A stretch of DNA of 64,000 bases, from NCBI RefSeq assembly GCF_026686735.1, contig NZ_CP113432.1:2965001-3029000 (forward strand), given 5' to 3'. Under the pieces are notes generated by a model that saw only the letters and a program-made list of their open reading frames with translations, ran no database searches and was not told the DNA's origin. Below are positions 1 through 64,000 of the stretch, in pieces; the first letter of the stretch is position 1, and the number at the start of each line of letters is the position of its first letter. The translations under genes were made by a program, and so were the position numbers. This stretch comes from Pseudomonas triclosanedens. GTDB taxonomy: Bacteria > Pseudomonadota > Gammaproteobacteria > Pseudomonadales > Pseudomonadaceae.

Positions 1-225
1 CAGGAGCAGGCCAGCCGCGACCAGCAATTGAACCTGTTGCAGCGTGCCCTGGGCGAGCTCTCCGAACCCTGCCGCCAGGCGTTTGTGTTGCGCAAGGTAG
101 ACGGTTGCAGCCATACGGAGATCGCCGAGCGCATGGGCATCTCCCGCGACATGGTGGAGAAGCACATCGTCAATGCCATGAAGCACTGTCGCCTGCGCCT
201 GAAGGCCTGGGGCGGGCAGCGCTGA
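1..225 (+). CDS. ECF sigma factor, C-terminal part (5' end outside window)
   Basis: The frame is open from base 1 to the TGA at 223-225, so the visible 74 residues are the C-terminal end of a longer protein. They form sigma region 4 with a helix-turn-helix (SHTEIAERMGISRDMVEKHI), typical of FecI-like extracytoplasmic-function sigma factors that switch on iron-uptake genes through cell-surface signalling. The ending (KHCRLRL) is closer to FecI/FoxI/FpvI-type sigmas than to PvdS. It sits 262 bases upstream of a hydroxamate siderophore gene, which supports an iron role. The cognate anti-sigma factor and receptor would lie upstream, outside the window. The first in-frame TTG at 28 is not the true start. 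Confidence 0.85.
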   Translation, partial: QEQASRDQQLNLLQRALGELSEPCRQAFVLRKVDGCSHTEIAERMGISRDMVEKHIVNAMKHCRLRLKAWGGQR

Positions 226-302
226 CGCAATCGCCTTCGCTTTTCCGCGTCTTTGCCAATACGCGGCATGGCTGTCGGTTTGAGCCGGACTTTCACGCTT
301 AG

Positions 303-317
303 TGAGAATCATTCTAA
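303..317 (+). promoter_or_regulatory. Fur box
   Basis: TGAGAATCATTCTAA is a 7-1-7 inverted repeat matching the Fur core TGATAATNATTATCA well; the arms differ from perfect symmetry at one position. It lies 170 bases before the ornithine hydroxylase start and overlaps the -35 element of the PvdS-type promoter described next, so iron-bound Fur would be expected to block that promoter directly. Confidence 0.7.
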
Positions 318-338
318 ATTTCGCCGTCCTTGTCTCGT
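315..338 (+). promoter_or_regulatory. Iron-starvation (PvdS-type) promoter
   Basis: TAAAT at 315-319 (preceded by C) is followed after exactly 16 bases by CGT at 336-338. This is the iron-starvation box recognised by the ECF sigma PvdS in pseudomonads. It points at the ornithine hydroxylase gene, with a predicted leader of about 145 bases. The motif is short, so the call rests on spacing, position and the overlapping Fur box. Confidence 0.55.
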
Positions 339-487
339 CTCTCCAGAGAACGCGCTGTAGATAGCGCAACTCATGGACGACACGCAGGAGCAGCAGGCGA
401 AGTCGCCGTGCCGCTGGCCGCAGCGGCAGGCTGCCGGCTCCCGCGTCGTCGTGCCCCACGGCCATCGCGACACAGGACATTGGCACC

Positions 488-1822
488 ATGACTCAGATGA
501 TCACTCCGACCTACGACGTGCTCGGCATCGGCTTCGGCCCCTCCAACCTGGCGTTGGCGATCGCCCTGCAGGAACAAGCGCGACGCGAGGGCCGCCACTA
601 CCACGCGCTGTTCCTCGACAAGCAGGCGGACTACCGCTGGCACGGCAACACCCTGGTGGCGCAGAGCGAATTGCAGATTTCCTTCCTCAAGGACCTGGTG
701 ACGCTGCGCAATCCCACCAGCCCGTACAGCTTCGTCAACTACCTGCACGCGATGGGCCGGTTGATCGACTTCACTAACCTGGGCACTTTCTATCCGTGCC
801 GCATGGAGTACAACGACTACCTGCGCTGGGTCAGCGACCAGTTCGCCGAACAGCGTGCCGGTGGCGAAACCGTCACTCGCGTGGAGCCGGTGCAGGGGCC
901 TGCCGGTATCGAGCTGCTCAAGGTACTGTCTGCCGATGCTCGCGGCCACGAGCGCTTCCGTCTGGCGCGCAGCGTGGTAGTGAGCACCGGTGGCACGCCA
1001 CGAATTCCCTCGGCCTTCAGCCATCTGCGCGACGATGCGCGGGTCTTCCACCATGCGTGCTACATCGAACGTATGGCCATCCAGCCCTGCACCCGCAACG
1101 AGCCGATGCGTATCGCGGTGATCGGCGGCGGGCAGAGCGCGGCGGAAGCGTTCATCGACCTCAACGACAGCTATCCGTCGGTGCAGGTCGACATGATCTT
1201 GCGCGCTGCGGTGCTCAAGCCGGCGGACGACAGCCCCTTCGTCAACGAAATCTTCGCGCCGCGCTATACCGATCTGGTGTTCAACGAGCCGCAGGCCGAG
1301 CGCGAGAAGCTGATTCAGGAGTTCCACAACACCAATTACTCGGTGGTCGACCTCGACCTCATCGAGCGCATCTACGGCATCTTCTATCGGCAGAAGGTGG
1401 CGGGCTCGGAACGCCACGCCTTCCGCTGCCGCCGCACTGTCGAAGCTGCTAAGGCTGATGCGGCGGGCATCGAGCTGACCCTGCGCGACAGCGCTACCGG
1501 TACCGTCGAGACCCACCTCTACGATGCCGTGATCCTCGCCACCGGCTATGAGCGCAAGTCCCACCGTGAACTGCTGGCGCCGCTGCAGGACTACCTCGGC
1601 AACTTCGAAGTGGGCCGCGATTACCGCCTGCGCAGCGACGAGCGCCTGCGCGCCGCCGTCTACCTGCAGGGCTTTACTCAGGACAGCCACGGCCTGAGCG
1701 ACACGTTGCTGTCGGTACTGCCGATCCGCGCCGAGGAAATCGCCGCATCGATGTTCGCGCATCTTCCGCCCCACGAGACCGCACAAACGCCGTCGCGTCC
1801 GCTGGCCGCCGAAAGCGCCTGA
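488..1822 (+). CDS. pvdA: L-ornithine N5-monooxygenase (PvdA type)
   Basis: Flavin- and NADPH-dependent hydroxylase that converts L-ornithine to N5-hydroxyornithine, the first step to hydroxamate siderophores; cytoplasmic. The 444 residues match the size of P. aeruginosa PvdA (443). An FAD motif GIGFGPSNLALA lies near residues 14-25, a very PvdA-like stretch (YRWHGNTLV, SELQISFLKDLV, RNPTSPYSFVNYL) near 55-90, the NADPH motif VIGGGQSAAEAF near 215, and ILATGYE near 350. The start at 488 follows AGGACATTGGCACC. It is the first gene of a three-gene run with an acyltransferase and a FhuF reductase, behind a Fur box and a PvdS-type promoter. No peptide synthetase is nearby, so the final siderophore cannot be named. 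Confidence 0.9.
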   Translation: MTQMITPTYDVLGIGFGPSNLALAIALQEQARREGRHYHALFLDKQADYRWHGNTLVAQSELQISFLKDLVTLRNPTSPYSFVNYLHAMGRLIDFTNLGTFYPCRMEYNDYLRWVSDQFAEQRAGGETVTRVEPVQGPAGIELLKVLSADARGHERFRLARSVVVSTGGTPRIPSAFSHLRDDARVFHHACYIERMAIQPCTRNEPMRIAVIGGGQSAAEAFIDLNDSYPSVQVDMILRAAVLKPADDSPFVNEIFAPRYTDLVFNEPQAEREKLIQEFHNTNYSVVDLDLIERIYGIFYRQKVAGSERHAFRCRRTVEAAKADAAGIELTLRDSATGTVETHLYDAVILATGYERKSHRELLAPLQDYLGNFEVGRDYRLRSDERLRAAVYLQGFTQDSHGLSDTLLSVLPIRAEEIAASMFAHLPPHETAQTPSRPLAAESA

Positions 1823-1919
1823 TTCCTGCGTCCGGGTCGAATGATCCGGGCCACTAAATTTTTTCCGGCCCTGCTCGTCATACGAGCGGGGTCATTGCAT
1901 TCCCCGAGGTTGACCCGCC

Positions 1920-2912
1920 ATGACGCATTCCGCTCCGCTTCACTCCCTGCCGTTGCCCGATGGCCGTCGGTTGTCCGCCGACTGCGGGGCCGGCAGCCTT
2001 GTACTGTCGCTGGACGACCGGCCGCTGCTTGTCGCCCGGCGCGAGGGCGACTGCTGGCAACTGGGCGGTCCGGCCAGCGTCGAGATGCTATGGGCGATGG
2101 CCTACTGGGCCTTTGCCAGCGACGCGCCTTGCCAGCGTGTACGGTTCACCGCCGCCAGCGTTGCCACCGAGGCGTTCAGCCTGGGGCTGGCCAGCCGCGA
2201 TGAGATCGGCGGCCTGCAGCTCGAGCGAGCCGCATTCTGGCAGTTGCCGGGGCTCTGGCTGCAGAGCACGGGCAGTGCCGGGTATCCCCAGGTCTGGCGC
2301 ATGAACAGTGGCCGCCGCCATCCACTGCGCGCGCCCAAGCCGCAGGGTGAGGTGTACCGGCGGTTCGATGCCAGGCTGGGCCAGTGGATTTCCCTGCGCA
2401 CTCTGGATGTCGAGCTGGATCTGGAGCGTTTCAATCGCTGGCAGAACAGCCCGCGCGTGCTGGAGTTCTGGCAGGAAGGCGGCAGCCTGGAGCAGCATCG
2501 CGCCTACCTTGAGAAGCTCGCCCAGGCCCCGCACACGACGACGCTGATCGGCTGTATCGATGACGAGCCGTTCGCCTACTACGAAGCCTACTGGGCCAAG
2601 GAAGACCGCATCGCGCCGTTCTACGAGGTCGACGATTACGATCGTGGCATCCACATGCTGGTGGGCGAGGAGCATCATCGCGGCCCGCACAAGGTGGAAA
2701 GCTGGCTCACCGCCCTGGTGCACTACCTGCTGCTGGACGACCCGCGCACCCGCCGCATCGTTGCCGAGCCGCGCGCCGACAATGCGCGAATGATCGGGCA
2801 CATGCAGCGCCTGGGGTTCTGCAAGGAGAAGGAGTTCGACTTCCCGCACAAACGCGCGGCGCTGATGGTGCAGAGCCGCGAAACCTTCTTCGAGCGCTGC
2901 GCGCTGTGTTGA
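1920..2912 (+). CDS. Siderophore N-acyltransferase (IucB/AlcB/PvdYII family)
   Basis: Predicted GNAT-fold enzyme that acylates the hydroxylamine made by the preceding hydroxylase, probably giving N5-acetyl- or formyl-N5-hydroxyornithine. The 330 residues split into an N-terminal extension (about 1-145) and a C-terminal acyltransferase domain with family signatures RWQNSPRVLEFWQE, YYEAYWAKEDRI, DRGIHMLVGE, and VAEPRADNARMIGHMQRLGF for acetyl-CoA binding. GAGG lies 9 bases before the ATG. It is 97 bases downstream of the hydroxylase and 31 bases upstream of the reductase, consistent with one operon. The acyl donor cannot be read from the sequence. Confidence 0.85.
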   Translation: MTHSAPLHSLPLPDGRRLSADCGAGSLVLSLDDRPLLVARREGDCWQLGGPASVEMLWAMAYWAFASDAPCQRVRFTAASVATEAFSLGLASRDEIGGLQLERAAFWQLPGLWLQSTGSAGYPQVWRMNSGRRHPLRAPKPQGEVYRRFDARLGQWISLRTLDVELDLERFNRWQNSPRVLEFWQEGGSLEQHRAYLEKLAQAPHTTTLIGCIDDEPFAYYEAYWAKEDRIAPFYEVDDYDRGIHMLVGEEHHRGPHKVESWLTALVHYLLLDDPRTRRIVAEPRADNARMIGHMQRLGFCKEKEFDFPHKRAALMVQSRETFFERCALC

Positions 2913-2943
2913 GAGCGCCATACTTCGCCGCTGGAGGCTGTCG

Positions 2944-3699
2944 GTGATCGCAGCCCTTGCGCCGCTGTATTTCGGCGAGTTCGCCAGCTACCGCGACGTA
3001 CTGGTGACCCGCGATGATCCTCGGCCTTCGCTTCCCGCCCGTGCTCTTCTGGAGCGGGAGGTGCTCGACAGCGTGCTGCGCCGTTTCGACCCGCCCCACG
3101 CAGACGGCGACCGGCGCGCGCTCGCATCGCAATGGTCCAAGTGGTACCTGGTGCGGATCATCCCGCCCGTGGTGGCGGCGGCCCTGGTGCTGGGGCGCAC
3201 GTTGCCGCTGGCGTTCGACGAGGTCGAGGTGGTGCTGGACGCCCAGGGGATTCCCGAGGCATTCAAGCTGCCGGGGGAGGGGGCTCCGTTCGCCGCGCAA
3301 CCTGGCGACCCGTTCCAGCGCTTCGGCCATCTTCTGGAGGGACATCTGCAGCCCTTCATCCAGGCACTGGCCGCCGAAGCGCGGCTTTCGCCCAAGGTGC
3401 TGTGGAGCAACGCCGGCAACTACTTCGAATGGTTCATCGGTGAAATGGGCAAGTTGCCGCAATTGGCCGCAACGCTCGGGCACGGCAGGGAGCTGCTGGA
3501 AACCGAGCGTCGCCCGGACGGCACACGCAATCCGCTGTTCAGACCGGTCCGCTATGTCGAGGTACCGTGCGATCTGCGCCTGGATGGGCTGTGGCGTCAG
3601 CGGCGAACCTGCTGTATCCGTTATCGGCTGGGCTGCATCGGCCATTGCGACAATTGCCCGTTGATCGACGCGCCGCCGGCTGAAGCGAGCGACTTGTAG
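2944..3699 (+). CDS. fhuF: FhuF-type ferric siderophore reductase
   Basis: Predicted [2Fe-2S] protein that reduces ferric hydroxamates in the cytoplasm and so releases the iron. The diagnostic C-terminal cysteine pattern CC-x10-C-x2-C is present (Cys223, Cys224, Cys235, Cys238), with an extra Cys231 between. The N-terminal part carries the weakly conserved FhuF fold, with WSKWYLVRIIPPVVAAAL near 62-80. The start is GTG at 2944, supported by GGAGG 6 bases upstream. As the third gene of the run it pairs naturally with a hydroxamate siderophore. A bidirectional-looking hairpin follows directly. Confidence 0.87.
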   Translation: MIAALAPLYFGEFASYRDVLVTRDDPRPSLPARALLEREVLDSVLRRFDPPHADGDRRALASQWSKWYLVRIIPPVVAAALVLGRTLPLAFDEVEVVLDAQGIPEAFKLPGEGAPFAAQPGDPFQRFGHLLEGHLQPFIQALAAEARLSPKVLWSNAGNYFEWFIGEMGKLPQLAATLGHGRELLETERRPDGTRNPLFRPVRYVEVPCDLRLDGLWRQRRTCCIRYRLGCIGHCDNCPLIDAPPAEASDL

Positions 3700-3721
3700 C
3701 CGTCAGTTTTTCTCTCGACGC

Positions 3722-3756
3722 AAATGGCTCGCCAGGGTGCGAGAGGCGAGCCGTTT
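3722..3756. terminator. Intrinsic terminator shared by convergent genes
   Basis: AAATGGCTCGCC (3722-3733) pairs with GGCGAGCCGTTT (3745-3756) around an 11-base loop; one pair is T-G. The A-rich left edge and T-rich right edge give a short U-run in either direction. It sits between the FhuF-type and FhuC-type genes, which converge here. Confidence 0.75.
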
Positions 3757-3772
3757 CGATTGAGTGTCGGAA

Positions 3773-4540
3773 TCAGCGCGGATAGCTGATCGGCGACCCG
3801 TCCGCGGGGTTTGCCAGCACACCCATCGGGATGCCGTAGATATCTTCCAGTGTCTCGCTGCGCATCAGTTGTGCCGGAGTGCCGCGAGACAGCAACCGGC
3901 CGCCGTGCAGTGCGATCAGATCGTCGCAATAGCGCGCGGCCATGTTGACGTCGTGCAATACCACCAGCACACCCAGATCCAGCTCACGGCTCAGCTCGCG
4001 CACGCGCGACAGCACCTCCACCTGGTGCGCAATGTCCAGCGCAGAGGTCGGTTCGTCCAGCAGAAGGAAGCGGCTGTTCTGCGCAAGCAGCATGGCCAGC
4101 CAGACGCGTTGGCGCTCGCCGCCGGAAAGCAGGTCCACCGGGCGGTCGGCGAAGACCTGGGTATCGGTCAGTTCCAGAGCTCGGTCGATCTGTGCGCGGT
4201 CGTCGGCGGTGACTCGGCCCAGTGCGCCGTGCCAGGGATAGCGGCCGAAGGCGACCAGTTCGCGCACGCTCAGGCCATCGGTTTGTGGCAGTTGCTGCGG
4301 CAGGTAGGCGACCTGGCGGGCGAAGTCACGGTTGCCCCAGTCCCGTAGCGCCTTGCCGTCCAGGCGGATGCTGCCGGCGCTGGGCTGCTGCTGGCGGGCG
4401 AGCAGCTTGAGCAGAGTGGACTTGCCCGAACCGTTGTGGCCGATCAGGCCAATCATCCGGCCATGCGGCAGTTGCAGGCTGAGCGGGTGCAGGAGGGTGC
4501 GGCCGGGGACGCTGAAGCTGACGTTTTCCAGTTCGAACAT
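3773..4540 (-). CDS. fhuC: Iron-siderophore ABC transporter ATP-binding protein
   Basis: ATPase subunit of a FhuC/FecE-type importer that powers uptake of ferric hydroxamates across the inner membrane. The 255 residues contain Walker A GHNGSGKS (34-41), signature LSGGERQ (138-144), Walker B FLLLDEP (158-164) and the switch histidine in VVLHDVN. This is the usual family length. The permease and binding protein are not in the window, so the ATPase is either an orphan serving a remote permease or the survivor of a broken operon. A Fur-box-like site lies about 58 bases upstream of the start. Substrate is inferred from family and neighbours. Confidence 0.87.
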   Translation of the reverse strand: MFELENVSFSVPGRTLLHPLSLQLPHGRMIGLIGHNGSGKSTLLKLLARQQQPSAGSIRLDGKALRDWGNRDFARQVAYLPQQLPQTDGLSVRELVAFGRYPWHGALGRVTADDRAQIDRALELTDTQVFADRPVDLLSGGERQRVWLAMLLAQNSRFLLLDEPTSALDIAHQVEVLSRVRELSRELDLGVLVVLHDVNMAARYCDDLIALHGGRLLSRGTPAQLMRSETLEDIYGIPMGVLANPADGSPISYPR

Positions 4541-4597
4541 GAGGTCAATCCGTAGGGCTGCGTGGCCGGAAGAGCGGCAGATCGACTCTAATTCAAA

Positions 4598-4612
4598 TGC
4601 TAATGCTTATCA
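4598..4612 (-). promoter_or_regulatory. Fur box upstream of fhuC-like gene
   Basis: Read on the minus strand the site is TGATAAGCATTAGCA, a 7-1-7 arrangement with six of seven bases matching the Fur consensus in each arm. It lies in an AT-rich patch 58-72 bases before the FhuC-like start, where a promoter is expected. The helicase gene on the other strand starts 95 bases away, so an effect on it cannot be excluded. Confidence 0.65.
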
Positions 4613-4706
4613 ATTTTTAAGTACCCCGCGGAACCTGCCGCGTGGTTCCCTGTCCGTCACGAAAAGCGCTTATTATTCAATGCAGTATCTGTAATGGACG
4701 GGGTTC

Positions 4707-6662
4707 ATGGAGTCTGCTGTCGAACGCTACAAACGGCTGGTCGCCGAAGCCCTGGCGCGTTACTTCCCGCGTACCACGGAGTACCTGCGCGCCGAGCGCG
4801 AAGCGAAGCAGCCGGCAGTGCGTGGCAAGGCGAAAGGCAAGAACAAGGCTCAGGCCAAGCGCCCCGTACGGACCAGGAAGGACGGCGACGCCCCGGCGGC
4901 GAAGCGAGCGCGAGCGACGGTAGCCGGCATCTACGGCAATGCCCGGCATCATGACGAGCAGCACGCCGCCGACATGCGCGCGCGGGTCAGCCAGGCGGCT
5001 GCCGCCGGGGTGATCAGCCTGCCGTCGGACGAACAATGGGCGATGATTCTGGCGCCCGACCCGCTGACCCGCATCTTCGCCGGTGCCGGCTCCGGCAAGT
5101 CCACCACGCTGGTGCTGCGCGTGGTTTATATGCTTTGTCATCTGGGCATCGACGCCCAGCGCGTCACGGTGATTTCGTTCACCAACGCTTCCTGCGCACA
5201 ACTGCGCGAGCAACTGGTGAAAGTGCTCGGCTTCTGGGGGCACCCGTTCGACGCCGCGCAGGCCCGGCAGTGTGTGCGTACCTTCCACTCGGCGATGGGT
5301 ACGCTGGCCAAGACTGCACTGAAGAATCCCCGCTGGTTCGAGCAACTGGATGAACGCGACCCTGCCAGCGAACTGGACAACCCGTTGCTCGCCGGCCGCC
5401 TGCGCCCCGCGCAGCAGCGCCTGCTCAAACAGGTCTACCAGCAGTGCTACTCCGGCCAGCCTGAGTTCCGGGTGCTGGTGCATCAGTTGCTCGACCTGCC
5501 GCCTCCGCCCGAAACGACGGAGGACGGCAAGCCCGCGCGTATCGGCAAGGCGCCGCTGGATACCTTCAAGCTGGCGGGCGAATTCACTGCGCTGCCGCTG
5601 TTCGAAGCGTTCCACGCCCAGGCTGGTTTCATCGAGAGCATCGGCCTGCGCATCGCCGCTCTGCAACCGAGCAAGCTCGATTGCCCGCCGCGCGAGCGGC
5701 GTTTCGTCCTGGCGCTGCAACTGTTCTGGGCGGCCTTCGAAGCGGCGTTGCAGGAGCAGGGACTGCTCACCTTCAACCTGGCGTTCCAGCACCTCACCGA
5801 CCGGCTGGGTGACGGCAAATTGCCGGCCGAGGCACTGCAGCCATTCCAGCATCTGCTGATCGACGAGTTCCAGGATGTTTCGCCGCAGATCGTCCAGTGG
5901 CTGCAGGCACTGCATCGCGACCTGGCCAAGCGTGGCGAGGCGGTCAGCCTGATGGCCATCGGCGATGACTGGCAGTCCATCTACGCCTGGCGTGGCAGCT
6001 CGCCGGAACTGTTCATGGACTTCGACCGGCACTTCCCCAGCAAGGGGCGGCGCAAGAGCCGGGTGCTGTTACTGGAGACCAATTACCGCTCCATCGATCC
6101 GGTGATCCGGGACGGCGATCGGGTGCTGGCTGGCGTGGCGCACAAACAGGCGAAGACGTGCCGCGCCTTCAAGTCCGCCGAGGCCGGCGACCACGGGGTG
6201 AAGCTGATCCAGCGCTTCGATGCGCGCAACAGCCTGCCGCTGTTGCTGGAGGAAATTCGCCGGCAGTGCGAGCACGTCGCCGCGCGCGGCTCGCGGGAAA
6301 AGACGGCGGTGCTGCTACTCAGCCGGCGCAACGAAACCTTGCAGACGATCCAGGCCGAGCTGGACCGCAAGCTGCCGGTGAAGGGCATGACCATCCATCG
6401 CGCCAAGGGCTTGCAGGCGGAGGTGGCGATCATCGTCGACGACTGCGCACCGCCTGAGAAGCACCCGTTGCGCAGCGCGATGTACGCAGCGTCTGGCTTC
6501 TTCGCCAGCGGCTACGACCAGGCTCAGCAGGACGAGCAACTGCGCCTGGCCTACGTGGCGATCACCCGGGGCGTGAGCCGGGTGCTCTGGTTCACACGCA
6601 AGGCGCAGGGGCCGACGGCTATCCTGGCCATGCGGCGCAGCGCGGAGGTTGCGCCTGCGTGA
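4707..6662 (+). CDS. UvrD/Rep-type superfamily 1A DNA helicase
   Basis: ATP-dependent 3'-5' DNA helicase-like protein of 651 residues. A lysine/arginine-rich, low-complexity stretch (about 38-72) precedes the motor. Walker A GAGSGKST is at 126-133, motif Ia VISFTNASCAQLREQL near 160, Walker B LLIDEFQD near 388, GDDWQSIYAWRG near 418, motif IV ETNYRS near 455, TIHRAKGLQAEV near 558 and RLAYVAITRG near 615. It is slightly shorter than UvrD or Rep, so some accessory subdomain is reduced. It stands alone on the plus strand and converges with the FKBP gene 3 bases downstream. The biological role (repair or restart) is not readable from context. Confidence 0.88.
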   Translation: MESAVERYKRLVAEALARYFPRTTEYLRAEREAKQPAVRGKAKGKNKAQAKRPVRTRKDGDAPAAKRARATVAGIYGNARHHDEQHAADMRARVSQAAAAGVISLPSDEQWAMILAPDPLTRIFAGAGSGKSTTLVLRVVYMLCHLGIDAQRVTVISFTNASCAQLREQLVKVLGFWGHPFDAAQARQCVRTFHSAMGTLAKTALKNPRWFEQLDERDPASELDNPLLAGRLRPAQQRLLKQVYQQCYSGQPEFRVLVHQLLDLPPPPETTEDGKPARIGKAPLDTFKLAGEFTALPLFEAFHAQAGFIESIGLRIAALQPSKLDCPPRERRFVLALQLFWAAFEAALQEQGLLTFNLAFQHLTDRLGDGKLPAEALQPFQHLLIDEFQDVSPQIVQWLQALHRDLAKRGEAVSLMAIGDDWQSIYAWRGSSPELFMDFDRHFPSKGRRKSRVLLLETNYRSIDPVIRDGDRVLAGVAHKQAKTCRAFKSAEAGDHGVKLIQRFDARNSLPLLLEEIRRQCEHVAARGSREKTAVLLLSRRNETLQTIQAELDRKLPVKGMTIHRAKGLQAEVAIIVDDCAPPEKHPLRSAMYAASGFFASGYDQAQQDEQLRLAYVAITRGVSRVLWFTRKAQGPTAILAMRRSAEVAPA

Positions 6663-6665
6663 GCG

Positions 6666-7007
6666 TCAATCGTCGCGGGTGAGCACTTCCAGCAGTTCGA
6701 TTTCGAACTGCAGGTTGGAATTGGGCTTGATGTGCGCACCGATCTGCCGTTCGCCATAGGCCAGGTGTGCGGGGACGAAGAGTTTGCGCTTGCCGCCGAC
6801 CTTCATCCCCATCAGCCCGATGTCCCAGCCCTTGATGACGCGGCCGGTACCGATCACGCACTGGAACGGGCGGCCTTTGTCGTAGGACGAGTCGAACACG
6901 GTGCCGTCTTCCAGCGTGCCCTTGTACTGGGTGGTGATCAGGGCGCCCTTGACCACGGCCTTGCCGTCGCCAACGACGATATCTTCGATCTGCAGTTCGC
7001 TGTTCAT
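6666..7007 (-). CDS. FKBP-type peptidyl-prolyl cis-trans isomerase
   Basis: Single-domain FKBP of 113 residues that catalyses proline isomerisation in folding proteins. Hallmarks are YKGTLEDGTVFDSSYDKGRPFQCVIGTGRVIKG (hyphen-free core near 28-60), followed by GWDIGLMGMKVGGKRKL, PAHLAYGER and FEIELLEV at the end. No signal peptide is visible, so it is probably cytoplasmic. It is monocistronic and meets the helicase gene tail to tail. Confidence 0.9.
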   Translation of the reverse strand: MNSELQIEDIVVGDGKAVVKGALITTQYKGTLEDGTVFDSSYDKGRPFQCVIGTGRVIKGWDIGLMGMKVGGKRKLFVPAHLAYGERQIGAHIKPNSNLQFEIELLEVLTRDD

Positions 7008-7363
7008 GCTGTTCTCTGGTGATGTGGCGGGACGCGAAAGGCGAGCGTTTTCGCAGGAATCGGCCGCACTGGCAAGGCGCCATTGTTCCCGAACGCTCTA
7101 GCCATTAGCGCGATTGAGTCAATCGAGCCGGCGGAGCATGCCCTATATCAAGCTATGGGACAGCATTCGAGCAAGTCGTTTCGGCCCCTCGGTTCCGTGC
7201 GAGCCGTGTCTGCGTGTCGGCGATGCGGGAGGTGGTCGGGCAGCACCGCGCCCCGCCGGCTCACGCCACAGCGGGCACCTCTCGCATCGAACCTCGAACC
7301 GCGTTGGAGCATTGGAGTTCGCCAGACGCCTTTCCAGCAACTGATTGCCGGGGAGTCACGGAG
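7008..7363. other. Intergenic region between divergent genes
   Basis: 356 bases with no convincing gene. It must hold the promoters of the FKBP gene and of the di-haem lipoprotein operon. The only ordered element I see is CGATTG-AGT-CAATCG at 7111-7125, a small inverted repeat that could be an operator. Short open frames here lack a Shine-Dalgarno sequence and recognisable protein character. Confidence 0.5.
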
Positions 7364-9850
7364 ATGGTCGGGCAGCAGGGATTCCGCATCGCGCTGATAC
7401 TGGCCGCGACGCTGCTGTGCAGCGCTTGCGACAAACCTACCGAAGATGAAGCTAGCCGTGCGGGCCTGAGCGAGAAGAATTTCCCGCAGGCGGACGAGCC
7501 GTACTTCAAAGACATGGACAACGGCGTGAGCCTTACGCCGGACCAGGAGCAGGGCCGCAACATGTGGCTGGTCTGGAGCGGTGGCAACGACCGCTTCTGG
7601 GACACGATGGGCCGCCCGACGCTGGGCGGCTTCGACCTGCTGAAGATCGTCGCCCCACCGCCTGGCAGCGACCTGCAGCGCGGCCAGCGCTGGAAGGTCC
7701 TGGGGTTGGTCAACGAGCCTTGCTTCGACGCCGCCGCCAGCGGTGACCCGTCGCGCTTCGGCCTGCGCCTGGACGTGCGCCGCGCCGACTGCCCGCCCGA
7801 CCCGTTCGCCAACGCGCAGAAGTACCCCGGCGTGAAGATCGGCGCGCGAGGCCAGACCTACAAGGATGGCAGCATGCTGCCGGTGGGCTCGTACTATGGC
7901 GAGCCCACCGGCATCGTCGGCCTGCGCCTGTTCACCAACCCGGATTTCGATGAGGCCGCAAAGGCTGCCTGGGACCCGCAGCGCTACTACAACGACCCTG
8001 CCTACTACAGCAACCCGAACCTGGTGCGCCCGTATCGCGTCGGCATGTCCTGCGGCTTCTGCCATGTCGGCCCCAGCCCGGTCAATCCGCCGTGCGACCC
8101 GGAAAACCCGCAGTGGGCCAACCTCAACTCCACCGTGGGCGCGCAGTACATGTGGGTGGACCGGCTGTTCATCATCGAGCCGAACAAGGCAAACTTCATG
8201 TACCAGTTGGTGAAGACCTATCGGCCCGGCTCGATGGACACCTCGCTGGTTTCCACCGACAACATCAACAACCCGCGCACCATGAATGCCGTCTACAGCC
8301 TCCAGGCGCGCCTGGAGGTCGGCAAGCGCCTGGGGCATGAGCAACTGGCCGGTGGCGAGCAGAACAATCGCCAGTTCAACGACTTCCTCAGCGAAGGCTG
8401 GCTCACCGGGTTGTACCGCAAGCCGGACCAGGTATGGACGCCGCACGTGCTCAAGGATGGCTCCGATTCGGTGGGCGCGCTGGGTGCGCTGAACCGCGTC
8501 TATATCAACATCGGGCTATTCAGCGAAGAGTGGTTGCAGCACTTCAACGCAGTGGTCGGTGGCAAACCGATCACGCCGTTCGAGATTGCAGTGGCCGAGA
8601 AGCACTCAGCCTACTGGCGTGCCACCGAGCAAGGCACGATCAAGACCGCGCAATTCTTCCTCGCCGCCGCCAAACCCGATCACCTGGCCGATGCGCCCGG
8701 CGGCGACGCCTACCTCAGCCACGACGCTGCCGTGCTGGCTCATGGCCGCGAGGTGTTCGCCAACACCTGCGCGCGCTGTCATTCCAGCAAATCGCCGAAG
8801 CCACCGGCGGAGCTCGTTGTGGATGGCTGCAACGGACCGAACTACATGAGCTGCTTCGCCAAGTGGTGGAAGTGGACGCAGACCGATGACTACAAGCGGC
8901 AGATGCGCGACATCGTTGGCGCGCCGGATTTTCTGGATGGCAACTACCTCTCCAGCGACGCGCGGATTCCCTCGACACTCCTGCGCACCAACGTCTGCAG
9001 CCCGCTTGCGACCAACGCGCTGGCCGGCAATATCTGGAACGACTTCTCCTCCAACTCCTACAAGAGCCTGCCCTCGGTAGGCAAGGTGACACTGCGCGAC
9101 CCGTTCGACGGCCATGCCTGGAGCTACACGATGCCTGCCGGCGGCCGTGGCTACACCCGCGTGCCTTCGCTGATCTCCGCCTGGTCGACGGCACCGTTCC
9201 TGCTCAACAACGCCGTCGGGCCATTCAACGGCGACCCTTCGGTGAAAGGGCGGATGGCAGTGTTCGACGCTTCCATCGAACAGATGCTCTGGCCGGAGCG
9301 GCGGCTGCGCGATGCCGAACTGGGCGACCGGGTGGACGGCATGATCGACCGGACCGACCAGCGCAGCTTCATCATGCTGCCGCCGCACTATGTCGAGCAG
9401 ATCCGCAAGGTCGCCGGACCGGCGGGCGAGAAGCTGCTCGACAGCCTGCAGGACAAGGACGGCTTCCTGCGCCTGGGACCGATCCCGCAGGGCATGCCGG
9501 TCAATCTGCTGGCCAACGTGCAGCCGCTGGCCGAAAGCAGCAAGCCCGAAGATCTTGTCGAGCACTACGGGCAATTGCTCAAACTGCTGGTGAAGATCAA
9601 GGGCGACCTGTTGACGCTGCCGCAGGACGCCGACGACGCCGCGCTGCGCGAGCATTTCGCCGATGCTCGCGCTGGGCTGATGGCGCTGAACAAGTGCCCG
9701 GATTTCGTGGTGAACCGCGGTCACTACTTCGGCACCGCGCAGTTCAACCAGACCGAAGGGCTGAGCGAGGACGAGAAGGCCTTCGGCACCGAGCCGGTGC
9801 TCAGTGACGACGACAAGCGCGCCCTGATCGAATTCATCAAGACGCTATGA
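7364..9850 (+). CDS. Di-haem c-type cytochrome lipoprotein, probable peroxidase/oxygenase-like
   Basis: An 828-residue exported protein. The chosen ATG at 7364 gives a hydrophobic signal ending in LLCSACD, with Cys22 as likely lipidation site, and has GGGGAG upstream; the longer frame from 7214 would bury this signal. Two CXXCH haem sites are visible, CGFCH (His234) and CARCH (His473), 239 residues apart. Two c-type haems in one large exported chain recall the MauG/cytochrome c peroxidase superfamily and di-haem oxygenases such as RoxA or the P. aeruginosa fatty-acid diol synthases, but homology to those is not proven here. It is first in an operon, overlapping the GMC gene by 4 bases. Confidence 0.8.
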   Translation: MVGQQGFRIALILAATLLCSACDKPTEDEASRAGLSEKNFPQADEPYFKDMDNGVSLTPDQEQGRNMWLVWSGGNDRFWDTMGRPTLGGFDLLKIVAPPPGSDLQRGQRWKVLGLVNEPCFDAAASGDPSRFGLRLDVRRADCPPDPFANAQKYPGVKIGARGQTYKDGSMLPVGSYYGEPTGIVGLRLFTNPDFDEAAKAAWDPQRYYNDPAYYSNPNLVRPYRVGMSCGFCHVGPSPVNPPCDPENPQWANLNSTVGAQYMWVDRLFIIEPNKANFMYQLVKTYRPGSMDTSLVSTDNINNPRTMNAVYSLQARLEVGKRLGHEQLAGGEQNNRQFNDFLSEGWLTGLYRKPDQVWTPHVLKDGSDSVGALGALNRVYINIGLFSEEWLQHFNAVVGGKPITPFEIAVAEKHSAYWRATEQGTIKTAQFFLAAAKPDHLADAPGGDAYLSHDAAVLAHGREVFANTCARCHSSKSPKPPAELVVDGCNGPNYMSCFAKWWKWTQTDDYKRQMRDIVGAPDFLDGNYLSSDARIPSTLLRTNVCSPLATNALAGNIWNDFSSNSYKSLPSVGKVTLRDPFDGHAWSYTMPAGGRGYTRVPSLISAWSTAPFLLNNAVGPFNGDPSVKGRMAVFDASIEQMLWPERRLRDAELGDRVDGMIDRTDQRSFIMLPPHYVEQIRKVAGPAGEKLLDSLQDKDGFLRLGPIPQGMPVNLLANVQPLAESSKPEDLVEHYGQLLKLLVKIKGDLLTLPQDADDAALREHFADARAGLMALNKCPDFVVNRGHYFGTAQFNQTEGLSEDEKAFGTEPVLSDDDKRALIEFIKTL

Positions 9851-11661
9851 CGGCGGAGGCGTACGACTATGTCATCGTCGGCTCCGGCGCTGGCGGCGGC
9901 ACCCTGGCTGCACGCCTGGCGGAAAGCGGCGCGAAGGTGTTGCTGCTGGAAGCAGGCGGCGATCCCTGCAACGAGCCGGCGGATGGTCTGCCCGGGCAAT
10001 ACCGCGTGCCAGCCTTCCACGCGCGGGCTTCGGAGCACCCGGCGATGAGCTGGAACTTCAAGGTGAACCATTACGCCGACCCGGCCCAGGCCGCCCGTGA
10101 CGACAAGTGGAGCGCCGGTGGCGTGCTGTATCCACGGGCCAGCCTGCTGGGCGGCTGCACCGCGCACAACGCCATGATCTACCTGGCCGCCCACGACTCC
10201 GATTGGGACGCTATCGCCACGCTGACCGGCGACCCGAGCTGGTCGGCGCGCCGCATGCGCCGCTGGGCGCGCAAGGTCGAGGACTGCCGGCATCGGCCTG
10301 TCTGGCGCTGGTTGCGCCACCTGGGCCTGGCCCCGACCGGGCACGGCTGGAACGGCTGGCTGCGCGTCGAACGCTTCGAGCCGCAGGACGCCTGGCGCGA
10401 CGTGTGGATGCTCTGGCAGATCGCCGTGGCGGCCTGTGCGGCGTTGCGTGGCATTGGCGGCGGCATCCTGCCCTGGCTGCGGCTGGCGCTGGGCAAGGGC
10501 GACCCCAACGATGTGCGCGTCGCCGGCAGCGAAGGCGTCTGGTACACACCGATAAGCACCTCCGGGCACCACCGGACAGGTACCCGCGAGCGCCTGCTGG
10601 ACGTGGCGAGCCGCCATCCAGGCTGCCTGACGTTGCAATTGAACGCCCTGGTCACCCGAGTGCTGCTCGACGAGCAGGCACGGGCAGTGGGCGTGGAGTA
10701 TCGGCAGGGCGAGCGCCTGTACGGCGTTTGCGCCAGACCCTCGGGCGAAGACGGTGTACGGAGGCAAGTGCACGCCCGGAAGGAAGTGATCCTTTGCGGC
10801 GGCGCATTCAATTCGCCGCAATTGCTGATGCTCTCGGGCATTGGCCCGCGGGAGCAACTGGATGCGCATGGCATCCGCTGCCAGGTCGAACTGCCTGGCG
10901 TCGGCGCCAATCTGCAGGATCGCTATGAAGTCGGGCTGATCTACCGCATGCAGCGCCCCTGGGCATCGCTTGCCGGGGCGCGCTTTGCCGAGGGCGATCC
11001 GCTGTACCGGCGCTGGCAGCTCGACGGCAGCGGGCTCTACGGCTCCAACGGCGCGGCGCTGGCGGTGACGCGGCGCTCGACTGTCTGCGAGGGCGACCCG
11101 GACCTGTTCATGATGGCCATGCTGGTGCCATTCCGTGGCTACTATCCCGGTTATGCCGAGGCCGTATACGGCGCGCACGACCGCCTGACCTGGTGCGTGC
11201 TCAAGGGCCACACGCGCAATCGTCGCGGGCGGATCAGCCTGGCCAGCGCCGACCCACAAGAGCCGCCGCGCATCGATTTCAACTACTTCGACGAAGGCGG
11301 CGAGCAGGACCTCCAGGCGCTGGTGGACGCGGTGCAGATGGTCCGCGACATCGCCGGCCCGATGCAGGACGCCAGCGAGGAACTGCCTGGCGGCGGGGTC
11401 CGGGGCGAGGCGTTGAAACAGTGGATCCGCGACAACGCCTGGGGCCACCACGCCTCCTGCACCTGCGCCATCGGCCCGCGTGAACAGGGCGGGGTGGTCG
11501 ACGGCAACTTCAAGGTGCATGGCGTCAGCGGGCTGCGCGTAGTGGATGCCTCGGTGTTCCCGCGCATTCCGGGGTTCTTCATCGTCAGCGCGATCTACCA
11601 GATCGCCGAAAAGGCCGCCGACGCGATCCTCCGCGAGCCGCCCAGGGGAGAGTCGCCATGA
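9847..11661 (+). CDS. GMC-family FAD-dependent oxidoreductase
   Basis: Glucose-methanol-choline family flavoenzyme of 604 residues, predicted to oxidise an alcohol. The dinucleotide motif GSGAGGGT is at 12-19, the second GMC signature (GGAFNSPQLLMLSGIGP) near 317-333, and the C-terminal domain with catalytic histidine region GHHASCT near 535 and VVDASVFPRIPG near 562. No signal peptide or Tat motif is seen, so it is probably cytoplasmic or membrane-associated. Its ATG overlaps the stop of the di-haem gene (ATGA), and its own stop overlaps the next start the same way, so the three are translationally coupled. Substrate unknown; the neighbours suggest a hydrophobic or lipid-derived alcohol, which is inference. 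Confidence 0.88.
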   Translation: MTAEAYDYVIVGSGAGGGTLAARLAESGAKVLLLEAGGDPCNEPADGLPGQYRVPAFHARASEHPAMSWNFKVNHYADPAQAARDDKWSAGGVLYPRASLLGGCTAHNAMIYLAAHDSDWDAIATLTGDPSWSARRMRRWARKVEDCRHRPVWRWLRHLGLAPTGHGWNGWLRVERFEPQDAWRDVWMLWQIAVAACAALRGIGGGILPWLRLALGKGDPNDVRVAGSEGVWYTPISTSGHHRTGTRERLLDVASRHPGCLTLQLNALVTRVLLDEQARAVGVEYRQGERLYGVCARPSGEDGVRRQVHARKEVILCGGAFNSPQLLMLSGIGPREQLDAHGIRCQVELPGVGANLQDRYEVGLIYRMQRPWASLAGARFAEGDPLYRRWQLDGSGLYGSNGAALAVTRRSTVCEGDPDLFMMAMLVPFRGYYPGYAEAVYGAHDRLTWCVLKGHTRNRRGRISLASADPQEPPRIDFNYFDEGGEQDLQALVDAVQMVRDIAGPMQDASEELPGGGVRGEALKQWIRDNAWGHHASCTCAIGPREQGGVVDGNFKVHGVSGLRVVDASVFPRIPGFFIVSAIYQIAEKAADAILREPPRGESP

Positions 11662-12845
11662 TTCTGCAACGAGCCCATGCCGTGCTGATCTTCCTGCTGC
11701 ACGTCGAACGCCGCTTCGAACCGTTCTTTCGGCCTTGGCTCAACGTGTTGCTGCGCGAGCCGATGGCGGCCCTGATCCAGTTCTTCTACAACCTGCGCAG
11801 GCCCGACCTGCACCTGGCGCTGGCCGAAGAGCGCCGCGAAGCCGACGAGGAAGCCAGCCTGCAGAGCATGATCGACACCATGCGCGAGCACCTGGCACAG
11901 GACTTCCGCCCCGGTGGCGTGGAGCGCGCCGGCAACACCAAGACCCACGGGATCGTCCGGGCGACGCTCAGGGTCCACGACGATCTGCCTGGGCACCTGC
12001 GCCACGGGCTGTTCGCCCAACCGGCCAGCTATCCCTGCTATGTACGGTTTTCCGGGCCAGGGCCGCACGTCGAGCCGGACATCGACGACGTTGGCTTTCT
12101 CAGCATCGGGGTCAAGGTCATGGGTGTGCCTGGGCCGAAGCTGATGGACGACGAGCGCTTCACCCAGGACTTCACTGGAGTCTGCACGCCTACCTTCGTC
12201 ACGCCGGACACGCGCTCCAACGTCAAGTTGCAGATGTGGAGCCGGCGGCACATGGGGGTGTTCTACTTCTTCGACCCTAGCGGCCCGACCGGCACCCATC
12301 TGCTCGACCTGCTGATGCAGGGCCTGTGGAACGAAACCCAGTACAACCCGCTCGGCCACGAGTTCTACAGCTGCGTGCCGTACTTGCTGGGCGAGGGCCA
12401 GGCGATGCAGTACCGCTTCCGCCCGCTGTCGCGGGTGCCGCAGCGGATTCCACGGCTACCGCTGCGGCCGCCGGACAACTACCTGCGCGACAACATGGTG
12501 CGGACACTGGCGCAACAGGACGTTGAGTTCCACCTGCTGGTACAGGTGCAGACCGACGCGCACCGCATGCCGCTGGAAGATGCCGGCGTGCGCTGGCCCG
12601 ATCGCCTGTCGCCCCCGGTAGCGGTGGCGACCTTGCGAATTCCGCGGCAGCGCTTCGATTCCCAGGCCCAGCTCGACTTCGCCCGCAACCTGACCATCAA
12701 TCCCTGGCACTGCCTGCCGGAGCACCGGCCGCTGGGCAACCAGAATCGCGCGCGCAAACGCATGTACTACGAGCTGGCACGCTATCGGCAGGTACAGAAC
12801 GCTGTGCAGCACATCGAGCCGACCGGCGACGAAACCTTCGATTGA
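11658..12845 (+). CDS. Catalase-fold haem protein (catalase-related / allene-oxide-synthase-like)
   Basis: 395 residues with the weak catalase-superfamily pattern. Distal histidine region KTHG has His97 preceded by Thr96; YVRFSG and VKVMG follow in the core, and NPWHCLPEHRPLGNQNRARK plus MYYELARYR lie near the C-terminus. The last block resembles the corresponding block of catalase-fold allene oxide synthases. True catalases have Val before the distal His, whereas coral allene oxide synthase has Thr, so a fatty-acid hydroperoxide substrate is possible. The N-terminus (LIFLLHVERRFEPFF) is hydrophobic, without a clear cleavage site. Last gene of the three-gene operon, coupled by ATGA overlap. 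Confidence 0.78.
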   Translation: MILQRAHAVLIFLLHVERRFEPFFRPWLNVLLREPMAALIQFFYNLRRPDLHLALAEERREADEEASLQSMIDTMREHLAQDFRPGGVERAGNTKTHGIVRATLRVHDDLPGHLRHGLFAQPASYPCYVRFSGPGPHVEPDIDDVGFLSIGVKVMGVPGPKLMDDERFTQDFTGVCTPTFVTPDTRSNVKLQMWSRRHMGVFYFFDPSGPTGTHLLDLLMQGLWNETQYNPLGHEFYSCVPYLLGEGQAMQYRFRPLSRVPQRIPRLPLRPPDNYLRDNMVRTLAQQDVEFHLLVQVQTDAHRMPLEDAGVRWPDRLSPPVAVATLRIPRQRFDSQAQLDFARNLTINPWHCLPEHRPLGNQNRARKRMYYELARYRQVQNAVQHIEPTGDETFD

Positions 12846-12854
12846 AGCGGCGCC

Positions 12855-14333
12855 CTAGGGTTCGTGCAGCAGCCACGCCAGCGCCTTGAGCCCTGGCAGG
12901 AAGAAGTAGCCGCCACCGCGCAGGGTCACGAAACGCGGCAAGGCGCAGGTGAAGCGGCAGGCACCCTCGGTGCTGGGCTGGCTGAAACCGTCGGTGGGCT
13001 GCTCGCCGGGGAACGGCAGGCGATTGCCCAGCAGTGGGTCCTGCTCGCGATTCAGACCGGCGAAGGTGGCGCTGGCAATCCAGGCGCCCTGCACGAATTC
13101 GAACTGCCGCGCCAGGTTGGCGTTCAGGCAGATGAAATAGAGCCCCGTTTCGGCGGGTGCGCCGGTTTCCCCGTCGATGGCCACATAGGGTGCGCCGCCA
13201 TATTCGCGGCCACGGCGCAGCAAGCGGTGGAAGCGTGCCGAGGCGATGTGGTCCTCCTCGGCGTTTCCACTGAAGCCTAGCAGCGCCAGCAGCTTGCCCA
13301 GCGTTCCGCTGCGGCCCTGCGCGTAGTCCCCGGTGCGCGGGTTGGCACGGCGGATGTGCGCGCCGAAGGGGCAGGCGTGCCCGGAGCGGTCGTCGGCGAA
13401 GGTGAAGTCGTTGTTGCCGTCACGGGCGTTCAGGCGTGCGAATGGCGAGCCGTCGAGGTGTCGGCCAACCATCGCTTCGGCCAGCTCCAGCGCGCTGTCA
13501 TCGCCCTCGCTCTGCTGGCGTACCCAGCGCCAGAAACCGCTGACGTCCTGCTGCAATTGCCGCAGTACCAGGTAAGTGCCATTGCGCCCGAGGTCATGGT
13601 GGTTCGGCTGCTCCTCCGCCAATGGCAGCTCCTGCGCGCGAGGGATGCTGGCGGCGAGCAGCGGGCGGTCGGTGTAGAGGTCGTATTCGTTGCGATAGCC
13701 AAGCAGGAACTCGCCCAGGGCGATGCGCCGCTGGTAGTCCATGTCTTCAGCGCCGCCCGGCTTGCGTGTGCCTTGCCAGTCCAGCTCCGGCTGGGAGATG
13801 CCATCGCGAAAACCGAATGGCTCGAAGCCGTCCAGGTCGGCGGCGGGCAGGCTTTCCACCAGCGACAGACCGGCGGCTGCCGCGCTTGCCAATAGTCCGG
13901 CGCTACGCTCGTCCAGCTCTCCAGGCGCGCAGAACAGCATCAGCAGCAGATGCGGTGCGCGCTCACCGACGCCCCAGCGCCAGTGTTCGGGCGAGTTGGC
14001 TCCGATATCGCCAAGGCGGCGCAGGCGGTTGACATCATCGCCCGGCGCGGTGGTGAACTCCGGGGCGAACTGTTCGAGCAACCCCTCGTGTCCCAGTTGC
14101 CGCAGACCTTCGGCGCTCAGGGCAAGTTGCAGGGTGTGCCGTACCGGTGGTTTGTCGTGGCCAATCCGGGCGACGCTCGCCAGTTCCGGCAGGCGCTCGA
14201 GCAGCCAGGTGCGGGCCGTTGCCGGCGTATCGATACGCAGCAGCAGAAGGTTACAGGCCAGGCGGTCGAAGGCCGTGCGCAGCAGTGCCTGGGTGTCGAC
14301 GGCGTCCGCCGGGCTGAAGATCGCCCCACTCAT
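12855..14333 (-). CDS. DyP-type haem peroxidase
   Basis: Dye-decolorising peroxidase family, 492 residues. The family signature GXXDG is present as GFRDG (174-178), with catalytic Asp177. The haem-ligand region CPFGAHIRRANPR (321-333) carries the proximal His326 and the conserved distal arginine. There is no Tat or Sec signal, so a cytoplasmic location is expected. It is the last gene of a minus-strand operon after two uncharacterised proteins, 3 bases after the preceding stop, and converges with the catalase-fold gene 9 bases away. Two haem peroxidase-like proteins end to end suggest a shared peroxide or hydroperoxide substrate. Confidence 0.9.
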   Translation of the reverse strand: MSGAIFSPADAVDTQALLRTAFDRLACNLLLLRIDTPATARTWLLERLPELASVARIGHDKPPVRHTLQLALSAEGLRQLGHEGLLEQFAPEFTTAPGDDVNRLRRLGDIGANSPEHWRWGVGERAPHLLLMLFCAPGELDERSAGLLASAAAAGLSLVESLPAADLDGFEPFGFRDGISQPELDWQGTRKPGGAEDMDYQRRIALGEFLLGYRNEYDLYTDRPLLAASIPRAQELPLAEEQPNHHDLGRNGTYLVLRQLQQDVSGFWRWVRQQSEGDDSALELAEAMVGRHLDGSPFARLNARDGNNDFTFADDRSGHACPFGAHIRRANPRTGDYAQGRSGTLGKLLALLGFSGNAEEDHIASARFHRLLRRGREYGGAPYVAIDGETGAPAETGLYFICLNANLARQFEFVQGAWIASATFAGLNREQDPLLGNRLPFPGEQPTDGFSQPSTEGACRFTCALPRFVTLRGGGYFFLPGLKALAWLLHEP

Positions 14334-14336
14334 GGC

Positions 14337-15617
14337 TCAGATCTCCGCCAGCCAGCGCCGCAGCCCTGCATCGCTGGCCGGTGGATGCTCAAGCCCCCGG
14401 CGGATGCGCGCATTGCGGGCGAGATCGGCATTGGTCAGGCCGGGGTAGGCCTTGTACCAGACATCCGTGGCGAGCTGACGGCGGTGCAGGTAGTTCTTGA
14501 AGCGCTGCTCCTGCCAGGCGCCGCGCAGCACCAGGAAATCTGTCGGCGGGTAGTTGATGCCGTTGGAGAACACCAGGTTGAGTCCGAAAGCGACCTTGTT
14601 GATGAAGTCGTCCATGTAACTCTCCAGGCTGCCGTCGTAGTTGCTGGCGAAAAACACCCGGCGGCTGTCGTCCAGCAGCACCCAGTGGGCGAAATGGATG
14701 GTGCTGACCCGCGCAAGACGGCCCCGGTGATAGAGCAGCGCACAGGAGCGGTCGAGCAGCCACAGCGCCGCGCGAGTCACGCACAGGCGGAAGGCGCCGG
14801 GCTTGAGCGAGCCGATGGCGCTGAATGGGTTGGTGACGTCGCGGTCTTCGCCCTGGGCGATGGCGCGGGTGACGGCAGCATCGGAGCGTAGGTCTAGCAC
14901 CGGGTCGCGGGTCTCGTGGCGGCGCAGCAGCCAGAGGAATAACGGCGCGGCGAGAAGGCCCGGCACCACTAGCAGCGCGCCGAGCAGCAGAAGCAGCGCG
15001 GCTTCGCCCACCTGCGCCAGCCACTGGCCCAGGCTACGCGGCTGGAGTGGCGTGAGCTCCGGCTCTTCGCTATCCACCGCGTGACGCAGGCGCCGATGCA
15101 GCTCGCGCGGCGCCAGGGTTTGCGGATGGCTGTGCAGGACGCGCCGCAGAGTATCGTGCAGCGCCGCTTCCTCGCGCACCTGGCGCACCGTGCGGCCAAC
15201 CCAGTTGACATAGCTGGCCGACGCCGGCGTGCGGCGCGCCCGCAGCCAGGCGCAGAGATCGACATCGGGCTCGCAACCGTCGCAGTGCTGGAAAATTTCC
15301 CGCAGGCCGCTGCCGGCCTCCTGCACCAGGCGCTGCAGGATGTCGTCCGCCGGGCCGTCGCAATCGACCATCAGTACCAGGTACAAGGGCTCCTGCTCGG
15401 GCAGGCCGGGGTAGCAGGCGCGCTCGCCGAGGGTACGGTCCTGTGCCACTACCAGGCGGGCGAAGTGGATCGCTTCGAACCGGCCGAACGGCAGCCAGGT
15501 GTTATATGGATCGACTTCGCCGGGCGCGCGGTTCATGCGCGCCAGCAGCGCGCGCAGCGCCGGCGCGTGGTGTTCGCGCACGCTTGCCGCGACCATGAAA
15601 TGGTCCTGGGTGATCAT
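14337..15617 (-). CDS. Uncharacterised membrane protein with internal duplication
   Basis: 426 residues, not matched to a named family by eye. Two similar modules flank a single hydrophobic hairpin (about 206-231). Module 1 has AIHFARLVVAQD at 49-60 followed by YLVLMVDCDG; module 2 has TIHFAHWVLLDD at 306-317 followed by VFFASNYDG. The shared pattern IHFA-x2-V-x3-D, then a strand ending in DG, suggests a duplicated alpha/beta (ferredoxin-like) domain of the sort seen in DyP and EthD proteins; this is inference. The C-terminus has WYKAYPGLTNADLARN. It lies 3 bases before the DyP gene and 5 bases after the small upstream gene, so it is almost certainly co-expressed with the peroxidase. Confidence 0.7.
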   Translation of the reverse strand: MITQDHFMVAASVREHHAPALRALLARMNRAPGEVDPYNTWLPFGRFEAIHFARLVVAQDRTLGERACYPGLPEQEPLYLVLMVDCDGPADDILQRLVQEAGSGLREIFQHCDGCEPDVDLCAWLRARRTPASASYVNWVGRTVRQVREEAALHDTLRRVLHSHPQTLAPRELHRRLRHAVDSEEPELTPLQPRSLGQWLAQVGEAALLLLLGALLVVPGLLAAPLFLWLLRRHETRDPVLDLRSDAAVTRAIAQGEDRDVTNPFSAIGSLKPGAFRLCVTRAALWLLDRSCALLYHRGRLARVSTIHFAHWVLLDDSRRVFFASNYDGSLESYMDDFINKVAFGLNLVFSNGINYPPTDFLVLRGAWQEQRFKNYLHRRQLATDVWYKAYPGLTNADLARNARIRRGLEHPPASDAGLRRWLAEI

Positions 15618-15622
15618 CGTGT

Positions 15623-16060
15623 TCAGACGTCGAATTCGAGGGCGAAGTCGATCAGCCGCTTCTTGCTCCAGTACACCTTGCCCAGGTAGACACCGGGGGC
15701 GATCAGACGGATTTCGTCACGAATCCAGTGCGCCACCAGCGAGGTGTCCGAGTAGTCGAGAACGATGCACTCCTTGCCATCGAGCCAGCTCGGCCCCTTG
15801 TAGACCTTGGCGATGATCGCCTTCAGCCCCAGCGGCAGGATGTGATTGCGCAGGGTGCCGCTCTGCGCGTCGAACACCTTGCCTTGCCAGGCGAAGACGT
15901 TGATCAGTTTGGCGATTTCGTCGCTGAAGGACGTCCCCGGCGCGACGATTGCGGTGCCGCGTGCTTCGCCTTCGGGAATGGGGCCCGCTTCGTGGGCGCT
16001 GAACAGCTCATCCAGTTCGGCCTGGGATTGGGTAAGAAGCGAATCGACGATGCTGCTCAT
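15623..16060 (-). CDS. Conserved hypothetical protein, first gene of the DyP operon
   Basis: 145 residues, soluble, no signal peptide. The start at 16060 (MSSIVDSLL) is preferred over the upstream ATG at 16186 because AGGGA lies at Shine-Dalgarno distance and the extra N-terminus is low-quality, arginine-rich sequence. The protein contains TAIVAPGTSF, LINVFAWQGKVFD, LRNHILPLGLKAIIAKVYKG, WLDGKECIVLDYSDTSLVAHWIRDEIR and GVYLGKVYW. The last blocks read like a small beta-barrel ligand-binding fold, but I do not recognise a family. Five bases separate it from the membrane protein gene. Function unknown. Confidence 0.7.
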   Translation of the reverse strand: MSSIVDSLLTQSQAELDELFSAHEAGPIPEGEARGTAIVAPGTSFSDEIAKLINVFAWQGKVFDAQSGTLRNHILPLGLKAIIAKVYKGPSWLDGKECIVLDYSDTSLVAHWIRDEIRLIAPGVYLGKVYWSKKRLIDFALEFDV

Positions 16061-16468
16061 GGTGTCGTCCCTGCACAGTGAGCGGGCGCGCCGCTCGGAG
16101 CTGGAGTAGCCAGCCGGCGTACAGGGACAAGCGGAACCCAGGGAACGCGCAGCCGGATCGCCCCAGGCGAACACCCGCGGCACCACTGAAAGCCGCGACC
16201 TGGATGGGGTTCACTTAATTAGATAGGTCGCTTTTCGGCACCTCGTTTTACCGAATCGCACTAAACCCTATCGCGTTTGGCGTTGAACCCGAGGTACTGC
16301 GCTGGCGGAGCGATCGATCCGTACCGTCCGTCGCCAAAAGACTCTCCGGCCCGGCTCCGTGGCCGTCATGGCGGGCATTCTGCTGAATCTGGACGATGCT
16401 CTGCTGGTGGGCGCCCGACGATCCTGCGGCTAGCAGCCTGGGCGTTGGATTCTTCCAGGGAGATCGAG
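16061..16468. other. Intergenic region between divergent genes
   Basis: 408 bases without a supported gene. An AT-rich patch at about 16213-16258 (with ACTTAATTAGATAGG and TCGTTTTACCG) is the likeliest promoter area for the DyP operon and possibly for the lipoprotein. No clear operator or terminator seen. Confidence 0.45.
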
Positions 16469-16930
16469 ATGAAACACACCAGGCAGGGAATGTTCGCTTT
16501 CATTCTGGCGTTCGCGCTGGGCGGTTGCGCTTCGGTGGATGCCGGCGGCAATGCCGGCCCCGGCGAGACGGAAATACGCGCGGGGGTGGTCGAGCAGGTC
16601 AACGATACGCAGGTGCAGAGCAACCATGACAGCGGGATCGGCGCGATCCTCGGGGGGCTGGGCGGCGTGGGGCTGGGCAGCCTGATCGGCCGGGGCACCG
16701 GGCGCGACGTGGCGATGATCGCCGGTGCTCTGGCCGGCGCGGTGGGCGGCAACTATGCCGAGCAACGCCGGTACGATAGACCTCAGGCTGCACAGCAGGT
16801 GATCGTGCGGATGAACAACGGCGTGCTGGTCTCGGTGACCCAGCCGGTGAACCCTGACCTCAAGCCCGGCACGCCGGTCTACATCGAAGGGCAGGGCGCC
16901 GGGGCCCGGGTCCTGCCGCGAAGCGGCTGA
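16469..16930 (+). CDS. Glycine-zipper outer-membrane lipoprotein (SlyB/PCP family)
   Basis: 153-residue lipoprotein. The ATG at 16469 follows AGGGAG and gives a signal peptide ending LGGCAS, with Cys as lipid anchor. The mature part has RAGVVEQV, then a glycine-zipper membrane segment (GIGAILGGLGGVGLGSLIG, followed by AGALAGAVGGNYAE), and a C-terminal beta domain with VIVRMNNGVLVSVTQ and PVYIEGQG. This is the SlyB/PCP architecture thought to support outer-membrane integrity. The upstream extension to 16277 has no signal character. It is monocistronic, and its stop touches the LysR remnant on the other strand. Confidence 0.85.
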   Translation: MKHTRQGMFAFILAFALGGCASVDAGGNAGPGETEIRAGVVEQVNDTQVQSNHDSGIGAILGGLGGVGLGSLIGRGTGRDVAMIAGALAGAVGGNYAEQRRYDRPQAAQQVIVRMNNGVLVSVTQPVNPDLKPGTPVYIEGQGAGARVLPRSG

Positions 16931-17170
16931 TCCAGGCGCTCGCCTCGTCGGCCATCTCGGCCAACGCCCATCCACGGGAGGCTGCGACCCGCGGGTCATC
17001 CTCGCTGCCTTGCGGCAGGCGTAGTCTTCCGGCATCTGGACACCCGGCTCGAAGGGGCGCACCAGTGGACCCTGGGCGAGATCGCGGGTCGCCACCGACC
17101 GGTCGGCCAGGCCGACGGCGCCGCCTTCCAGCAGCGCCTGCACCAGGCGCTGTGTGAGCGCATTTCCTGT
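16925..17170 (-). pseudogene. LysR-family regulator remnant (C-terminal part)
   Basis: The minus strand reads ALTQRLVQALLEGG, then AVGLADRSVATRDLAQG and PLVRPFEPGVQMPEDYA, which matches the end of a LysR effector domain (usual pattern: valine-rich strand, small loop, DLASGRLVRPF). The match then breaks. A second frame just downstream continues with ALAEMADEASAWI, the usual LysR C-terminal helix. There is no helix-turn-helix upstream. I read this as a decayed regulator with a lost middle or frameshift around 16965. The rest of the gap to 17355 holds nothing I recognise. Confidence 0.5.
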
Positions 17171-17355
17171 TTCGTCATCGTGGCGTGAGCAAGCCGTGAG
17201 CTGGTGGCGACGGTTCCGGCGCATCCTCTGGCGGCAGCCCGGCGCTCCAGTCAGTGGAGGCGTCGGGCCAAGGGATGCCGTGGCTAGGGGATGCGCGCGG
17301 GCACAGCCGGTTGCGCGAGCAGATTGCCGGCAAGGCGTGACCGTTGGTGTTCAGC

Positions 17356-20498
<3,143 letters not shown>

Positions 20499-20539
20499 CT
20501 TCGATCTCCGAAGGAGTACGGTTACGGGAGATGAAAGAT

Positions 20540-20560
20540 GATAATTAATGCTATTTGCGA
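20540..20560 (-). promoter_or_regulatory. Candidate Fur site and PfeR half-site upstream of pfeA
   Basis: GATAATTAATGCTATTTGC (20540-20558) matches the 19-base Fur consensus at 11 positions, mainly the left arm. Within it TATTTGCGA (20552-20560) shares TATTTGC with the palindrome upstream of pfeR. The area is AT-rich and immediately precedes the pfeA start, so a regulated promoter is expected, but the exact operators are guesses. Confidence 0.45.
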
Positions 20561-20578
20561 GTAAAGCGCATTAACTTT

Positions 20579-21928
20579 CTAAACACTTGATTCGGCAGCA
20601 GGAAGCAACAGGTGCTGGCACAGACCGGCCTGGCCGTTGCTGGCCCACAAACGCCCGCCTTGCAGTTCGATGGCTCGGCGGGCGATGGCCAGGCCCAGCC
20701 CGAACCCGGAGGACTCCGACGGTTGCAGGCGCTGGTAGGGCTGGAAGATGCGCTCCAGGTCTTCTTCGGCAACGCCGGAACCTTCGTCGCTGACGCACAG
20801 GTGCCAGAACTCGCCCTCGCGCCAGCCGTCCAGGCGCACCTGTCCGCCGCGCGGAGAGTGGCGGATGGCGTTGCGCAAAAGGTTCTCCAGGGCCTGGGCA
20901 AAGCTGTCCAGGTGTACGAGCACCAGGCATTCGGTACCCAGCGAAGCCGGGAGCTGCGCGGTGTTCCAGCCGCTCTCGAAGCAGGCGTCCTCTCGCAGCG
21001 CCTCCCATACCGAGAGCACCAGCACCGGTTCGCGGACCAGTTGCGGGCGTTCGGTGTCCATCCAGGCGAGGTCGAGTGTGTCTTCCAGTAGCCGTTGCAT
21101 GTCGAGGACTTCCCGGTCCAGGCGTTGCCGTAATTGCTCCGGGGGCAGGTCACTGTCGTAGGCGATGCGCAGGCGTGCCAGTGGCGTACGCAGTTCGTGG
21201 GACAGCGTGCGCAGCAGCAGGCGCTGCTGGGCCAGGCTCTGGCGCAGGCGCTCGGCCATATGGTCGAAAGCCAGCGCCAGTTCGCCGAGCTCATCGCGCC
21301 GATGAGCCAATGGGGTGCCCGGGCCTTCGCTGTCGAGGTCGTCGGCACGCAACGCATCGGCGCGGTCGCGCAGACGGTTCAGCGGCAAGACCAGATGGCG
21401 GTAGATCAGCAGGCCGAGGAGGGCGGCCAGCAGTGTCGGCACCACGCCGTGGCTGAACAGGTGAGTCCAGGGCGTAAGCCCGCCCGGCAAAAGGCGTTCG
21501 GGCAACTGCATGACCAGCCGCCCCTGTTCGGGGTGCCTGGGGAACTCGATGCTGACGTACGGCAACTGGTCCTGCAGGCGCCGGCTCATCGGCCAGTCGA
21601 GCTTGCGCATGAAGGTCAGGTGGCTGGCCTCTTCGGCGGTGAGTGGTGTGCTGCCCAGGCTCTGAAGGTGCGCGCCGATCACCGCTACCCAGGTGTCCTC
21701 GGCCGCCGCGAGCTCCTGGCGGAAGCGCTCGACACCTGGCGCGCCCTCCAGTTGCCAGACCGTTTCGGCCTGCTGCGCGTAGCGCGCCAGGTACTCGCGG
21801 TCGGCTTCGCCGAGGAAATAGGTGCTGCGCTCCAGCGACAGGCCCCAGGTCCAGATCAGCCATGTGAGCAGCAGGCAGAAGCTCACTTGCAGCGCGGCGA
21901 GCTTCCAGAGCAGGGGGTGACGGCGCAT
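20579..21928 (-). CDS. pfeS: Two-component sensor kinase of enterobactin uptake
   Basis: 449-residue membrane histidine kinase. There are two transmembrane segments (about 10-30 and 170-190) around a periplasmic sensor region, then a HAMP linker, the H-box RTLSHELRTPLARLR near 245, an N-box with ALENLLRNAIRHSPRGG, and the G-boxes DEGSGV and FGLGLAIARR. The start is ATG at 21928, overlapping the last base of the pfeR stop, which implies translational coupling. Known PfeS responds to ferric enterobactin in the periplasm and phosphorylates PfeR; this copy sits in the same gene order. Confidence 0.88.
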   Translation of the reverse strand: MRRHPLLWKLAALQVSFCLLLTWLIWTWGLSLERSTYFLGEADREYLARYAQQAETVWQLEGAPGVERFRQELAAAEDTWVAVIGAHLQSLGSTPLTAEEASHLTFMRKLDWPMSRRLQDQLPYVSIEFPRHPEQGRLVMQLPERLLPGGLTPWTHLFSHGVVPTLLAALLGLLIYRHLVLPLNRLRDRADALRADDLDSEGPGTPLAHRRDELGELALAFDHMAERLRQSLAQQRLLLRTLSHELRTPLARLRIAYDSDLPPEQLRQRLDREVLDMQRLLEDTLDLAWMDTERPQLVREPVLVLSVWEALREDACFESGWNTAQLPASLGTECLVLVHLDSFAQALENLLRNAIRHSPRGGQVRLDGWREGEFWHLCVSDEGSGVAEEDLERIFQPYQRLQPSESSGFGLGLAIARRAIELQGGRLWASNGQAGLCQHLLLPAAESSV

Positions 21929-22620
21929 CAGTGGCGTTCCGCGTCCACCAGGATGTAACCCTGGCCGCGCACGGCCTGGATTTGCACATGGGCGGCGCCG
22001 ATAGCGGCAAGCTTGCGCCGCACGTTGCAGACATGCACATCCAGGCCCCGGTCGAGGCGGGTATAGGCACGGTGCAGGACGCTCTGGTAGAGGAAGCTCT
22101 TGGACAGCGCTTCGCCGGCGTGAGCGTTCAGCGTGGCCAGCAAACGGTACTCCGATGCGGTCAGGCCGGCGGTCCGGCCGTGGCTGCTCACGTCCTGAAC
22201 TTCGTCGTCGAACGCCAGCGCTGCGCACGAAGCAGGCGTCGCGCGTTGGCGATCCAGCGCCACGCGGCGCAGCAGAGCGTCGATCCGTGCATCGAGTTCG
22301 GCGAGGCTGAAGGGCTTGGGCAGGTAGTCATCGGCGCCCCGGGTAAAGCCGGTGATTCGGTCCTGTTCTGCTCCGAGGGCCGACATCAGCATCACTGGCG
22401 TGGTACGTGCGTTGCGCAGGGAGTCGAGCAGCGACAGGCCGTCGAGGCCGGGCAGCATGATGTCCAGCAGTACCAGGTCGAAGTCATTCTGGTGAACGGC
22501 TACCAGCCCCTGGTCACCGTTGGCGCAGGCGGTGACGCAGAAGCCGCGTTGGCAGAAATGCCGTTCCAGATCGAGGCGCAGAAGAGAATCATCTTCCACC
22601 AGCAGGAGCGAGGGAGACAC
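21928..22620 (-). CDS. pfeR: Response regulator of enterobactin uptake (OmpR family)
   Basis: 230-residue transcription factor. The receiver domain has acidic pocket VEDD near 8-11, phospho-acceptor Asp53 in LLDIMLPG, and switch lysine in PKPFS. The C-terminal winged helix has the OmpR/PhoB pattern LTASEYRLLATL, DVHVCNVRRKL and IQAVRGQGYIL. The start is GTG at 22620. It is the first gene of pfeR-pfeS-pfeA-pfeE. By analogy with P. aeruginosa, phosphorylated PfeR activates pfeA. A palindromic element lies 13-42 bases before the start. Confidence 0.9.
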   Translation of the reverse strand: MSPSLLLVEDDSLLRLDLERHFCQRGFCVTACANGDQGLVAVHQNDFDLVLLDIMLPGLDGLSLLDSLRNARTTPVMLMSALGAEQDRITGFTRGADDYLPKPFSLAELDARIDALLRRVALDRQRATPASCAALAFDDEVQDVSSHGRTAGLTASEYRLLATLNAHAGEALSKSFLYQSVLHRAYTRLDRGLDVHVCNVRRKLAAIGAAHVQIQAVRGQGYILVDAERH

Positions 22621-22632
22621 GATTGGCCTTGT

Positions 22633-22662
22633 TGAGAATACTTTGCATTTGCAAATATCTCA
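22633..22662 (-). promoter_or_regulatory. Palindromic element upstream of pfeR
   Basis: TTTGCA-TT-TGCAAA (22642-22655) is a perfect 6-2-6 inverted repeat that includes the ten-base palindrome ATTTGCAAAT. Outer arms TGAGA (22633-22637) and TCTCA (22658-22662) are also complementary but off-centre by one base. It also contains a direct repeat TTTGCA TTTGCA. Position just before pfeR suggests an autoregulatory PfeR or Fur site; which protein binds is unknown. Confidence 0.45.
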
Positions 22663-22703
22663 TTCCTTCGCGGCGAAAGGCAACGGCAATCTTCGCTCCT
22701 GTC

Positions 22704-23153
22704 TCAGACCCAACGTCGCACTTGCGCGCAGTAGGTATCGAATTGCGCACCGAACAACTGGCGTAGCGCCCGTTCTTCGGGGCCGATCTGGAAGCGATTC
22801 ATGTACAGCACGAAGGCAACCACGCCCAGCAGTGCGAGCGGCGAGGCGAGGGCGATGTTCCAGGCCAGCAGTACGACGGCGAACCCCAGGTACATCGGGT
22901 TGCGGGTATAGCGGTAGATGCCCGCTACCACCAGCGACGAGGCGGACTCGGGCTTGAGCGGGTTGACCGTGGTGCGCGCCCGGCGGAAAGAGGCGACTCC
23001 CGCGAGGCAGACCGCTAAGCCAGCCAGCAGCACCGGCAGTGCCAGCCAGAGCCGGCCGTCGAACGCTGGCAGCGGCCGCGCCAGCAGCCACATCAGGACG
23101 GCGAGGATGATCGCCACGGCAGGAGGAGGAACGCGGTGTTCGAGCGAGTCCAT
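22704..23153 (-). CDS. Isoprenylcysteine carboxyl methyltransferase-family membrane protein
   Basis: 149-residue integral membrane protein with about four hydrophobic segments and the ICMT/PEMT-type C-terminal motif GIYRYTRNPMYLG ... GPEERALRQLFGAQFDTYCAQVRRW. In this superfamily the motif binds S-adenosylmethionine and the methyl acceptor. Bacterial members are widespread, with mostly unknown substrates. The start at 23153 (MDSLEHRV) is favoured over 23186 because TGGAGA lies 8 bases upstream. It is upstream of pfeR on the same strand but separated by the palindrome, so it is probably a separate unit. Confidence 0.8.
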   Translation of the reverse strand: MDSLEHRVPPPAVAIILAVLMWLLARPLPAFDGRLWLALPVLLAGLAVCLAGVASFRRARTTVNPLKPESASSLVVAGIYRYTRNPMYLGFAVVLLAWNIALASPLALLGVVAFVLYMNRFQIGPEERALRQLFGAQFDTYCAQVRRWV

Positions 23154-23190
23154 GCGAGGTCTCCAGGCAAGTCGATTGGGCAACACTACC

Positions 23191-23322
23191 TCAGTTGCCG
23201 GCTCTGCGCCGCTTCCGGCCGCTGGCGATTGGCATCGTTTTGTTTCCTGTGCCTGGTTGGCCCGGCGAACTGGCGCCGTGGGCCACGCGCCGCAGCGAAG
23301 TGAGGTTCTCGCCGTGGTTCAT
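23191..23322 (-). CDS. Possible small basic protein (43 aa)
   Basis: Frame starting at ATG 23322, whose ATGA overlaps the stop of the possible gene before it. The product is basic and rich in Gly, Ser and Arg, ending GRKRRRAGN. There is no homology I recognise and no membrane segment. The overlap and the codon use are the only support, so it could be chance. Confidence 0.25.
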   Translation of the reverse strand: MNHGENLTSLRRVAHGASSPGQPGTGNKTMPIASGRKRRRAGN

Positions 23323-23564
23323 GGCTGTTTTCCTTCTTGCTCTCTGGCGCTGGCGGCAACGATCGGCGTGTCGGCACTGTTGTTCGGAGCGACAGGAAAA
23401 GACGGCGGCAGGCGGCCTGCGAGCCGATGAAGTTCGGCTTCGGCCTCGGTTACGCCGTAGTCGCCGAATTCGGCATTGCCCGCGAGACTGTGGAAGAGGC
23501 CGCGCAAGCGCTTCCGCGAGCCGGGCAGGTCGGCGTCGCAGACCTTGATGGTGGAGATTGCCAA
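23319..23564 (-). CDS. Possible small Hpt-like protein
   Basis: Frame of up to 81 residues, start uncertain (TTG at 23564 is the best local candidate, with no strong Shine-Dalgarno sequence). Codon third positions are strongly G/C through the middle. The core LFHSLAGNAEFGDYGVTEAEAELHRLAG resembles, in its first half, the His-containing helix of histidine phosphotransfer domains (HxLAG-x3-FG), with His as possible phospho-acceptor. The domain is shorter than usual (about 100 residues). It lies divergent from the MFS gene. Treat as a hypothesis. Confidence 0.35.
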   Translation of the reverse strand: MAISTIKVCDADLPGSRKRLRGLFHSLAGNAEFGDYGVTEAEAELHRLAGRLPPSFPVAPNNSADTPIVAASAREQEGKQP

Positions 23565-23654
23565 GCCATTCTTGCAAGTATAGGGCGATAGGGCGCGTAT
23601 CCGCCGCCGCAAGCCGGACGGTGCCAATCCACAGCCGATGCGAGCGAGGTTCGC

Positions 23655-24821
23655 ATGACAGCAACACCAACGCCCCAGGGAGGGCTGCCGTGGGCCGCGA
23701 TGGCCGGGGTCATAGCCACCGTCTCGGTGTTCGCCGTGGCCCAGGGGCTGACTTACCCGCTGCTCAGTTTCATCCTCGAACGGCAGGGCACATCGCCAGG
23801 ACTGATCGGCCTGTCGGCAGCGATGACGCCGCTGGGTTTCATCCTCTCCGCGCCGCTCATCCCGATGCTGGCCCGGCGCATGGGGGCTGCGCGCCTGGCG
23901 GTGCTCTGTGCGCTCCTGGCGGCGCTGAGCCTGACAGCCATCGCCTGCACCCAGGGCGTCTGGAGCTGGATGCCCTTGCGTCTGCTGCTCGGCATCTTCG
24001 CCAACCCGCTCTACGTGATCAGCGAAACCTGGCTGATCACGCTGGCTCCGGCGGAGCGCCGGGGGCGCATCATGGGCGTCTATTCGGCGCTGGTTTCGGG
24101 CGGCTTTGCCATCGGCCCGCTGTCTCTCGGGCTGGTCGGCACCGAAGGCTGGCCGCCGTTCCTGATCGGCATCGTGGCTTTCCTGTTCTGCGGGCTGATC
24201 GTGCTGGCAGTGCTGCCGCGCCTGCCGCAGATGAACCACGAAGGGGAGGGCACGTCGGTCGCCGGCTTCGTTGCATTGGCGCCGCTGCTTTTGTTCGGCG
24301 TGTTCGCCGCGGCGGCCTTCGAGCAGAGCCTGCTGTCCCTGCTGGTGGTCTATGGTGCCGCGTTCGGAGACAGCGAGGATCGTGTCTCCGCGCTGATCAC
24401 TTGCTTCATCGCCGGCAATGCCGTACTGCAGGTTCTACTCGGACGTCTCGCCGAGCGCTTCGGCTCGACCCGGACCATGATCCTCTGCGCACTGACAGCG
24501 CTGGCCGGTTGCCTGCTGCTGTCAGCGGCGTTCGATACGCCGCTGGTCTGGCCGTTGGTGTTCGTCTGGGGCGGTGCCTCCTTCGGTATCTACACCATGT
24601 CACTGATCCAGCTTGGCGAGCGCTTCAGCGGCCGGTTCCTGATTGCCGGCAATGCTGCCTTCGCCTTCATCTGGGGCATTGGCGGCATGGTCGGTTCACC
24701 CATCACCGGGATGGTGATGCAGATGGTCGGGCACCAGGGCCTGCCGCTTGCCCTGGGGATGCTGTGTGCCGTGCTGGCACTGCTTCTGCTGCTCAAAGTC
24801 CGCCATGAACGCCGGTCTTGA
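23655..24821 (+). CDS. MFS transporter (YcaD-like)
   Basis: 388-residue major facilitator protein with about twelve hydrophobic helices. Features include an N-terminal cytoplasmic lead ([12 protein letters not shown]), [17 protein letters not shown] between helices 2 and 3, [16 protein letters not shown] in helix 4 and the following loop [22 protein letters not shown], which is the YcaD/Bcr-type efflux pattern. The NPLYVxSETW stretch resembles the YcaD/YfkF group of putative amino-acid or quinolone-type exporters. Substrate unknown. It is monocistronic, with no partner gene nearby. Confidence 0.85.
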
Positions 24822-25248
24822 GGCGCGTGGCTCGCACCTCGTCGGCGGCACCCTCGCGTGGCGGCGAGCGCGTGCGGGCTTGTTCGCCCTCCAAAGATGA
24901 AGCGCCCGGGGTGCGGCACACGATTAGCCTCAACACAGAAGAGGCCTCAGAGCCCTTTGCCGTTGACTGTGGGTCATGGCACGAAAGTACAAACTGGCTA
25001 TGGACGAGTAGGAAAATTCTGAGGTGTAATGCATTCTTTACAACAAAAGCGACCGCAACAGCCTTAAAAACGCGGGATGCGCCCGGAACGGCACCTGGCA
25101 TCTGCGCGCCGTCGTGCGCCTAATGGATTCTCCGCATGGCGAGCCGGGAGGACTGCTCGTCGCTGCTTGAACTTCCAGGGACCTGCGTGACTGGCTAGCC
25201 GGCATGAGCCCCAGGCCCAGTCGCCTCTGGAGCAAGGAGTAGTCCTGG
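24822..25248. other. Intergenic region before bapA
   Basis: 427 bases with no supported gene. It is less GC-rich in the middle (about 24990-25070, with GTACAAAC, AAAATTCTGAGG and TTCTTTACAACAAAAG), the most likely promoter region for the adhesin operon. No hairpin with a U-run is seen after the MFS gene. Confidence 0.45.
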
Positions 25249-28200
25249 ATGTCGATTCAAGCGAAGGTCGTTTCGACCGGGCAGTCCGTCACTTCGTCCC
25301 CCGCTGTCCAACTCGATGGCCAACTGGCCCTGGAGCAGGGCAGCAAGATCGCCTTGCAGGTTCCTCGCGACGCGGTAGCCGAATACTCCCGCGAAGGCTC
25401 GGACCTGATCGTCCACCTGAAGAATGGCGAAACTCTGCGCATCGCCAACTTCTATGCCACCGGACAGGCTCCCAGCGAGCTGTTCGTCGTTGAAGAGGGG
25501 CATCTGGTCGCCGTCGATCTGTCGGCCGCCAGCGGCGGGGAGCTATCGGCCAGCTACGCTCCGCAAGCTTCGCTCGCCGGCTTCGAGTCGTTGACCTCAT
25601 CGTCCGGCATTGGCGGCATGAGCACCACCACCACTATCCTGGCGGGCGCCGGGATCATTGCCGGAGGCGCGGCCATCGCTGGCGGTGGTGGTGGCGGAGG
25701 AGGCGGCGGTTCCAAACCAGACACCACGCCGCCAGCGGCCGCCAGCGAGCTCGCAATCTCCAGCGATGGCAGCCGGCTTTCCGGCAGGGCGGAGGCGGGA
25801 GCCACCGTCGGCATCGACCTCAATGGCGATGGTACGGCCGATATCAGCGTGGTAGCCGATGCCAGCGGCAGTTTCCAGGTGGCGCTGAACCCGCCGCTGA
25901 TCAATGGTGAAACCGTCAGTGTGGTGGTCACCGATGCCGCCGGCAACCGCAGCCCCCGCGGCCAGCGTACAGGCCCCGGACTTCCCCGATGCGCCTCAGG
26001 TCGATGCCAGCAACGGCCAATCGCTCTCGGGCAGCGCTGCCGCCGGCATGGCCATTCTCATCAGCGATGGCAACGGTACGCTGCTTGGCAAGACCACTGC
26101 CGACGGCAACGGTCACTGGGCGTTCACGCCAAATAGTCCGCTGGCTCACGGAACCCTGGTCTACGTTACCGCGGCCGATGCCTTCGGCAACCAGGGGCCG
26201 TCGGCTTCCACCATCGTCGATGCGCTGCCGCCGGCCGCCCCGACGCTGGCATTGAGCAATGGCCTGGAGCTGCATGGCACCGCCGAGGCCGGCGCGCGTA
26301 TCAGCCTCATCGATGGCAGCGGCAATCTTATCGGCCAGACGGTGGCCGACGCACAAGGCAACTGGAGCTTCACGCCTGCTTTGCGCCTGTCGGATGGCCT
26401 GATCGTGAAGGCTTCCGCCACCGACGCGCTGGGTAACGTCAGCGGCCAGACTTCCACCACCGTGGATGCCGTCGCGCCTGACACACCAATCCTTCAGTTG
26501 AGCAACGGCCGCAGCATCTCCGGGCTTGCCGAACCGGACAGCACGGTGATTCTCACCGACCTCGCCGGTAATTCGATTGGCGTGGTCGAGGTCGACGGTA
26601 CCGGCCAGTGGAGGTATGTGCCGGACTCGGTAATCGCCAACAACACGGTGGTCATGGTGGTCGCCCGCGATGCCGCCGGCAACGTCAGCGCGCCGGCAAG
26701 CGTCACGGTCGATTCCGTTGCGCCTGCCGCACCGGTCATCCACCCAAGCGATGGCGTCAGTATTTTCGGCACCGCGGAACCTGGTTCGGCGGTGGTTATC
26801 TACAATTCCGCCAACCAGCCGATCGCCAGGGTGGTGGCCGACAGCCTTGGAAACTGGAGCTTCGTTCCGGGTAGCAAACTGCCCAATGACGAGGTTGTCC
26901 ATGTCACTGCCACCGACGCGGCAGGCAACACCAGCCAGCAGTCCACCCTAGTCATCGACGGGATCCCGCCGGCGGCGCCTATCGTCGACCCGAGCAATGG
27001 CGTGTGGATTTCCGGCACCGGCGAGCCTGGAGCCAGGATCATCCTGATCGATGGCCGCGGTAGCCCGCTTGGCCAGACCCTGGTGGATGACACAGGGCAA
27101 TGGCAATTCACGTTCTCCTTCCCACTGAACGACGGCACTGTCGTCAGGGCCTCCGCCGCGGATGCCGCCGGCAATTACAGTGGGGTTATGACCATCATCG
27201 TGGACGCCGTCGCGCCCCCGGCACCGACAGTTGACTCGAGCAATGGCATCGCCCTGAGCGGTAGCGCCGAGGCCGGTAGCAATGTGGTTCTCACCGATGG
27301 CCAGGGCAACCCGATAGGCCAGGCCAATGTGGACAGCGGCGGCAGTTGGTCATTCGTCCCCACCGGGCGCCTGCCCAATGGAACGGTGGTCAACGCGGTA
27401 GCGGTGGACGCCAGTGGCAACCGCAGCCTTGCAGTCAGCATCACGATCGATTCGGTGGCACCGGCCGCACCAGTGATCAATCCGAGCAATGGCACGCTGA
27501 TAGCCGGTACTGCGGAGCCTGGCGCCACGATCATCCTTAACTATGTCAATGGGGGCTTGTTCGGCGCCAGCAGCGTGGACAGCTACGGCAATTGGCAGTT
27601 CGTACCCTCTACACCATGGCCAAATGGAACGCAGATCCGTGCTTTCACCTTGGACGCAGCCGGTAACACCGGCGCTTCGGCGCAAATCACCATCGACTCG
27701 GTGGCTCCCGCCCAACCAAGTGTCAATCCCAGCAACGGCCGGGAAATCAGTGGTACTTCCGCACCCGGCAGTCTGCTGCTCATCACTGACGGCAATGGCA
27801 AACCGATCGGCCAGACCGTCGCCGACAACACCGGCAACTGGCACTTTGTCCCGACCAGTCCTCTGCCCAATGGCAGCGAGATTGACGTGGTAGCCCAGGA
27901 CGCGGCGGGCAACACCAGCGTGCTGGCTGTCGCTAACGTCGACGCCAGCCTGATGCCGTTGACCATCGCCGACTTCGTCGCCGACGTCAGCCTCAACCCG
28001 TTGGCTCCCCGCTACATGCTCAGCGGCAACAGCGAGGCCCATTCCGTCGTGACGATCCGCGTCATAGGGCCGGGGGTGGACCAGGTGCTGACATCCATCG
28101 TCAGCGACGGCAATGGCCACTTCACCCTCGATATGCTCGACCCGGCTGTGCTCAGTCAGTTGGGCAAGTCCACAGGCGACATCATTTCCCTCGGGGCACA

Positions 28201-28813
28201 GATTTCCTACAGCCTGGTGGCCAGCGACAGCAGTGGCAACCAGAGCCCGTCCTACCACATCGTCCAGTCGCCCAACGGCTCGTCGGTGGATGTCGCCCAG
28301 ATCGAGGTCAACGGCACGGCAAACCATGACGTGCTGCTCGGCGTCACCAGCAGCACGGAGTACTTCTACGGCGGCGATGGCGACGACCTGATCCATAACG
28401 TCGGCGCAGGGGACCATGTGCTGGCCGGCAACGGCAATGACACTATCCAGATCACCTCGGTCAATTTCGCCGCCATCGACGGCGGCGCGGGTTTCGATAC
28501 CCTGATGCTGGCCAATGGTATCGACCTCGACTACTCCTCCGCCGGGGTAGGCACTCTGAACAGTATCGAGCGCATCGACCTGGGCAAGGGCGATTCGGGC
28601 AGCACGCTGACCCTGACCGCCAACGACGTGAATGCGATCACCGACGGCAATGACGTACTGCAGATCACCGGCGAGAGCAATGACACGCTGAATGTGGCGG
28701 GGGCGGTGAACACCGGAACCACGCAGCAGATCGACGGCGTTACCTACAACATCTACAGCTTCGGCAGCAGCACTCTGCTGGTCGAGGACCATACGGTACA
28801 GGTGGTGGCCTGA
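25249..28813 (+). pseudogene. bapA: BapA-type secreted adhesin, disrupted by a one-base frameshift
   Basis: Large repeat adhesin exported by the downstream type I system and expected to act in biofilm. The N-terminal BapA-like domain (residues 1-115; MSIQAKVVSTGQSV start after AAGGAG) leads through a ten-glycine linker into nine Ig-like repeats, then a C-terminal region with an RTX-like motif GGDGDD and NGNDTI. Frame 1 runs from 25249; from the run CCCCC at 25953-25957 the homologous reading moves to the next frame and continues to TGA 28811-28813. With four Cs the protein would be one chain of 1187 residues. At this size it is about half the length of P. aeruginosa BapA. Sequencing error, phase variation and real decay are all possible. 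Confidence 0.85.
25738..27960 (+). repeat. Tandem Ig-like repeats of the adhesin (about 83 residues each)
   Basis: Nine copies of a unit of about 249 bases. Each begins with a pattern like SNG-x3-SGTAEPG, contains GNWSFTP or a variant, and ends with TDAAGN-x-S and TVDSVAPAAP. Copies at about 26244, 26493, 26742 and onward are evenly spaced. Such units are known to vary in number between strains by recombination. The frameshift lies at the end of the first copy. Confidence 0.85.
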
Positions 28814-30084
28814 TGCGTTGCAAGCAGTACTTCCCGCAGACCAGGCTGGGTGGGAAGAGCATCATCGCGATCATGTCCCTGGCTCTGCCGCTATGCGCAT
28901 CGGCCATCCCCCTCGACGAGGCGGTGAGGGCCGGGCTGGCGATCCATCCCAAGCTGCGCTCGGCAGTGGCCGAGGCGGAGCGGGCCGGCACCGAGGTGAA
29001 GATCGCCAAGGGCGGCTACTACCCGTCGGTGTCGATGTCCGGCGGCCCGCAGGAGTTCGATTTTGGCGAGGTGGTCTATGACGTCACCGCGTCGCAGATG
29101 CTCTACGACTGGGGCCGTGTGGGCAGCAAGGTGGACGGTGCCAGCGCCAGCCAGCGCAAGCAGCTCGAAGCGGTGCGGGTGGCGCAGGACGACGCGGCGC
29201 TGGATATCGTCGAGACCTACCTCGATGTCCTCGCGGCCGAGCGCCGGGTGGATGCTGTGCGACAGCATATCCAGCGTCTCGACGACATCCGCAGGATGAC
29301 CCAGGACCGCGGTGGCGACGGCTATGCCGACCGCAGTGAACTGGATCGTGCGAACCTCGAATTGTCCCGCGCCAGCGAGCAACTGTCGCTGGAGAAGGGT
29401 TCGCTGCAGGATGCGAGCAACCAGTTCGACCTGTTGGTGGGGCAGCCGCCGAGCGATCTTCAGGAGCCGCAGCCGGTATCCCTGCGGCGCTACCTGGCCA
29501 GCAGCGACATGGCGCAGGTCATCCGCGATGCGCCCTTGCAGCGCCAGGCCGAAGAAGACGCCAATGTCGCCGAAGCCGAGATCCGCGAAGCCAAGGCGGC
29601 ACTGCTGCCGCAACTGAATGTCGAGGCCACGGCGCTGCGCCGCGAGGTGGGCGGGCACCCGGAGAGCGATTCGGTGGTTGCGCTGCGCCTGCGCATGGAC
29701 ACTTTCCAGGGGCTGTCCAACTTCCAGCGGCCCACCTCGGCGCAGCAGCGCCTGGAGTCCGCGCGCTGGAGCGCCGATGCCATGCAGCGCGATATCCGCC
29801 GGCAATTGCAGACGCTGTTCGATAACGGCGAAACCCTGCACTGGCGCGAGCAGTCGCTGAACCAGCAGGTTGCCGAGTCGGAGCAGGTCAGCGCGCTCTA
29901 CCGCGAGCAGTTCGAGGTCGGCCGACGCGACGTGATCGACCTGCTCAACGTCCAGCGCGAGCGCTTCGAGGCCGAACGCCAACTGATCAACCTGCATTTC
30001 GAACAGAAACGCATCCAATACCGTGCCGCCGCCCAGGTGGGCTGGTTGGGGCCGCTGCTGGAGAATCGCCTGAATGGACGTTGA
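28813..30084 (+). CDS. bapB: TolC-family outer-membrane protein of the adhesin secretion system
   Basis: 423-residue outer-membrane efflux channel. A signal region with IIAIMSLALPLCASA is followed by two related TolC halves: DEAVRAGLAIHPKLRSAVAEAERA ... YDWGRVGSKVDGA and the second-half EADANVAEAEIREAKAALLPQLNVEA-like block. It ends with EQFEVGRRDVIDLLNVQRERFEAERQLI, as in LapE/AggA-type proteins. Its ATG shares one base with the adhesin stop (TGATG). It would form the outer conduit with the ATPase and membrane-fusion protein that follow. Confidence 0.87.
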   Translation: MRCKQYFPQTRLGGKSIIAIMSLALPLCASAIPLDEAVRAGLAIHPKLRSAVAEAERAGTEVKIAKGGYYPSVSMSGGPQEFDFGEVVYDVTASQMLYDWGRVGSKVDGASASQRKQLEAVRVAQDDAALDIVETYLDVLAAERRVDAVRQHIQRLDDIRRMTQDRGGDGYADRSELDRANLELSRASEQLSLEKGSLQDASNQFDLLVGQPPSDLQEPQPVSLRRYLASSDMAQVIRDAPLQRQAEEDANVAEAEIREAKAALLPQLNVEATALRREVGGHPESDSVVALRLRMDTFQGLSNFQRPTSAQQRLESARWSADAMQRDIRRQLQTLFDNGETLHWREQSLNQQVAESEQVSALYREQFEVGRRDVIDLLNVQRERFEAERQLINLHFEQKRIQYRAAAQVGWLGPLLENRLNGR

Positions 30085-32245
30085 AAGCAGCCCTGCGCGA
30101 GTCGTGGCGCCGCTGACGGAGCACCAGCAGGATCCTTTGCGCCAGGGGCTTCTGCTGCTTTGCCGGCAGCTTGGCCGTCCGCTGAGCGATGCCGAGCTGG
30201 TGGATGGCATCGCATTGCACCAGGGGCGCCTGCCGCTGGAACGGGTGGCGCGGGCACTGCGCCGCGCCGATATCACCGCCCAGGTCGTGGAACAGCCGCT
30301 GCGGCAGATCGATGGCTATCTGCTGCCGGCGCTGTTGTTGCTGGGCAATGGTCGCACCCTGGTGCTGGTCGGGATCGACGGCAGCCACGCCGAGGTCCTG
30401 GTTCCGCAGAGCGGCGGTGGCCGCGAGCGCATGTCGCTCGATGAGCTGGGTACGCTCTATTGCGGTACCGCAATCTTTGCCAAGTGCCGCTTCCGGCCAG
30501 ACGGGCGGGTAGGCGACTACGCCAGCCAGCCCGGCCAGCACTGGTTCTTCGGCCCGCTCAAGCGCCTCTGGCGCTCGTATACCGAAGTGGCGCTCGGCGC
30601 CTTCGCCGCCAATCTCCTGGCCATCGGCTCGGCGCTGTTCGCCATGCAGGTCTACGACCGCGTGGTGCCCAACGCCGCCTACGACACCCTGTGGATTCTC
30701 GCCAGCGGGGTGGCTCTCGCAGTAATCCTCGAAGGTGTGCTGCGGATCATGCGCGGCCACCTGCTGACGGTGCTGGGCAAGCGCCTGGACCTGCAATTGT
30801 CGACGCTGCTGTTTTCTCGCGTGTTGAGCACTCGCCTGGCCGCCAAGCCTGTGTCGATGGGGGCGTTCAGCACCCAGGTACGCGAATTCGAGTCGGTGCG
30901 GGAGTTCTTCACCTCATCCAGCGCGGCGCTGATCAGCGACCTGCCGTTTCTGGTGATTTTCCTGCTGATCATCGCGCTGATCGGCGGCCATATCGTCTGG
31001 GTGCCGCTGCTGGCCTGTGTGCTGATGGTCCTGCCGGGCCTGCTCGCCCAGCGTCTGCTCGGCAACCTGTCGCGGCAACACCTGCGCGAGGGCGCCATGA
31101 AAAACGGTTTGCTGCTGGAGGCGTTCGAGCACCTGGAAACGGTGAAAGCGGCACATGCCGAAGGGCGCTGCCTGCACCAGTGGGAAACCCTGACCGGCGC
31201 ACTGTCGAACACGGCGCTGAAGTCCCAGGCGTTGATGTCTTCGCTGAGCTACGCATCGAGCATCATCCAGCAACTGTGCTATGTCGGCGTGGTGGTGTTC
31301 GGCGTCTACCGCATCAACGATGGCGCGATGAGCGTCGGTGCGCTGGTGGCCTGTTCCATTCTCGCGTCCCGGGCTATCGCGCCGCTGTCCCAGGCTGCCG
31401 GTATCCTCGGGCGTTGGCAGCACATTCGCGTTGCCCTGGAAGGCCTGGACCAGCTCATGGGGGCGGAACAGGAACGCCCCAGCGGCAAGCGCTTCGTGCA
31501 CAAGGAACGGCTGGCCGGGCACTATCAACTGGAGGGCGTGCGTCTGGCCCACGGCGACAATCCGCCGGTGGTGAACATCCGCAATCTGGACATCCGTGCT
31601 GGCGAGCGCGTGGCGCTGCTGGGCGGTAACGGAGCCGGCAAATCATCGCTGCTGAGGCTGCTCAGCGGGTGGGTCAGCCCCCAGTCGGGGCGCCTGTTGC
31701 TGGATGACATCAGCCTCAGCCAGATCGACCCCGCCGACCGCCAGCGCGGCATCGGCTACCTGCCGCAGGATGTCGCGCTGTTCCACGGTCGCCTGCGCGA
31801 CAACCTCAACCTCGGGAATGCCGCGCTTGGCGATGAAGAACTACTGGAAGCCCTCGATGGCGTGGGCCTGGGCAGCTTCGTGCGCGGCCACCCGCTGGGG
31901 CTCGACATGCCTATCCTGGGCAACGGCAGCCTTTCCGGCGGCCAGCGCCAGGCAGTGGGGCTGGCCCGCGTGCTGTTGCAGGACCCGGCAATCCTGCTGC
32001 TCGACGAGCCCACGGCAGCGTTCGACCAGACCAGCGAACTGCACGTCATCCAGTACCTGCAAGGCTGGCTCGGTAGCCGCACGCTGATTCTTACCACCCA
32101 CAAGAAGAGCATGCTCGCGCTGGTGGACCGCGCTGTGGTGTTGCGCCAGGGCGAGGTGGTGATGGACGGTGCGATGGACAAGGTCGTGCAAGGCAATCAG
32201 GTCCAGGCGCCGCCCCTGGCGGGGGATAGCGCGCATGGGCGCTGA
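30074..32245 (+). CDS. bapC: Type I secretion ABC transporter (permease-ATPase)
   Basis: 723-residue exporter with three parts. The N-terminal C39-peptidase-like domain (about 1-150) appears degenerate, as in LapB and other adhesin exporters. The ABC transmembrane domain (about 165-440) is followed by a nucleotide-binding domain with Walker A GGNGAGKSS near 516, signature SLSGGQRQAVGLAR near 618 and Walker B ILLLDEPTAA near 640. The start overlaps the TolC-family gene by 11 bases. It should energise export of the adhesin in one step. Confidence 0.9.
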   Translation: MDVESSPARVVAPLTEHQQDPLRQGLLLLCRQLGRPLSDAELVDGIALHQGRLPLERVARALRRADITAQVVEQPLRQIDGYLLPALLLLGNGRTLVLVGIDGSHAEVLVPQSGGGRERMSLDELGTLYCGTAIFAKCRFRPDGRVGDYASQPGQHWFFGPLKRLWRSYTEVALGAFAANLLAIGSALFAMQVYDRVVPNAAYDTLWILASGVALAVILEGVLRIMRGHLLTVLGKRLDLQLSTLLFSRVLSTRLAAKPVSMGAFSTQVREFESVREFFTSSSAALISDLPFLVIFLLIIALIGGHIVWVPLLACVLMVLPGLLAQRLLGNLSRQHLREGAMKNGLLLEAFEHLETVKAAHAEGRCLHQWETLTGALSNTALKSQALMSSLSYASSIIQQLCYVGVVVFGVYRINDGAMSVGALVACSILASRAIAPLSQAAGILGRWQHIRVALEGLDQLMGAEQERPSGKRFVHKERLAGHYQLEGVRLAHGDNPPVVNIRNLDIRAGERVALLGGNGAGKSSLLRLLSGWVSPQSGRLLLDDISLSQIDPADRQRGIGYLPQDVALFHGRLRDNLNLGNAALGDEELLEALDGVGLGSFVRGHPLGLDMPILGNGSLSGGQRQAVGLARVLLQDPAILLLDEPTAAFDQTSELHVIQYLQGWLGSRTLILTTHKKSMLALVDRAVVLRQGEVVMDGAMDKVVQGNQVQAPPLAGDSAHGR

Positions 32246-33422
32246 GATGAAGAACCTCCGGCTGCGCCGGCAACTGGCCGATCCGCTGCTGGCCACTACG
32301 CACCCGGTCTATCGGCCGCTGCTGTGGACGTTGCTGGGTGGCCTGTTGCTGTTCATCGCCTGGGCTTCCTGGGCGGAACTCGACGAAGTGACGCGCGGCG
32401 ACGGCCGTGTGGTGCCGTTCAGCCGTATCCAGAAGATTCAGAGCCTGGAAGGCGGCATCCTCGATCGTCTGCTGGTGAAGGAGGGCGATCTTGTGGATGT
32501 CGGGCAACCGCTGGTACGCCTGGACCCGACCCATTTCCGCACCAACCTTCAGGAGTCGGCGAACCAGGCAAGCGTCCTGCGCGCCGCCATCGCCCGGCTG
32601 GATGCAGAAGTACTGGGCAAGGAGCGCATCGAGTTCCCCGCCGACATCGACGCGAACGGCCCGCTGGCCCGTTCCGAGCGTGAGCTGTTCGCCTCGCGCC
32701 GGGCCAAGCTGCAGGAAGGCATACAGTCGGTGCAGAAGCAGATACGCCTGGCGCAGAGCCAGCTCGACCTGGTGCGGCCGCTGGTGGAGAAGCGTGCCGT
32801 CAGCCAGATGGAGGCGCTGAAGCTCAGCCAGGATATCGCCACCCTGACCGGCAAGCTGACCGAGCTGAAGAGCACCTACTTCCAGGAGGCCTATACCGAA
32901 CGCGCGGACAAGAAGGCGCAACTGGCGCAGGTGGAACCGATAGTGCAGCAGCGCCAGGACCAGTTGCGCCGCACGGAAATCCTGTCGCCGGTACGTGGCC
33001 GGGTGAACACCATCCTGATCAATACCCGCGGCGGCGTGATCCAGCCCGGCGAACCGATCATGGAGGTCATCCCGGTGGAGGACAGGCTGCTGGTGGAGGC
33101 AAAGATCAAGCCGCGCGACGTCGCCTTCCTCGTGCCCGGCATGCCGGCCAAGGTCAAGATCACCGCCTACGACTACACCATCTACGGCGACCTCAAGGGC
33201 ACCCTGGAGCAGATCAGCGCCGACACCATCGAGGAGGACACCGTGCGCGGCAAGGAATCCTACTACCAGGTGCTGATCCGTACCGATGGCAGTCAGTTGA
33301 AACGAGGAAACGAGGTGCTGCCGATCATTCCCGGCATGGTGGCGGACGTGGACATCCTCAGCGGCAAGCGCAGCGTGCTCAACTACCTGCTGCGACCGTT
33401 GATCAAGGCGCGCCTGTACTGA
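32235..33422 (+). CDS. bapD: HlyD-family membrane-fusion protein
   Basis: 395-residue periplasmic adaptor that joins the ABC transporter to the outer-membrane channel. One transmembrane helix (LLWTLLGGLLLFIAWASWAELD, about 30-50) is followed by a lipoyl-like half (GGILDRLLVKEGDLVDVGQPLVRLD), coiled-coil hairpins around 100-250, the second lipoyl half (SPVRGRVNTILINTRGGVIQPGEPIMEVIP) and a C-terminal beta domain. ATG at 32235 (GGGGGAT upstream, overlapping the ATPase stop) is preferred; 32247 is also possible. Last gene of the operon. Confidence 0.88.
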   Translation: MGAEMKNLRLRRQLADPLLATTHPVYRPLLWTLLGGLLLFIAWASWAELDEVTRGDGRVVPFSRIQKIQSLEGGILDRLLVKEGDLVDVGQPLVRLDPTHFRTNLQESANQASVLRAAIARLDAEVLGKERIEFPADIDANGPLARSERELFASRRAKLQEGIQSVQKQIRLAQSQLDLVRPLVEKRAVSQMEALKLSQDIATLTGKLTELKSTYFQEAYTERADKKAQLAQVEPIVQQRQDQLRRTEILSPVRGRVNTILINTRGGVIQPGEPIMEVIPVEDRLLVEAKIKPRDVAFLVPGMPAKVKITAYDYTIYGDLKGTLEQISADTIEEDTVRGKESYYQVLIRTDGSQLKRGNEVLPIIPGMVADVDILSGKRSVLNYLLRPLIKARLY

Positions 33423-33450
33423 ACCTGGCGATCGCCGCGCGGCTGCCTGT

Positions 33451-34482
33451 TCAGTCCTCCGGCGCCGCGGCTGCCCTCGACACGGCGTTGCCGCGCAGCC
33501 TGCGCAGCTCCAGCGGGGGCATGTCGAACCAGCGCAGGTGCGCCCGGCAGAACGACGCGGTGTGGCAGTAGCCCAGCTCCCGGGCGATCTGGCTGACGCT
33601 CAGGCTGGTATTGCAGAGCATCTGTTCGGCCTGGCGGCGGCGGATTTGTTCCAGGTATCCCTCGAAATCGATGCCATCGCCGGCCAGCCGGCGTTGCAGC
33701 GTCCTCGGGTGCAGGCCGAAGGAGCGCGCCACCTGCTGGAGATTGCAGCGGCTGCGCGGCAGCAGCGCCTGGATATGCTGTTCGACCTTGGCCTGCAGAT
33801 CGTTCTCCGCCTTGCTGCTGGCCTCCAGATAGAAGCGCGTGATGGCGTGCAGCGCCGGGTCGTGCTGTACGCAACTGCGCAGCAAGGTTTCCGGCGGCAG
33901 GCTGAGTGCGTTGTGATCCTGGCCGAACAGCACCTGGCAGCCGAAATAACGGCGATAGACCTCCGGGGCGGCCTGGGGCTGGTGGCGGAGCAGCACCGTG
34001 CGTGGCCGGAACGATGCGCCGAGCAGCTCGGAGATCAGCAGCTTGCCCTGAAGTACTGACTTTTCGACGATCTGCGGGATTTCCTCGGTCCGTGGCAGGA
34101 CATTGTCGAAGTACAGCAGTGCCCTGTTGGGACGGCGCTCCAGGCGGTAATGGATCGACGGGCTATAGATGTGCATGTAGCGCAGCACCGAAACCAGCCC
34201 GTCGCCGACGGTGGGCGCCGAATGCGCCAGGTGCTGAAGCGGGCCCAGCAGCGAAGAACCCTGCCGTGCGGCCAGCTCCATGCCCAGTTCGGGCATGCGC
34301 ACGGCATGGGCGCTGCCTTCGAATATCTGCGCAAGGCTGCGGTAGGAGAGTTTCCTGTCGAAGTTGCCCACTACTTCCGGGTCGACGCGGTGCGGTGCGA
34401 GATGCTCGCGCAACGATGCCCCTTCCTCGGAGAGAAGTTCACCAAACTGGAGGAAGGCGGTACCACGAATGCTGTCCATCAA
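33451..34482 (-). CDS. AraC-family transcriptional regulator (OruR-like)
   Basis: 343-residue regulator. The N-terminal ligand-sensing domain (about 20-205) is of the OruR/ArgR-type arabinose-binding-like family, with MPELGMELAARQGSSLLGPL and the hydrophobic core VGDGLVSVLRYMHIYSP. The C-terminal double helix-turn-helix reads QQVARSFGLHPRTLQRRL and VSQIARELGYCHTASFCRAHLRW. It could start at 34482 or 34479 (MMDS). It follows the DUF3313 lipoprotein on the same strand and may have regulated the FadL-like remnant; that link is inferred from position alone. Confidence 0.85.
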   Translation of the reverse strand: MMDSIRGTAFLQFGELLSEEGASLREHLAPHRVDPEVVGNFDRKLSYRSLAQIFEGSAHAVRMPELGMELAARQGSSLLGPLQHLAHSAPTVGDGLVSVLRYMHIYSPSIHYRLERRPNRALLYFDNVLPRTEEIPQIVEKSVLQGKLLISELLGASFRPRTVLLRHQPQAAPEVYRRYFGCQVLFGQDHNALSLPPETLLRSCVQHDPALHAITRFYLEASSKAENDLQAKVEQHIQALLPRSRCNLQQVARSFGLHPRTLQRRLAGDGIDFEGYLEQIRRRQAEQMLCNTSLSVSQIARELGYCHTASFCRAHLRWFDMPPLELRRLRGNAVSRAAAAPED

Positions 34483-34538
34483 GTAACTCGTGCTGGAAAG
34501 GCGATGCCGAAAGGGAAGCCGGGCAGCCGCACCGGAAC

Positions 34539-34567
34539 GGTCTGGGCGCCGGTGCGGCGCCCAGACC
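34539..34567 (-). terminator. Strong hairpin after DUF3313 gene
   Basis: GGTCTGGGCGCC (34539-34550) pairs perfectly with GGCGCCCAGACC (34556-34567) around the loop GGTGC: a 12-base-pair stem starting 8 bases after the lipoprotein stop on the minus strand. The U-run after it is weak (GTTCC), so termination is likely rather than certain. Confidence 0.65.
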
Positions 34568-34575
34568 TGGTTGCC

Positions 34576-35250
34576 TTACTTGCTCTTGAGCGCCTGGAAG
34601 GTCTTGACCATGTCCGAGGCCCAGCCGTCGAGTACAGCGCGGGCGTCCCTGGCCTGCATGACCTGATCGGAGTTCTCCAGTTCGGTGCCGGCTCCCTTAC
34701 GTACCACCTGGGCCACTACCTTGCCGCTGCCGCCGTCGAGGAATGCCGCTTCGGTGGAGATACTGGTGTCCTGGTCGCGGATGCCGGTGGCGGTGCTCAC
34801 ACCCGCGGCGATCAGCGCGATCGGGATCACCTCATAGGGCTGCAGGCCCTTGGTCTCGGCACTCACGGCGGTGATCGCCGGGCGTACCACCAGAACACCC
34901 GGGCCAGGGCCGCTGGCCAGCGGCAGAGCCTTGGAGAACTGTGTTTTCAGGGCCTGGTCGTAGTACTGGGTGATGCCTTGCAGGGTACCGGCGGGAATCT
35001 TCTCCGTTGGCTTGGGCTGCGGATAGAGCTGGCTCGGCTCGACGTAGACGCTGGAGAAGCGCTTCACGTCGACGCCCGGGTCGATCCAGCGCATGACCGG
35101 CGCGCCGGTCGGCGACTTGTCTTCCTTGAGAATGCTGTAGTTCTTCAGGAACCCGGAATACTGCTCGGGCTCGACGTACTTGCTCGCACAGCCGGACAAC
35201 GCGAGGGATGCGCAGCACAGCGTGGTCAGCAAAAACTTCGACTTCATCAT
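34576..35250 (-). CDS. DUF3313 family lipoprotein
   Basis: 224-residue lipoprotein. The signal ends LALSGCASKY, with the lipid-anchor cysteine at about 21. The mature part carries the DUF3313 pattern: YSGFLKNYSILKE, APVMRWIDPGVDVKRFSSVYVEP, TLQGITQYYDQALKTQF, VLVVRPAITAVS, and DARAVLDGWASDMVKTF at the end. Function of the family is unknown; many members sit near stress or envelope genes. It is transcribed away from the FadL-like remnant with 78 bases between them. Confidence 0.85.
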   Translation of the reverse strand: MMKSKFLLTTLCCASLALSGCASKYVEPEQYSGFLKNYSILKEDKSPTGAPVMRWIDPGVDVKRFSSVYVEPSQLYPQPKPTEKIPAGTLQGITQYYDQALKTQFSKALPLASGPGPGVLVVRPAITAVSAETKGLQPYEVIPIALIAAGVSTATGIRDQDTSISTEAAFLDGGSGKVVAQVVRKGAGTELENSDQVMQARDARAVLDGWASDMVKTFQALKSK

Positions 35251-35328
35251 ATGGCTCCTTGGGACGGATCGTCAGGCAATGTTGGCTATGGTCCTGGTTG
35301 AGTCGTTCTGGTTCGCGTCGGTGGTCGC

Positions 35329-35688
35329 TCAGAAGTGCCAGGTCACCCCTGTGCCCAATACATGCGGCGCACCGTCCCTGTGAGTGCCCGATAGCGTCTC
35401 GCCGCTGCGCTTCATGCTCGGCTCGCCCAGCCAGAATGAAGTGTAGGCGGCGTGGGCGGAGTGGCCATCATCTGCTTCCTGCTTCCGCCCGGTGTGCGCC
35501 GCGGGCAGCCCGGAGATTGCCGCCGGGGTGCTCAGCAGCGCGATCGGCTCACGGTCGGACGCCACGCTGCCAGCCTCATGGATCAGCAGGCCGGCGGCCC
35601 AGGCGTTGCCATAGGGCAGGCAGGTGGCGGAAAAGGACAGGAAAAACAGGCGCAGGGCGTTCGCAGATCGGTACTGACTCTGATTCAT
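35329..35688 (-). pseudogene. FadL/aromatic-transport porin remnant with large internal deletion
   Basis: 119 codons in one open frame. A signal-peptide-like start (LFFLSFSATCLPYGNAWA) is followed by AAGLLIHEAGSVASD ... STPAAISGLPAAH, which resembles the mature N-terminus of FadL-type porins (usual pattern: acidic patch, then NPAG). The last residues, GTHRDGAPHVLGTGVTWHF, resemble the last strand of such barrels. The 300 or so residues of barrel between the ends are missing. I read it as an in-frame deletion derivative, possibly still translated and exported, unlikely to form a channel. Confidence 0.5.
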
Positions 35689-36031
35689 CTAGCTTCCTTG
35701 GCTGGTCCGACGAACATGAATGTGCACACCCGCACAAGCCGGTCTCCTGACCGGCTCTTCCGTCATCGGGCCACGCGGACCGTCCTGCGGAAAGCGAGTT
35801 CGCACGGAGACTGAATCTAGTTCAGAAACCGCCAAAGTACGCGCCGCCAGCAACAGAAAGTTAGAGGGCGAAGATGTTCATTTCACGACAGTGCCCATTG
35901 CGTGATGTGTATGACTGGACCGGTTACAACGGCTACAGTGTCAGCCAACCCGCTGGCGGGACGGAAAGTCCACGCCAAAGCGCCGTCGGCCCAGGGCCGG
36001 CTCATATAAGAACGACGGTTGGGAAAGGACA
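35689..36031. other. Intergenic region before moxR
   Basis: 343 bases without a supported gene. AGCCGGTC-TCCT-GACCGGCT (35737-35756) is a perfect 8-base hairpin with no U-run on either strand. The last 90 bases can form the compact RNA described separately. A 53-codon frame (35874-36035) overlaps the moxR start but has only about half G/C in third positions, unlike real genes here. Confidence 0.5.
35945..36022 (+). promoter_or_regulatory. Predicted structured leader RNA of the moxR operon
   Basis: Closing helix CCAACC (35945-35950) with GGTTGG (36017-36022) encloses two hairpins. The first is GGCGGGAC/GTCC-A-CGCC (35955-35962 with 35968-35976; loop GGAAA, one bulged A). The second is GTCGGCC/GGCCGGC (35985-35991 with 35995-36001; loop CAG). 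A competing hairpin CCCG-CTGG-CGGG (35949-35960) shares bases with the closing helix. The 3' strand of the closing helix abuts the Shine-Dalgarno sequence AAAGGA of moxR, so helix formation could affect translation. No match to a known riboswitch could be established. Confidence 0.45.
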
Positions 36032-37018
<987 letters not shown>

Positions 37019-37028
37019 GGGAGGGGGC

Positions 37029-37979
37029 ATGCAGGACCAACGTCCCGTGGCCGACGGCTTCGTCTACGCCTCGCTGGAGCAATTGATGCTGCTGGAACAT
37101 CGGGTGCGCGACCTGAGTTTCCTGTCGCGCCAGCCGTTATCCAGCGTGCTCTCCGGCAATCATGCTGCGCGCCTGAGAGGCCGTGGCCTGAGCTTTGACG
37201 AGCTGCGCCAGTACAATCCCGGCGACGACCTGCGCCACCTCGACTGGCGCGCCTCGCTGCGCTACGGCAAGCCATTCGTGCGCAGCTATACCGAGGAACG
37301 CGACCGGCCGACCCTGCTGCTGGTGGACCAGCGCATGAGCATGTATTTCGGCTCGCGGCGCAACTTCAAATCGGTGACCGCTGCCGAACTGGCGGCCATC
37401 GGCGCCTGGATGGCCTTCCATGCCGGCGACCGGGTTGGAGGTCTGGTGTTCGACGATCACCGCGTCGAGCATGTGCGCCCGCTGCGCAGCCGGGCCCGGG
37501 TCGAGGCGCTGTGTTCGACCGTCGTGCGCTTCAACCAAGCGCTGCATGCCAAGCGCACCGAAGACGCCGCACCGGGACAACTGGACCGCGTATTGCGCGA
37601 ATGCCTGGGGATCGCCGGGCATGACCACCTGATCGTGATCGTCAGCGATTTCGCCGGCGTCTCCGCGCAAACCCTGCAGTTGCTGCGCCAGTTGAACCGC
37701 CACAACGATGTGCTGGCCTTGCAGGTATTCGACCCCATCGCGCTCAAGCTGCCTGACCGTGGCCGGGTGACCGTGACCCAGGGCGAGTTGCAGGTCGAGC
37801 TGGAAGTGGAGCGCCGCCAGGTGTACCGGCCACTGGGCGAATTTCTCTCCGGGCGATTGAAGGATGTCGCCACCTTGCTGCGGCGTAGCCAGGTGCCGCT
37901 GATGATGTTCAGCAGCGGACAGGACAGCCTCGAACAGTTGCGCGGTGAACTGGGCCACCTGACGGCGCTGCAACGATGA
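37029..37979 (+). CDS. DUF58 domain protein
   Basis: 316-residue cytoplasmic protein of the DUF58 family, usual partner of MoxR ATPases. The family signature GRGLSFDELRQYNPGDDLRHLDWRASLRYGKPFVRSYTEERD lies near 53-94 (two parts: the GDDLRHLDW core and YTEERD). A degenerate metal-site strand LLLVDQRMSM (about 97-106) marks a VWA-like fold. There are no membrane helices, unlike some DUF58 proteins. It starts 11 bases after moxR and overlaps the next gene by 4 bases. Confidence 0.87.
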   Translation: MQDQRPVADGFVYASLEQLMLLEHRVRDLSFLSRQPLSSVLSGNHAARLRGRGLSFDELRQYNPGDDLRHLDWRASLRYGKPFVRSYTEERDRPTLLLVDQRMSMYFGSRRNFKSVTAAELAAIGAWMAFHAGDRVGGLVFDDHRVEHVRPLRSRARVEALCSTVVRFNQALHAKRTEDAAPGQLDRVLRECLGIAGHDHLIVIVSDFAGVSAQTLQLLRQLNRHNDVLALQVFDPIALKLPDRGRVTVTQGELQVELEVERRQVYRPLGEFLSGRLKDVATLLRRSQVPLMMFSSGQDSLEQLRGELGHLTALQR

Positions 37980-38482
37980 GCACGCCGGTGATCCCCAGCA
38001 TCGATCAATTGCGCGAACTGCCCCTGCCGCCGCCACCGGCCAGCTACTGGCCGCAAACCTGGGGTTGGCTGCTGCTGGCGGCCGCCGCGCTGGCCCTGGC
38101 CTGCGCATGGGGCCTGTGGCGCTACCTGCGCTGGCGACGTGACCGCTACCGGCGCGAGGCGCTGGCTCTGCATGACGAGCTGGTACAGTCGCTGGACGAC
38201 GGCGGGCGCCGCATTGCCGCGCTGCGCGAACTGCCGCAACTGATCAAGCGCGTAGCACTGTCGATGCCCGCCGGCGAAGCGGCGGCCCGCCTGGGTGGCG
38301 ATGACTGGCAGGCGTTCCTGCAACGCCATAGCGCCACGCCACTGCCCGAGGATTTCGCAAAGCGCCTGGCACTGCTGGCCTATGCGCCGGAGCAGCAGCT
38401 CCGGGCGCTGGATGCCGATGAGCTGCATACATTGCTGAGCGCGAGCCGGCGCTGGATCGAGGCGCACCATGTGGCAGTTTGA
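37976..38482 (+). CDS. DUF4381 membrane protein
   Basis: 168 residues: a short proline-rich N-terminus (LRELPLPPPPASYWPQ), one transmembrane helix (TWGWLLLAAAALALACAWGLW, about 26-46), and a cytoplasmic helical domain with ELPQLIKRVALSMPAGEAAARLGGDDWQAFL, which is the DUF4381 pattern. The family occurs almost only in MoxR/VWA operons. ATGA overlap with the DUF58 gene upstream and 14-base overlap with the VWA gene downstream imply tight coupling. Role probably structural. Confidence 0.82.
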   Translation: MSTPVIPSIDQLRELPLPPPPASYWPQTWGWLLLAAAALALACAWGLWRYLRWRRDRYRREALALHDELVQSLDDGGRRIAALRELPQLIKRVALSMPAGEAAARLGGDDWQAFLQRHSATPLPEDFAKRLALLAYAPEQQLRALDADELHTLLSASRRWIEAHHVAV

Positions 38483-39470
38483 CTATCCCTGGATGCTGTT
38501 CCTGCTACCGCTGCCGTGGCTTGCCTACCGCTACCTCGGCACCTACACCGAGACCCGCAGCGCGCTGCGCGTGCCGTTCTTCGCCGCCATGAGCCAGGCC
38601 GCCGGGCAGACTCCCGGCAGCGCCGCCGCTAGCGGCGGGCGTTGGCAACTGCCGCTGAACCTGCTGGTGTGGGTACTCATCCTCGCCGCCTGCGCACGCC
38701 CGGTGCTGGTGGAAAAGCCCATCGAACGGGAGCAACCGACCCGCGACCTGATGCTGGCCATCGACATCTCCCAGTCGATGGAGACCACCGACTACAGCGC
38801 ACCCGACGGTAGCCGGCAGGATCGCCTGAGCGCAGTGAAGAGCGTAGTGCGCGACTTCATCGCCAGACGCAAGGACGACCGTATCGGTCTGATCGTCTTC
38901 GGCAGCGGCGCCTTCCCGCAGGCGCCGCTGACCCAGGACCACGCCAGCCTGGGCATTCTGCTGGATGAAGTTGGCGCCGGCATGGCCGGGCCGAATACCG
39001 CGCTGGGCGATGCTATCGGCCTTACCGTCAAACTGCTGGACAATGCCAAGGAACAGGAAAAGGTGCTGATCCTGCTCACCGACGGCAATGACACCGGCAG
39101 TGCCATCACACCGCAGCATGCGGCTGCCATCGCCCGCGACCATGGCGTGGTGGTACACACCATCGGCATCGGCGACCCCGAGGCCAGCGGCGAGGCCAAG
39201 GTGGACCTGGATGCCCTGCGGGAGATCGCCAGCACCACCGGCGGGCGCTTCTTCCGCGCCGGAGACCGTGACGCCTTGCAGGAGGTCTACGCCACCCTCG
39301 ACCGGATCACCCCCCACATGGTGAAGACACTCAGCCACCAGCCCAAGCGCGACCTGTTCTGGTGGCCGTTGGGTACCGCGCTGCTCGGCCTGCTGCTGGC
39401 CCACCTGACAGCCGCGCTCGGGTCCCGGCTGCATGCCCCTCGGCGGCGCGAAGCGATGGAGGAGGGCTGA
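38469..39470 (+). CDS. BatA-like von Willebrand factor A membrane protein
   Basis: 333 residues. There are transmembrane helices at the N-terminus (WMLFLLPLPWLAYRYL), near 58-75 (LPLNLLVWVLILAACARPVL) and at the C-terminus (WWPLGTALLGLLLAHLTAAL). Between the second and third lies a VWA domain with an intact metal site DISQS in MLAIDISQSME, then NTALGDAIGL and LLTDGND. This is the BatA layout, with the metal-binding domain in the periplasm. It follows DUF4381 and precedes a second VWA protein. Confidence 0.87.
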   Translation: MWQFDYPWMLFLLPLPWLAYRYLGTYTETRSALRVPFFAAMSQAAGQTPGSAAASGGRWQLPLNLLVWVLILAACARPVLVEKPIEREQPTRDLMLAIDISQSMETTDYSAPDGSRQDRLSAVKSVVRDFIARRKDDRIGLIVFGSGAFPQAPLTQDHASLGILLDEVGAGMAGPNTALGDAIGLTVKLLDNAKEQEKVLILLTDGNDTGSAITPQHAAAIARDHGVVVHTIGIGDPEASGEAKVDLDALREIASTTGGRFFRAGDRDALQEVYATLDRITPHMVKTLSHQPKRDLFWWPLGTALLGLLLAHLTAALGSRLHAPRRREAMEEG

Positions 39471-39471
39471 G

Positions 39472-41058
39472 ATGGAAATCGACCTGTCCGCCTTCCACTT
39501 CCTGCGGCCGCTATGGCTGCTCGTGCTGATCCCCGGCGTGCTCCTGCCGCTGGCCTGGGTGCGTCGGCACGACCTTGCGCGGCGCCTCGAAGGGGTGATC
39601 GCGGCTCACCTGCTGCAACACCTGATCATCACCCCGCAGGACAACCATCGCGTGCGGCCGGTGCATTTACTGGCCGGTTTGCTGATCCTCGGCGGCGTGG
39701 CCGCCGCCGGGCCGACCTGGGAGCAGGACCGCCCGGACTTCCTCGACAACCGCGCGCCGCTGATTCTTGCCGTGGACCTTTCCGCCTCGATGGATGCCGA
39801 CGACGTGCCGCCATCGCGGCTTGCAGCCGTTCGCCACAAACTGCACGACCTGATCCAGCGCCGCGCCGGCAGTCGCGTGGCGCTGATCGCCTATGCCGGC
39901 AGCGCGCACCTGGTGCTGCCCGCCACTGACGACCCGGCGCTGCTCGACAGCTTTCTGCAGGCGCTGTCCACCCACCTTATCGAGCGCGGCGGGAAGGACG
40001 CCCTGGGTGCAATTGTCGTGGCCAAGCGCCTGCTGGCTGCCGAGGAATCTCCCGGCACCCTGGTGCTGCTCACCGACGGCGCGGACGCCAGCCAGTTCGA
40101 CGCCATCGGCAAACAGTTGCAGGGCAGCGACCTGCAGGTACTGGTGCTGGCGGTGGGCAGCCAGGATGGCGGGCTGCTGCCTGACAGCGGCGCAGCGCCA
40201 CGGCTCGACGAGCAGGGCCGGCCTCAACTTGGCCGCTTCGATGCCCAGGGCCTGAAGGGGCTGGCCGATGCGGCGGATGCGCCGCTCGGCAGCCTGACGC
40301 TCAACGACGATGACCTCGACTGGATCGAACTGCATGCCCAGCAGCACTTCCAGGCGGTGCATGACGACGAGCAGCAGGTGCACTGGAAGGATGCCGGCTA
40401 CTGGCTGTGCTGGCCGCTGCTGCTGCTCGCGCTGCTGACTATCCGCCGTGGCTGGCGGGTGAACTGGCTGGGCGCCGTGCTGTTGGCGCTGGGGCTGGGC
40501 CTGCCGTCGCAGCCGGCACATGCCGGCGCTCTGGCAGATGCCTTCTTCACTCGCGACCAGCAGGGGCGCTGGGCCTTCGAACACGAGCACTACCCGCAAG
40601 CCGCCGCGCATTTCGACGACAGCTACTGGAAGGGCCTGGCGGCCTATCGCGCCGCCGAGTTCGATGTTGCGCTGGCCAGCTTCGCCCGCCTGGATACCGC
40701 GCCGGGCTATTTCTACCTGGGCAATACCTATGTGCGCCTGTCGAAGTTCGAACAGGCCATCGCCGCTTACCGCCGGGCCCTGCGCCTGCGCGCCGACTTT
40801 CCCGAAGCCAAGGCCAACCTGGCACTGGCCGAAGCCTTGCAAAAAGACCGGGATGACCAGCAGGACGCGGGGCCGCCGGGAGAGAAGGCCGACAAGGAAG
40901 TGTTCGACAACAACTCCGGCAAGGGCAAGACGGTGACGCGCAAGGGACCGCGGGCGAACTCCGATGAGCTGTGGTTGAACAACCTGACCACCTCGCCGGC
41001 ACAGTTCCTCAAACGCAAGTTCCAGTTGCAGGACGCCAGCAAGGAGCCCGCGCCATGA
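39472..41058 (+). CDS. BatB/BatC-like VWA and TPR membrane protein
   Basis: 528 residues. Two N-terminal helices lead to a VWA domain with metal site DLSAS in LAVDLSASMDADD and LLTDGAD, a central helix (YWLCWPLLLLALLTI, about 308-325), and a C-terminal TPR region (YFYLGNTYVRLSKFEQAIAAYRRAL ... EAKANLALAEAL), ending in a charged, disordered tail. It joins the BatB and BatC functions in one chain. ATG 39472, right after GGAGGAGGGCTGAG, is preferred to the longer frame from 39433. It overlaps the BatD gene by 4 bases. Confidence 0.87.
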   Translation: MEIDLSAFHFLRPLWLLVLIPGVLLPLAWVRRHDLARRLEGVIAAHLLQHLIITPQDNHRVRPVHLLAGLLILGGVAAAGPTWEQDRPDFLDNRAPLILAVDLSASMDADDVPPSRLAAVRHKLHDLIQRRAGSRVALIAYAGSAHLVLPATDDPALLDSFLQALSTHLIERGGKDALGAIVVAKRLLAAEESPGTLVLLTDGADASQFDAIGKQLQGSDLQVLVLAVGSQDGGLLPDSGAAPRLDEQGRPQLGRFDAQGLKGLADAADAPLGSLTLNDDDLDWIELHAQQHFQAVHDDEQQVHWKDAGYWLCWPLLLLALLTIRRGWRVNWLGAVLLALGLGLPSQPAHAGALADAFFTRDQQGRWAFEHEHYPQAAAHFDDSYWKGLAAYRAAEFDVALASFARLDTAPGYFYLGNTYVRLSKFEQAIAAYRRALRLRADFPEAKANLALAEALQKDRDDQQDAGPPGEKADKEVFDNNSGKGKTVTRKGPRANSDELWLNNLTTSPAQFLKRKFQLQDASKEPAP

Positions 41059-42368
41059 AGTGGATCGTTGTCTGCCTGCTCCTGCTGCCGCTGCTCGCGC
41101 GGGCCGACCTGCCCGAGGTGAAGGTTCGCAGCCAGCTCCTGCCGGCGGATTCAGTTCTGGTCGGCGGCACACTGAGCCTGCAGGTGGACGTGCTGGTGGA
41201 CACCTGGTTCAGCGCCGCACCGCGCCTGCCACGGCTGGGCCTGGATGGCGCGGTGGTGTCGGAACCCGGCGGCGAGGCCACCCATCTGAACGAGCGGATC
41301 GACGGCAAGCCCTTCTTCGGCCTGCGCTTCACTTACCAGATCACCCCCCAGCAGTCGCGGGCCTTCGAAATTCCACCGCTGGACTTACAGGTGGAGCCGG
41401 CGCAGGGCAGTGGACCAGTCACCGTGCACAGCAGTGCGCTGAGCTTCGTCGCCCGGCAGCCCACCGGCGCCAGTGACGACGGTGAGCAACACCTGGTGGC
41501 GCGACAGGTCGAGTTCACCCAGGAACTGAAGCCTTCCCACCAGCCGCTGCGGGTCGGTGACAGCGTGGTCCGCCTCCTGCACATCAAAGCGCAGGGCGCC
41601 CAGGCCATGCTTATCCCGCCACCGGCATTCGTCGAGGTGGAGGGCCTGAAGCGCTATGTACAGACGCCGGTGGTCGCGCCGCTGGGCGATGGCCGGGGGA
41701 GCGTCGATGGCGGCATGCGCGACGACAGCGTCACCTACGTGGTGACCGAGCCCGGCGAGTTCACCCTGCCGTCGGTCGAATTGCACTGGTGGGACGCCGC
41801 CAGTGGCGAGCCGCGCATCAGCAAGGTTGCCGCGCTGGATTTGCAGGCCAGCGCGGACGCTGGTTACCGCGCGCCATTCTCCATCACCGATGACCTGCGG
41901 GCGCTGGGCCAGAAAACTCAGTTGCGCATCGCCCGGCATTGGCTCGTATTGCTGGTCGGGCTGCTGGTGTTGGGTGTGCTGGGCTGTGCCGGGCGTTTCT
42001 GGGGGCCGGGATGGATCGATGTCTGGAAGCGCTGGCGGCGTACCCGGCGCCAGGCCTGGCTGGAATCGCCGGAGTACGCCTGGCGACAGGTCCGCGGCCA
42101 GCTTGAGGGCACGCCGCCTGAGCTGGGCGCGCTGTACCTGTGGATTCGCCGGACCAGCGGTTGTCGTGAAATGCGCAGCTATTTGCGCAATCGCCCCGTC
42201 ACTCTGGACAAACCTTTGCTAGCGTTCTTCAGGACCCGTTATGGACGCGGGTATGGCGAAGGAAAGACCAATGAACTGGTCAGCACCTTGCCCTCGCTGC
42301 AGGAAGCGGCCAGCCGGCAGGCCGGCGCCAAAGTCGGGAAAGGGGGCCTCAAGCCGCTCAACCCGTGA
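41055..42368 (+). CDS. BatD-like protein (oxygen tolerance family)
   Basis: 437 residues. A signal peptide (MKWIVVCLLLLPLLARA) precedes periplasmic beta-rich BatD repeats (SVLVGGTLSLQVDVLVD ... PFFGLRFTYQITPQQS ... LPSVELHWWDAASGE), then a transmembrane helix (HWLVLLVGLLVLGVLGCAGRF, about 295-315) and a cytoplasmic helical tail. Start ATG 41055 overlaps the preceding stop (ATGA). It is the last gene of the MoxR operon; BatD proteins are linked to envelope stress and aerotolerance in other bacteria, but the role here is unknown. Confidence 0.85.
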   Translation: MKWIVVCLLLLPLLARADLPEVKVRSQLLPADSVLVGGTLSLQVDVLVDTWFSAAPRLPRLGLDGAVVSEPGGEATHLNERIDGKPFFGLRFTYQITPQQSRAFEIPPLDLQVEPAQGSGPVTVHSSALSFVARQPTGASDDGEQHLVARQVEFTQELKPSHQPLRVGDSVVRLLHIKAQGAQAMLIPPPAFVEVEGLKRYVQTPVVAPLGDGRGSVDGGMRDDSVTYVVTEPGEFTLPSVELHWWDAASGEPRISKVAALDLQASADAGYRAPFSITDDLRALGQKTQLRIARHWLVLLVGLLVLGVLGCAGRFWGPGWIDVWKRWRRTRRQAWLESPEYAWRQVRGQLEGTPPELGALYLWIRRTSGCREMRSYLRNRPVTLDKPLLAFFRTRYGRGYGEGKTNELVSTLPSLQEAASRQAGAKVGKGGLKPLNP

Positions 42369-42398
42369 GTCACCGAGTGCACACATCAAGGAAGCTCC

Positions 42399-43388
<990 letters not shown>

Positions 43389-43502
43389 GCAACGCAACCG
43401 AAGACAGCCGCAGGGGCACAGGAGATCGCCAGCCGGATAGTCGGCATCGCCAGTGAACGCAGTCGTGGAATACGACAAAGTGACTGGAATGGAGAAACAT
43501 CA

Positions 43503-45077
43503 ATGAAGCGCACGGGAAGATGGCTATCGCGGTTCGTCCTGGCGGCGACGGCGATAGCGGGAATTTCGATTGCACATGCCGCGGATAAGCCGAATATCCT
43601 GGTGATCTTCGGCGACGACGTTGGCCAGACCAATATCAGCGCCTATTCCTTCGGCGTGGTCGGCTACAAGACGCCGAACATCGACCGCATCGCCCATGAA
43701 GGGATGATGTTCACCGACTACTATGCCGAGAACAGTTGTACCGCCGGCCGTTCCACCTTCATCACCGGCCAGTCGGTATTGCGTACCGGCCTGTCGAAGG
43801 TCGGAATGCCGGGCGTGCCCGTCGGCCTGCAGGCGCGCGACATCACCATTGCCCAGGCACTTAAGGCCAAGGGCTACGCCACCGGCCAGTTCGGCAAGAA
43901 CCACCTGGGCGACAAGGACGAGTACCTGCCGACCAACCACGGCTTCGACGAGTTCTTCGGCAACCTCTACCACCTCAACGCCGAGGAAGAGCCGGAGCGT
44001 CCGTACTGGCCGAAGGACGACGCCGCCTTCGTCAAGGCCGCTTCGCCGCGCGGGGTGATCCACTCCTTCGCCGACGGCAAGATCGAGGACACCGGCCCGC
44101 TGAACAAGAAGCGCATGGAAACCATCGATGACGAGACGACCCAGGCCGCCATCAACTTCATGGACAAACAGGTCAAGGCCGACAAGCCGTTCTTCGTCTG
44201 GATGAACACCACCCGCATGCACCTGTTCACCCACGTGCGCGAGTCGATGCAGGGCCAGAGCGGCATGCCGGGCAACGAGTACGCCGACGGCATGCTTGAG
44301 CACGACGCCGACGTCGGCAAACTGCTCAAGGCGGTGGACGACCTGAAGATCGGCGATAACACCATCGTCATCTACACCACCGACAACGGCCCGAACCAGT
44401 TCTCCTGGCCGGATTCGGCGACCACCCCGTTCCGCAACGAGAAGAACTCCAACTGGGAGGGCGCCTATCGCGTACCGGCGATGATCCGCTGGCCGAACCA
44501 CATCAAGCCAGGCGAAGTGTCCAACGAGATGTTCTCGGGACTGGACTGGTTCCCGACCCTGCTCGCCGCCGTGGGTGACACCGACATCAAGGAGCGCCTG
44601 CTCAAGGGCGCTGACATCGGTGGCAAGAACTTCAAGGTCCACCTCGACGGCTTCAACCAGCTCGATCTGCTGACTGGCAAGACCGACAAGGGCGCACGCC
44701 ACGAGTTCTACTACTTCAACGACGACGGCGAACTGGTCGCCATGCGCTTCGACAACTGGAAGCTGGTGTTCTGTGAGCAGCGTGCGCCGGGCGGCTTCAA
44801 GGTATGGAGCGAGCCCTTCGTCTGCCTGCGGGTGCCAAAGCTGTTCAACCTGCGCATGGACCCCTACGAGCGGGCTGACGTGGTCTCCGATCAGTACTAC
44901 GACTGGACGACCAAGAACGTCTACCTGGCCTTCCAGGGCGAGCGCAAGGCCGCGGCCTTCCTGCAGACCTTCGTTGACTACCCGCCGAGCCAGCGCCCGG
45001 CGAGCTTCAGCCTCGACCAGGTCCGCGAGAGCGTGGACAAGCAGATCGAAGAGAAGATGAAGCAGATGAAACAGTGA
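43503..45077 (+). CDS. Periplasmic sulfatase (type I, formylglycine-dependent)
   Basis: 524 residues with a signal peptide (FVLAATAIAGISIAHAADKP). The metal-binding DD is in VIFGDDVGQTN, and the active-site motif is CTAGR (Cys79-Arg83), a variant of C-x-P-x-R in which Ala replaces Pro and the cysteine must be converted to formylglycine. Further signatures are GKNHLGD, TTDNGPN and FEEF-like GFDEFFG. The substrate may be a sulfate ester from host or environment. It is preceded by GGAG at Shine-Dalgarno distance and followed by a strong terminator. No maturase gene lies in the window. Confidence 0.88.
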   Translation: MKRTGRWLSRFVLAATAIAGISIAHAADKPNILVIFGDDVGQTNISAYSFGVVGYKTPNIDRIAHEGMMFTDYYAENSCTAGRSTFITGQSVLRTGLSKVGMPGVPVGLQARDITIAQALKAKGYATGQFGKNHLGDKDEYLPTNHGFDEFFGNLYHLNAEEEPERPYWPKDDAAFVKAASPRGVIHSFADGKIEDTGPLNKKRMETIDDETTQAAINFMDKQVKADKPFFVWMNTTRMHLFTHVRESMQGQSGMPGNEYADGMLEHDADVGKLLKAVDDLKIGDNTIVIYTTDNGPNQFSWPDSATTPFRNEKNSNWEGAYRVPAMIRWPNHIKPGEVSNEMFSGLDWFPTLLAAVGDTDIKERLLKGADIGGKNFKVHLDGFNQLDLLTGKTDKGARHEFYYFNDDGELVAMRFDNWKLVFCEQRAPGGFKVWSEPFVCLRVPKLFNLRMDPYERADVVSDQYYDWTTKNVYLAFQGERKAAAFLQTFVDYPPSQRPASFSLDQVRESVDKQIEEKMKQMKQ

Positions 45078-45120
45078 GCCCGGGCGTAGTGCCGGGATTG
45101 CGCCGGCACTCGTTCCATAC

Positions 45121-45150
45121 GCCCGCGACGACTTGTCCGTCGCGGGCTTT
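45121..45150 (+). terminator. Intrinsic terminator after sulfatase gene
   Basis: GCCCGCGACG (45121-45130) pairs perfectly with CGTCGCGGGC (45138-45147) around ACTTGTC and is followed by TTTCCTCT. It ends 25 bases before the preferred start of the next gene, which argues against the in-frame GTG at 45133 as start. Confidence 0.8.
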
Positions 45151-45174
45151 CCTCTGTCTGACAAGGCGTACTCG

Positions 45175-47700
45175 ATGTCTTCAGCCGCCAGTTCGTCCCG
45201 CATGAATTCCACCCGCAGTGCCGACCGTATCCATATGCAAGGCCGCCAGTTGCGCTTGCTGGTCCCCGCACTGCTGATGTTCGTTTCCGGCGGAGCGGCG
45301 CTCGTCTACCAGGTGCTGTGGGTCAAACAACTATCCATTGTCGTGGGCGTCGAAGTCTTCGCTGTCACCACGGCAATCAGTGCGTTCTTCGCCGGGCTCG
45401 CCCTGGGCGGGCTGGCTTTCGGACGCCGAGCCGATCGCCTGCAGCGCCCGGTATTGCTCTACGCGGGCCTGGAACTGCTGGTGGCGGTGCTCGGTGTCGC
45501 CGCCACACTGGGGCTGTCGGCTTCCGCCGGGCTCTTTGCCCGCCTCGAAGACAGCGTCGGGGTGCTGGCCTGGCTGCTGCCGTTCCTGTTGGTCGGTTTG
45601 CCAGCGTTCTTCATGGGGGGCACGCTCCCGGTGCTGGTGCGCGCCGTGCGCCCGCAGGAGGGGCAGATGGGTAGGGCAGGCGGCGGCCTGTACGCGGCGA
45701 ATACCGCCGGCGCCATCGCTGGCAGCTTGCTGGCGGCGTTCCTGTTGCTGCCGGGGCTGGGTGTGCTGGGCAGCGCCTATGCCGCCGCCGGCCTGAACCT
45801 GCTGGCTGCACTGGGCGCGGTGCTCGCCCAGCGTGGGCGTGCCGAGCCGGTGGAGCCGCCTGCCGTCACGGCGGGGACGCGCAGCCTGGCGACTGTCCTG
45901 TACTGCCTGGCCGGCGGTGTGGCGCTGGGTTACGAGGTGGTGTGGACGCAATCCATCGTGCAATTCATGAGCACCCGCGCCTTTGCCTTCGCGGTGGTGC
46001 TGGCCACCTATCTGCTCGGCCTGGTGCTGGGCAGCGCACTGTACGCCCGTCGCGCCGACCGTATCGGTGATCCGTGGGGAGCTTTCGCAGTGCTCATCGG
46101 GGCAGCCGGGTTACTGGCGATCCTGCAGATCGCCGGCCTTGGGCAATGGCTGGTGATCGCCCAGACCCGTGCCGAGGCGCTGGCGTTGAGTCTGGGCGGC
46201 AGCGAACTGGTGGGCATGTCCGCGCGCTTCGTGGTGGCGGCGGCGAGCGTGGTGTTCCTGCCGACCACGCTGCTCGGCGCGGCCTTCCCCCTGGCATTGC
46301 GCCTTGCCGTGGACAGCGCCCATGTCGGCCGCGACGTGGGCCGTGTGGTGGCATTGAATACGCTCGGCGGCATCGTCGGTGTGGGGCTCACCGGTTTTGT
46401 GCTGGTGCCGGCTCTGGGCCTGGTGCGCACCTTGGCGGCACTGGCGATGCTCGCGGCGGCCATCGGTTTGTTGGCCGCCTGGCGCGGAGCGTCGGTGAGC
46501 AAGCCCGCGCGTATCGCCGTGGGAGTGATCGCCGTCGCCACCCTGGCCAGCGCCGTGCTGACCTCGCCGCGCCACCTGGCCGAGCTGATGCCGGGAGCGC
46601 GCAACGGGCAGATCACTTTCTATGAGGAGGGCCGTGGCGGCACCGTGGCGGTGGTGGAGCAGGGCAGGGAGGGGCGTCGCTTCAGCCGCCTGTATATCCA
46701 GGGTGTTTCCAATACCGGCGACGCCATGCCATCGCTGCGCTACATGCGCCTTCAGGCGTTGCTGCCATTGCTGATCCACCGCGGTGAGCCGCGCTCGTCG
46801 CTGGTGATCGGCTTCGGCACCGGCATCACCGCCGGCGCGATGCTGCGCTATCGCGACCTGGAGCATCCGGTTGTGGCGGAGCTGCTGCCGGAAGTGCTGG
46901 CGGCGGCACCGCAGTTCCGCGGCACCTTCGATGCCATCCGCGACCCGCGCCTGGATATCCGCCTGCGTGATGGCCGGCGCGAGCTGCTGCGCAGCGAACA
47001 GCGTTACGACATGATCACCCTGGAACCGCCGCCGCCATCCGCCGCCGGGGTGGTGAACCTCTATTCGCGTGACTTCTACCAGCTCGCCGCCAGCCGGCTG
47101 CGGGAAAACGGCGTGGTCGCCCAATGGCTGCCGTTGCCCACGCAGAACGATGAAGACAGCCGTTCGCTGGTACGCAGCTTCATCGATGTATTCCCCCATG
47201 CGTCTCTGTGGACCACCGAGTTCCACGAAATGCTCTTGGTGGGTTCGTTGCAGCCGCTGCAACTGGACGTGCCGCGCATCCGCCAGCGCTTCGCCCAGCC
47301 GGAGGTGGCGGCGGCGCTGGGTGAAGTGGGTGTCGATTCCGCCCAGGCGCTGCTCGCTACCTGGATCACCGACCGCCAGGGGCTGGAGGTCTACGCCGGC
47401 GACGCCGATCCGGTCACCGACGACCAGCCGCGCATCGAGTATGCGCCGTGGGTGCGCTCCAGGGAGATCACCCGGGTATTGCCGGCCCTGCTGGCCCTGC
47501 GCACGGCTCCGCCGCTGGAGAACGCGGAGCCATCGTTCCGCGGCGCAGTGGATGACCAGTGGCAGCGCCTGCTGCACTTCTACGGTGTTAGCCTGAGCGC
47601 CTACCGTGGTGACCGTGCCGCCTGGGCGCGCGACGTACGGCAGGTTGCCCGGGAGGACGGTGACAACCCGTACTATCGCTGGTTCATTGGGGGCGACTGA
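45175..47700 (+). CDS. Membrane-fused spermidine-synthase-like protein
   Basis: 841 residues. The N-terminal half (to about 460) has roughly ten to twelve hydrophobic helices resembling an MFS-like transporter (LLMFVSGGAALVYQVLWVKQLSIVVG, FFMGGTLPVL). The C-terminal half is an aminopropyltransferase/methyltransferase fold with VIGFGTGITAGA, VAELLPEV and DMITLEPPPPSAAG. The proline-rich block replaces the acidic pocket of true spermidine synthases, so polyamine synthesis is doubtful. Start at 45175 (or 45205) is chosen because the annotated-length GTG start lies in the terminator hairpin. Function unknown. Confidence 0.82.
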   Translation: MSSAASSSRMNSTRSADRIHMQGRQLRLLVPALLMFVSGGAALVYQVLWVKQLSIVVGVEVFAVTTAISAFFAGLALGGLAFGRRADRLQRPVLLYAGLELLVAVLGVAATLGLSASAGLFARLEDSVGVLAWLLPFLLVGLPAFFMGGTLPVLVRAVRPQEGQMGRAGGGLYAANTAGAIAGSLLAAFLLLPGLGVLGSAYAAAGLNLLAALGAVLAQRGRAEPVEPPAVTAGTRSLATVLYCLAGGVALGYEVVWTQSIVQFMSTRAFAFAVVLATYLLGLVLGSALYARRADRIGDPWGAFAVLIGAAGLLAILQIAGLGQWLVIAQTRAEALALSLGGSELVGMSARFVVAAASVVFLPTTLLGAAFPLALRLAVDSAHVGRDVGRVVALNTLGGIVGVGLTGFVLVPALGLVRTLAALAMLAAAIGLLAAWRGASVSKPARIAVGVIAVATLASAVLTSPRHLAELMPGARNGQITFYEEGRGGTVAVVEQGREGRRFSRLYIQGVSNTGDAMPSLRYMRLQALLPLLIHRGEPRSSLVIGFGTGITAGAMLRYRDLEHPVVAELLPEVLAAAPQFRGTFDAIRDPRLDIRLRDGRRELLRSEQRYDMITLEPPPPSAAGVVNLYSRDFYQLAASRLRENGVVAQWLPLPTQNDEDSRSLVRSFIDVFPHASLWTTEFHEMLLVGSLQPLQLDVPRIRQRFAQPEVAAALGEVGVDSAQALLATWITDRQGLEVYAGDADPVTDDQPRIEYAPWVRSREITRVLPALLALRTAPPLENAEPSFRGAVDDQWQRLLHFYGVSLSAYRGDRAAWARDVRQVAREDGDNPYYRWFIGGD

Positions 47701-47710
47701 TGTCAGGGCG

Positions 47711-48415
47711 TCAATCGCCGGCCAGCTCCTGGACCTGCCAGCGCACCGAGCTGACGCCTTTTTCCAGGCTGATGCGGGCGACCAGCCGCTCCAACTGAGA
47801 AGTAGCGCCGTGGTTGCCGAGCAGCTCGGCGCGTACTTCCAGTTTCGCGGGGTTGGGCTGGTCCTCGCTGTGCAGTGACTGCAGGCGCAGGGTAGAACTG
47901 TCGAGGCTGTGCAGCATCAGGCTGCGAACCTGGATTTCATCCTCGGCGCGGCAGACGATTTCCACGCCGTAGCGCAGTTCCATCTCCGTGGCCGGCACCA
48001 TGTCCTGGTGATTCAGGCGGTGGGCAATGTCGCGCAGCAGGATATTGGCGCATAGCACGACCAGGGTGCCGAGTCCGGCTTCCAGCAGCAGGCCCATGCT
48101 GCACAGCACACCGATGGCCGCCGTGCACCAGAGGGTGGCGGCGGTGTTCAGGCCACGCACATTGAGCCCGTCGCGCATGATCACGCCGCCACCGAGGAAC
48201 CCGATGCCGGAAACCACGTAGGCAGCGATGCGCGAGGCATCTCCGGCCAGGCCGGGAACACCCTGGGTCATCAGCACGAACAGGCAGGCGCCAGTGCTGA
48301 CCAGGGCATTGGTGCGCAGGCCGGTGAGACGCTGACGCAGTTGGCGTTCGGCGCCGATCAATGCACCGAGAATGAGTGCCACGGCAACGCGCAGCAGGAA
48401 GATTTTCCAATCCAT
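47711..48415 (-). CDS. mgtC: MgtC-family inner-membrane protein
   Basis: 234 residues. The conserved MgtC N-terminal membrane domain is clear: LLRVAVALILGALIGAERQ, LRTNALVSTGACLFVL, RIAAYVVSGIGFLGGGVIM, GLNTAATLWCTAAIGVLCSMG. A soluble C-terminal domain (about 145-234) follows. MgtC supports growth at low magnesium and survival in macrophages and inhibits the F-type ATPase in other bacteria. GAGGTG lies 7 bases before the ATG. The leader upstream carries two tandem hairpins and a proline-rich frame; regulation by leader attenuation is plausible. It converges with the spermidine-synthase-like gene 10 bases away. Confidence 0.88.
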   Translation of the reverse strand: MDWKIFLLRVAVALILGALIGAERQLRQRLTGLRTNALVSTGACLFVLMTQGVPGLAGDASRIAAYVVSGIGFLGGGVIMRDGLNVRGLNTAATLWCTAAIGVLCSMGLLLEAGLGTLVVLCANILLRDIAHRLNHQDMVPATEMELRYGVEIVCRAEDEIQVRSLMLHSLDSSTLRLQSLHSEDQPNPAKLEVRAELLGNHGATSQLERLVARISLEKGVSSVRWQVQELAGD

Positions 48416-48430
48416 GATTCACCTCGTACT

Positions 48431-48471
48431 CCGGCCGTGGGCCGGCAAGAGCGCCGGATGCGGTCCGGCGC
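48431..48471 (-). promoter_or_regulatory. Tandem hairpins in the mgtC leader
   Basis: CCGGCC-GTG-GGCCGG (48431-48445) and GCGCCGGA-TGCGG-TCCGGCGC (48451-48471) are two perfect stems, 6 and 8 base pairs, within 56 bases of the mgtC start. They lie inside a minus-strand frame (GTG 48582 to 48358) that has 12 prolines in its first 39 residues and overlaps the mgtC start. The arrangement recalls the proline-sensing mgtC leader of Salmonella, but no U-run follows either hairpin and the GTG has a poor ribosome site. Confidence 0.4.
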
Positions 48472-48940
48472 GGGTTCGGGGGGATGGATTGCAAAAGGTC
48501 GCGCCGCCGCGCCGGATCGAGCCGGTGGGGCGGGAGGGGAGAATGGGGATGCGTCATCCCGGGGCGGGATGCGGATCGCCACTGTCCGCTGGGTTCAGCG
48601 AGACAGCGGCAGAAAATGCTGCCGGACGTACTCGCTGTTCAGACCTGTCGCAATCGACTGGGGCAACTGTCCAAGGCAGGACTCCTGTGTAGGGACAAAA
48701 ACGCGGCGAAACGTATGCCGCGAGGCTGGCAGCGTCAAGCCTGCGAGCCGGACGCGGGAGCAGTATCGCGAACTTGGCTTAGCGCTGGCTTAACGACTGC
48801 GTAGCGACTGCCAGACAGCGCATGCGGGAGGGCGATGTCACGCACTCGTGCATCAGCTCCGCAAGTGTTGCCTGTCGATCATGGGCGAGGCTCCGGCGGT
48901 TCTCACCACGGGAGCCTGCTGGACGATCAGCTCGCTGGCT
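48472..48940. other. Intergenic region
   Basis: 469 bases without a gene I can support. It is GC-rich and includes the likely mgtC promoter. The tail near 48770-48800 is richer in AT. The short plus-strand frames here are arginine-rich and lack ribosome sites. Confidence 0.4.
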
Positions 48941-50077
48941 CTATGCCGCGTGTTCGCGCTCGCGGCCTGCACGCACATCGAAAGCGCCGCCGGTGAGCAC
49001 GCCATCCACGGTGATGCGCCCCTTGCCGGGCAGCAGCGGGAACACCAGCTCGGCGAAGCGATAGGCTTCCTCCAGGTGCGGATATCCCGACAGCACGAAG
49101 CTGTCCACCCCCAGCTCCGCGTATTCGAGCAGGCGGGCGGCGACTGTCTGCGGATCGCCCACCAGCGCGGTGCCCGCGCCGCCGCGAACCAACCCCACAC
49201 CGGCCCACAGGTTGGGACTGACTTCCAGGCGATTACGGTCACCACCGTGCAGTGCCGCCATACGTTGCTGGCCCACCGAATCCATCTTCGCGTAATTCGC
49301 CTGGGCTGCTGCAATGGTTGCGTCGTCCAGGTGACTGATCAGTTCGTTAGCGGCGGCCCAGGCTTTCTCGCTGGTCTCGCGCACGATCACATGCAGACGC
49401 ACGCCAAAGCGAACCGTGCGTCCGTGGCGGGCTGCTCGTTCGCGCACATCGGCGATCTTCTCCGCGACCGCAGCCGGCGGTTCGCCCCAGGTCAGGTAGG
49501 CATCGACATGTGTGGCGGCCAGCTCATGGGCGGCGGGCGACGAGCCGCCGAAATAGAGAGGAGGGTGGGGCTTCTGGATCGGAGGGAAGAAGTTCTGCGC
49601 GCCCTTCACCTTGAGGTGATCGCCATCGAAATCCACGGTTTCACCAGCCATCAGCCGGCGCCAGATCGTCAAGAATTCGTCGGATGCCGCATAACGCTGA
49701 TCGTGGCTTAGAAACACGCCATCGGCTTCAAGCTCGGTGCTGTCGCCTCCGGGCACGACATTGAGCAGCAGCCGACCATTGCTCGCCTGGTCGAGCGACG
49801 CCGCCTGGCGCGCGGAAGCCGTCGGGTTGCCCAGCGACGTGCGTAGCGCCACCAGCAGTTTGATTCGCTGGGTCACAGGCACCAGGCTGGCGGCAGTAAC
49901 CCAGGGGTCGAGGCAACTGCTGCCGGTGGGGATCAGCAGGCCGTCGTAACCCAGTTGATCGGCGGCCACGGCGATCTGGCGCATGTATTGGTTGGTGGCC
50001 GGTCGGCCGCTGCTGGAATGGCCCAGATAGCGGGTATCCCCGGAAGTGGGCAGAAACCAGAAAATATCGAGACTCAT
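48941..50077 (-). CDS. ssuD: FMNH2-dependent alkanesulfonate monooxygenase
   Basis: 378 residues, close to SsuD (about 380). Luciferase-like fold with [19 protein letters not shown] at the N-terminus, [72 protein letters not shown] and the C-terminal [19 protein letters not shown]. It releases sulfite from alkanesulfonates when sulfate is short and needs reduced flavin from SsuE. The start at 50077 matches the family N-terminus. No ssuE, ssuA, ssuB or ssuC is near, so it acts with partners elsewhere. Confidence 0.9.
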
Positions 50078-50303
50078 AGGGTGTCCTCGTTGCCATCGTC
50101 GGTTTGGGGCAAAAGCCCCGTCGGTGCACGCGTGGCAAAACTCATTGGAATTCGTGGCCCGTTGCCGGTGCTTGTCGGCGAGACTTGCTTGAATGCAAGG
50201 AATGGGGCCCATGCCGGTAACGCAATCCCTGTGCCAGCGCTCCAGGCGAGGCACCGCGCAGTCAACGCATGGCGAACTGTTGGTCTGGCAACAGTGTTGT
50301 TGA

Positions 50304-50480
50304 TTGAGTGTTGCTGAAAAGATAGTCGGCAACATCGCTGGAGCGGTTCTGGCCCTGGAAGGCGTTTACGAGCATCCGCACTTCATGGTGTTCAGCCTGA
50401 CCAGACCGCAAACCTATCCTGATGAGATGTTCTGGTCGGACATTCGCACCTTGCGAGTGCTGAAGGACCGAGCCGGATAA
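50304..50480 (+). pseudogene. Short coding fragment of unknown origin
   Basis: An open frame of 58 codons after a stop at 50301. It reads [20 protein letters not shown] and EMFWSDIRTLRVLKDRAG and then stops at 50478-50480. The text has real protein character, lacks a credible ribosome site, and is followed 29 bases on by a clean terminator, as expected of the 3' end of a gene whose front was lost. I do not recognise the family. Confidence 0.4.
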
Positions 50481-50509
50481 TCTGGCGATCGCCAGCCTGG
50501 AAACGAAGG

Positions 50510-50538
50510 AAACCCCGTAGAGCGATCTGCGGGGTTTT
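50510..50538 (+). terminator. Intrinsic terminator after gene fragment
   Basis: AAACCCCG (50510-50517) pairs with CGGGGTTTT (50530-50538), with a 12-base loop and a terminal U-run. It follows the stop of the short coding fragment on the plus strand. Confidence 0.75.
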
Positions 50539-51099
50539 GTGCATCCTGGGCTCAGCCGCAAATACCCTAGGCTTCGCATAATGTATATTATGTTAAATTA
50601 CATGTAGGCTTTGAATGTCACTCTCAGGATGCACCTTGCGCTGAACAAGATCTTCAAACCTCGCGCCTCGTCACCGCCCCAAAACAGCATCTCGTGGAAA
50701 ACGGCGCAAATCTTGACCACTGAGCTTCATCTGCCCGGTCATGTTGGGCCAGCCACAGCCTCTATCGAGGGGCGTCACGATATCCGCGTGGGCAGCGCTG
50801 CTCGTCGGCTTCGCTTTCCAGACCATTACCGAGTAGCTGGCTGTGGGCACCAACGTCGAATAACCCATGCAGGCCCCAGCGCATGCCGGGTTGGCTCATG
50901 CGAAATTCTAAAGCATTGCCAGCCTGGATCGTGAGCTGGAAGGCTTCGCGCTGATGACTTCGATGATCGCGGAGATCCGGTCGACGGCCAGCGGCAGGAC
51001 GTTCTTGGGCTGGCCGGTGCAAGCACATGGCTGTGGCCCTTGCCCACCCTCCTCTTTCACAGATGATGATCCGTTCGAGTCATTACGCTTCCTGTCGTC
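50539..51099. other. Gene-poor, probably decayed region
   Basis: 561 bases without a convincing gene. An AT-rich block at about 50578-50610 (TATATTATGTTAAATTACATG) stands out from the GC-rich surroundings. On the minus strand stretches in different frames have protein character (SQPGMRWGLHGLFDVGAHSQ; SYSVMVWKAKPTSSAAHADI) but are separated by stops, suggesting a broken gene. Confidence 0.4.
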
Positions 51100-51333
51100 T
51101 CAACTCTTTTCCTCTGCTTTCAGTTTGAGCACCTGGCGAGCGAAGTCTGCGGGCTCGATACATCTTTGTTGAGCTGCAAGACAAAGCTCAGCCCATCCCT
51201 TTTGCCTGCGCAGATACTGTCTGTTGACGTCGGATGTATCGGGCGGAATGCTGCGTTCGATTTCTTCGGCCAGCGCGGGCACAAGCAGCAGAAATGCAGC
51301 CACCGCTGCATCAATGAGATCTGCGTCTTCCAC
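51100..51333 (-). CDS. Small hypothetical protein
   Basis: 77 residues from GTG 51333, chosen because AGGGGA lies 5 bases upstream; the longer frame from 51489 adds unlikely, arginine-rich sequence. The product begins with a hydrophobic helix (ADLIDAAVAAFLLLVPALAEEI) and continues soluble and charged to LKLKAEEKS, with an ARQVLKLKAEE helix at the end. No family recognised. It could belong to the stress gene block that starts here. Confidence 0.5.
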   Translation of the reverse strand: MEDADLIDAAVAAFLLLVPALAEEIERSIPPDTSDVNRQYLRRQKGWAELCLAAQQRCIEPADFARQVLKLKAEEKS

Positions 51334-51539
51334 AATTTTCCCCTGGCGACGACAAGTACGGCTCTTCCTGTCCTCACGAAACATGGCTCGTGGTTTCGTA
51401 GACAGCCAGGCCGCCGGCACACGGAAGGAGTCATCTGCTTCGTTGGGGCCGTCGAGCGAATTAGAGCCTAAGACTTTCCCGCAAACCATGCGGCTTGCGG
51501 GAAAGCGTGTTCAGTCACGAGGACTGAACCTTTAGGCCA

Positions 51540-51707
51540 TCAGCTATGGCCGCCATGGCTGTGCTGGCCACCTTTACGGCCTGCTTCAGATGCTTTTTGC
51601 GGGTCGTTGGCGAAGTTGCCGCCGCTGTGCTGGCCGCCTTTCTTCCCTGCTTCGCTGGCCTTCTGTTTGTCGTTGGCGAAATTGCCGGGGTTCTTGTTGG
51701 TAGTCAT
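51540..51707 (-). CDS. KGG-repeat stress-induced protein
   Basis: 55 residues, very hydrophilic. Two copies of the KGG motif unit, GNFANDKQKASEAGKKGGQ and GNFANDPQKASEAGRKGGQ, place it with YmdF/GsiB/ConJ-type stress proteins, thought to protect against desiccation or osmotic stress. The ATG at 51707 (MTTNKNPGN) follows GAGGTAATCACC on the minus strand; the upstream frame to 51743 is untranslated leader. A sigma-22-type promoter is visible upstream. Confidence 0.87.
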   Translation of the reverse strand: MTTNKNPGNFANDKQKASEAGKKGGQHSGGNFANDPQKASEAGRKGGQHSHGGHS

Positions 51708-51771
51708 GGTGATTACCTCGCTGGGCAGTGAATGAAGATGCAAGGTCGAGAAATCGATGCCTTACACCGGG

Positions 51772-51798
51772 TCTGAAAAATTGCCCGGAACGATGTTC
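51772..51798 (-). promoter_or_regulatory. AlgU (sigma-22)-type promoter
   Basis: On the minus strand GAACAT (51798-51793) is followed after 16 bases by TCAGA (51776-51772), against the AlgU/RpoE consensus GAACTT-N16/17-TCTGA. Transcription would start near 51765 and give a leader of about 58 bases before the KGG-repeat gene. Confidence 0.5.
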
Positions 51799-51884
51799 AA
51801 CTTGATTGCCTATCTATCGATGGGCGGGCATGGATCGCTCCGTGGTTTCATCGCTCTATGCGTGCCGTCGTCATTGCCGGGCGC

Positions 51885-52403
51885 TCAGCATCTTTCGCCC
51901 TGCAGCGCTCTGCGATGGAATTCGGGAATCAGTTCAAGCCCATGTCGAATCGTCTGATGCCGCATCCACTGCGGCTCGCCGTTGAAGCGCATGCGGCGGG
52001 TGAACAGGGCCAACCCCTCGTGCATGCGAAACCCCCAGGCCAGGCAGACCGTCCCTGGTGCGATGCCATCCTTGCCCTCCGCATCCAGCAGCCCGGTGAC
52101 GGCGAGCACGGCGGTCGCTGGCTTGTAGCGAAACGCTGCCTCCGCCATTGCCTTTGCCACCTCGACACTGGTCAGGTTGAAGTCCTCCAGCCACATCGCT
52201 TCCACACCCAGAAGCTCGCGCTTGGCTGTAGGCGAATAGACCACGATGCCTCCTTCCATTACTTGTCCACTTCCAGGTATTGAAGACAGTACTGCAGAGA
52301 TATGACCTCCGGTGCATGACTCGGCGGTGAGCAGGCGCAGGCGTTGCCGCTCCAGGTAATCCACGACCCTTTGGGCCGATTCGCGCAGTTCGGCTTCGAA
52401 CAT
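51885..52403 (-). CDS. CinA C-terminal domain protein (nicotinamide-nucleotide amidase family)
   Basis: 172 residues consisting only of the CinA-C/PncC domain, which deamidates nicotinamide mononucleotide in E. coli. The signature LLTAESCTGGHISAVLSSIPGSG lies near 24-46 in two parts (TAESCTGG and IPGSG), followed by GGIVVYSPTAKRELLGV, VAKAMAEAA and VTGLLDAEGKDGIAPGTVCLAW. Start at 52403. Stand-alone copies like this often sit in pseudomonad stress clusters. The neighbours support a stress role; enzymatic activity is inferred from family. Confidence 0.85.
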   Translation of the reverse strand: MFEAELRESAQRVVDYLERQRLRLLTAESCTGGHISAVLSSIPGSGQVMEGGIVVYSPTAKRELLGVEAMWLEDFNLTSVEVAKAMAEAAFRYKPATAVLAVTGLLDAEGKDGIAPGTVCLAWGFRMHEGLALFTRRMRFNGEPQWMRHQTIRHGLELIPEFHRRALQGERC

Positions 52404-52791
52404 GATCAAAAACTCCGGCCGGGGCGTTGCGGCGGGGGCGGAAAAGCGTCCATTCGATGGCCCGCTCCGGTTCGTCCAGGCAAATGGGTTTGAGTAGGCA
52501 GGAGGTCTTCGGTTGCTCCTCCAGGGACTGCCTCGATGTTGCTCGCAGCCCGATGGGCTGGCTCCCTTCTCCTGGAAGCGAACCGAGCAAGTTCCGCGCC
52601 TGGAGCGCTCTTTCGAACACCCTCGCCCCAGACCGCCTCCAGGCGTGGATAGTCGCAGCGTGCAATCAGCAATGCGCACGATCGGCAGAAGTTGCCGGTG
52701 CATTTCGCCCGAACGAAACGGCAGATAAAAAATCCTTGGCACCAATTCCAACCGGACCGGTCGCAAGCAATAGCGGAGCGAGGAACCGAGC
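52404..52791. other. Intergenic region
   Basis: 388 bases between divergent genes with no supported gene. One minus-strand frame has a passage with protein character (CLLKPICLDEPERAIEWTLF) just before the amidase start, but no start or ribosome site; it may be decayed. Promoters for both flanking genes are expected here. Confidence 0.4.
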
Positions 52792-53313
52792 ATGGGCAAG
52801 CAAGCACGCAGCGCCGCCGACGATGATTTCGGTGCGCGCGAGTATCCCTTTCCCGAGCAGATAGAAGGCCAGCGTCGCGCCTGGCGGCTGGAGCGCATTT
52901 CGCTCTACGGGCTGGTCGCGATTGTTCTACTGGCGGTGGCAGGCGTGTTCTCCAGCGGCCCCTTGAGCAGCGCAAAACAGGCCAGCGATGGAGGTCGCCT
53001 CGAGGTCGAGTACGAACGATTCGAACGCTTGGGCGCCAGTAGCCGATTGCACATCAAGTTACGCGGCAACCCCGGTGCCGAGGCTCGGCTACGCCTGAAC
53101 GGCGACCTGCTCTCCGGTCACGATGTGCAAAGCCTGCAGCCAGAGCTACCAGCTCGCAGTTGGGAGGGTGGCCTGGAGCTGCTGGGCAGATTGGACGAGC
53201 GCGGCGAGCTGCATCTGTACCTGGCATTGCTGGCCACGCAGCCGGGGCTGCTAACGCATCGGATTTTCTACGCCGATGCGCAGCTCGAGTTCCAGCAACT
53301 GGTCTACCCCTGA
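52792..53313 (+). CDS. Hypothetical membrane-anchored protein
   Basis: 173 residues. A charged N-terminus of about 35 residues precedes one transmembrane helix (ISLYGLVAIVLLAVAGVFSSGPL, about 36-57), followed by a periplasmic beta-rich domain (LEVEYERFERLGASSRLHIKLRG ... LHLYLALLATQPGLLTHRIFY). GGAG-type ribosome site upstream. It is followed after 10 bases by a DUF421 gene, with which it is probably co-expressed and may form a complex. No named family recognised. Confidence 0.75.
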   Translation: MGKQARSAADDDFGAREYPFPEQIEGQRRAWRLERISLYGLVAIVLLAVAGVFSSGPLSSAKQASDGGRLEVEYERFERLGASSRLHIKLRGNPGAEARLRLNGDLLSGHDVQSLQPELPARSWEGGLELLGRLDERGELHLYLALLATQPGLLTHRIFYADAQLEFQQLVYP

Positions 53314-53323
53314 GGAGCCTGTC

Positions 53324-53770
53324 ATGGATTCCGTCCTGCGCGCCGTAAGCATCTACCTTTTCCTGATCATACTGTTCCGCCTGGTGGGCAAGCGCGCTTT
53401 GGCGGACGTCAGCACTTTCGATCTGCTGTTTCTGATGATCATCAGCGAGGCAACCCAGCAGGCCATGCTCGGTGACGATTTCTCCACGACCAATGCTCTG
53501 CTGGTAATCATCACTCTGGTGGTGATGGATGTTGTTTTCTCGCTCATGAAGCTGCGCTTTCCACGTATGGACCGGATCATCGAGGGTGCATCGATCCTGA
53601 TCGTCGAACATGGCCGTCCACTCAAGAACCGGCTTGCCGAAGCGCGACTGCGCGAAGAGGACATCCTGCTCGAGGCGCGGCAATCGCAAGGGGTGGAGCG
53701 CATGGAGCAGATTCGCTTCGCCATCCTGGAGAAGAACGGGAAGATATCGATCATTCGCGAGGCCGGTTGA
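53324..53770 (+). CDS. DUF421 (YetF-like) membrane protein
   Basis: 148 residues. Three hydrophobic helices at the N-terminus (VSIYLFLIILFRLVGKRALADVSTFDLLFLMIISEATQQAMLGDD spans the first two; LLVIITLVVMDVVFSLM the third) are followed by a soluble YetF-type domain (LIVEHGRPLKNRLAEARLREEDILLEAR ... IRFAILEKNGKISII). LxGKR and FDLL are family hallmarks. The start at 53324 follows GAGG. Shorter than B. subtilis YetF, like other proteobacterial members. Function unknown. Confidence 0.87.
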   Translation: MDSVLRAVSIYLFLIILFRLVGKRALADVSTFDLLFLMIISEATQQAMLGDDFSTTNALLVIITLVVMDVVFSLMKLRFPRMDRIIEGASILIVEHGRPLKNRLAEARLREEDILLEARQSQGVERMEQIRFAILEKNGKISIIREAG

Positions 53771-53872
53771 GCACTCGCGCGCGCCACGCGTCTCGACGCC
53801 GCAAGGAAATAAATCTGAACAGCGGCCCTCCTGCCCTTTCAAATGGAACACACACCTTCGGGAGGATTACCC

Positions 53873-54382
53873 ATGACCGCAAAACAAGACAACCTGCTGG
53901 ATTGGCTGCGCGATGCCCATGCCATGGAACAACAGGCGGAGAAGATGCTCGAGGCCCAGGCCGGCAGGCTCGAACATTACCCTGAGTTGAAATCGCGCAT
54001 CCTGCAGCATCTGGATGAGACACGCGGCCAGCAACGTCTGCTCGAAGAGTGCCTGAAGCGTCTCGACAGCAGCCCCTCCACCTTCAAGGACATGGGCGCA
54101 AAACTCATGGCGTTCGGTCAGGCTGTCAGTGGCATGACGGTCAGCGATGAAGTGGTCAAAGGCGCCATGAGCGGCTATGTCTTCGAGAACATGGAGATTG
54201 CCGCCTACACCGTGCTGATTGCCGCGGCTCAGGAAGTTGGAGACGCGGCCACGGAGTCGGCGCTCAAGCAGATCCTTCCCCAGGAAGTAGCGATGGCGGA
54301 ATGGCTACGCGAGCATTTGCCCGAAATAACAGGCGCCTATTTGGCCCGCGACAAGGTGGATGCCGACGCAGCCAAGCGATGA
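53873..54382 (+). CDS. DUF892 ferritin-like protein (YciE/YciF family)
   Basis: 169 residues, all-helical. The pattern LLDWLRDAHAMEQQAEKMLEAQ, HLDETRGQQRLLEECLKRL, YVFENMEIAAYTVLIAAAQEVGD and LREHLPEITGAYL places it in the DUF892 ferritin-like family, with Glu and His residues at possible metal positions. The start at 53873 is supported by GGAGG. YciF-type proteins are induced by stress in enterobacteria and pseudomonads. It is separate from the DUF421 gene by about 100 bases. Confidence 0.87.
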   Translation: MTAKQDNLLDWLRDAHAMEQQAEKMLEAQAGRLEHYPELKSRILQHLDETRGQQRLLEECLKRLDSSPSTFKDMGAKLMAFGQAVSGMTVSDEVVKGAMSGYVFENMEIAAYTVLIAAAQEVGDAATESALKQILPQEVAMAEWLREHLPEITGAYLARDKVDADAAKR

Positions 54383-54407
54383 ACTGACCAGGCGTGGCGC
54401 ATTTGCC

Positions 54408-54456
54408 GACCGGCTCGATATCTACCGGGGAGCTGGTGGCCTTGATCGAGCCGGTC
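54408..54456. repeat. Perfect 12-base inverted repeat upstream of peptidase gene
   Basis: GACCGGCTCGAT (54408-54419) is the exact reverse complement of ATCGAGCCGGTC (54445-54456), with 25 bases between. In the RNA this gives a 12-base-pair stem. It sits in the 231-base gap between the DUF892 and M42 genes and lacks a U-run, so an operator or leader element is as likely as a terminator. Confidence 0.6.
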
Positions 54457-54613
54457 CGTTCGGCACTTGTGTACGTTGTATCCTTCCACGCTTTTGAAAC
54501 CTTGCAGATCGTGAGCGGGACCGTGCAGGCAGCGGGCGTCAGGCGGGCCTCTTCCGTTGAACCGGGACCGGTCCAAGCGATCGGCATGGAACACCTTCAG
54601 GAGCAGGACACTC

Positions 54614-55684
54614 ATGACTGACTTCATGCAGGAGCGCGCTGGAAGCGGGAATCGGCTACTGGACGAACTTCTTCTGGCGCGCGGTCCCGGTGGTCAGGAA
54701 AACGAAGTCCGCGCCGTTTGCCATAGAGAACTAATCAAGTACTGCGACCGTGTCTGGACAGATGCTGCTGGAAATCTGATAGGTCTCATCGCCGGCAACG
54801 CAGAGAAAGGTCCTGCGGTAAAAGTCATGGCGCACCTGGATGAGATCGCGATGATCGTGAAGCGCGTGGAGGACGATGGAGCGCTGAGGGTAGTAGCGCT
54901 GGGCGGCGCCAACCCGGTGAGTTTCGGGGTGTGCCCGGTCGACATCCTCGCGGAGAAAGCAGTGCTGCCTGGCGTGCTTTCTTACGGCTCCATGCACATC
55001 ACCAATGAGTCGCCCCAGGGTAAGGATGTGCAGACGGGGGCGGTGCATTGGGAAGATGTGCACGTCGTGACCCGTATGAGCCGGGAACAGCTTCGTGATG
55101 CCGGCGTACGTCCAGGAACACGTGTGGTGCTGTCTCAGCACTGGCGGCAGCCCTGGCGGGTTGGCGACGCCATCGCTGCTCATTTTCTGGATGATCGTGC
55201 GCCCCTGGCTGCCTGCATTGAAGCGGCTGCTCTGCTGGCCGCGCGCAAGGCGGAGCTGGGCTGCGATGCCTACCTGGTGTTCACCACAATGGAAGAGGAA
55301 TCCAACTCCGGGGCGATGTTCGCGGCACGCACGCTGCCCGGGGACGTTGCCGTCGCAGTGGAGGTCGGCCCGGTGATGCCTGAGTACGCGACTCGATTGA
55401 GCATTGATCCGATCATCAGCACCGGGGACCAGAAGGCCTATTACACCCGTGCGATCGCGGAGCAGCTTCATCGCGCCGGGGTGCGCTGTGGCTATCAGCC
55501 TCAGTTTGCTCTATTGCTTGATTTTGCTTCCGACGCCAGCGCCGTGCTGGCTGCCGGGGTCTGTCCGCAGAGCGGCTGCATTGCGATACCCACGGAGAAC
55601 ACTCACGGTTACGAGATGATCCTCGCAGAAGGCATTGGCGCCTGCGCCAGGACATTGACCCAGTATCTGGTCGACTTCGCCTAG
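54614..55684 (+). CDS. M42-family metallopeptidase
   Basis: 356 residues. The M42 glutamyl-aminopeptidase/TET fold has metal-binding blocks VMAHLDEIAMIV, VGDAIAAHFLDDRA (metal-bridging Asp), VFTTMEEESNSGA (catalytic Glu pair) and the last ligand in TENTHGYEM. The peptidase is cytoplasmic and usually forms large self-compartmentalising complexes. The start at 54614 fits the family N-terminus; AGGAGC lies about 10 bases upstream. In this setting it is part of the stress block. Substrate specificity is not readable. Confidence 0.87.
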   Translation: MTDFMQERAGSGNRLLDELLLARGPGGQENEVRAVCHRELIKYCDRVWTDAAGNLIGLIAGNAEKGPAVKVMAHLDEIAMIVKRVEDDGALRVVALGGANPVSFGVCPVDILAEKAVLPGVLSYGSMHITNESPQGKDVQTGAVHWEDVHVVTRMSREQLRDAGVRPGTRVVLSQHWRQPWRVGDAIAAHFLDDRAPLAACIEAAALLAARKAELGCDAYLVFTTMEEESNSGAMFAARTLPGDVAVAVEVGPVMPEYATRLSIDPIISTGDQKAYYTRAIAEQLHRAGVRCGYQPQFALLLDFASDASAVLAAGVCPQSGCIAIPTENTHGYEMILAEGIGACARTLTQYLVDFA

Positions 55685-55696
55685 CCGTGCGCGGCA

Positions 55697-55903
55697 TCAG
55701 GGTGGCGGTTCAGCGAGACCGCGAGGGCCGGCGATACCCCAGATGGCCAATCCGACTATCGGGAAAATCGCGATTAGCAAGGCCCAGAGAGCCTTTGCGT
55801 TTACGTCCTTATCGCTGCGGAAAACACTGACGATGGCCCACAGGTCGAGCAAGACAATGATCACCGCAACACCAATGAATGTGAGGGACAGAAAAGTCGA
55901 CAT
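55697..55903 (-). CDS. Small PLDc_N-domain membrane protein
   Basis: 68 residues with two transmembrane helices: LSLTFIGVAVIIVLLDLWAIVSVF and ALWALLIAIFPIVGLAIWGIAGPRG. The pattern LLDLWAIxxVxRS ... KxLWxLLIxxFPxxGxxxWxxxG is the phospholipase D N-terminal (PLDc_N) module, here as a stand-alone protein. Start at 55903 after GGAGG (read on the minus strand). It converges with the M42 gene, 12 bases away. Confidence 0.85.
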   Translation of the reverse strand: MSTFLSLTFIGVAVIIVLLDLWAIVSVFRSDKDVNAKALWALLIAIFPIVGLAIWGIAGPRGLAEPPP

Positions 55904-56199
55904 CGGATACCTCCGAACTGCAGGTGTATGCGGTGGGCATGCAGAGCAGTCCAAGGTTCCATCCAGGCGATCACCGCAGTGAGAACTTTCGAAGTCACGA
56001 CAATCCTCGCTGAAACAGTCTCGACATTCGACTCGCCGGCCTCATCAATGCCGTCTGGCTTTGGGCGTAGTTGAACCCAGGCCTTTGCCTCGTCTGCTCC
56101 TTCTGCCCGCACAGGGGCTCTCGCCGGTTGAATCCAGCGCCAGAACAGCCAGAGAAATGAGCGACCTGCGAGGTTCCAGATCTTCCGCAGGCCGTTCAT
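55861..56199 (-). CDS. Doubtful hypothetical protein upstream of PLDc_N gene
   Basis: Frame of 112 codons from ATG 56199. The N-terminus (MNGLRKIWNLAGRSFLWLFWRWIQP) has a hydrophobic, aromatic helix followed by acidic sequence (EGADEAKAWVQLRPKPDGIDEAGE), which looks protein-like, but the C-terminal third overlaps the PLDc_N gene and its ribosome site. It starts 17 bases after the autotransporter stop. May be real with an earlier end lost, or spurious. Confidence 0.3.
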   Translation of the reverse strand: MNGLRKIWNLAGRSFLWLFWRWIQPARAPVRAEGADEAKAWVQLRPKPDGIDEAGESNVETVSARIVVTSKVLTAVIAWMEPWTALHAHRIHLQFGGIRCRLFCPSHSLVLR

Positions 56200-56215
56200 T
56201 TTCGCTACCGCGCAA

Positions 56216-58990
56216 TTACCACATCACCCGCACGCCAACCTTGGCCCCCACCGAGTGGCTGTCTCCGAAGCCCTGCAGGCTGGTACGCCCGAGCAGCTCG
56301 CCGAACAGCATGGATCGGCCGTTATCCCAGTCCAGCGATCCACCTACGCCGAGACCGCCCCAGAGGGCTTGCTCTTCGCTCTTCACATGCAGCTCGTCAA
56401 CGTCCGCCGAGGTACCGTTGGCGAAGTCGTAATAGAGATTGGCAATACCGTAGATGTGCGAGCGGCTGGTCTTTGCGTTGCTGGAGATCCACTGGGTTTC
56501 GCGGTCTAGGGAAACGCCCAGACGGGAAATCACGCTGTCGCCGTTGTCGTCGGAGACCTTGGCGCCGTAATCGTCGGTGAACGAATCGAAGCGCACCTGC
56601 GACCAGCTCAGTTGAGCCTGCGGGGTAACCGACCAGATGTCGTCCAGCGCCACCCGACGACCCACTTCGACGCTGGCGGCCGCCCCGTTGCCCCGGTTGC
56701 CCTTCTCCAGCTTCTTGCCCAGTTGCGAGGAGCGCAGGTCGCTGTCGTACCAGCTCAGTGTTGCCTGACCGTCCACATAGGTACCGTCGTTGCCGTACCA
56801 GGTGGCGGTGCCGCCGAAGCCATAGCCAGTTACATCGATGGAGCCGTCGCCATACATCGAGGAGACGCTGGAATTGGCAGTGCCATAGTGCATGGTCGGG
56901 CCGACGACCAGAGTGCCGGCGTCGCTTTCATAGACCGGCGCATCGAATCCCGCTTCGAACTTCCACAGGTGCACATCGTAGTCGGCCTTGCTGGTGCTGG
57001 AAGACGGATCGATCTGCGAGTCCGTGCCCTCCGCCCTCACCCACGCTCCACGGCCGATGGCCGGCCTGCCGCTCTTCGCCTCGCTTTGCAGCTCCGCATC
57101 CGGCTGCCAGTATCGGTTGCCGACGCGCTGCTGCATCGTGCCCAGTTCGTTCACGCGCTGCAGCACGCTGGCGTAGCTCTCGTAGAGCGGCACGGTCGGC
57201 GCCAGCAGCGGGCCGGACGGCGGCGTGACGGGCGGGTTCACAGGGGGCGCAACGACCGGGTTGTCCAGCGAGGAACGCAAGTACCAGTTGCCGTCATTGG
57301 ACGCGCTCGTGCTGCCCTGGTACAGGCGATAGGCGTAGGCACCGGCCACGACGGCAGGCTGCCCTTGGTAGGTGTAGTTGCCGAGCAGGGTGAACACGCC
57401 GCTGGAAGCGCCCCCGACTTCGATGATCCGGATGCCCTCCGCCGTCTGGGCGCCTGCTCCGCCGAAATTGGTAACCCGGACGGGCGTGGTGCCAGACGTC
57501 GAGCCAGTGATGACCAGGCGGTCGGTGGGGGAGTCATCGCCCTTCAGTTGGGTCCGGATCTCAATCGCGCCGCCCGAAGGAGCGTAGTCCCCGGCAATAG
57601 TCAGCGTACCCAGGCTGCCGGGATGGCCAGGGGCGATGATCCCGCTGCTGGTCGTGGTCCCAACCTGGCCGATGCCGGTCAGACGCGCTCCGGACAGGAC
57701 GTTCATGGTGCCTCCCAAGGTGCCGTCCACCTGCAATGTTCCAGCCTGCACCTGGGCATCGCCCGTAAAGTTCGTACTGTTGCCGCTCAGAGTGAGGGTG
57801 CCCGCTCCCAGTTTGTTGAATGCCGAGTTCCCGCTAAAAGCGGTGGCGATACCGATGTCATGGGAGTTGCTGTCGAACCAGGCGCCTTCGCTGCCAATGA
57901 TCAGCGCCGGGATGTTTTTCAGGAAATCGGCTTCGTCCTTGTTCGCCCGCAGAATGCCGCCATCCAGATCGAGCGTCGCGGCACCGGGACCCGCTTCTAC
58001 AGCCGCCGTTTCAATAACGCCCCGCCCGCTCGCATCCCCCTTCAAGTGCACGGTCCCAACTCCACCTGCGGCGGTGCCGATTCGCACCTCGTCACCCGTG
58101 TGCACAAGCCCGCCCTTCTCGACAGTAACGATTCCGACGCCTTCAACCCCGACCTGCAGGTCGTCGGTGGCACTCAGCCGCGATACGTTGCCAGTGGTGC
58201 TCGACACAGTGACGCTGCCGACGGCGCCTGGACGGTATCCGACATAGACGGTGGCGGCGCCGCCCCCGGTCTGCTCGGTTGCGACCGAGCCACCCTCCCG
58301 TACACTGAGGTCGCCCACCCCCTCGAACCCCACGTAGATATTGTTGAGAGGGGTCCAGCTAGAGCCGGCATCGGTGACGGTGACCTGTCCCATCCCGCCC
58401 AGCTCCGTTCCTAGCAATGCTTGCTCGCTGCGCACCTCGCCACCATTGTTGACTTGGAGCATCCCGGCTCCCTTCATGCCGATCTGGAAGGTAGGCAATA
58501 GACCGGGGCCAGCGCTGGCATCCCAGAGCGAATTGGGCCCTGAAACGATGACGGTACCGGTGGAGCCTGGCTCCCTGGCGACGACGGCGGTCCCGACACT
58601 GCGCACATTGCCGCCGTTGATGATTATGAGCGCTCCGTTACCGTCCAAGCCGATATAGGTATCGCCATTATTGATCCAGCGCGAGGCGGTTCCGCTGCCG
58701 TCGGTACCTTGCACAGTAACGCTACCATTGGCGAGGCTACCGACAACGCCAGAGTCGTTTTCCACGCTCGCCCCCGCATCTATCAGCAGAGAACCAGCGG
58801 CACCATCCCCTACATAAAGGTCACCGACGACGGTCCAGTTGGGCGAGTTGGGGGGCCAGGGAGTGATGCTACCTGTAGCGGTTACACTCTGGGCCAAGGC
58901 CAGTCGAGTAGCATCCAAGCTGAAAATTGAAGCCGCTATTGCAAGGGCGAGTGTGTGGCGACGAGCGAACGCAGCGTTATTGCACTTCAA
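56216..58990 (-). CDS. Autotransporter (type Va) with beta-helix passenger
   Basis: 924 residues. A signal peptide (ALAIAASIFSLDATRLALAQ) is followed by a passenger (about 35-590) built of repeats with pattern YVG-x-x-G-x-G-x-L-x-V-x-x-G-G (for example YVGFEGVGDLSVREGG), typical of a right-handed beta-helix; an autotransporter repeat GAGTLTLSGNSTNFTGDAQVQAG-like lies near 395; a proline-rich linker (PPVNPPVTPPSGP); and a C-terminal beta-barrel of about 270 residues ending VGVRVMW. It is exported to the surface; target or function unknown. It stands alone within the stress genes. Confidence 0.9.
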   Translation of the reverse strand: MKCNNAAFARRHTLALAIAASIFSLDATRLALAQSVTATGSITPWPPNSPNWTVVGDLYVGDGAAGSLLIDAGASVENDSGVVGSLANGSVTVQGTDGSGTASRWINNGDTYIGLDGNGALIIINGGNVRSVGTAVVAREPGSTGTVIVSGPNSLWDASAGPGLLPTFQIGMKGAGMLQVNNGGEVRSEQALLGTELGGMGQVTVTDAGSSWTPLNNIYVGFEGVGDLSVREGGSVATEQTGGGAATVYVGYRPGAVGSVTVSSTTGNVSRLSATDDLQVGVEGVGIVTVEKGGLVHTGDEVRIGTAAGGVGTVHLKGDASGRGVIETAAVEAGPGAATLDLDGGILRANKDEADFLKNIPALIIGSEGAWFDSNSHDIGIATAFSGNSAFNKLGAGTLTLSGNSTNFTGDAQVQAGTLQVDGTLGGTMNVLSGARLTGIGQVGTTTSSGIIAPGHPGSLGTLTIAGDYAPSGGAIEIRTQLKGDDSPTDRLVITGSTSGTTPVRVTNFGGAGAQTAEGIRIIEVGGASSGVFTLLGNYTYQGQPAVVAGAYAYRLYQGSTSASNDGNWYLRSSLDNPVVAPPVNPPVTPPSGPLLAPTVPLYESYASVLQRVNELGTMQQRVGNRYWQPDAELQSEAKSGRPAIGRGAWVRAEGTDSQIDPSSSTSKADYDVHLWKFEAGFDAPVYESDAGTLVVGPTMHYGTANSSVSSMYGDGSIDVTGYGFGGTATWYGNDGTYVDGQATLSWYDSDLRSSQLGKKLEKGNRGNGAAASVEVGRRVALDDIWSVTPQAQLSWSQVRFDSFTDDYGAKVSDDNGDSVISRLGVSLDRETQWISSNAKTSRSHIYGIANLYYDFANGTSADVDELHVKSEEQALWGGLGVGGSLDWDNGRSMLFGELLGRTSLQGFGDSHSVGAKVGVRVMW

Positions 58991-59303
58991 GGCACATGTT
59001 CCCTGTGTTGTTCTAATTGTTGCTTCGATTCATGCAGGATCTATCGGCCGCAGAACCGAAGTAATGAAGACCGTTCGGAACCTTTTTCTGCCTCCCCCAC
59101 AGGGTGGGGCGAGATCAAGTCTCGGTTGGTGCGAGCGGTAGCTGTTTCCGGATGAGCGACAGCAGCACCTATCGGTTTGGCGCCACCGTTCATCCCCAAC
59201 GCTGAACGCCCGCGAACTGGACCAGTCATCCGGTCGTAACACCTCGCGGCGGCGATGTCACCAGCCGCCAACTTCTCCGGTACAGCGATATGGAGGACAC
59301 GAC
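58991..59303. other. Intergenic region between divergent genes
   Basis: 313 bases with no supported gene. It has a short GC hairpin, CCCCAC-AGG-GTGGGG (59097-59111), without U-run, and an AT-rich stretch just upstream of the autotransporter. Promoters for both flanking genes must lie here. Confidence 0.45.
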
Positions 59304-59609
59304 ATGGGCTGGAACGATCATCAAGACGTGGCGCTCATACAGCAGTTACGCCAGTTGCTCGCCGCGCAGGTCCTGGAGGCCGATAGCCGCCAGGAGATCC
59401 TCGCCCGCTACTTGCTCGATCACGGCTTTGCTGCGCTTTCTGAGGAGCAGCAGAAACAATTCCGTGAAGAGTTGCTGCCGCTGATGGAGCCCACGCTCGA
59501 GACGGAAACCGAGCAGCGCCTGGACATGCAGATCAACGATCCTGGCAATGAAGATCCCGGCTCGCTGATTGAGCTCGATGTCAACGAAGGCGCCACACCC
59601 CGGCGCTGA
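59304..59609 (+). CDS. Hypothetical acidic helical protein
   Basis: 101 residues, soluble, acidic and mostly helical (DVALIQQLRQLLAAQVLEADSRQEILARYLLDHG ... EQQKQFREELLPLME), with a loop-like acidic tail (PGNEDPGSLIELDVNEG). GGAGG lies 7 bases before the ATG. No family recognised. It is followed after 50 bases by a Yip1-type membrane protein on the same strand and may form a unit with it. Confidence 0.7.
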   Translation: MGWNDHQDVALIQQLRQLLAAQVLEADSRQEILARYLLDHGFAALSEEQQKQFREELLPLMEPTLETETEQRLDMQINDPGNEDPGSLIELDVNEGATPRR

Positions 59610-59659
59610 GAGTCCGGTTTCGCTATGACCGCCTTGCATGTCAGGGCCAGGAGTCTGCC

Positions 59660-60271
59660 ATGACCTTCCCGCTGATCGCCTTTTTCACTCGTCCCGAGCA
59701 GGCCTGGCGTGATCTGCGCCAGAACGTCAGCCGCCATCCCAAGTCATTCATGCCATTCTGGCTGTTGATGCCATTGATCCCCGCCGTCTGCCTGCTGATC
59801 GGCACGACGCAGGTTGGCTGGAGATTGCCCGGCAACGAAGAAACCCAGGTGCTGAGTCTTGCAAGCGGCGCCCTCCTCGCCTTCTGGTGCTATGCAGGCC
59901 TGGTGGCGGGTATCGTGGTCATTGCCTACCTGGTGCGCTGGGTTCTGTTTCGCACGCAGAGCCGGCCAGCGGTGGGTTACAGCATGGGTTTCTCTACCGC
60001 AGTGGCGCTTCCGCTGATGATTGCCGGGCTGGCCGCACTGATGCCTTCGCGCTGGTTGATGATCCTCGCCGCGGCTCTGGCCACGGCCTATTCGGGCTGG
60101 CTACTGTTCATCGGGCTGCCGATCTACATGCGCTTGAGCCAACGGCAGACCGCGTTCTACGGCGCCTGCATCCTGGCTTTCGGCTTTCTCGCACTGCTTA
60201 CCACCGCATTCGCCTTCCTCGAATTATGGGGCCAGACGCTGCTTGGCAGCGGCGAGTACCTGCAGCAATAG
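59660..60271 (+). CDS. YIP1-family inner-membrane protein
   Basis: 203 residues with five hydrophobic helices (MPFWLLMPLIPAVCLLIGT; LLAFWCYAGLVAGIVVIAYLV; VGYSMGFSTAVALPLMIAGLAAL; WLMILAAALATAYSGWLLFIGLPIYM; ILAFGFLALLTTAFAFL). The start FPLIAFFTRPEQAWRDLR and the GLPIYM block are typical of the bacterial YIP1/DUF1282 family. AGGAG lies at Shine-Dalgarno distance. Function unknown. It converges with a small acidic protein gene. Confidence 0.82.
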   Translation: MTFPLIAFFTRPEQAWRDLRQNVSRHPKSFMPFWLLMPLIPAVCLLIGTTQVGWRLPGNEETQVLSLASGALLAFWCYAGLVAGIVVIAYLVRWVLFRTQSRPAVGYSMGFSTAVALPLMIAGLAALMPSRWLMILAAALATAYSGWLLFIGLPIYMRLSQRQTAFYGACILAFGFLALLTTAFAFLELWGQTLLGSGEYLQQ

Positions 60272-60277
60272 CCAGCC

Positions 60278-60418
60278 TCAGCGCTCCGGCTGCGGCACGG
60301 GCTCTTCCGGTGGTTGCTGCATGGGGACTTCTTCGGGAAAGTCCTCGGGAATCTGGCTCTCGCGATCCGGCGGAGCCTCCTGGGGTTCGGGGCGCTGTGA
60401 GCGAACGGTCAGTGACAT
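60278..60418 (-). CDS. Small proline- and glutamate-rich protein
   Basis: 46 residues from ATG 60418, with an excellent ribosome site GGAGGTAAGCGTC directly upstream on the minus strand. The product is disordered and acidic (QEAPPDRESQIPEDFPEE and VPMQQPPEEPVPQ), without membrane segment. The longer frame to 60526 is discarded because it would pass through this ribosome site. Similar tiny proteins occur in pseudomonad stress clusters; function unknown. Confidence 0.65.
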   Translation of the reverse strand: MSLTVRSQRPEPQEAPPDRESQIPEDFPEEVPMQQPPEEPVPQPER

Positions 60419-60616
60419 GACGCTTACCTCCAACCAAAGCTGCGGCAAGAACCGCCGGTCTGTCGTTGGATATCTGGCAGCAGGATCGTTCGATTTTTCT
60501 TGCCGTAGTGCGTCGTTGCACGCCACCTGCGGGAAACTCTGAACCCCCGCACTTGAGCTCCGTCAACCGCTACACCTCGTACCGCGAGGGCATTCCATCC
60601 GATACGGAGAATCATC

Positions 60617-61135
60617 ATGAACACGACAGCTCTTCTACGCGGCGCACTGCTGTGTGCTTTCATCCTCCCGGCCGGGCCGCTGCTGGCGGCGGACCAGGAT
60701 TCGGCAAAGGACCAACACTTCGTCACCGAGGCTTCGGCTGCCGGGATGGCGGAAATCGACGCTGCCAAACTGGCCCTGAAGAAGAGCCAGTCCCCCGACG
60801 TGAAGACCTTCGCGCAGCACATCATCGATGACCACAGCAAGGCCAACGCGACCTTGAAGACGCTCGCCGAGAAGCATCGGCTGCAGCTTGCAGAAAGTGC
60901 CAGCCTGACCAACCAGGCGAAGGCCAAGGTACTCGATGTGCGCGAGGAGTCCTTCGATGCGGCATACGCCAACAATCAGGTCGGCGCCCACGAGGAAGCG
61001 GTGAAGCTCTTCACCGACGCGGCAAACAACGCCAGCGACACCGACATCAGGAAGTTCGCCCAGGACACCCTGCCAGTGCTCCAGCAACACCTGGAAATGG
61101 CGCAGGACCTGGTCAAGGCGCACCCTTCGGAATGA
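60617..61135 (+). CDS. DUF4142 exported protein
   Basis: 172 residues with a signal peptide (LLCAFILPAGPLLAADQ). The mature all-helical domain has the DUF4142 pattern: FVTEASAAGMAEIDAAKLALKKSQSPDVKTFAQHIIDDHSKANATLKTLA (two helices with DH metal-like residues) and KLFTDAANNASDTDIRKFAQDTLPVLQQHLEMAQDL. The family is ferritin-like and common in stress loci; localisation should be periplasmic. GGAG at Shine-Dalgarno distance. It converges with the PA2169-type gene across a hairpin. Confidence 0.87.
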   Translation: MNTTALLRGALLCAFILPAGPLLAADQDSAKDQHFVTEASAAGMAEIDAAKLALKKSQSPDVKTFAQHIIDDHSKANATLKTLAEKHRLQLAESASLTNQAKAKVLDVREESFDAAYANNQVGAHEEAVKLFTDAANNASDTDIRKFAQDTLPVLQQHLEMAQDLVKAHPSE

Positions 61136-61148
61136 GGCTGGATGAAGG

Positions 61149-61172
61149 CCGGAGCGCGAGTCCGCACTCCGG
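61149..61172. terminator. Hairpin between convergent genes
   Basis: CCGGAG-c-GCG (61149-61158) pairs with CGC-a-CTCCGG (61163-61172) around the tetraloop AGTC with one C-A mismatch. It lies between two converging stops and may act as a terminator in both directions, although no clear U-run follows. Confidence 0.4.
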
Positions 61173-61184
61173 TCCGTCCTGAGC

Positions 61185-61640
61185 TCAGCCTCCCATCTGC
61201 TGGCGTAGCGCGCGGATCTGATCCAGGTTGCGGATCACTCCGGCGTACTGTCTTTCCACCATCTCGCGAATGTCCATCGGCAACGCCTGCTTCAGCGCGT
61301 CCGTATAGTGCTGCAGGGCCACACCCTCGCCGCGCTCGCACTCGCTGAGCACCGCAGCTTCATCCTTGCCGCTGACCCAGGCGCGCAGGTCGATCCAGCG
61401 CCTGTGCAGGTCCGCCCCGACGCTGGTGCCATGCTCCGGACGGCCGCCCAGCTCCAGAACCTGTTTCTCCAATTGTTCCGCCGCCAGCTCGCACTCGCCG
61501 GAGCGCCGTTGGAATAGTTCCTTCAACGGCGGCGGCGTCACGTTGTCGGCGCAGGCAAGAAAGCCTTTCTGGCCATCACGGCATGTCTCGATCAGGTCGT
61601 TGAGGATGGAGACCGTCGCCTTGTCGCTATCGCTCATCAT
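61185..61640 (-). CDS. PA2169-family four-helix-bundle protein
   Basis: 151 residues, all-helical. The pattern VSILNDLIETCRDGQKGFLACADNV, LKELFQRRSGECELAAEQLEKQVLELGG, LHRRWIDLRAWVSGKDEAAVLSECERGEGVALQHYTDAL and VERQYAGVIRNLDQIRALR matches the PA2169/DUF2383 ferritin-like family. It may start at 61640 or 61637. In P. aeruginosa the namesake lies in a general-stress gene block of similar content. Metal binding is suggested by the fold only. Confidence 0.85.
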   Translation of the reverse strand: MMSDSDKATVSILNDLIETCRDGQKGFLACADNVTPPPLKELFQRRSGECELAAEQLEKQVLELGGRPEHGTSVGADLHRRWIDLRAWVSGKDEAAVLSECERGEGVALQHYTDALKQALPMDIREMVERQYAGVIRNLDQIRALRQQMGG

Positions 61641-61712
61641 CTTGGGATTCCTCCAGTGCTGTCGATCGAAGACGGCCGGTACATCAGTCAGCCGCCGGGG
61701 GTTTCGCTGCGT

Positions 61713-62468
61713 TCAGCCCCTCACCAGCCGGCCGGCACGCTCGCCGACCACCATCTCGGTGATCCAGCGCACCAGGATCTGCGTGTAGTCGTCCTGCGAC
61801 TGCTCGCTGCTCAGCGCATGATCGGCCCGGTCGATGATCCGGTGAGTCAATGAGTGCGTGTGCTGGAAGGCGGCCCGATAGCTCATGATGGTGGCGTGAG
61901 GAATGAAGTCATCGTGCTCCGACTGCACCAGCAGCACATCGCCGGTGAACGCGGCACAGGCCTTCAGCGCCCGGTTGCTGGCCGCCGGTATATGAGAGGC
62001 GCGATAGATCATCAGATCGTCGCGTGGCAGATCACGCTTGGGCAGCGACCAGTCCTCGTCGCGATAGATGGCCGGTACGCGTAGAGCCAGCCAACGCACG
62101 GCGCGCAGCTCGGTGAGAATAGAGGCGAGATAGCCGCCGTAGCTGGTGCCGACCACCGCGATGGCCGAGGGGTCGATCCGCGGATGCGCCGCCAGACGAT
62201 CATAGGCCGCCAGCAGGTCATTGAGGTTGTCTTCCCGCGTGATCCGGGCCTGCTGCGCCTCCCCTGCCCCGTGGCCCCGCAGGTCGAAGGTCAGGCACAC
62301 GCAGCCGAGCCCGGCGATGCCCCGGGCCCGCTTGAGATCGCGTTGCTGGCTGCCGCCCCAGCCGTGCACGAACAGAACGCCCGGCACATGAGTGATGGGA
62401 CTGAGGAAATTGCCCTGCAGGTGTTGCGGGCCAACATCGATGTCGATGTTTTCATCGTTGGAGTTCAT
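61713..62468 (-). CDS. Alpha/beta hydrolase
   Basis: 251 residues. Oxyanion-hole motif VHGWGGS near 33-40, nucleophile elbow GTSYGG near 107-112 (Ser), acid QSEHDDFIPH near 182-190 and catalytic histidine in DRADHALS near 218. The layout is like dienelactone-hydrolase or Abhydrolase-type esterases. The gene overlaps the upstream DUF3182 gene by 17 bases, suggesting joint expression. Substrate unknown. Confidence 0.85.
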   Translation of the reverse strand: MNSNDENIDIDVGPQHLQGNFLSPITHVPGVLFVHGWGGSQQRDLKRARGIAGLGCVCLTFDLRGHGAGEAQQARITREDNLNDLLAAYDRLAAHPRIDPSAIAVVGTSYGGYLASILTELRAVRWLALRVPAIYRDEDWSLPKRDLPRDDLMIYRASHIPAASNRALKACAAFTGDVLLVQSEHDDFIPHATIMSYRAAFQHTHSLTHRIIDRADHALSSEQSQDDYTQILVRWITEMVVGERAGRLVRG

Positions 62469-63564
62469 GAGGTTCCACCATTGCGTACTTCAGCACGAGA
62501 TCGCCGTGGGGGTCGGGGCCTCGGTACAGGACGTGCGCGTTGTCAGGTAGCGGCTTGTCTTCGAAGATTTCGAAGGACGCGGCGCGGATCACGCACAGGG
62601 CGGGTTCGGCGACGAAAGCTTCCAGCGCTGCCAGTTCGGCACCGCTGGCGCCGCCAATACGCCAGGACTGCTCCAGCACGCCTGAACACGGTCGACCCCG
62701 GATATCCGTGCCCTGGACCAGGTCGTAATTGCGGCGAGACGCGTAGAACTGCGGAAACGACTGATGTGCCGCGCGATCGAACAATAGCGCTTGCTGGATC
62801 GTCTCCCTTACCGGGGCGACCAGGTCCAGGGACAGCAATCCGTCGAAGTCCCCGCGCACCACCAGCAAGTCGCTGCCGCCATACACCAGCTCGCCGCGGG
62901 GGTTGCGGGTCTGTTGCTGGATGCCGTGGTAGCTGAGCAGCACACCAGTGATCATCACCTGGCCGACGCTGTGTGTCCGCACCTCCTGCAGATCGTCCTC
63001 GATGACCAGGCCCAGGCGGTAATCCGGCTCTTCCAGGTGCCGCAACGCATCGGCCAGCTCATCGATATCGCTGATGACCTGCTGACCCATTCCTCCCCGT
63101 CCACCTGCGGGCTTCAGGCGTTGCGGCCCGCGCTTCAGACGCGCGCTGGCACAGCGCACCGCGTCGTTGTGGCAGAACACGCTGTTGCCATCCAGCACCA
63201 GGGGCTGCACACGCCGCGCGAAGGTGTCGTTCCAACCCTTGGGTGTCAGGGTCGGGCGCTCGAACAGCGGATGCACGATGGCCTTTCCGCCCTGGAATTC
63301 GCGCTCGACGTAGCCACCGAACAGGTCAAGCGGGCCGTGAACACCCAGCCTTGCCGCCTGGGCGCGGCCGGCGACCGTGGCGTCCGGCACCCAGTAGATC
63401 GATCGTCCCGCACTGCCCTGCCCGGGAAGCTCGGCACTGAACTCCAGCCCCTGGATATCCGCCAGCCAACGGGCCAGCGCCTGGTTGGTCTGCACATCCG
63501 CAGGGTGCGCGTCGGGTTCCAGCGAGCAGGCGACGACCAGACGTGAGCTGTCGGCAGTGATCAT
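62452..63564 (-). CDS. DUF3182 family protein
   Basis: 370 residues, soluble. Recognised as DUF3182 from GRSIYWVPDATV, LGVHGPLDLFGGYVEREFQGGKAIVHPLF, DGNSVFCHNDAVRCASARLKRGPQRLKPAGGRGG and LYRGPDPHGDLVLKYAMV. The GGRGG and basic PQRLKPAGG stretch and the ED/VED pairs hint at an ATP-grasp-like fold; this is inference. Start at 63564. It forms a unit with the alpha/beta hydrolase downstream. Members are common next to the other stress genes seen here. Confidence 0.78.
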   Translation of the reverse strand: MITADSSRLVVACSLEPDAHPADVQTNQALARWLADIQGLEFSAELPGQGSAGRSIYWVPDATVAGRAQAARLGVHGPLDLFGGYVEREFQGGKAIVHPLFERPTLTPKGWNDTFARRVQPLVLDGNSVFCHNDAVRCASARLKRGPQRLKPAGGRGGMGQQVISDIDELADALRHLEEPDYRLGLVIEDDLQEVRTHSVGQVMITGVLLSYHGIQQQTRNPRGELVYGGSDLLVVRGDFDGLLSLDLVAPVRETIQQALLFDRAAHQSFPQFYASRRNYDLVQGTDIRGRPCSGVLEQSWRIGGASGAELAALEAFVAEPALCVIRAASFEIFEDKPLPDNAHVLYRGPDPHGDLVLKYAMVEPHELQR

Positions 63565-63651
63565 GGATTGCCTCCCTCGGGCAGGATGTATGAACACTCG
63601 ACTGTCGATGCAGTCAGGGGTTCTAAGCACATGACGAACAGTGGAGCGCAC

Positions 63652-63840
63652 ATGAATCCCGATCGCGAAGCGCAGATCCGCCAGAAGGCCCATGACATCT
63701 GGGTTGCCGAAGGTAAACCTCGCGGACAGGAAATCCGCCACTGGAAAATGGCCGAGGAAAGCCTGGATAGCACCCTGCCGGTCGAGCGCGCCCAGGACAT
63801 TGAATACAAGGGCAAGGAGCACCCGCGCCGCGAGGCGTAA
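63652..63840 (+). CDS. DUF2934 small protein
   Basis: 62 residues. The DUF2934 signature DREAQIRQKAHDIWVAEGKPRGQ ... HWKMAEESL is complete (residues about 4-36), followed by a short charged tail. ATG 63652 is favoured (GGAG 7 bases upstream); ATG 63631 is possible. Family function unknown, but it is regularly found in stress gene clusters. The 160 bases after it hold nothing I recognise. Confidence 0.85.
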   Translation: MNPDREAQIRQKAHDIWVAEGKPRGQEIRHWKMAEESLDSTLPVERAQDIEYKGKEHPRREA

Positions 63841-64000
63841 GGCAGGCAAAATGCAACCCGTGGCGCTGACCATCGTGCAGTTTGCTGATTGCACGGCGCC
63901 ATCCACCGGCGCATTTCTTCTGCTCGATCAGATAGTTGGACCAACCCCGAAGACTGGTACGCCCCCTGCTTGCAGCACTCTCGACGCCCGGGCCCGTTCG

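Follow-up and report, generated by a model that had tools for sequence, protein, structure and literature searches.

A widespread bacterial cluster of haem and flavin enzymes built on a membrane protein and a DyP-type peroxidase, with a possible role in fatty-acyl oxygenation

Introduction

Among the closest described systems to the locus reported here is the Pseudomonas aeruginosa PA2078-PA2077 diol synthase operon (FadCcp), which encodes signal-peptide di-haem c proteins with two CxxCH motifs about 240 aa apart, a feature shared with our locus, and whose products were likened to RoxA by their authors (PMC4496055). In the passages cited, a fatty acid is converted through a hydroperoxide to the product and the toxic intermediate is handled by the partner gene; overexpression of PA2077, the hydroperoxide-forming di-haem enzyme, is toxic, and expression of the entire operon removes this toxicity (PMC4496055). 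FadCcp converts oleate to a 10-hydroperoxide. A second related system is the coral catalase-related allene oxide synthase / hydroperoxide lyase (cAOS; PDB 1u5u), which, like one of the proteins described below, has a catalase fold, and which is described as fused to a lipoxygenase, unlike the protein in our cluster (PMC5617202). For the DyP of Deinococcus radiodurans (8re2/8re3), the closest solved DyP sequence, the published account leaves the physiological substrate and role open, as it does the physiological role of DyPs in general, and the passages cited do not mention gene context (PMC10820274).

The locus analyzed here combines relatives of these proteins in a single cluster. It differs from PA2078-PA2077, which comprises two paralogous di-haem enzymes and for which the passages cited mention neither a DyP nor an ABM, catalase-fold, lipocalin-like or GMC partner (PMC4496055). 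A preliminary description had stated that its author knew of no described pathway with this set, and our search of the open-access literature likewise found no description of the cluster.

Results

Gene layout

The window, by which we mean the whole stretch of 64,000 nucleotides of Pseudomonas triclosanedens DNA that was analyzed, carries six open reading frames at 7364-16060, and a re-check of the ORFs returned the arrangement given in the preliminary description. The plus strand encodes an apparently exported di-haem c-type protein of 828 aa (7364..9850), a GMC flavoprotein oxidoreductase of 604 aa (9847..11661) and a catalase-fold protein of 395 aa (11658..12845), with 4-base overlaps at both junctions. 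On the minus strand are found a DyP-type peroxidase of 492 aa (12855..14333), a membrane protein of 426 aa with two ABM-like halves predicted from its fold (14337..15617) and a small protein of 145 aa with a predicted lipocalin-like beta-barrel fold (15623..16060, ATG at 16060); the small and membrane genes are separated by 5 bases, the membrane and DyP genes by 3, and the ends of the two convergent operons by 9 (12846-12854). The catalase-fold, membrane and small proteins had no match in Pfam or NCBIfam. Phage defence was rejected given the absence of any PADLOC match for the six genes, and a structured RNA given the absence of any Rfam match above the gathering score within the window, while promoter and terminator scans of the locus were uninformative.

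Both operons are contained in a block of at most 9.4 kb (7077..16455, no strand assigned) in which no further gene was identified and which is absent from close relatives. The di-haem protein was absent from all 55 relatives, 24 of them of the same genus, and the small protein from all 24 same-genus genomes. An empty site was seen in six same-genus genomes, in which homology of the flanks stops at 7059/7076 and resumes at 16456-16559.

The six proteins

In the di-haem protein the CxxCH motifs are at residues 230 and 469, and at least 98% of the 58 proteins aligned, the window protein among them, have both. Standard family models recognise it weakly. The NCBIfam model CytoC_perox matched all 39 family members, RoxC ten, RoxB seven and RoxA five (E up to 0.01), with the best E for RoxA among its five members being 3.4e-6 against a curated cut-off of 1000 bits. 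The window protein itself matched CytoC_perox only (26 bits, cut-off 150), and the curated RoxA model did not pick it up (E up to 0.01). Alignment of the family with a RoxA-like set by hhalign (probability 98.3, E 1.5e-14) covered the C-terminal half only, the N-terminal haem half giving no alignment. The axial H787 and both CxxCH motifs are invariant in the 39 members, and H787 aligns with a His of a RoxA-like protein. RoxA and RoxB resemble the family in the C-terminal haem, the C-terminal axial His and a similar C-terminal end, but differ in their neighbours, in the unaligned N-terminal half and in the lack of a RoxA match for the window protein; the kinship of the di-haem protein with RoxA-type enzymes is a remote one. 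In the alignment with the RoxA-like protein PFLLNN stands where the MauG motif PYFHNG would be expected, with Leu614 at the His position, whereas PA2077 has the MauG-motif His according to the comparison made in its published description (PMC4496055). The spacing of the haem His residues is 239 aa here, as against 245 and 235 aa in PA2077 and PA2078 and 199 aa in RoxA (PMC4496055). Single-sequence searches of the PDB gave nothing useful for the di-haem and catalase-fold proteins; with a di-haem profile the best 60 of 95 matches were c-type cytochromes, the leading ones aligning around the second haem. The protein had been called a lipoprotein, which is borne out in part: the N-terminus resembles a signal sequence, but it fits none of the lipobox patterns tried, although such a pattern fits 28 of the 58 aligned members. 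On its two CxxCH motifs and its CytoC_perox/RoxA kinship we regard it as a candidate O2-inserting lipid oxygenase.

The GMC protein has both domains above cut-off (PF05199, E 1.1e-27; PF00732, E 2.4e-23), an FAD-binding motif at the N-terminus and no signal sequence. Its H534-H535 pair is found in at least 98% of 48 sequences, while Phe578 stands where Asn or His is usual, presumably, from the spacing we take to be typical, a possible loss of the second catalytic residue.

The catalase kinship of the catalase-fold protein is visible by profile only, and its best PDB match is the coral cAOS (1u5u, E 1.3e-6), ahead of true catalases. In catalases the distal His (His75 type) is catalytic. Here Asn93 aligns with that residue in two catalases and is present in at least 98% of 71 sequences; at the distal Asn site (Asn148 type) the catalase GNNTP is replaced by gvstp, and Val or Ile occupies this site in most main-family rows of the alignment. 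On the proximal side R366 and Y370 (RxxxY, proximal Tyr) are found in at least 98% of 71, an assignment based on the motif in a region unaligned to catalase. Compared with the T66-H67-N137 reported for cAOS (PMC5617202), the window protein has Asn93 at the His and, by alignment with catalases, Val at the Asn position; G92-N93 aligns with T66-H67 in a weak stretch of alignment (7.9 bits). Loss of both distal catalytic residues argues that this protein is not a catalase, and on these grounds plain catalase activity in H2O2 defence was rejected. The preliminary description had proposed an enzyme handling hydroperoxides, which the cAOS match favours in so far as the protein is a candidate hydroperoxide-processing haem enzyme, though of a kind other than catalase.

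The DyP assignment is supported by TIGR01413 (E 1.6e-20, 73.7 bits, below the cut-off of 100.5), by PF20628 (21.5 bits, just above the gathering score of 20) and by the nearest solved sequence, the D. radiodurans DyP 8re3 (E 1.2e-39). The GXXDG Asp, the proximal His and the distal Arg are functional residues in DyPs, and the corresponding Asp177, His326 and Arg333 are found in at least 98% of 75 sequences. No signal sequence was seen in the DyP protein, nor in the small protein.

Profile searches against PDB sequences gave nothing useful for either the membrane or the small protein. The predicted structure of the membrane protein, which had been described as having a duplicated domain, does contain two ABM-like halves, but these appear to form one barrel around a hydrophobic segment (about residues 196-236), so that it is better described as a predicted ABM-like split barrel of the tandem dimeric alpha+beta type. 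The predicted ABM fold is matched best by WhiE-ORFI and Abx(+)O, both of which are polyketide proteins according to their titles. The small protein is probably, by its modelled fold, a lipocalin-like barrel and a candidate carrier of a lipophilic intermediate; it has at least 7,994 scored homologues, and among the 120 matches listed the names, where given, are "hypothetical" or "uncharacterized".

Conservation of the cluster

A search starting from the membrane protein confirmed 170 loci in genomes sampled one per species, and the best 80 of these were analyzed using family profiles with bit-score thresholds of our own setting; all counts are therefore conditional on the presence of the membrane gene, and several of the 80 loci are cut by contig ends. 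The DyP gene adjoins the membrane gene in all of these best 80 of 170 loci. By profile the small protein is present in 70 of the same 80 (76 by a looser tblastn), the catalase-fold protein in 69, the di-haem protein in 59 and the GMC enzyme in 51, and all six genes occur together in 41. The 41 complete sets show 18 arrangements among those listed, or 16 if a doubled di-haem match is ignored, and the gene order of the window is repeated in six of them (L002, L003, L017, L027, L035 and L061). Taxa carrying the cluster, as named in the records, include Alpha-, Beta- and Gammaproteobacteria, Desulfopila, Acidobacteria, Verrucomicrobia, Nitrospira and Gemmatimonadaceae. Among loci holding all six genes, L002, a Rhodospirillum MAG, is nearest for every one of the six proteins, and pairwise-identity correlations between families range from 0.53 to 0.94 across 37 genomes, values which partly mirror species relatedness. 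The six-gene set is thus a widespread conserved cluster found across many unrelated bacteria, which answers the question of whether the six families co-occur in other genomes. That the order is shuffled yet the set is kept together is a strong sign of shared function, and a chance neighbourhood was rejected on the evidence of the invariant DyP-membrane gene pair and the 41 shuffled complete sets.

In a second sample of 398 genomes of the host's phylum, an ABM match was present in 18 genomes, the host's own among them (four full-length, 14 divergent or partial), and in all 18 a DyP was adjacent or fused to it. The ABM-DyP pair is therefore the constant core of the cluster. Six of the 14 with a divergent or partial match (L103, L104, L105, L107, L108 and L110) encode P450-ABM-DyP fusions of 1,408-1,535 aa, the P450 and DyP domains being found by Pfam in all five fusions scanned and by our own profile in L104; L111 has a separate P450 gene, and L106 a P450 by our own profile only. 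Nucleotide-cyclase/TPR genes lie beside some of the P450 fusions. In L101 (911 aa from stop to stop) and in L028, a single open frame spans both DyP and catalase-fold domains.

In 56 loci the membrane gene is flanked by 5 kb or more on each side, and 55 of these have an oxygenase candidate, which is a di-haem protein (47 loci), an animal-haem peroxidase (10) or a member of a second two-CxxCH family (4), these classes overlapping; the exception is L030, where the flanks are present. Among the best 80 of 170 loci an animal-haem peroxidase occurs in 12, and a thirteenth lies in L101; Pfam confirms four (L071, L067, L033 and L101). In ten of the 12 loci no complete di-haem gene scored (in L033, one of the ten, a fragment of it lies at the contig edge), while L012 and L080 carry both. 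The PDB comparison covered two of the 13 peroxidases, those of L101 and L071, and for both the best match was plant fatty-acid alpha-dioxygenase (E 8.3e-57 and 2e-55). This enzyme (4kvj, 4hhr) is their closest solved relative and is not encoded in the window cluster. Its Tyr-Arg-x-His segment and distal His have known roles, and both segments align in L071. The same ABM-DyP core is hence found next to di-haem c proteins, alpha-dioxygenase relatives or P450s, each of these being a family that includes enzymes oxygenating fatty acids. The clue called decisive in the analysis is REPLACEMENTS. By profiles built from some of the same loci, a patatin-like phospholipase was found in 10 of the 80 loci, with Pfam confirmation in both of those scanned, and an alpha/beta hydrolase in four.

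A di-haem match (E up to 1e-40) was present in five of the 398 genomes. In two (G000 and G285) it accompanies the membrane protein; in two others (G236 and G097) there is a di-haem and GMC pair, and the 19.5 kb examined contain no core gene, although in G097 the pair has a patatin as neighbour. In G130 a divergent di-haem protein occurs with a relative of the other two-CxxCH family, without GMC or core genes. The cluster consequently consists of module A, made up of the di-haem protein and usually the GMC enzyme, and module B, made up of the ABM protein, DyP, the catalase-fold protein and usually the small protein; the two are separable and often combined. The view of the two operons as one system agrees with their joint presence in one block absent from relatives and with the co-occurrence of the genes elsewhere, but has to be amended to that of two separable modules.

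Discussion

The reading we favour, to which we assign a probability of about 0.55, is that the cluster encodes one oxylipin-like pathway of fatty-acyl oxygenation and hydroperoxide processing, composed of two modules. In this scheme the exported di-haem protein of module A would add O2 to an unsaturated fatty acyl lipid to give a hydroperoxide, and module B, at the cytosolic face of the inner membrane, would convert this hydroperoxide, or fragments of it, to a specific product. The ABM barrel may dock DyP at the membrane, in keeping with the fusions observed; the catalase-fold haem could rearrange or cleave the hydroperoxide, as its kinship with coral cAOS suggests; the GMC enzyme would, from its family, oxidise an alcohol; and the lipocalin-like protein might carry an intermediate. 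The hydrophobic substrate previously proposed can be narrowed, by the indirect evidence of the alpha-dioxygenase relatives, patatins, cAOS match and RoxA-type kinship, to one probably of fatty-acid type. By analogy, the cluster may be read as a richer version of the PA2077/PA2078 system, where the toxicity of PA2077 and its relief by the operon offer a reason to keep hydroperoxide handling alongside. The main difficulty is that the di-haem protein is apparently exported and module B lacks signal sequences, which places them on opposite sides of the inner membrane. Leu614 at the MauG-motif His position and the unaligned N-terminal haem half also count against the pathway. So do the two di-haem genomes, of five, in which module A stands apart from module B, a third with a divergent di-haem protein but neither GMC nor core genes, and L030, where no oxygenase candidate was found although its flanks are present. 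Dyes, phenolics and polyketides, moreover, are the better-known setting of DyPs and ABM folds.

The cluster might instead only detoxify hydroperoxides formed accidentally in membranes, with the di-haem protein a peroxidase and not an oxygenase. The family scores best with CytoC_perox, a model named for peroxidases, the DyP and catalase folds belong to peroxide enzymes, and the cluster is carried by chemolithotrophs (Nitrosomonas, Nitrospira and Nitrosovibrio, as named in the records), in which exotic catabolism is unlikely; but alpha-dioxygenase relatives with the Tyr motif kept and P450 fusions point to oxygenation, and the catalase-fold protein lacks the distal residues of catalase, so we consider such a defence role unlikely. 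It is distinctly doubtful that the substrate of the di-haem protein is a polyisoprenoid, carotenoid or hopanoid, cleaved or oxygenated in the way that RoxA attacks rubber, with the remaining enzymes oxidising the fragments: the RoxA, RoxB and RoxC models do match part of the family, but the alpha-dioxygenase and patatin associations favour acyl lipids, and no isoprenoid enzyme is among the annotated neighbour families, which are a minority of those listed. GMC enzymes include sterol oxidases, which counts towards the isoprenoid reading.

Tailoring of a quinone-like or polyketide molecule by ABM and DyP would fit the WhiE-ORFI and Abx(+)O matches and the reported oxidation of anthraquinone dyes and phenolics by DyPs (PMC10820274). 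Relatives of fatty-acid enzymes recur instead, and among the annotated neighbour families (again a minority of those listed) there is no polyketide synthase, which makes this very improbable. That the operons have independent functions and merely adjoin seems scarcely credible: each module does occur alone and convergent operons do not form one transcript, but against this stand the 41 of 80 loci with all six genes in shuffled orders, the single block absent from relatives, the correlated family identities (bearing in mind their share of species relatedness) and the position of L002 as nearest for all six.

If the fatty-acyl pathway is correct, bacterial enzymatic lipid oxygenation would be far commoner than the few known cases, reaching nitrifiers, Acidobacteria and Verrucomicrobia, as named in the records. 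The fixed ABM-DyP partnership, with relatives of fatty-acid oxygenases beside it, names a candidate substrate class and a defined partner set for DyP. As a tentative extension, more speculative than the pathway itself, the cluster could be a general bacterial counterpart of eukaryotic oxylipin (eicosanoid-like) pathways, in which interchangeable lipid oxygenases, of the di-haem c, alpha-dioxygenase or P450 type, feed a conserved membrane-docked ABM-DyP-catalase-fold complex whose product is a defined oxygenated lipid. DyP would then act natively on a lipid hydroperoxide or the product thereof, and some P450 fusions would be tied to signalling through the nucleotide-cyclase/TPR genes next to them.

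As to the origin of the locus, the simplest reading is that the block was gained by transfer, the alternative being loss in relatives. A mobile element bounded by long repeats was rejected, as no repeats of note flank the block, and the GC content (0.666, against 0.648 for the window) is no marker of it. The gene for a glycine-zipper protein, the right neighbour, has a match in 12 of 25 genomes, the other 13 being without one at E up to 1e-20. In six of the 11 matching genomes other than the host's, 234-954 bp separate it from the left neighbour, compared with 9,461 bp here, and in the remaining five the two do not adjoin. The left neighbour, which is present in all 25 genomes, the host's own included, is from reading of the sequence alone an FKBP-type gene.

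Gene fusions and neighbouring genes

A single open frame spans the DyP and catalase-fold domains in loci L028 and L101, the latter from the second sample of 398 genomes of the phylum. The same sample contained triple fusions of P450, ABM and DyP domains, in L103, L104, L105, L107, L108 and L110. In L104, L105 and L107 the fusion is preceded by a gene for a nucleotide cyclase/TPR protein; in L108 and L110 the gene in this position encodes a TPR protein, and in L103 a Pfam scan of it returned no match. The P450, ABM and DyP proteins of L111 are encoded by separate genes, with a cyclase/TPR gene close by.

An additional catalase-fold protein is encoded close to the alpha-dioxygenase relative in seven of the best 80 of 170 loci found with the membrane protein as bait (L013, L032, L046, L047, L068, L071, and L073), and also in L101. 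Gln occupies the distal His position in all four of these second proteins that were aligned. The core is adjoined by another CxxCH protein in L042, L044, L058, L072, L075, and L079, a group whose carriers include Nitrospira; in most cases this protein has two motifs and about 650–750 aa. The host genome itself encodes a second di-haem protein (L132, G000:C1:2616359-2616469; frame of about 630 aa), whose match to the RoxA model is weak (E 5.1e-7).

Adjoining the six-gene cluster, on the minus strand at window 17356-20498, are genes for a FepA-family TonB receptor and then an esterase, which may perhaps form a catecholate-siderophore uptake pair. The esterase belongs to PF00756, its match to enterochelin esterase being weak and below the cut-off. 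Since about 500 bases of its listed ORF lie within the receptor gene, the true start is probably internal.
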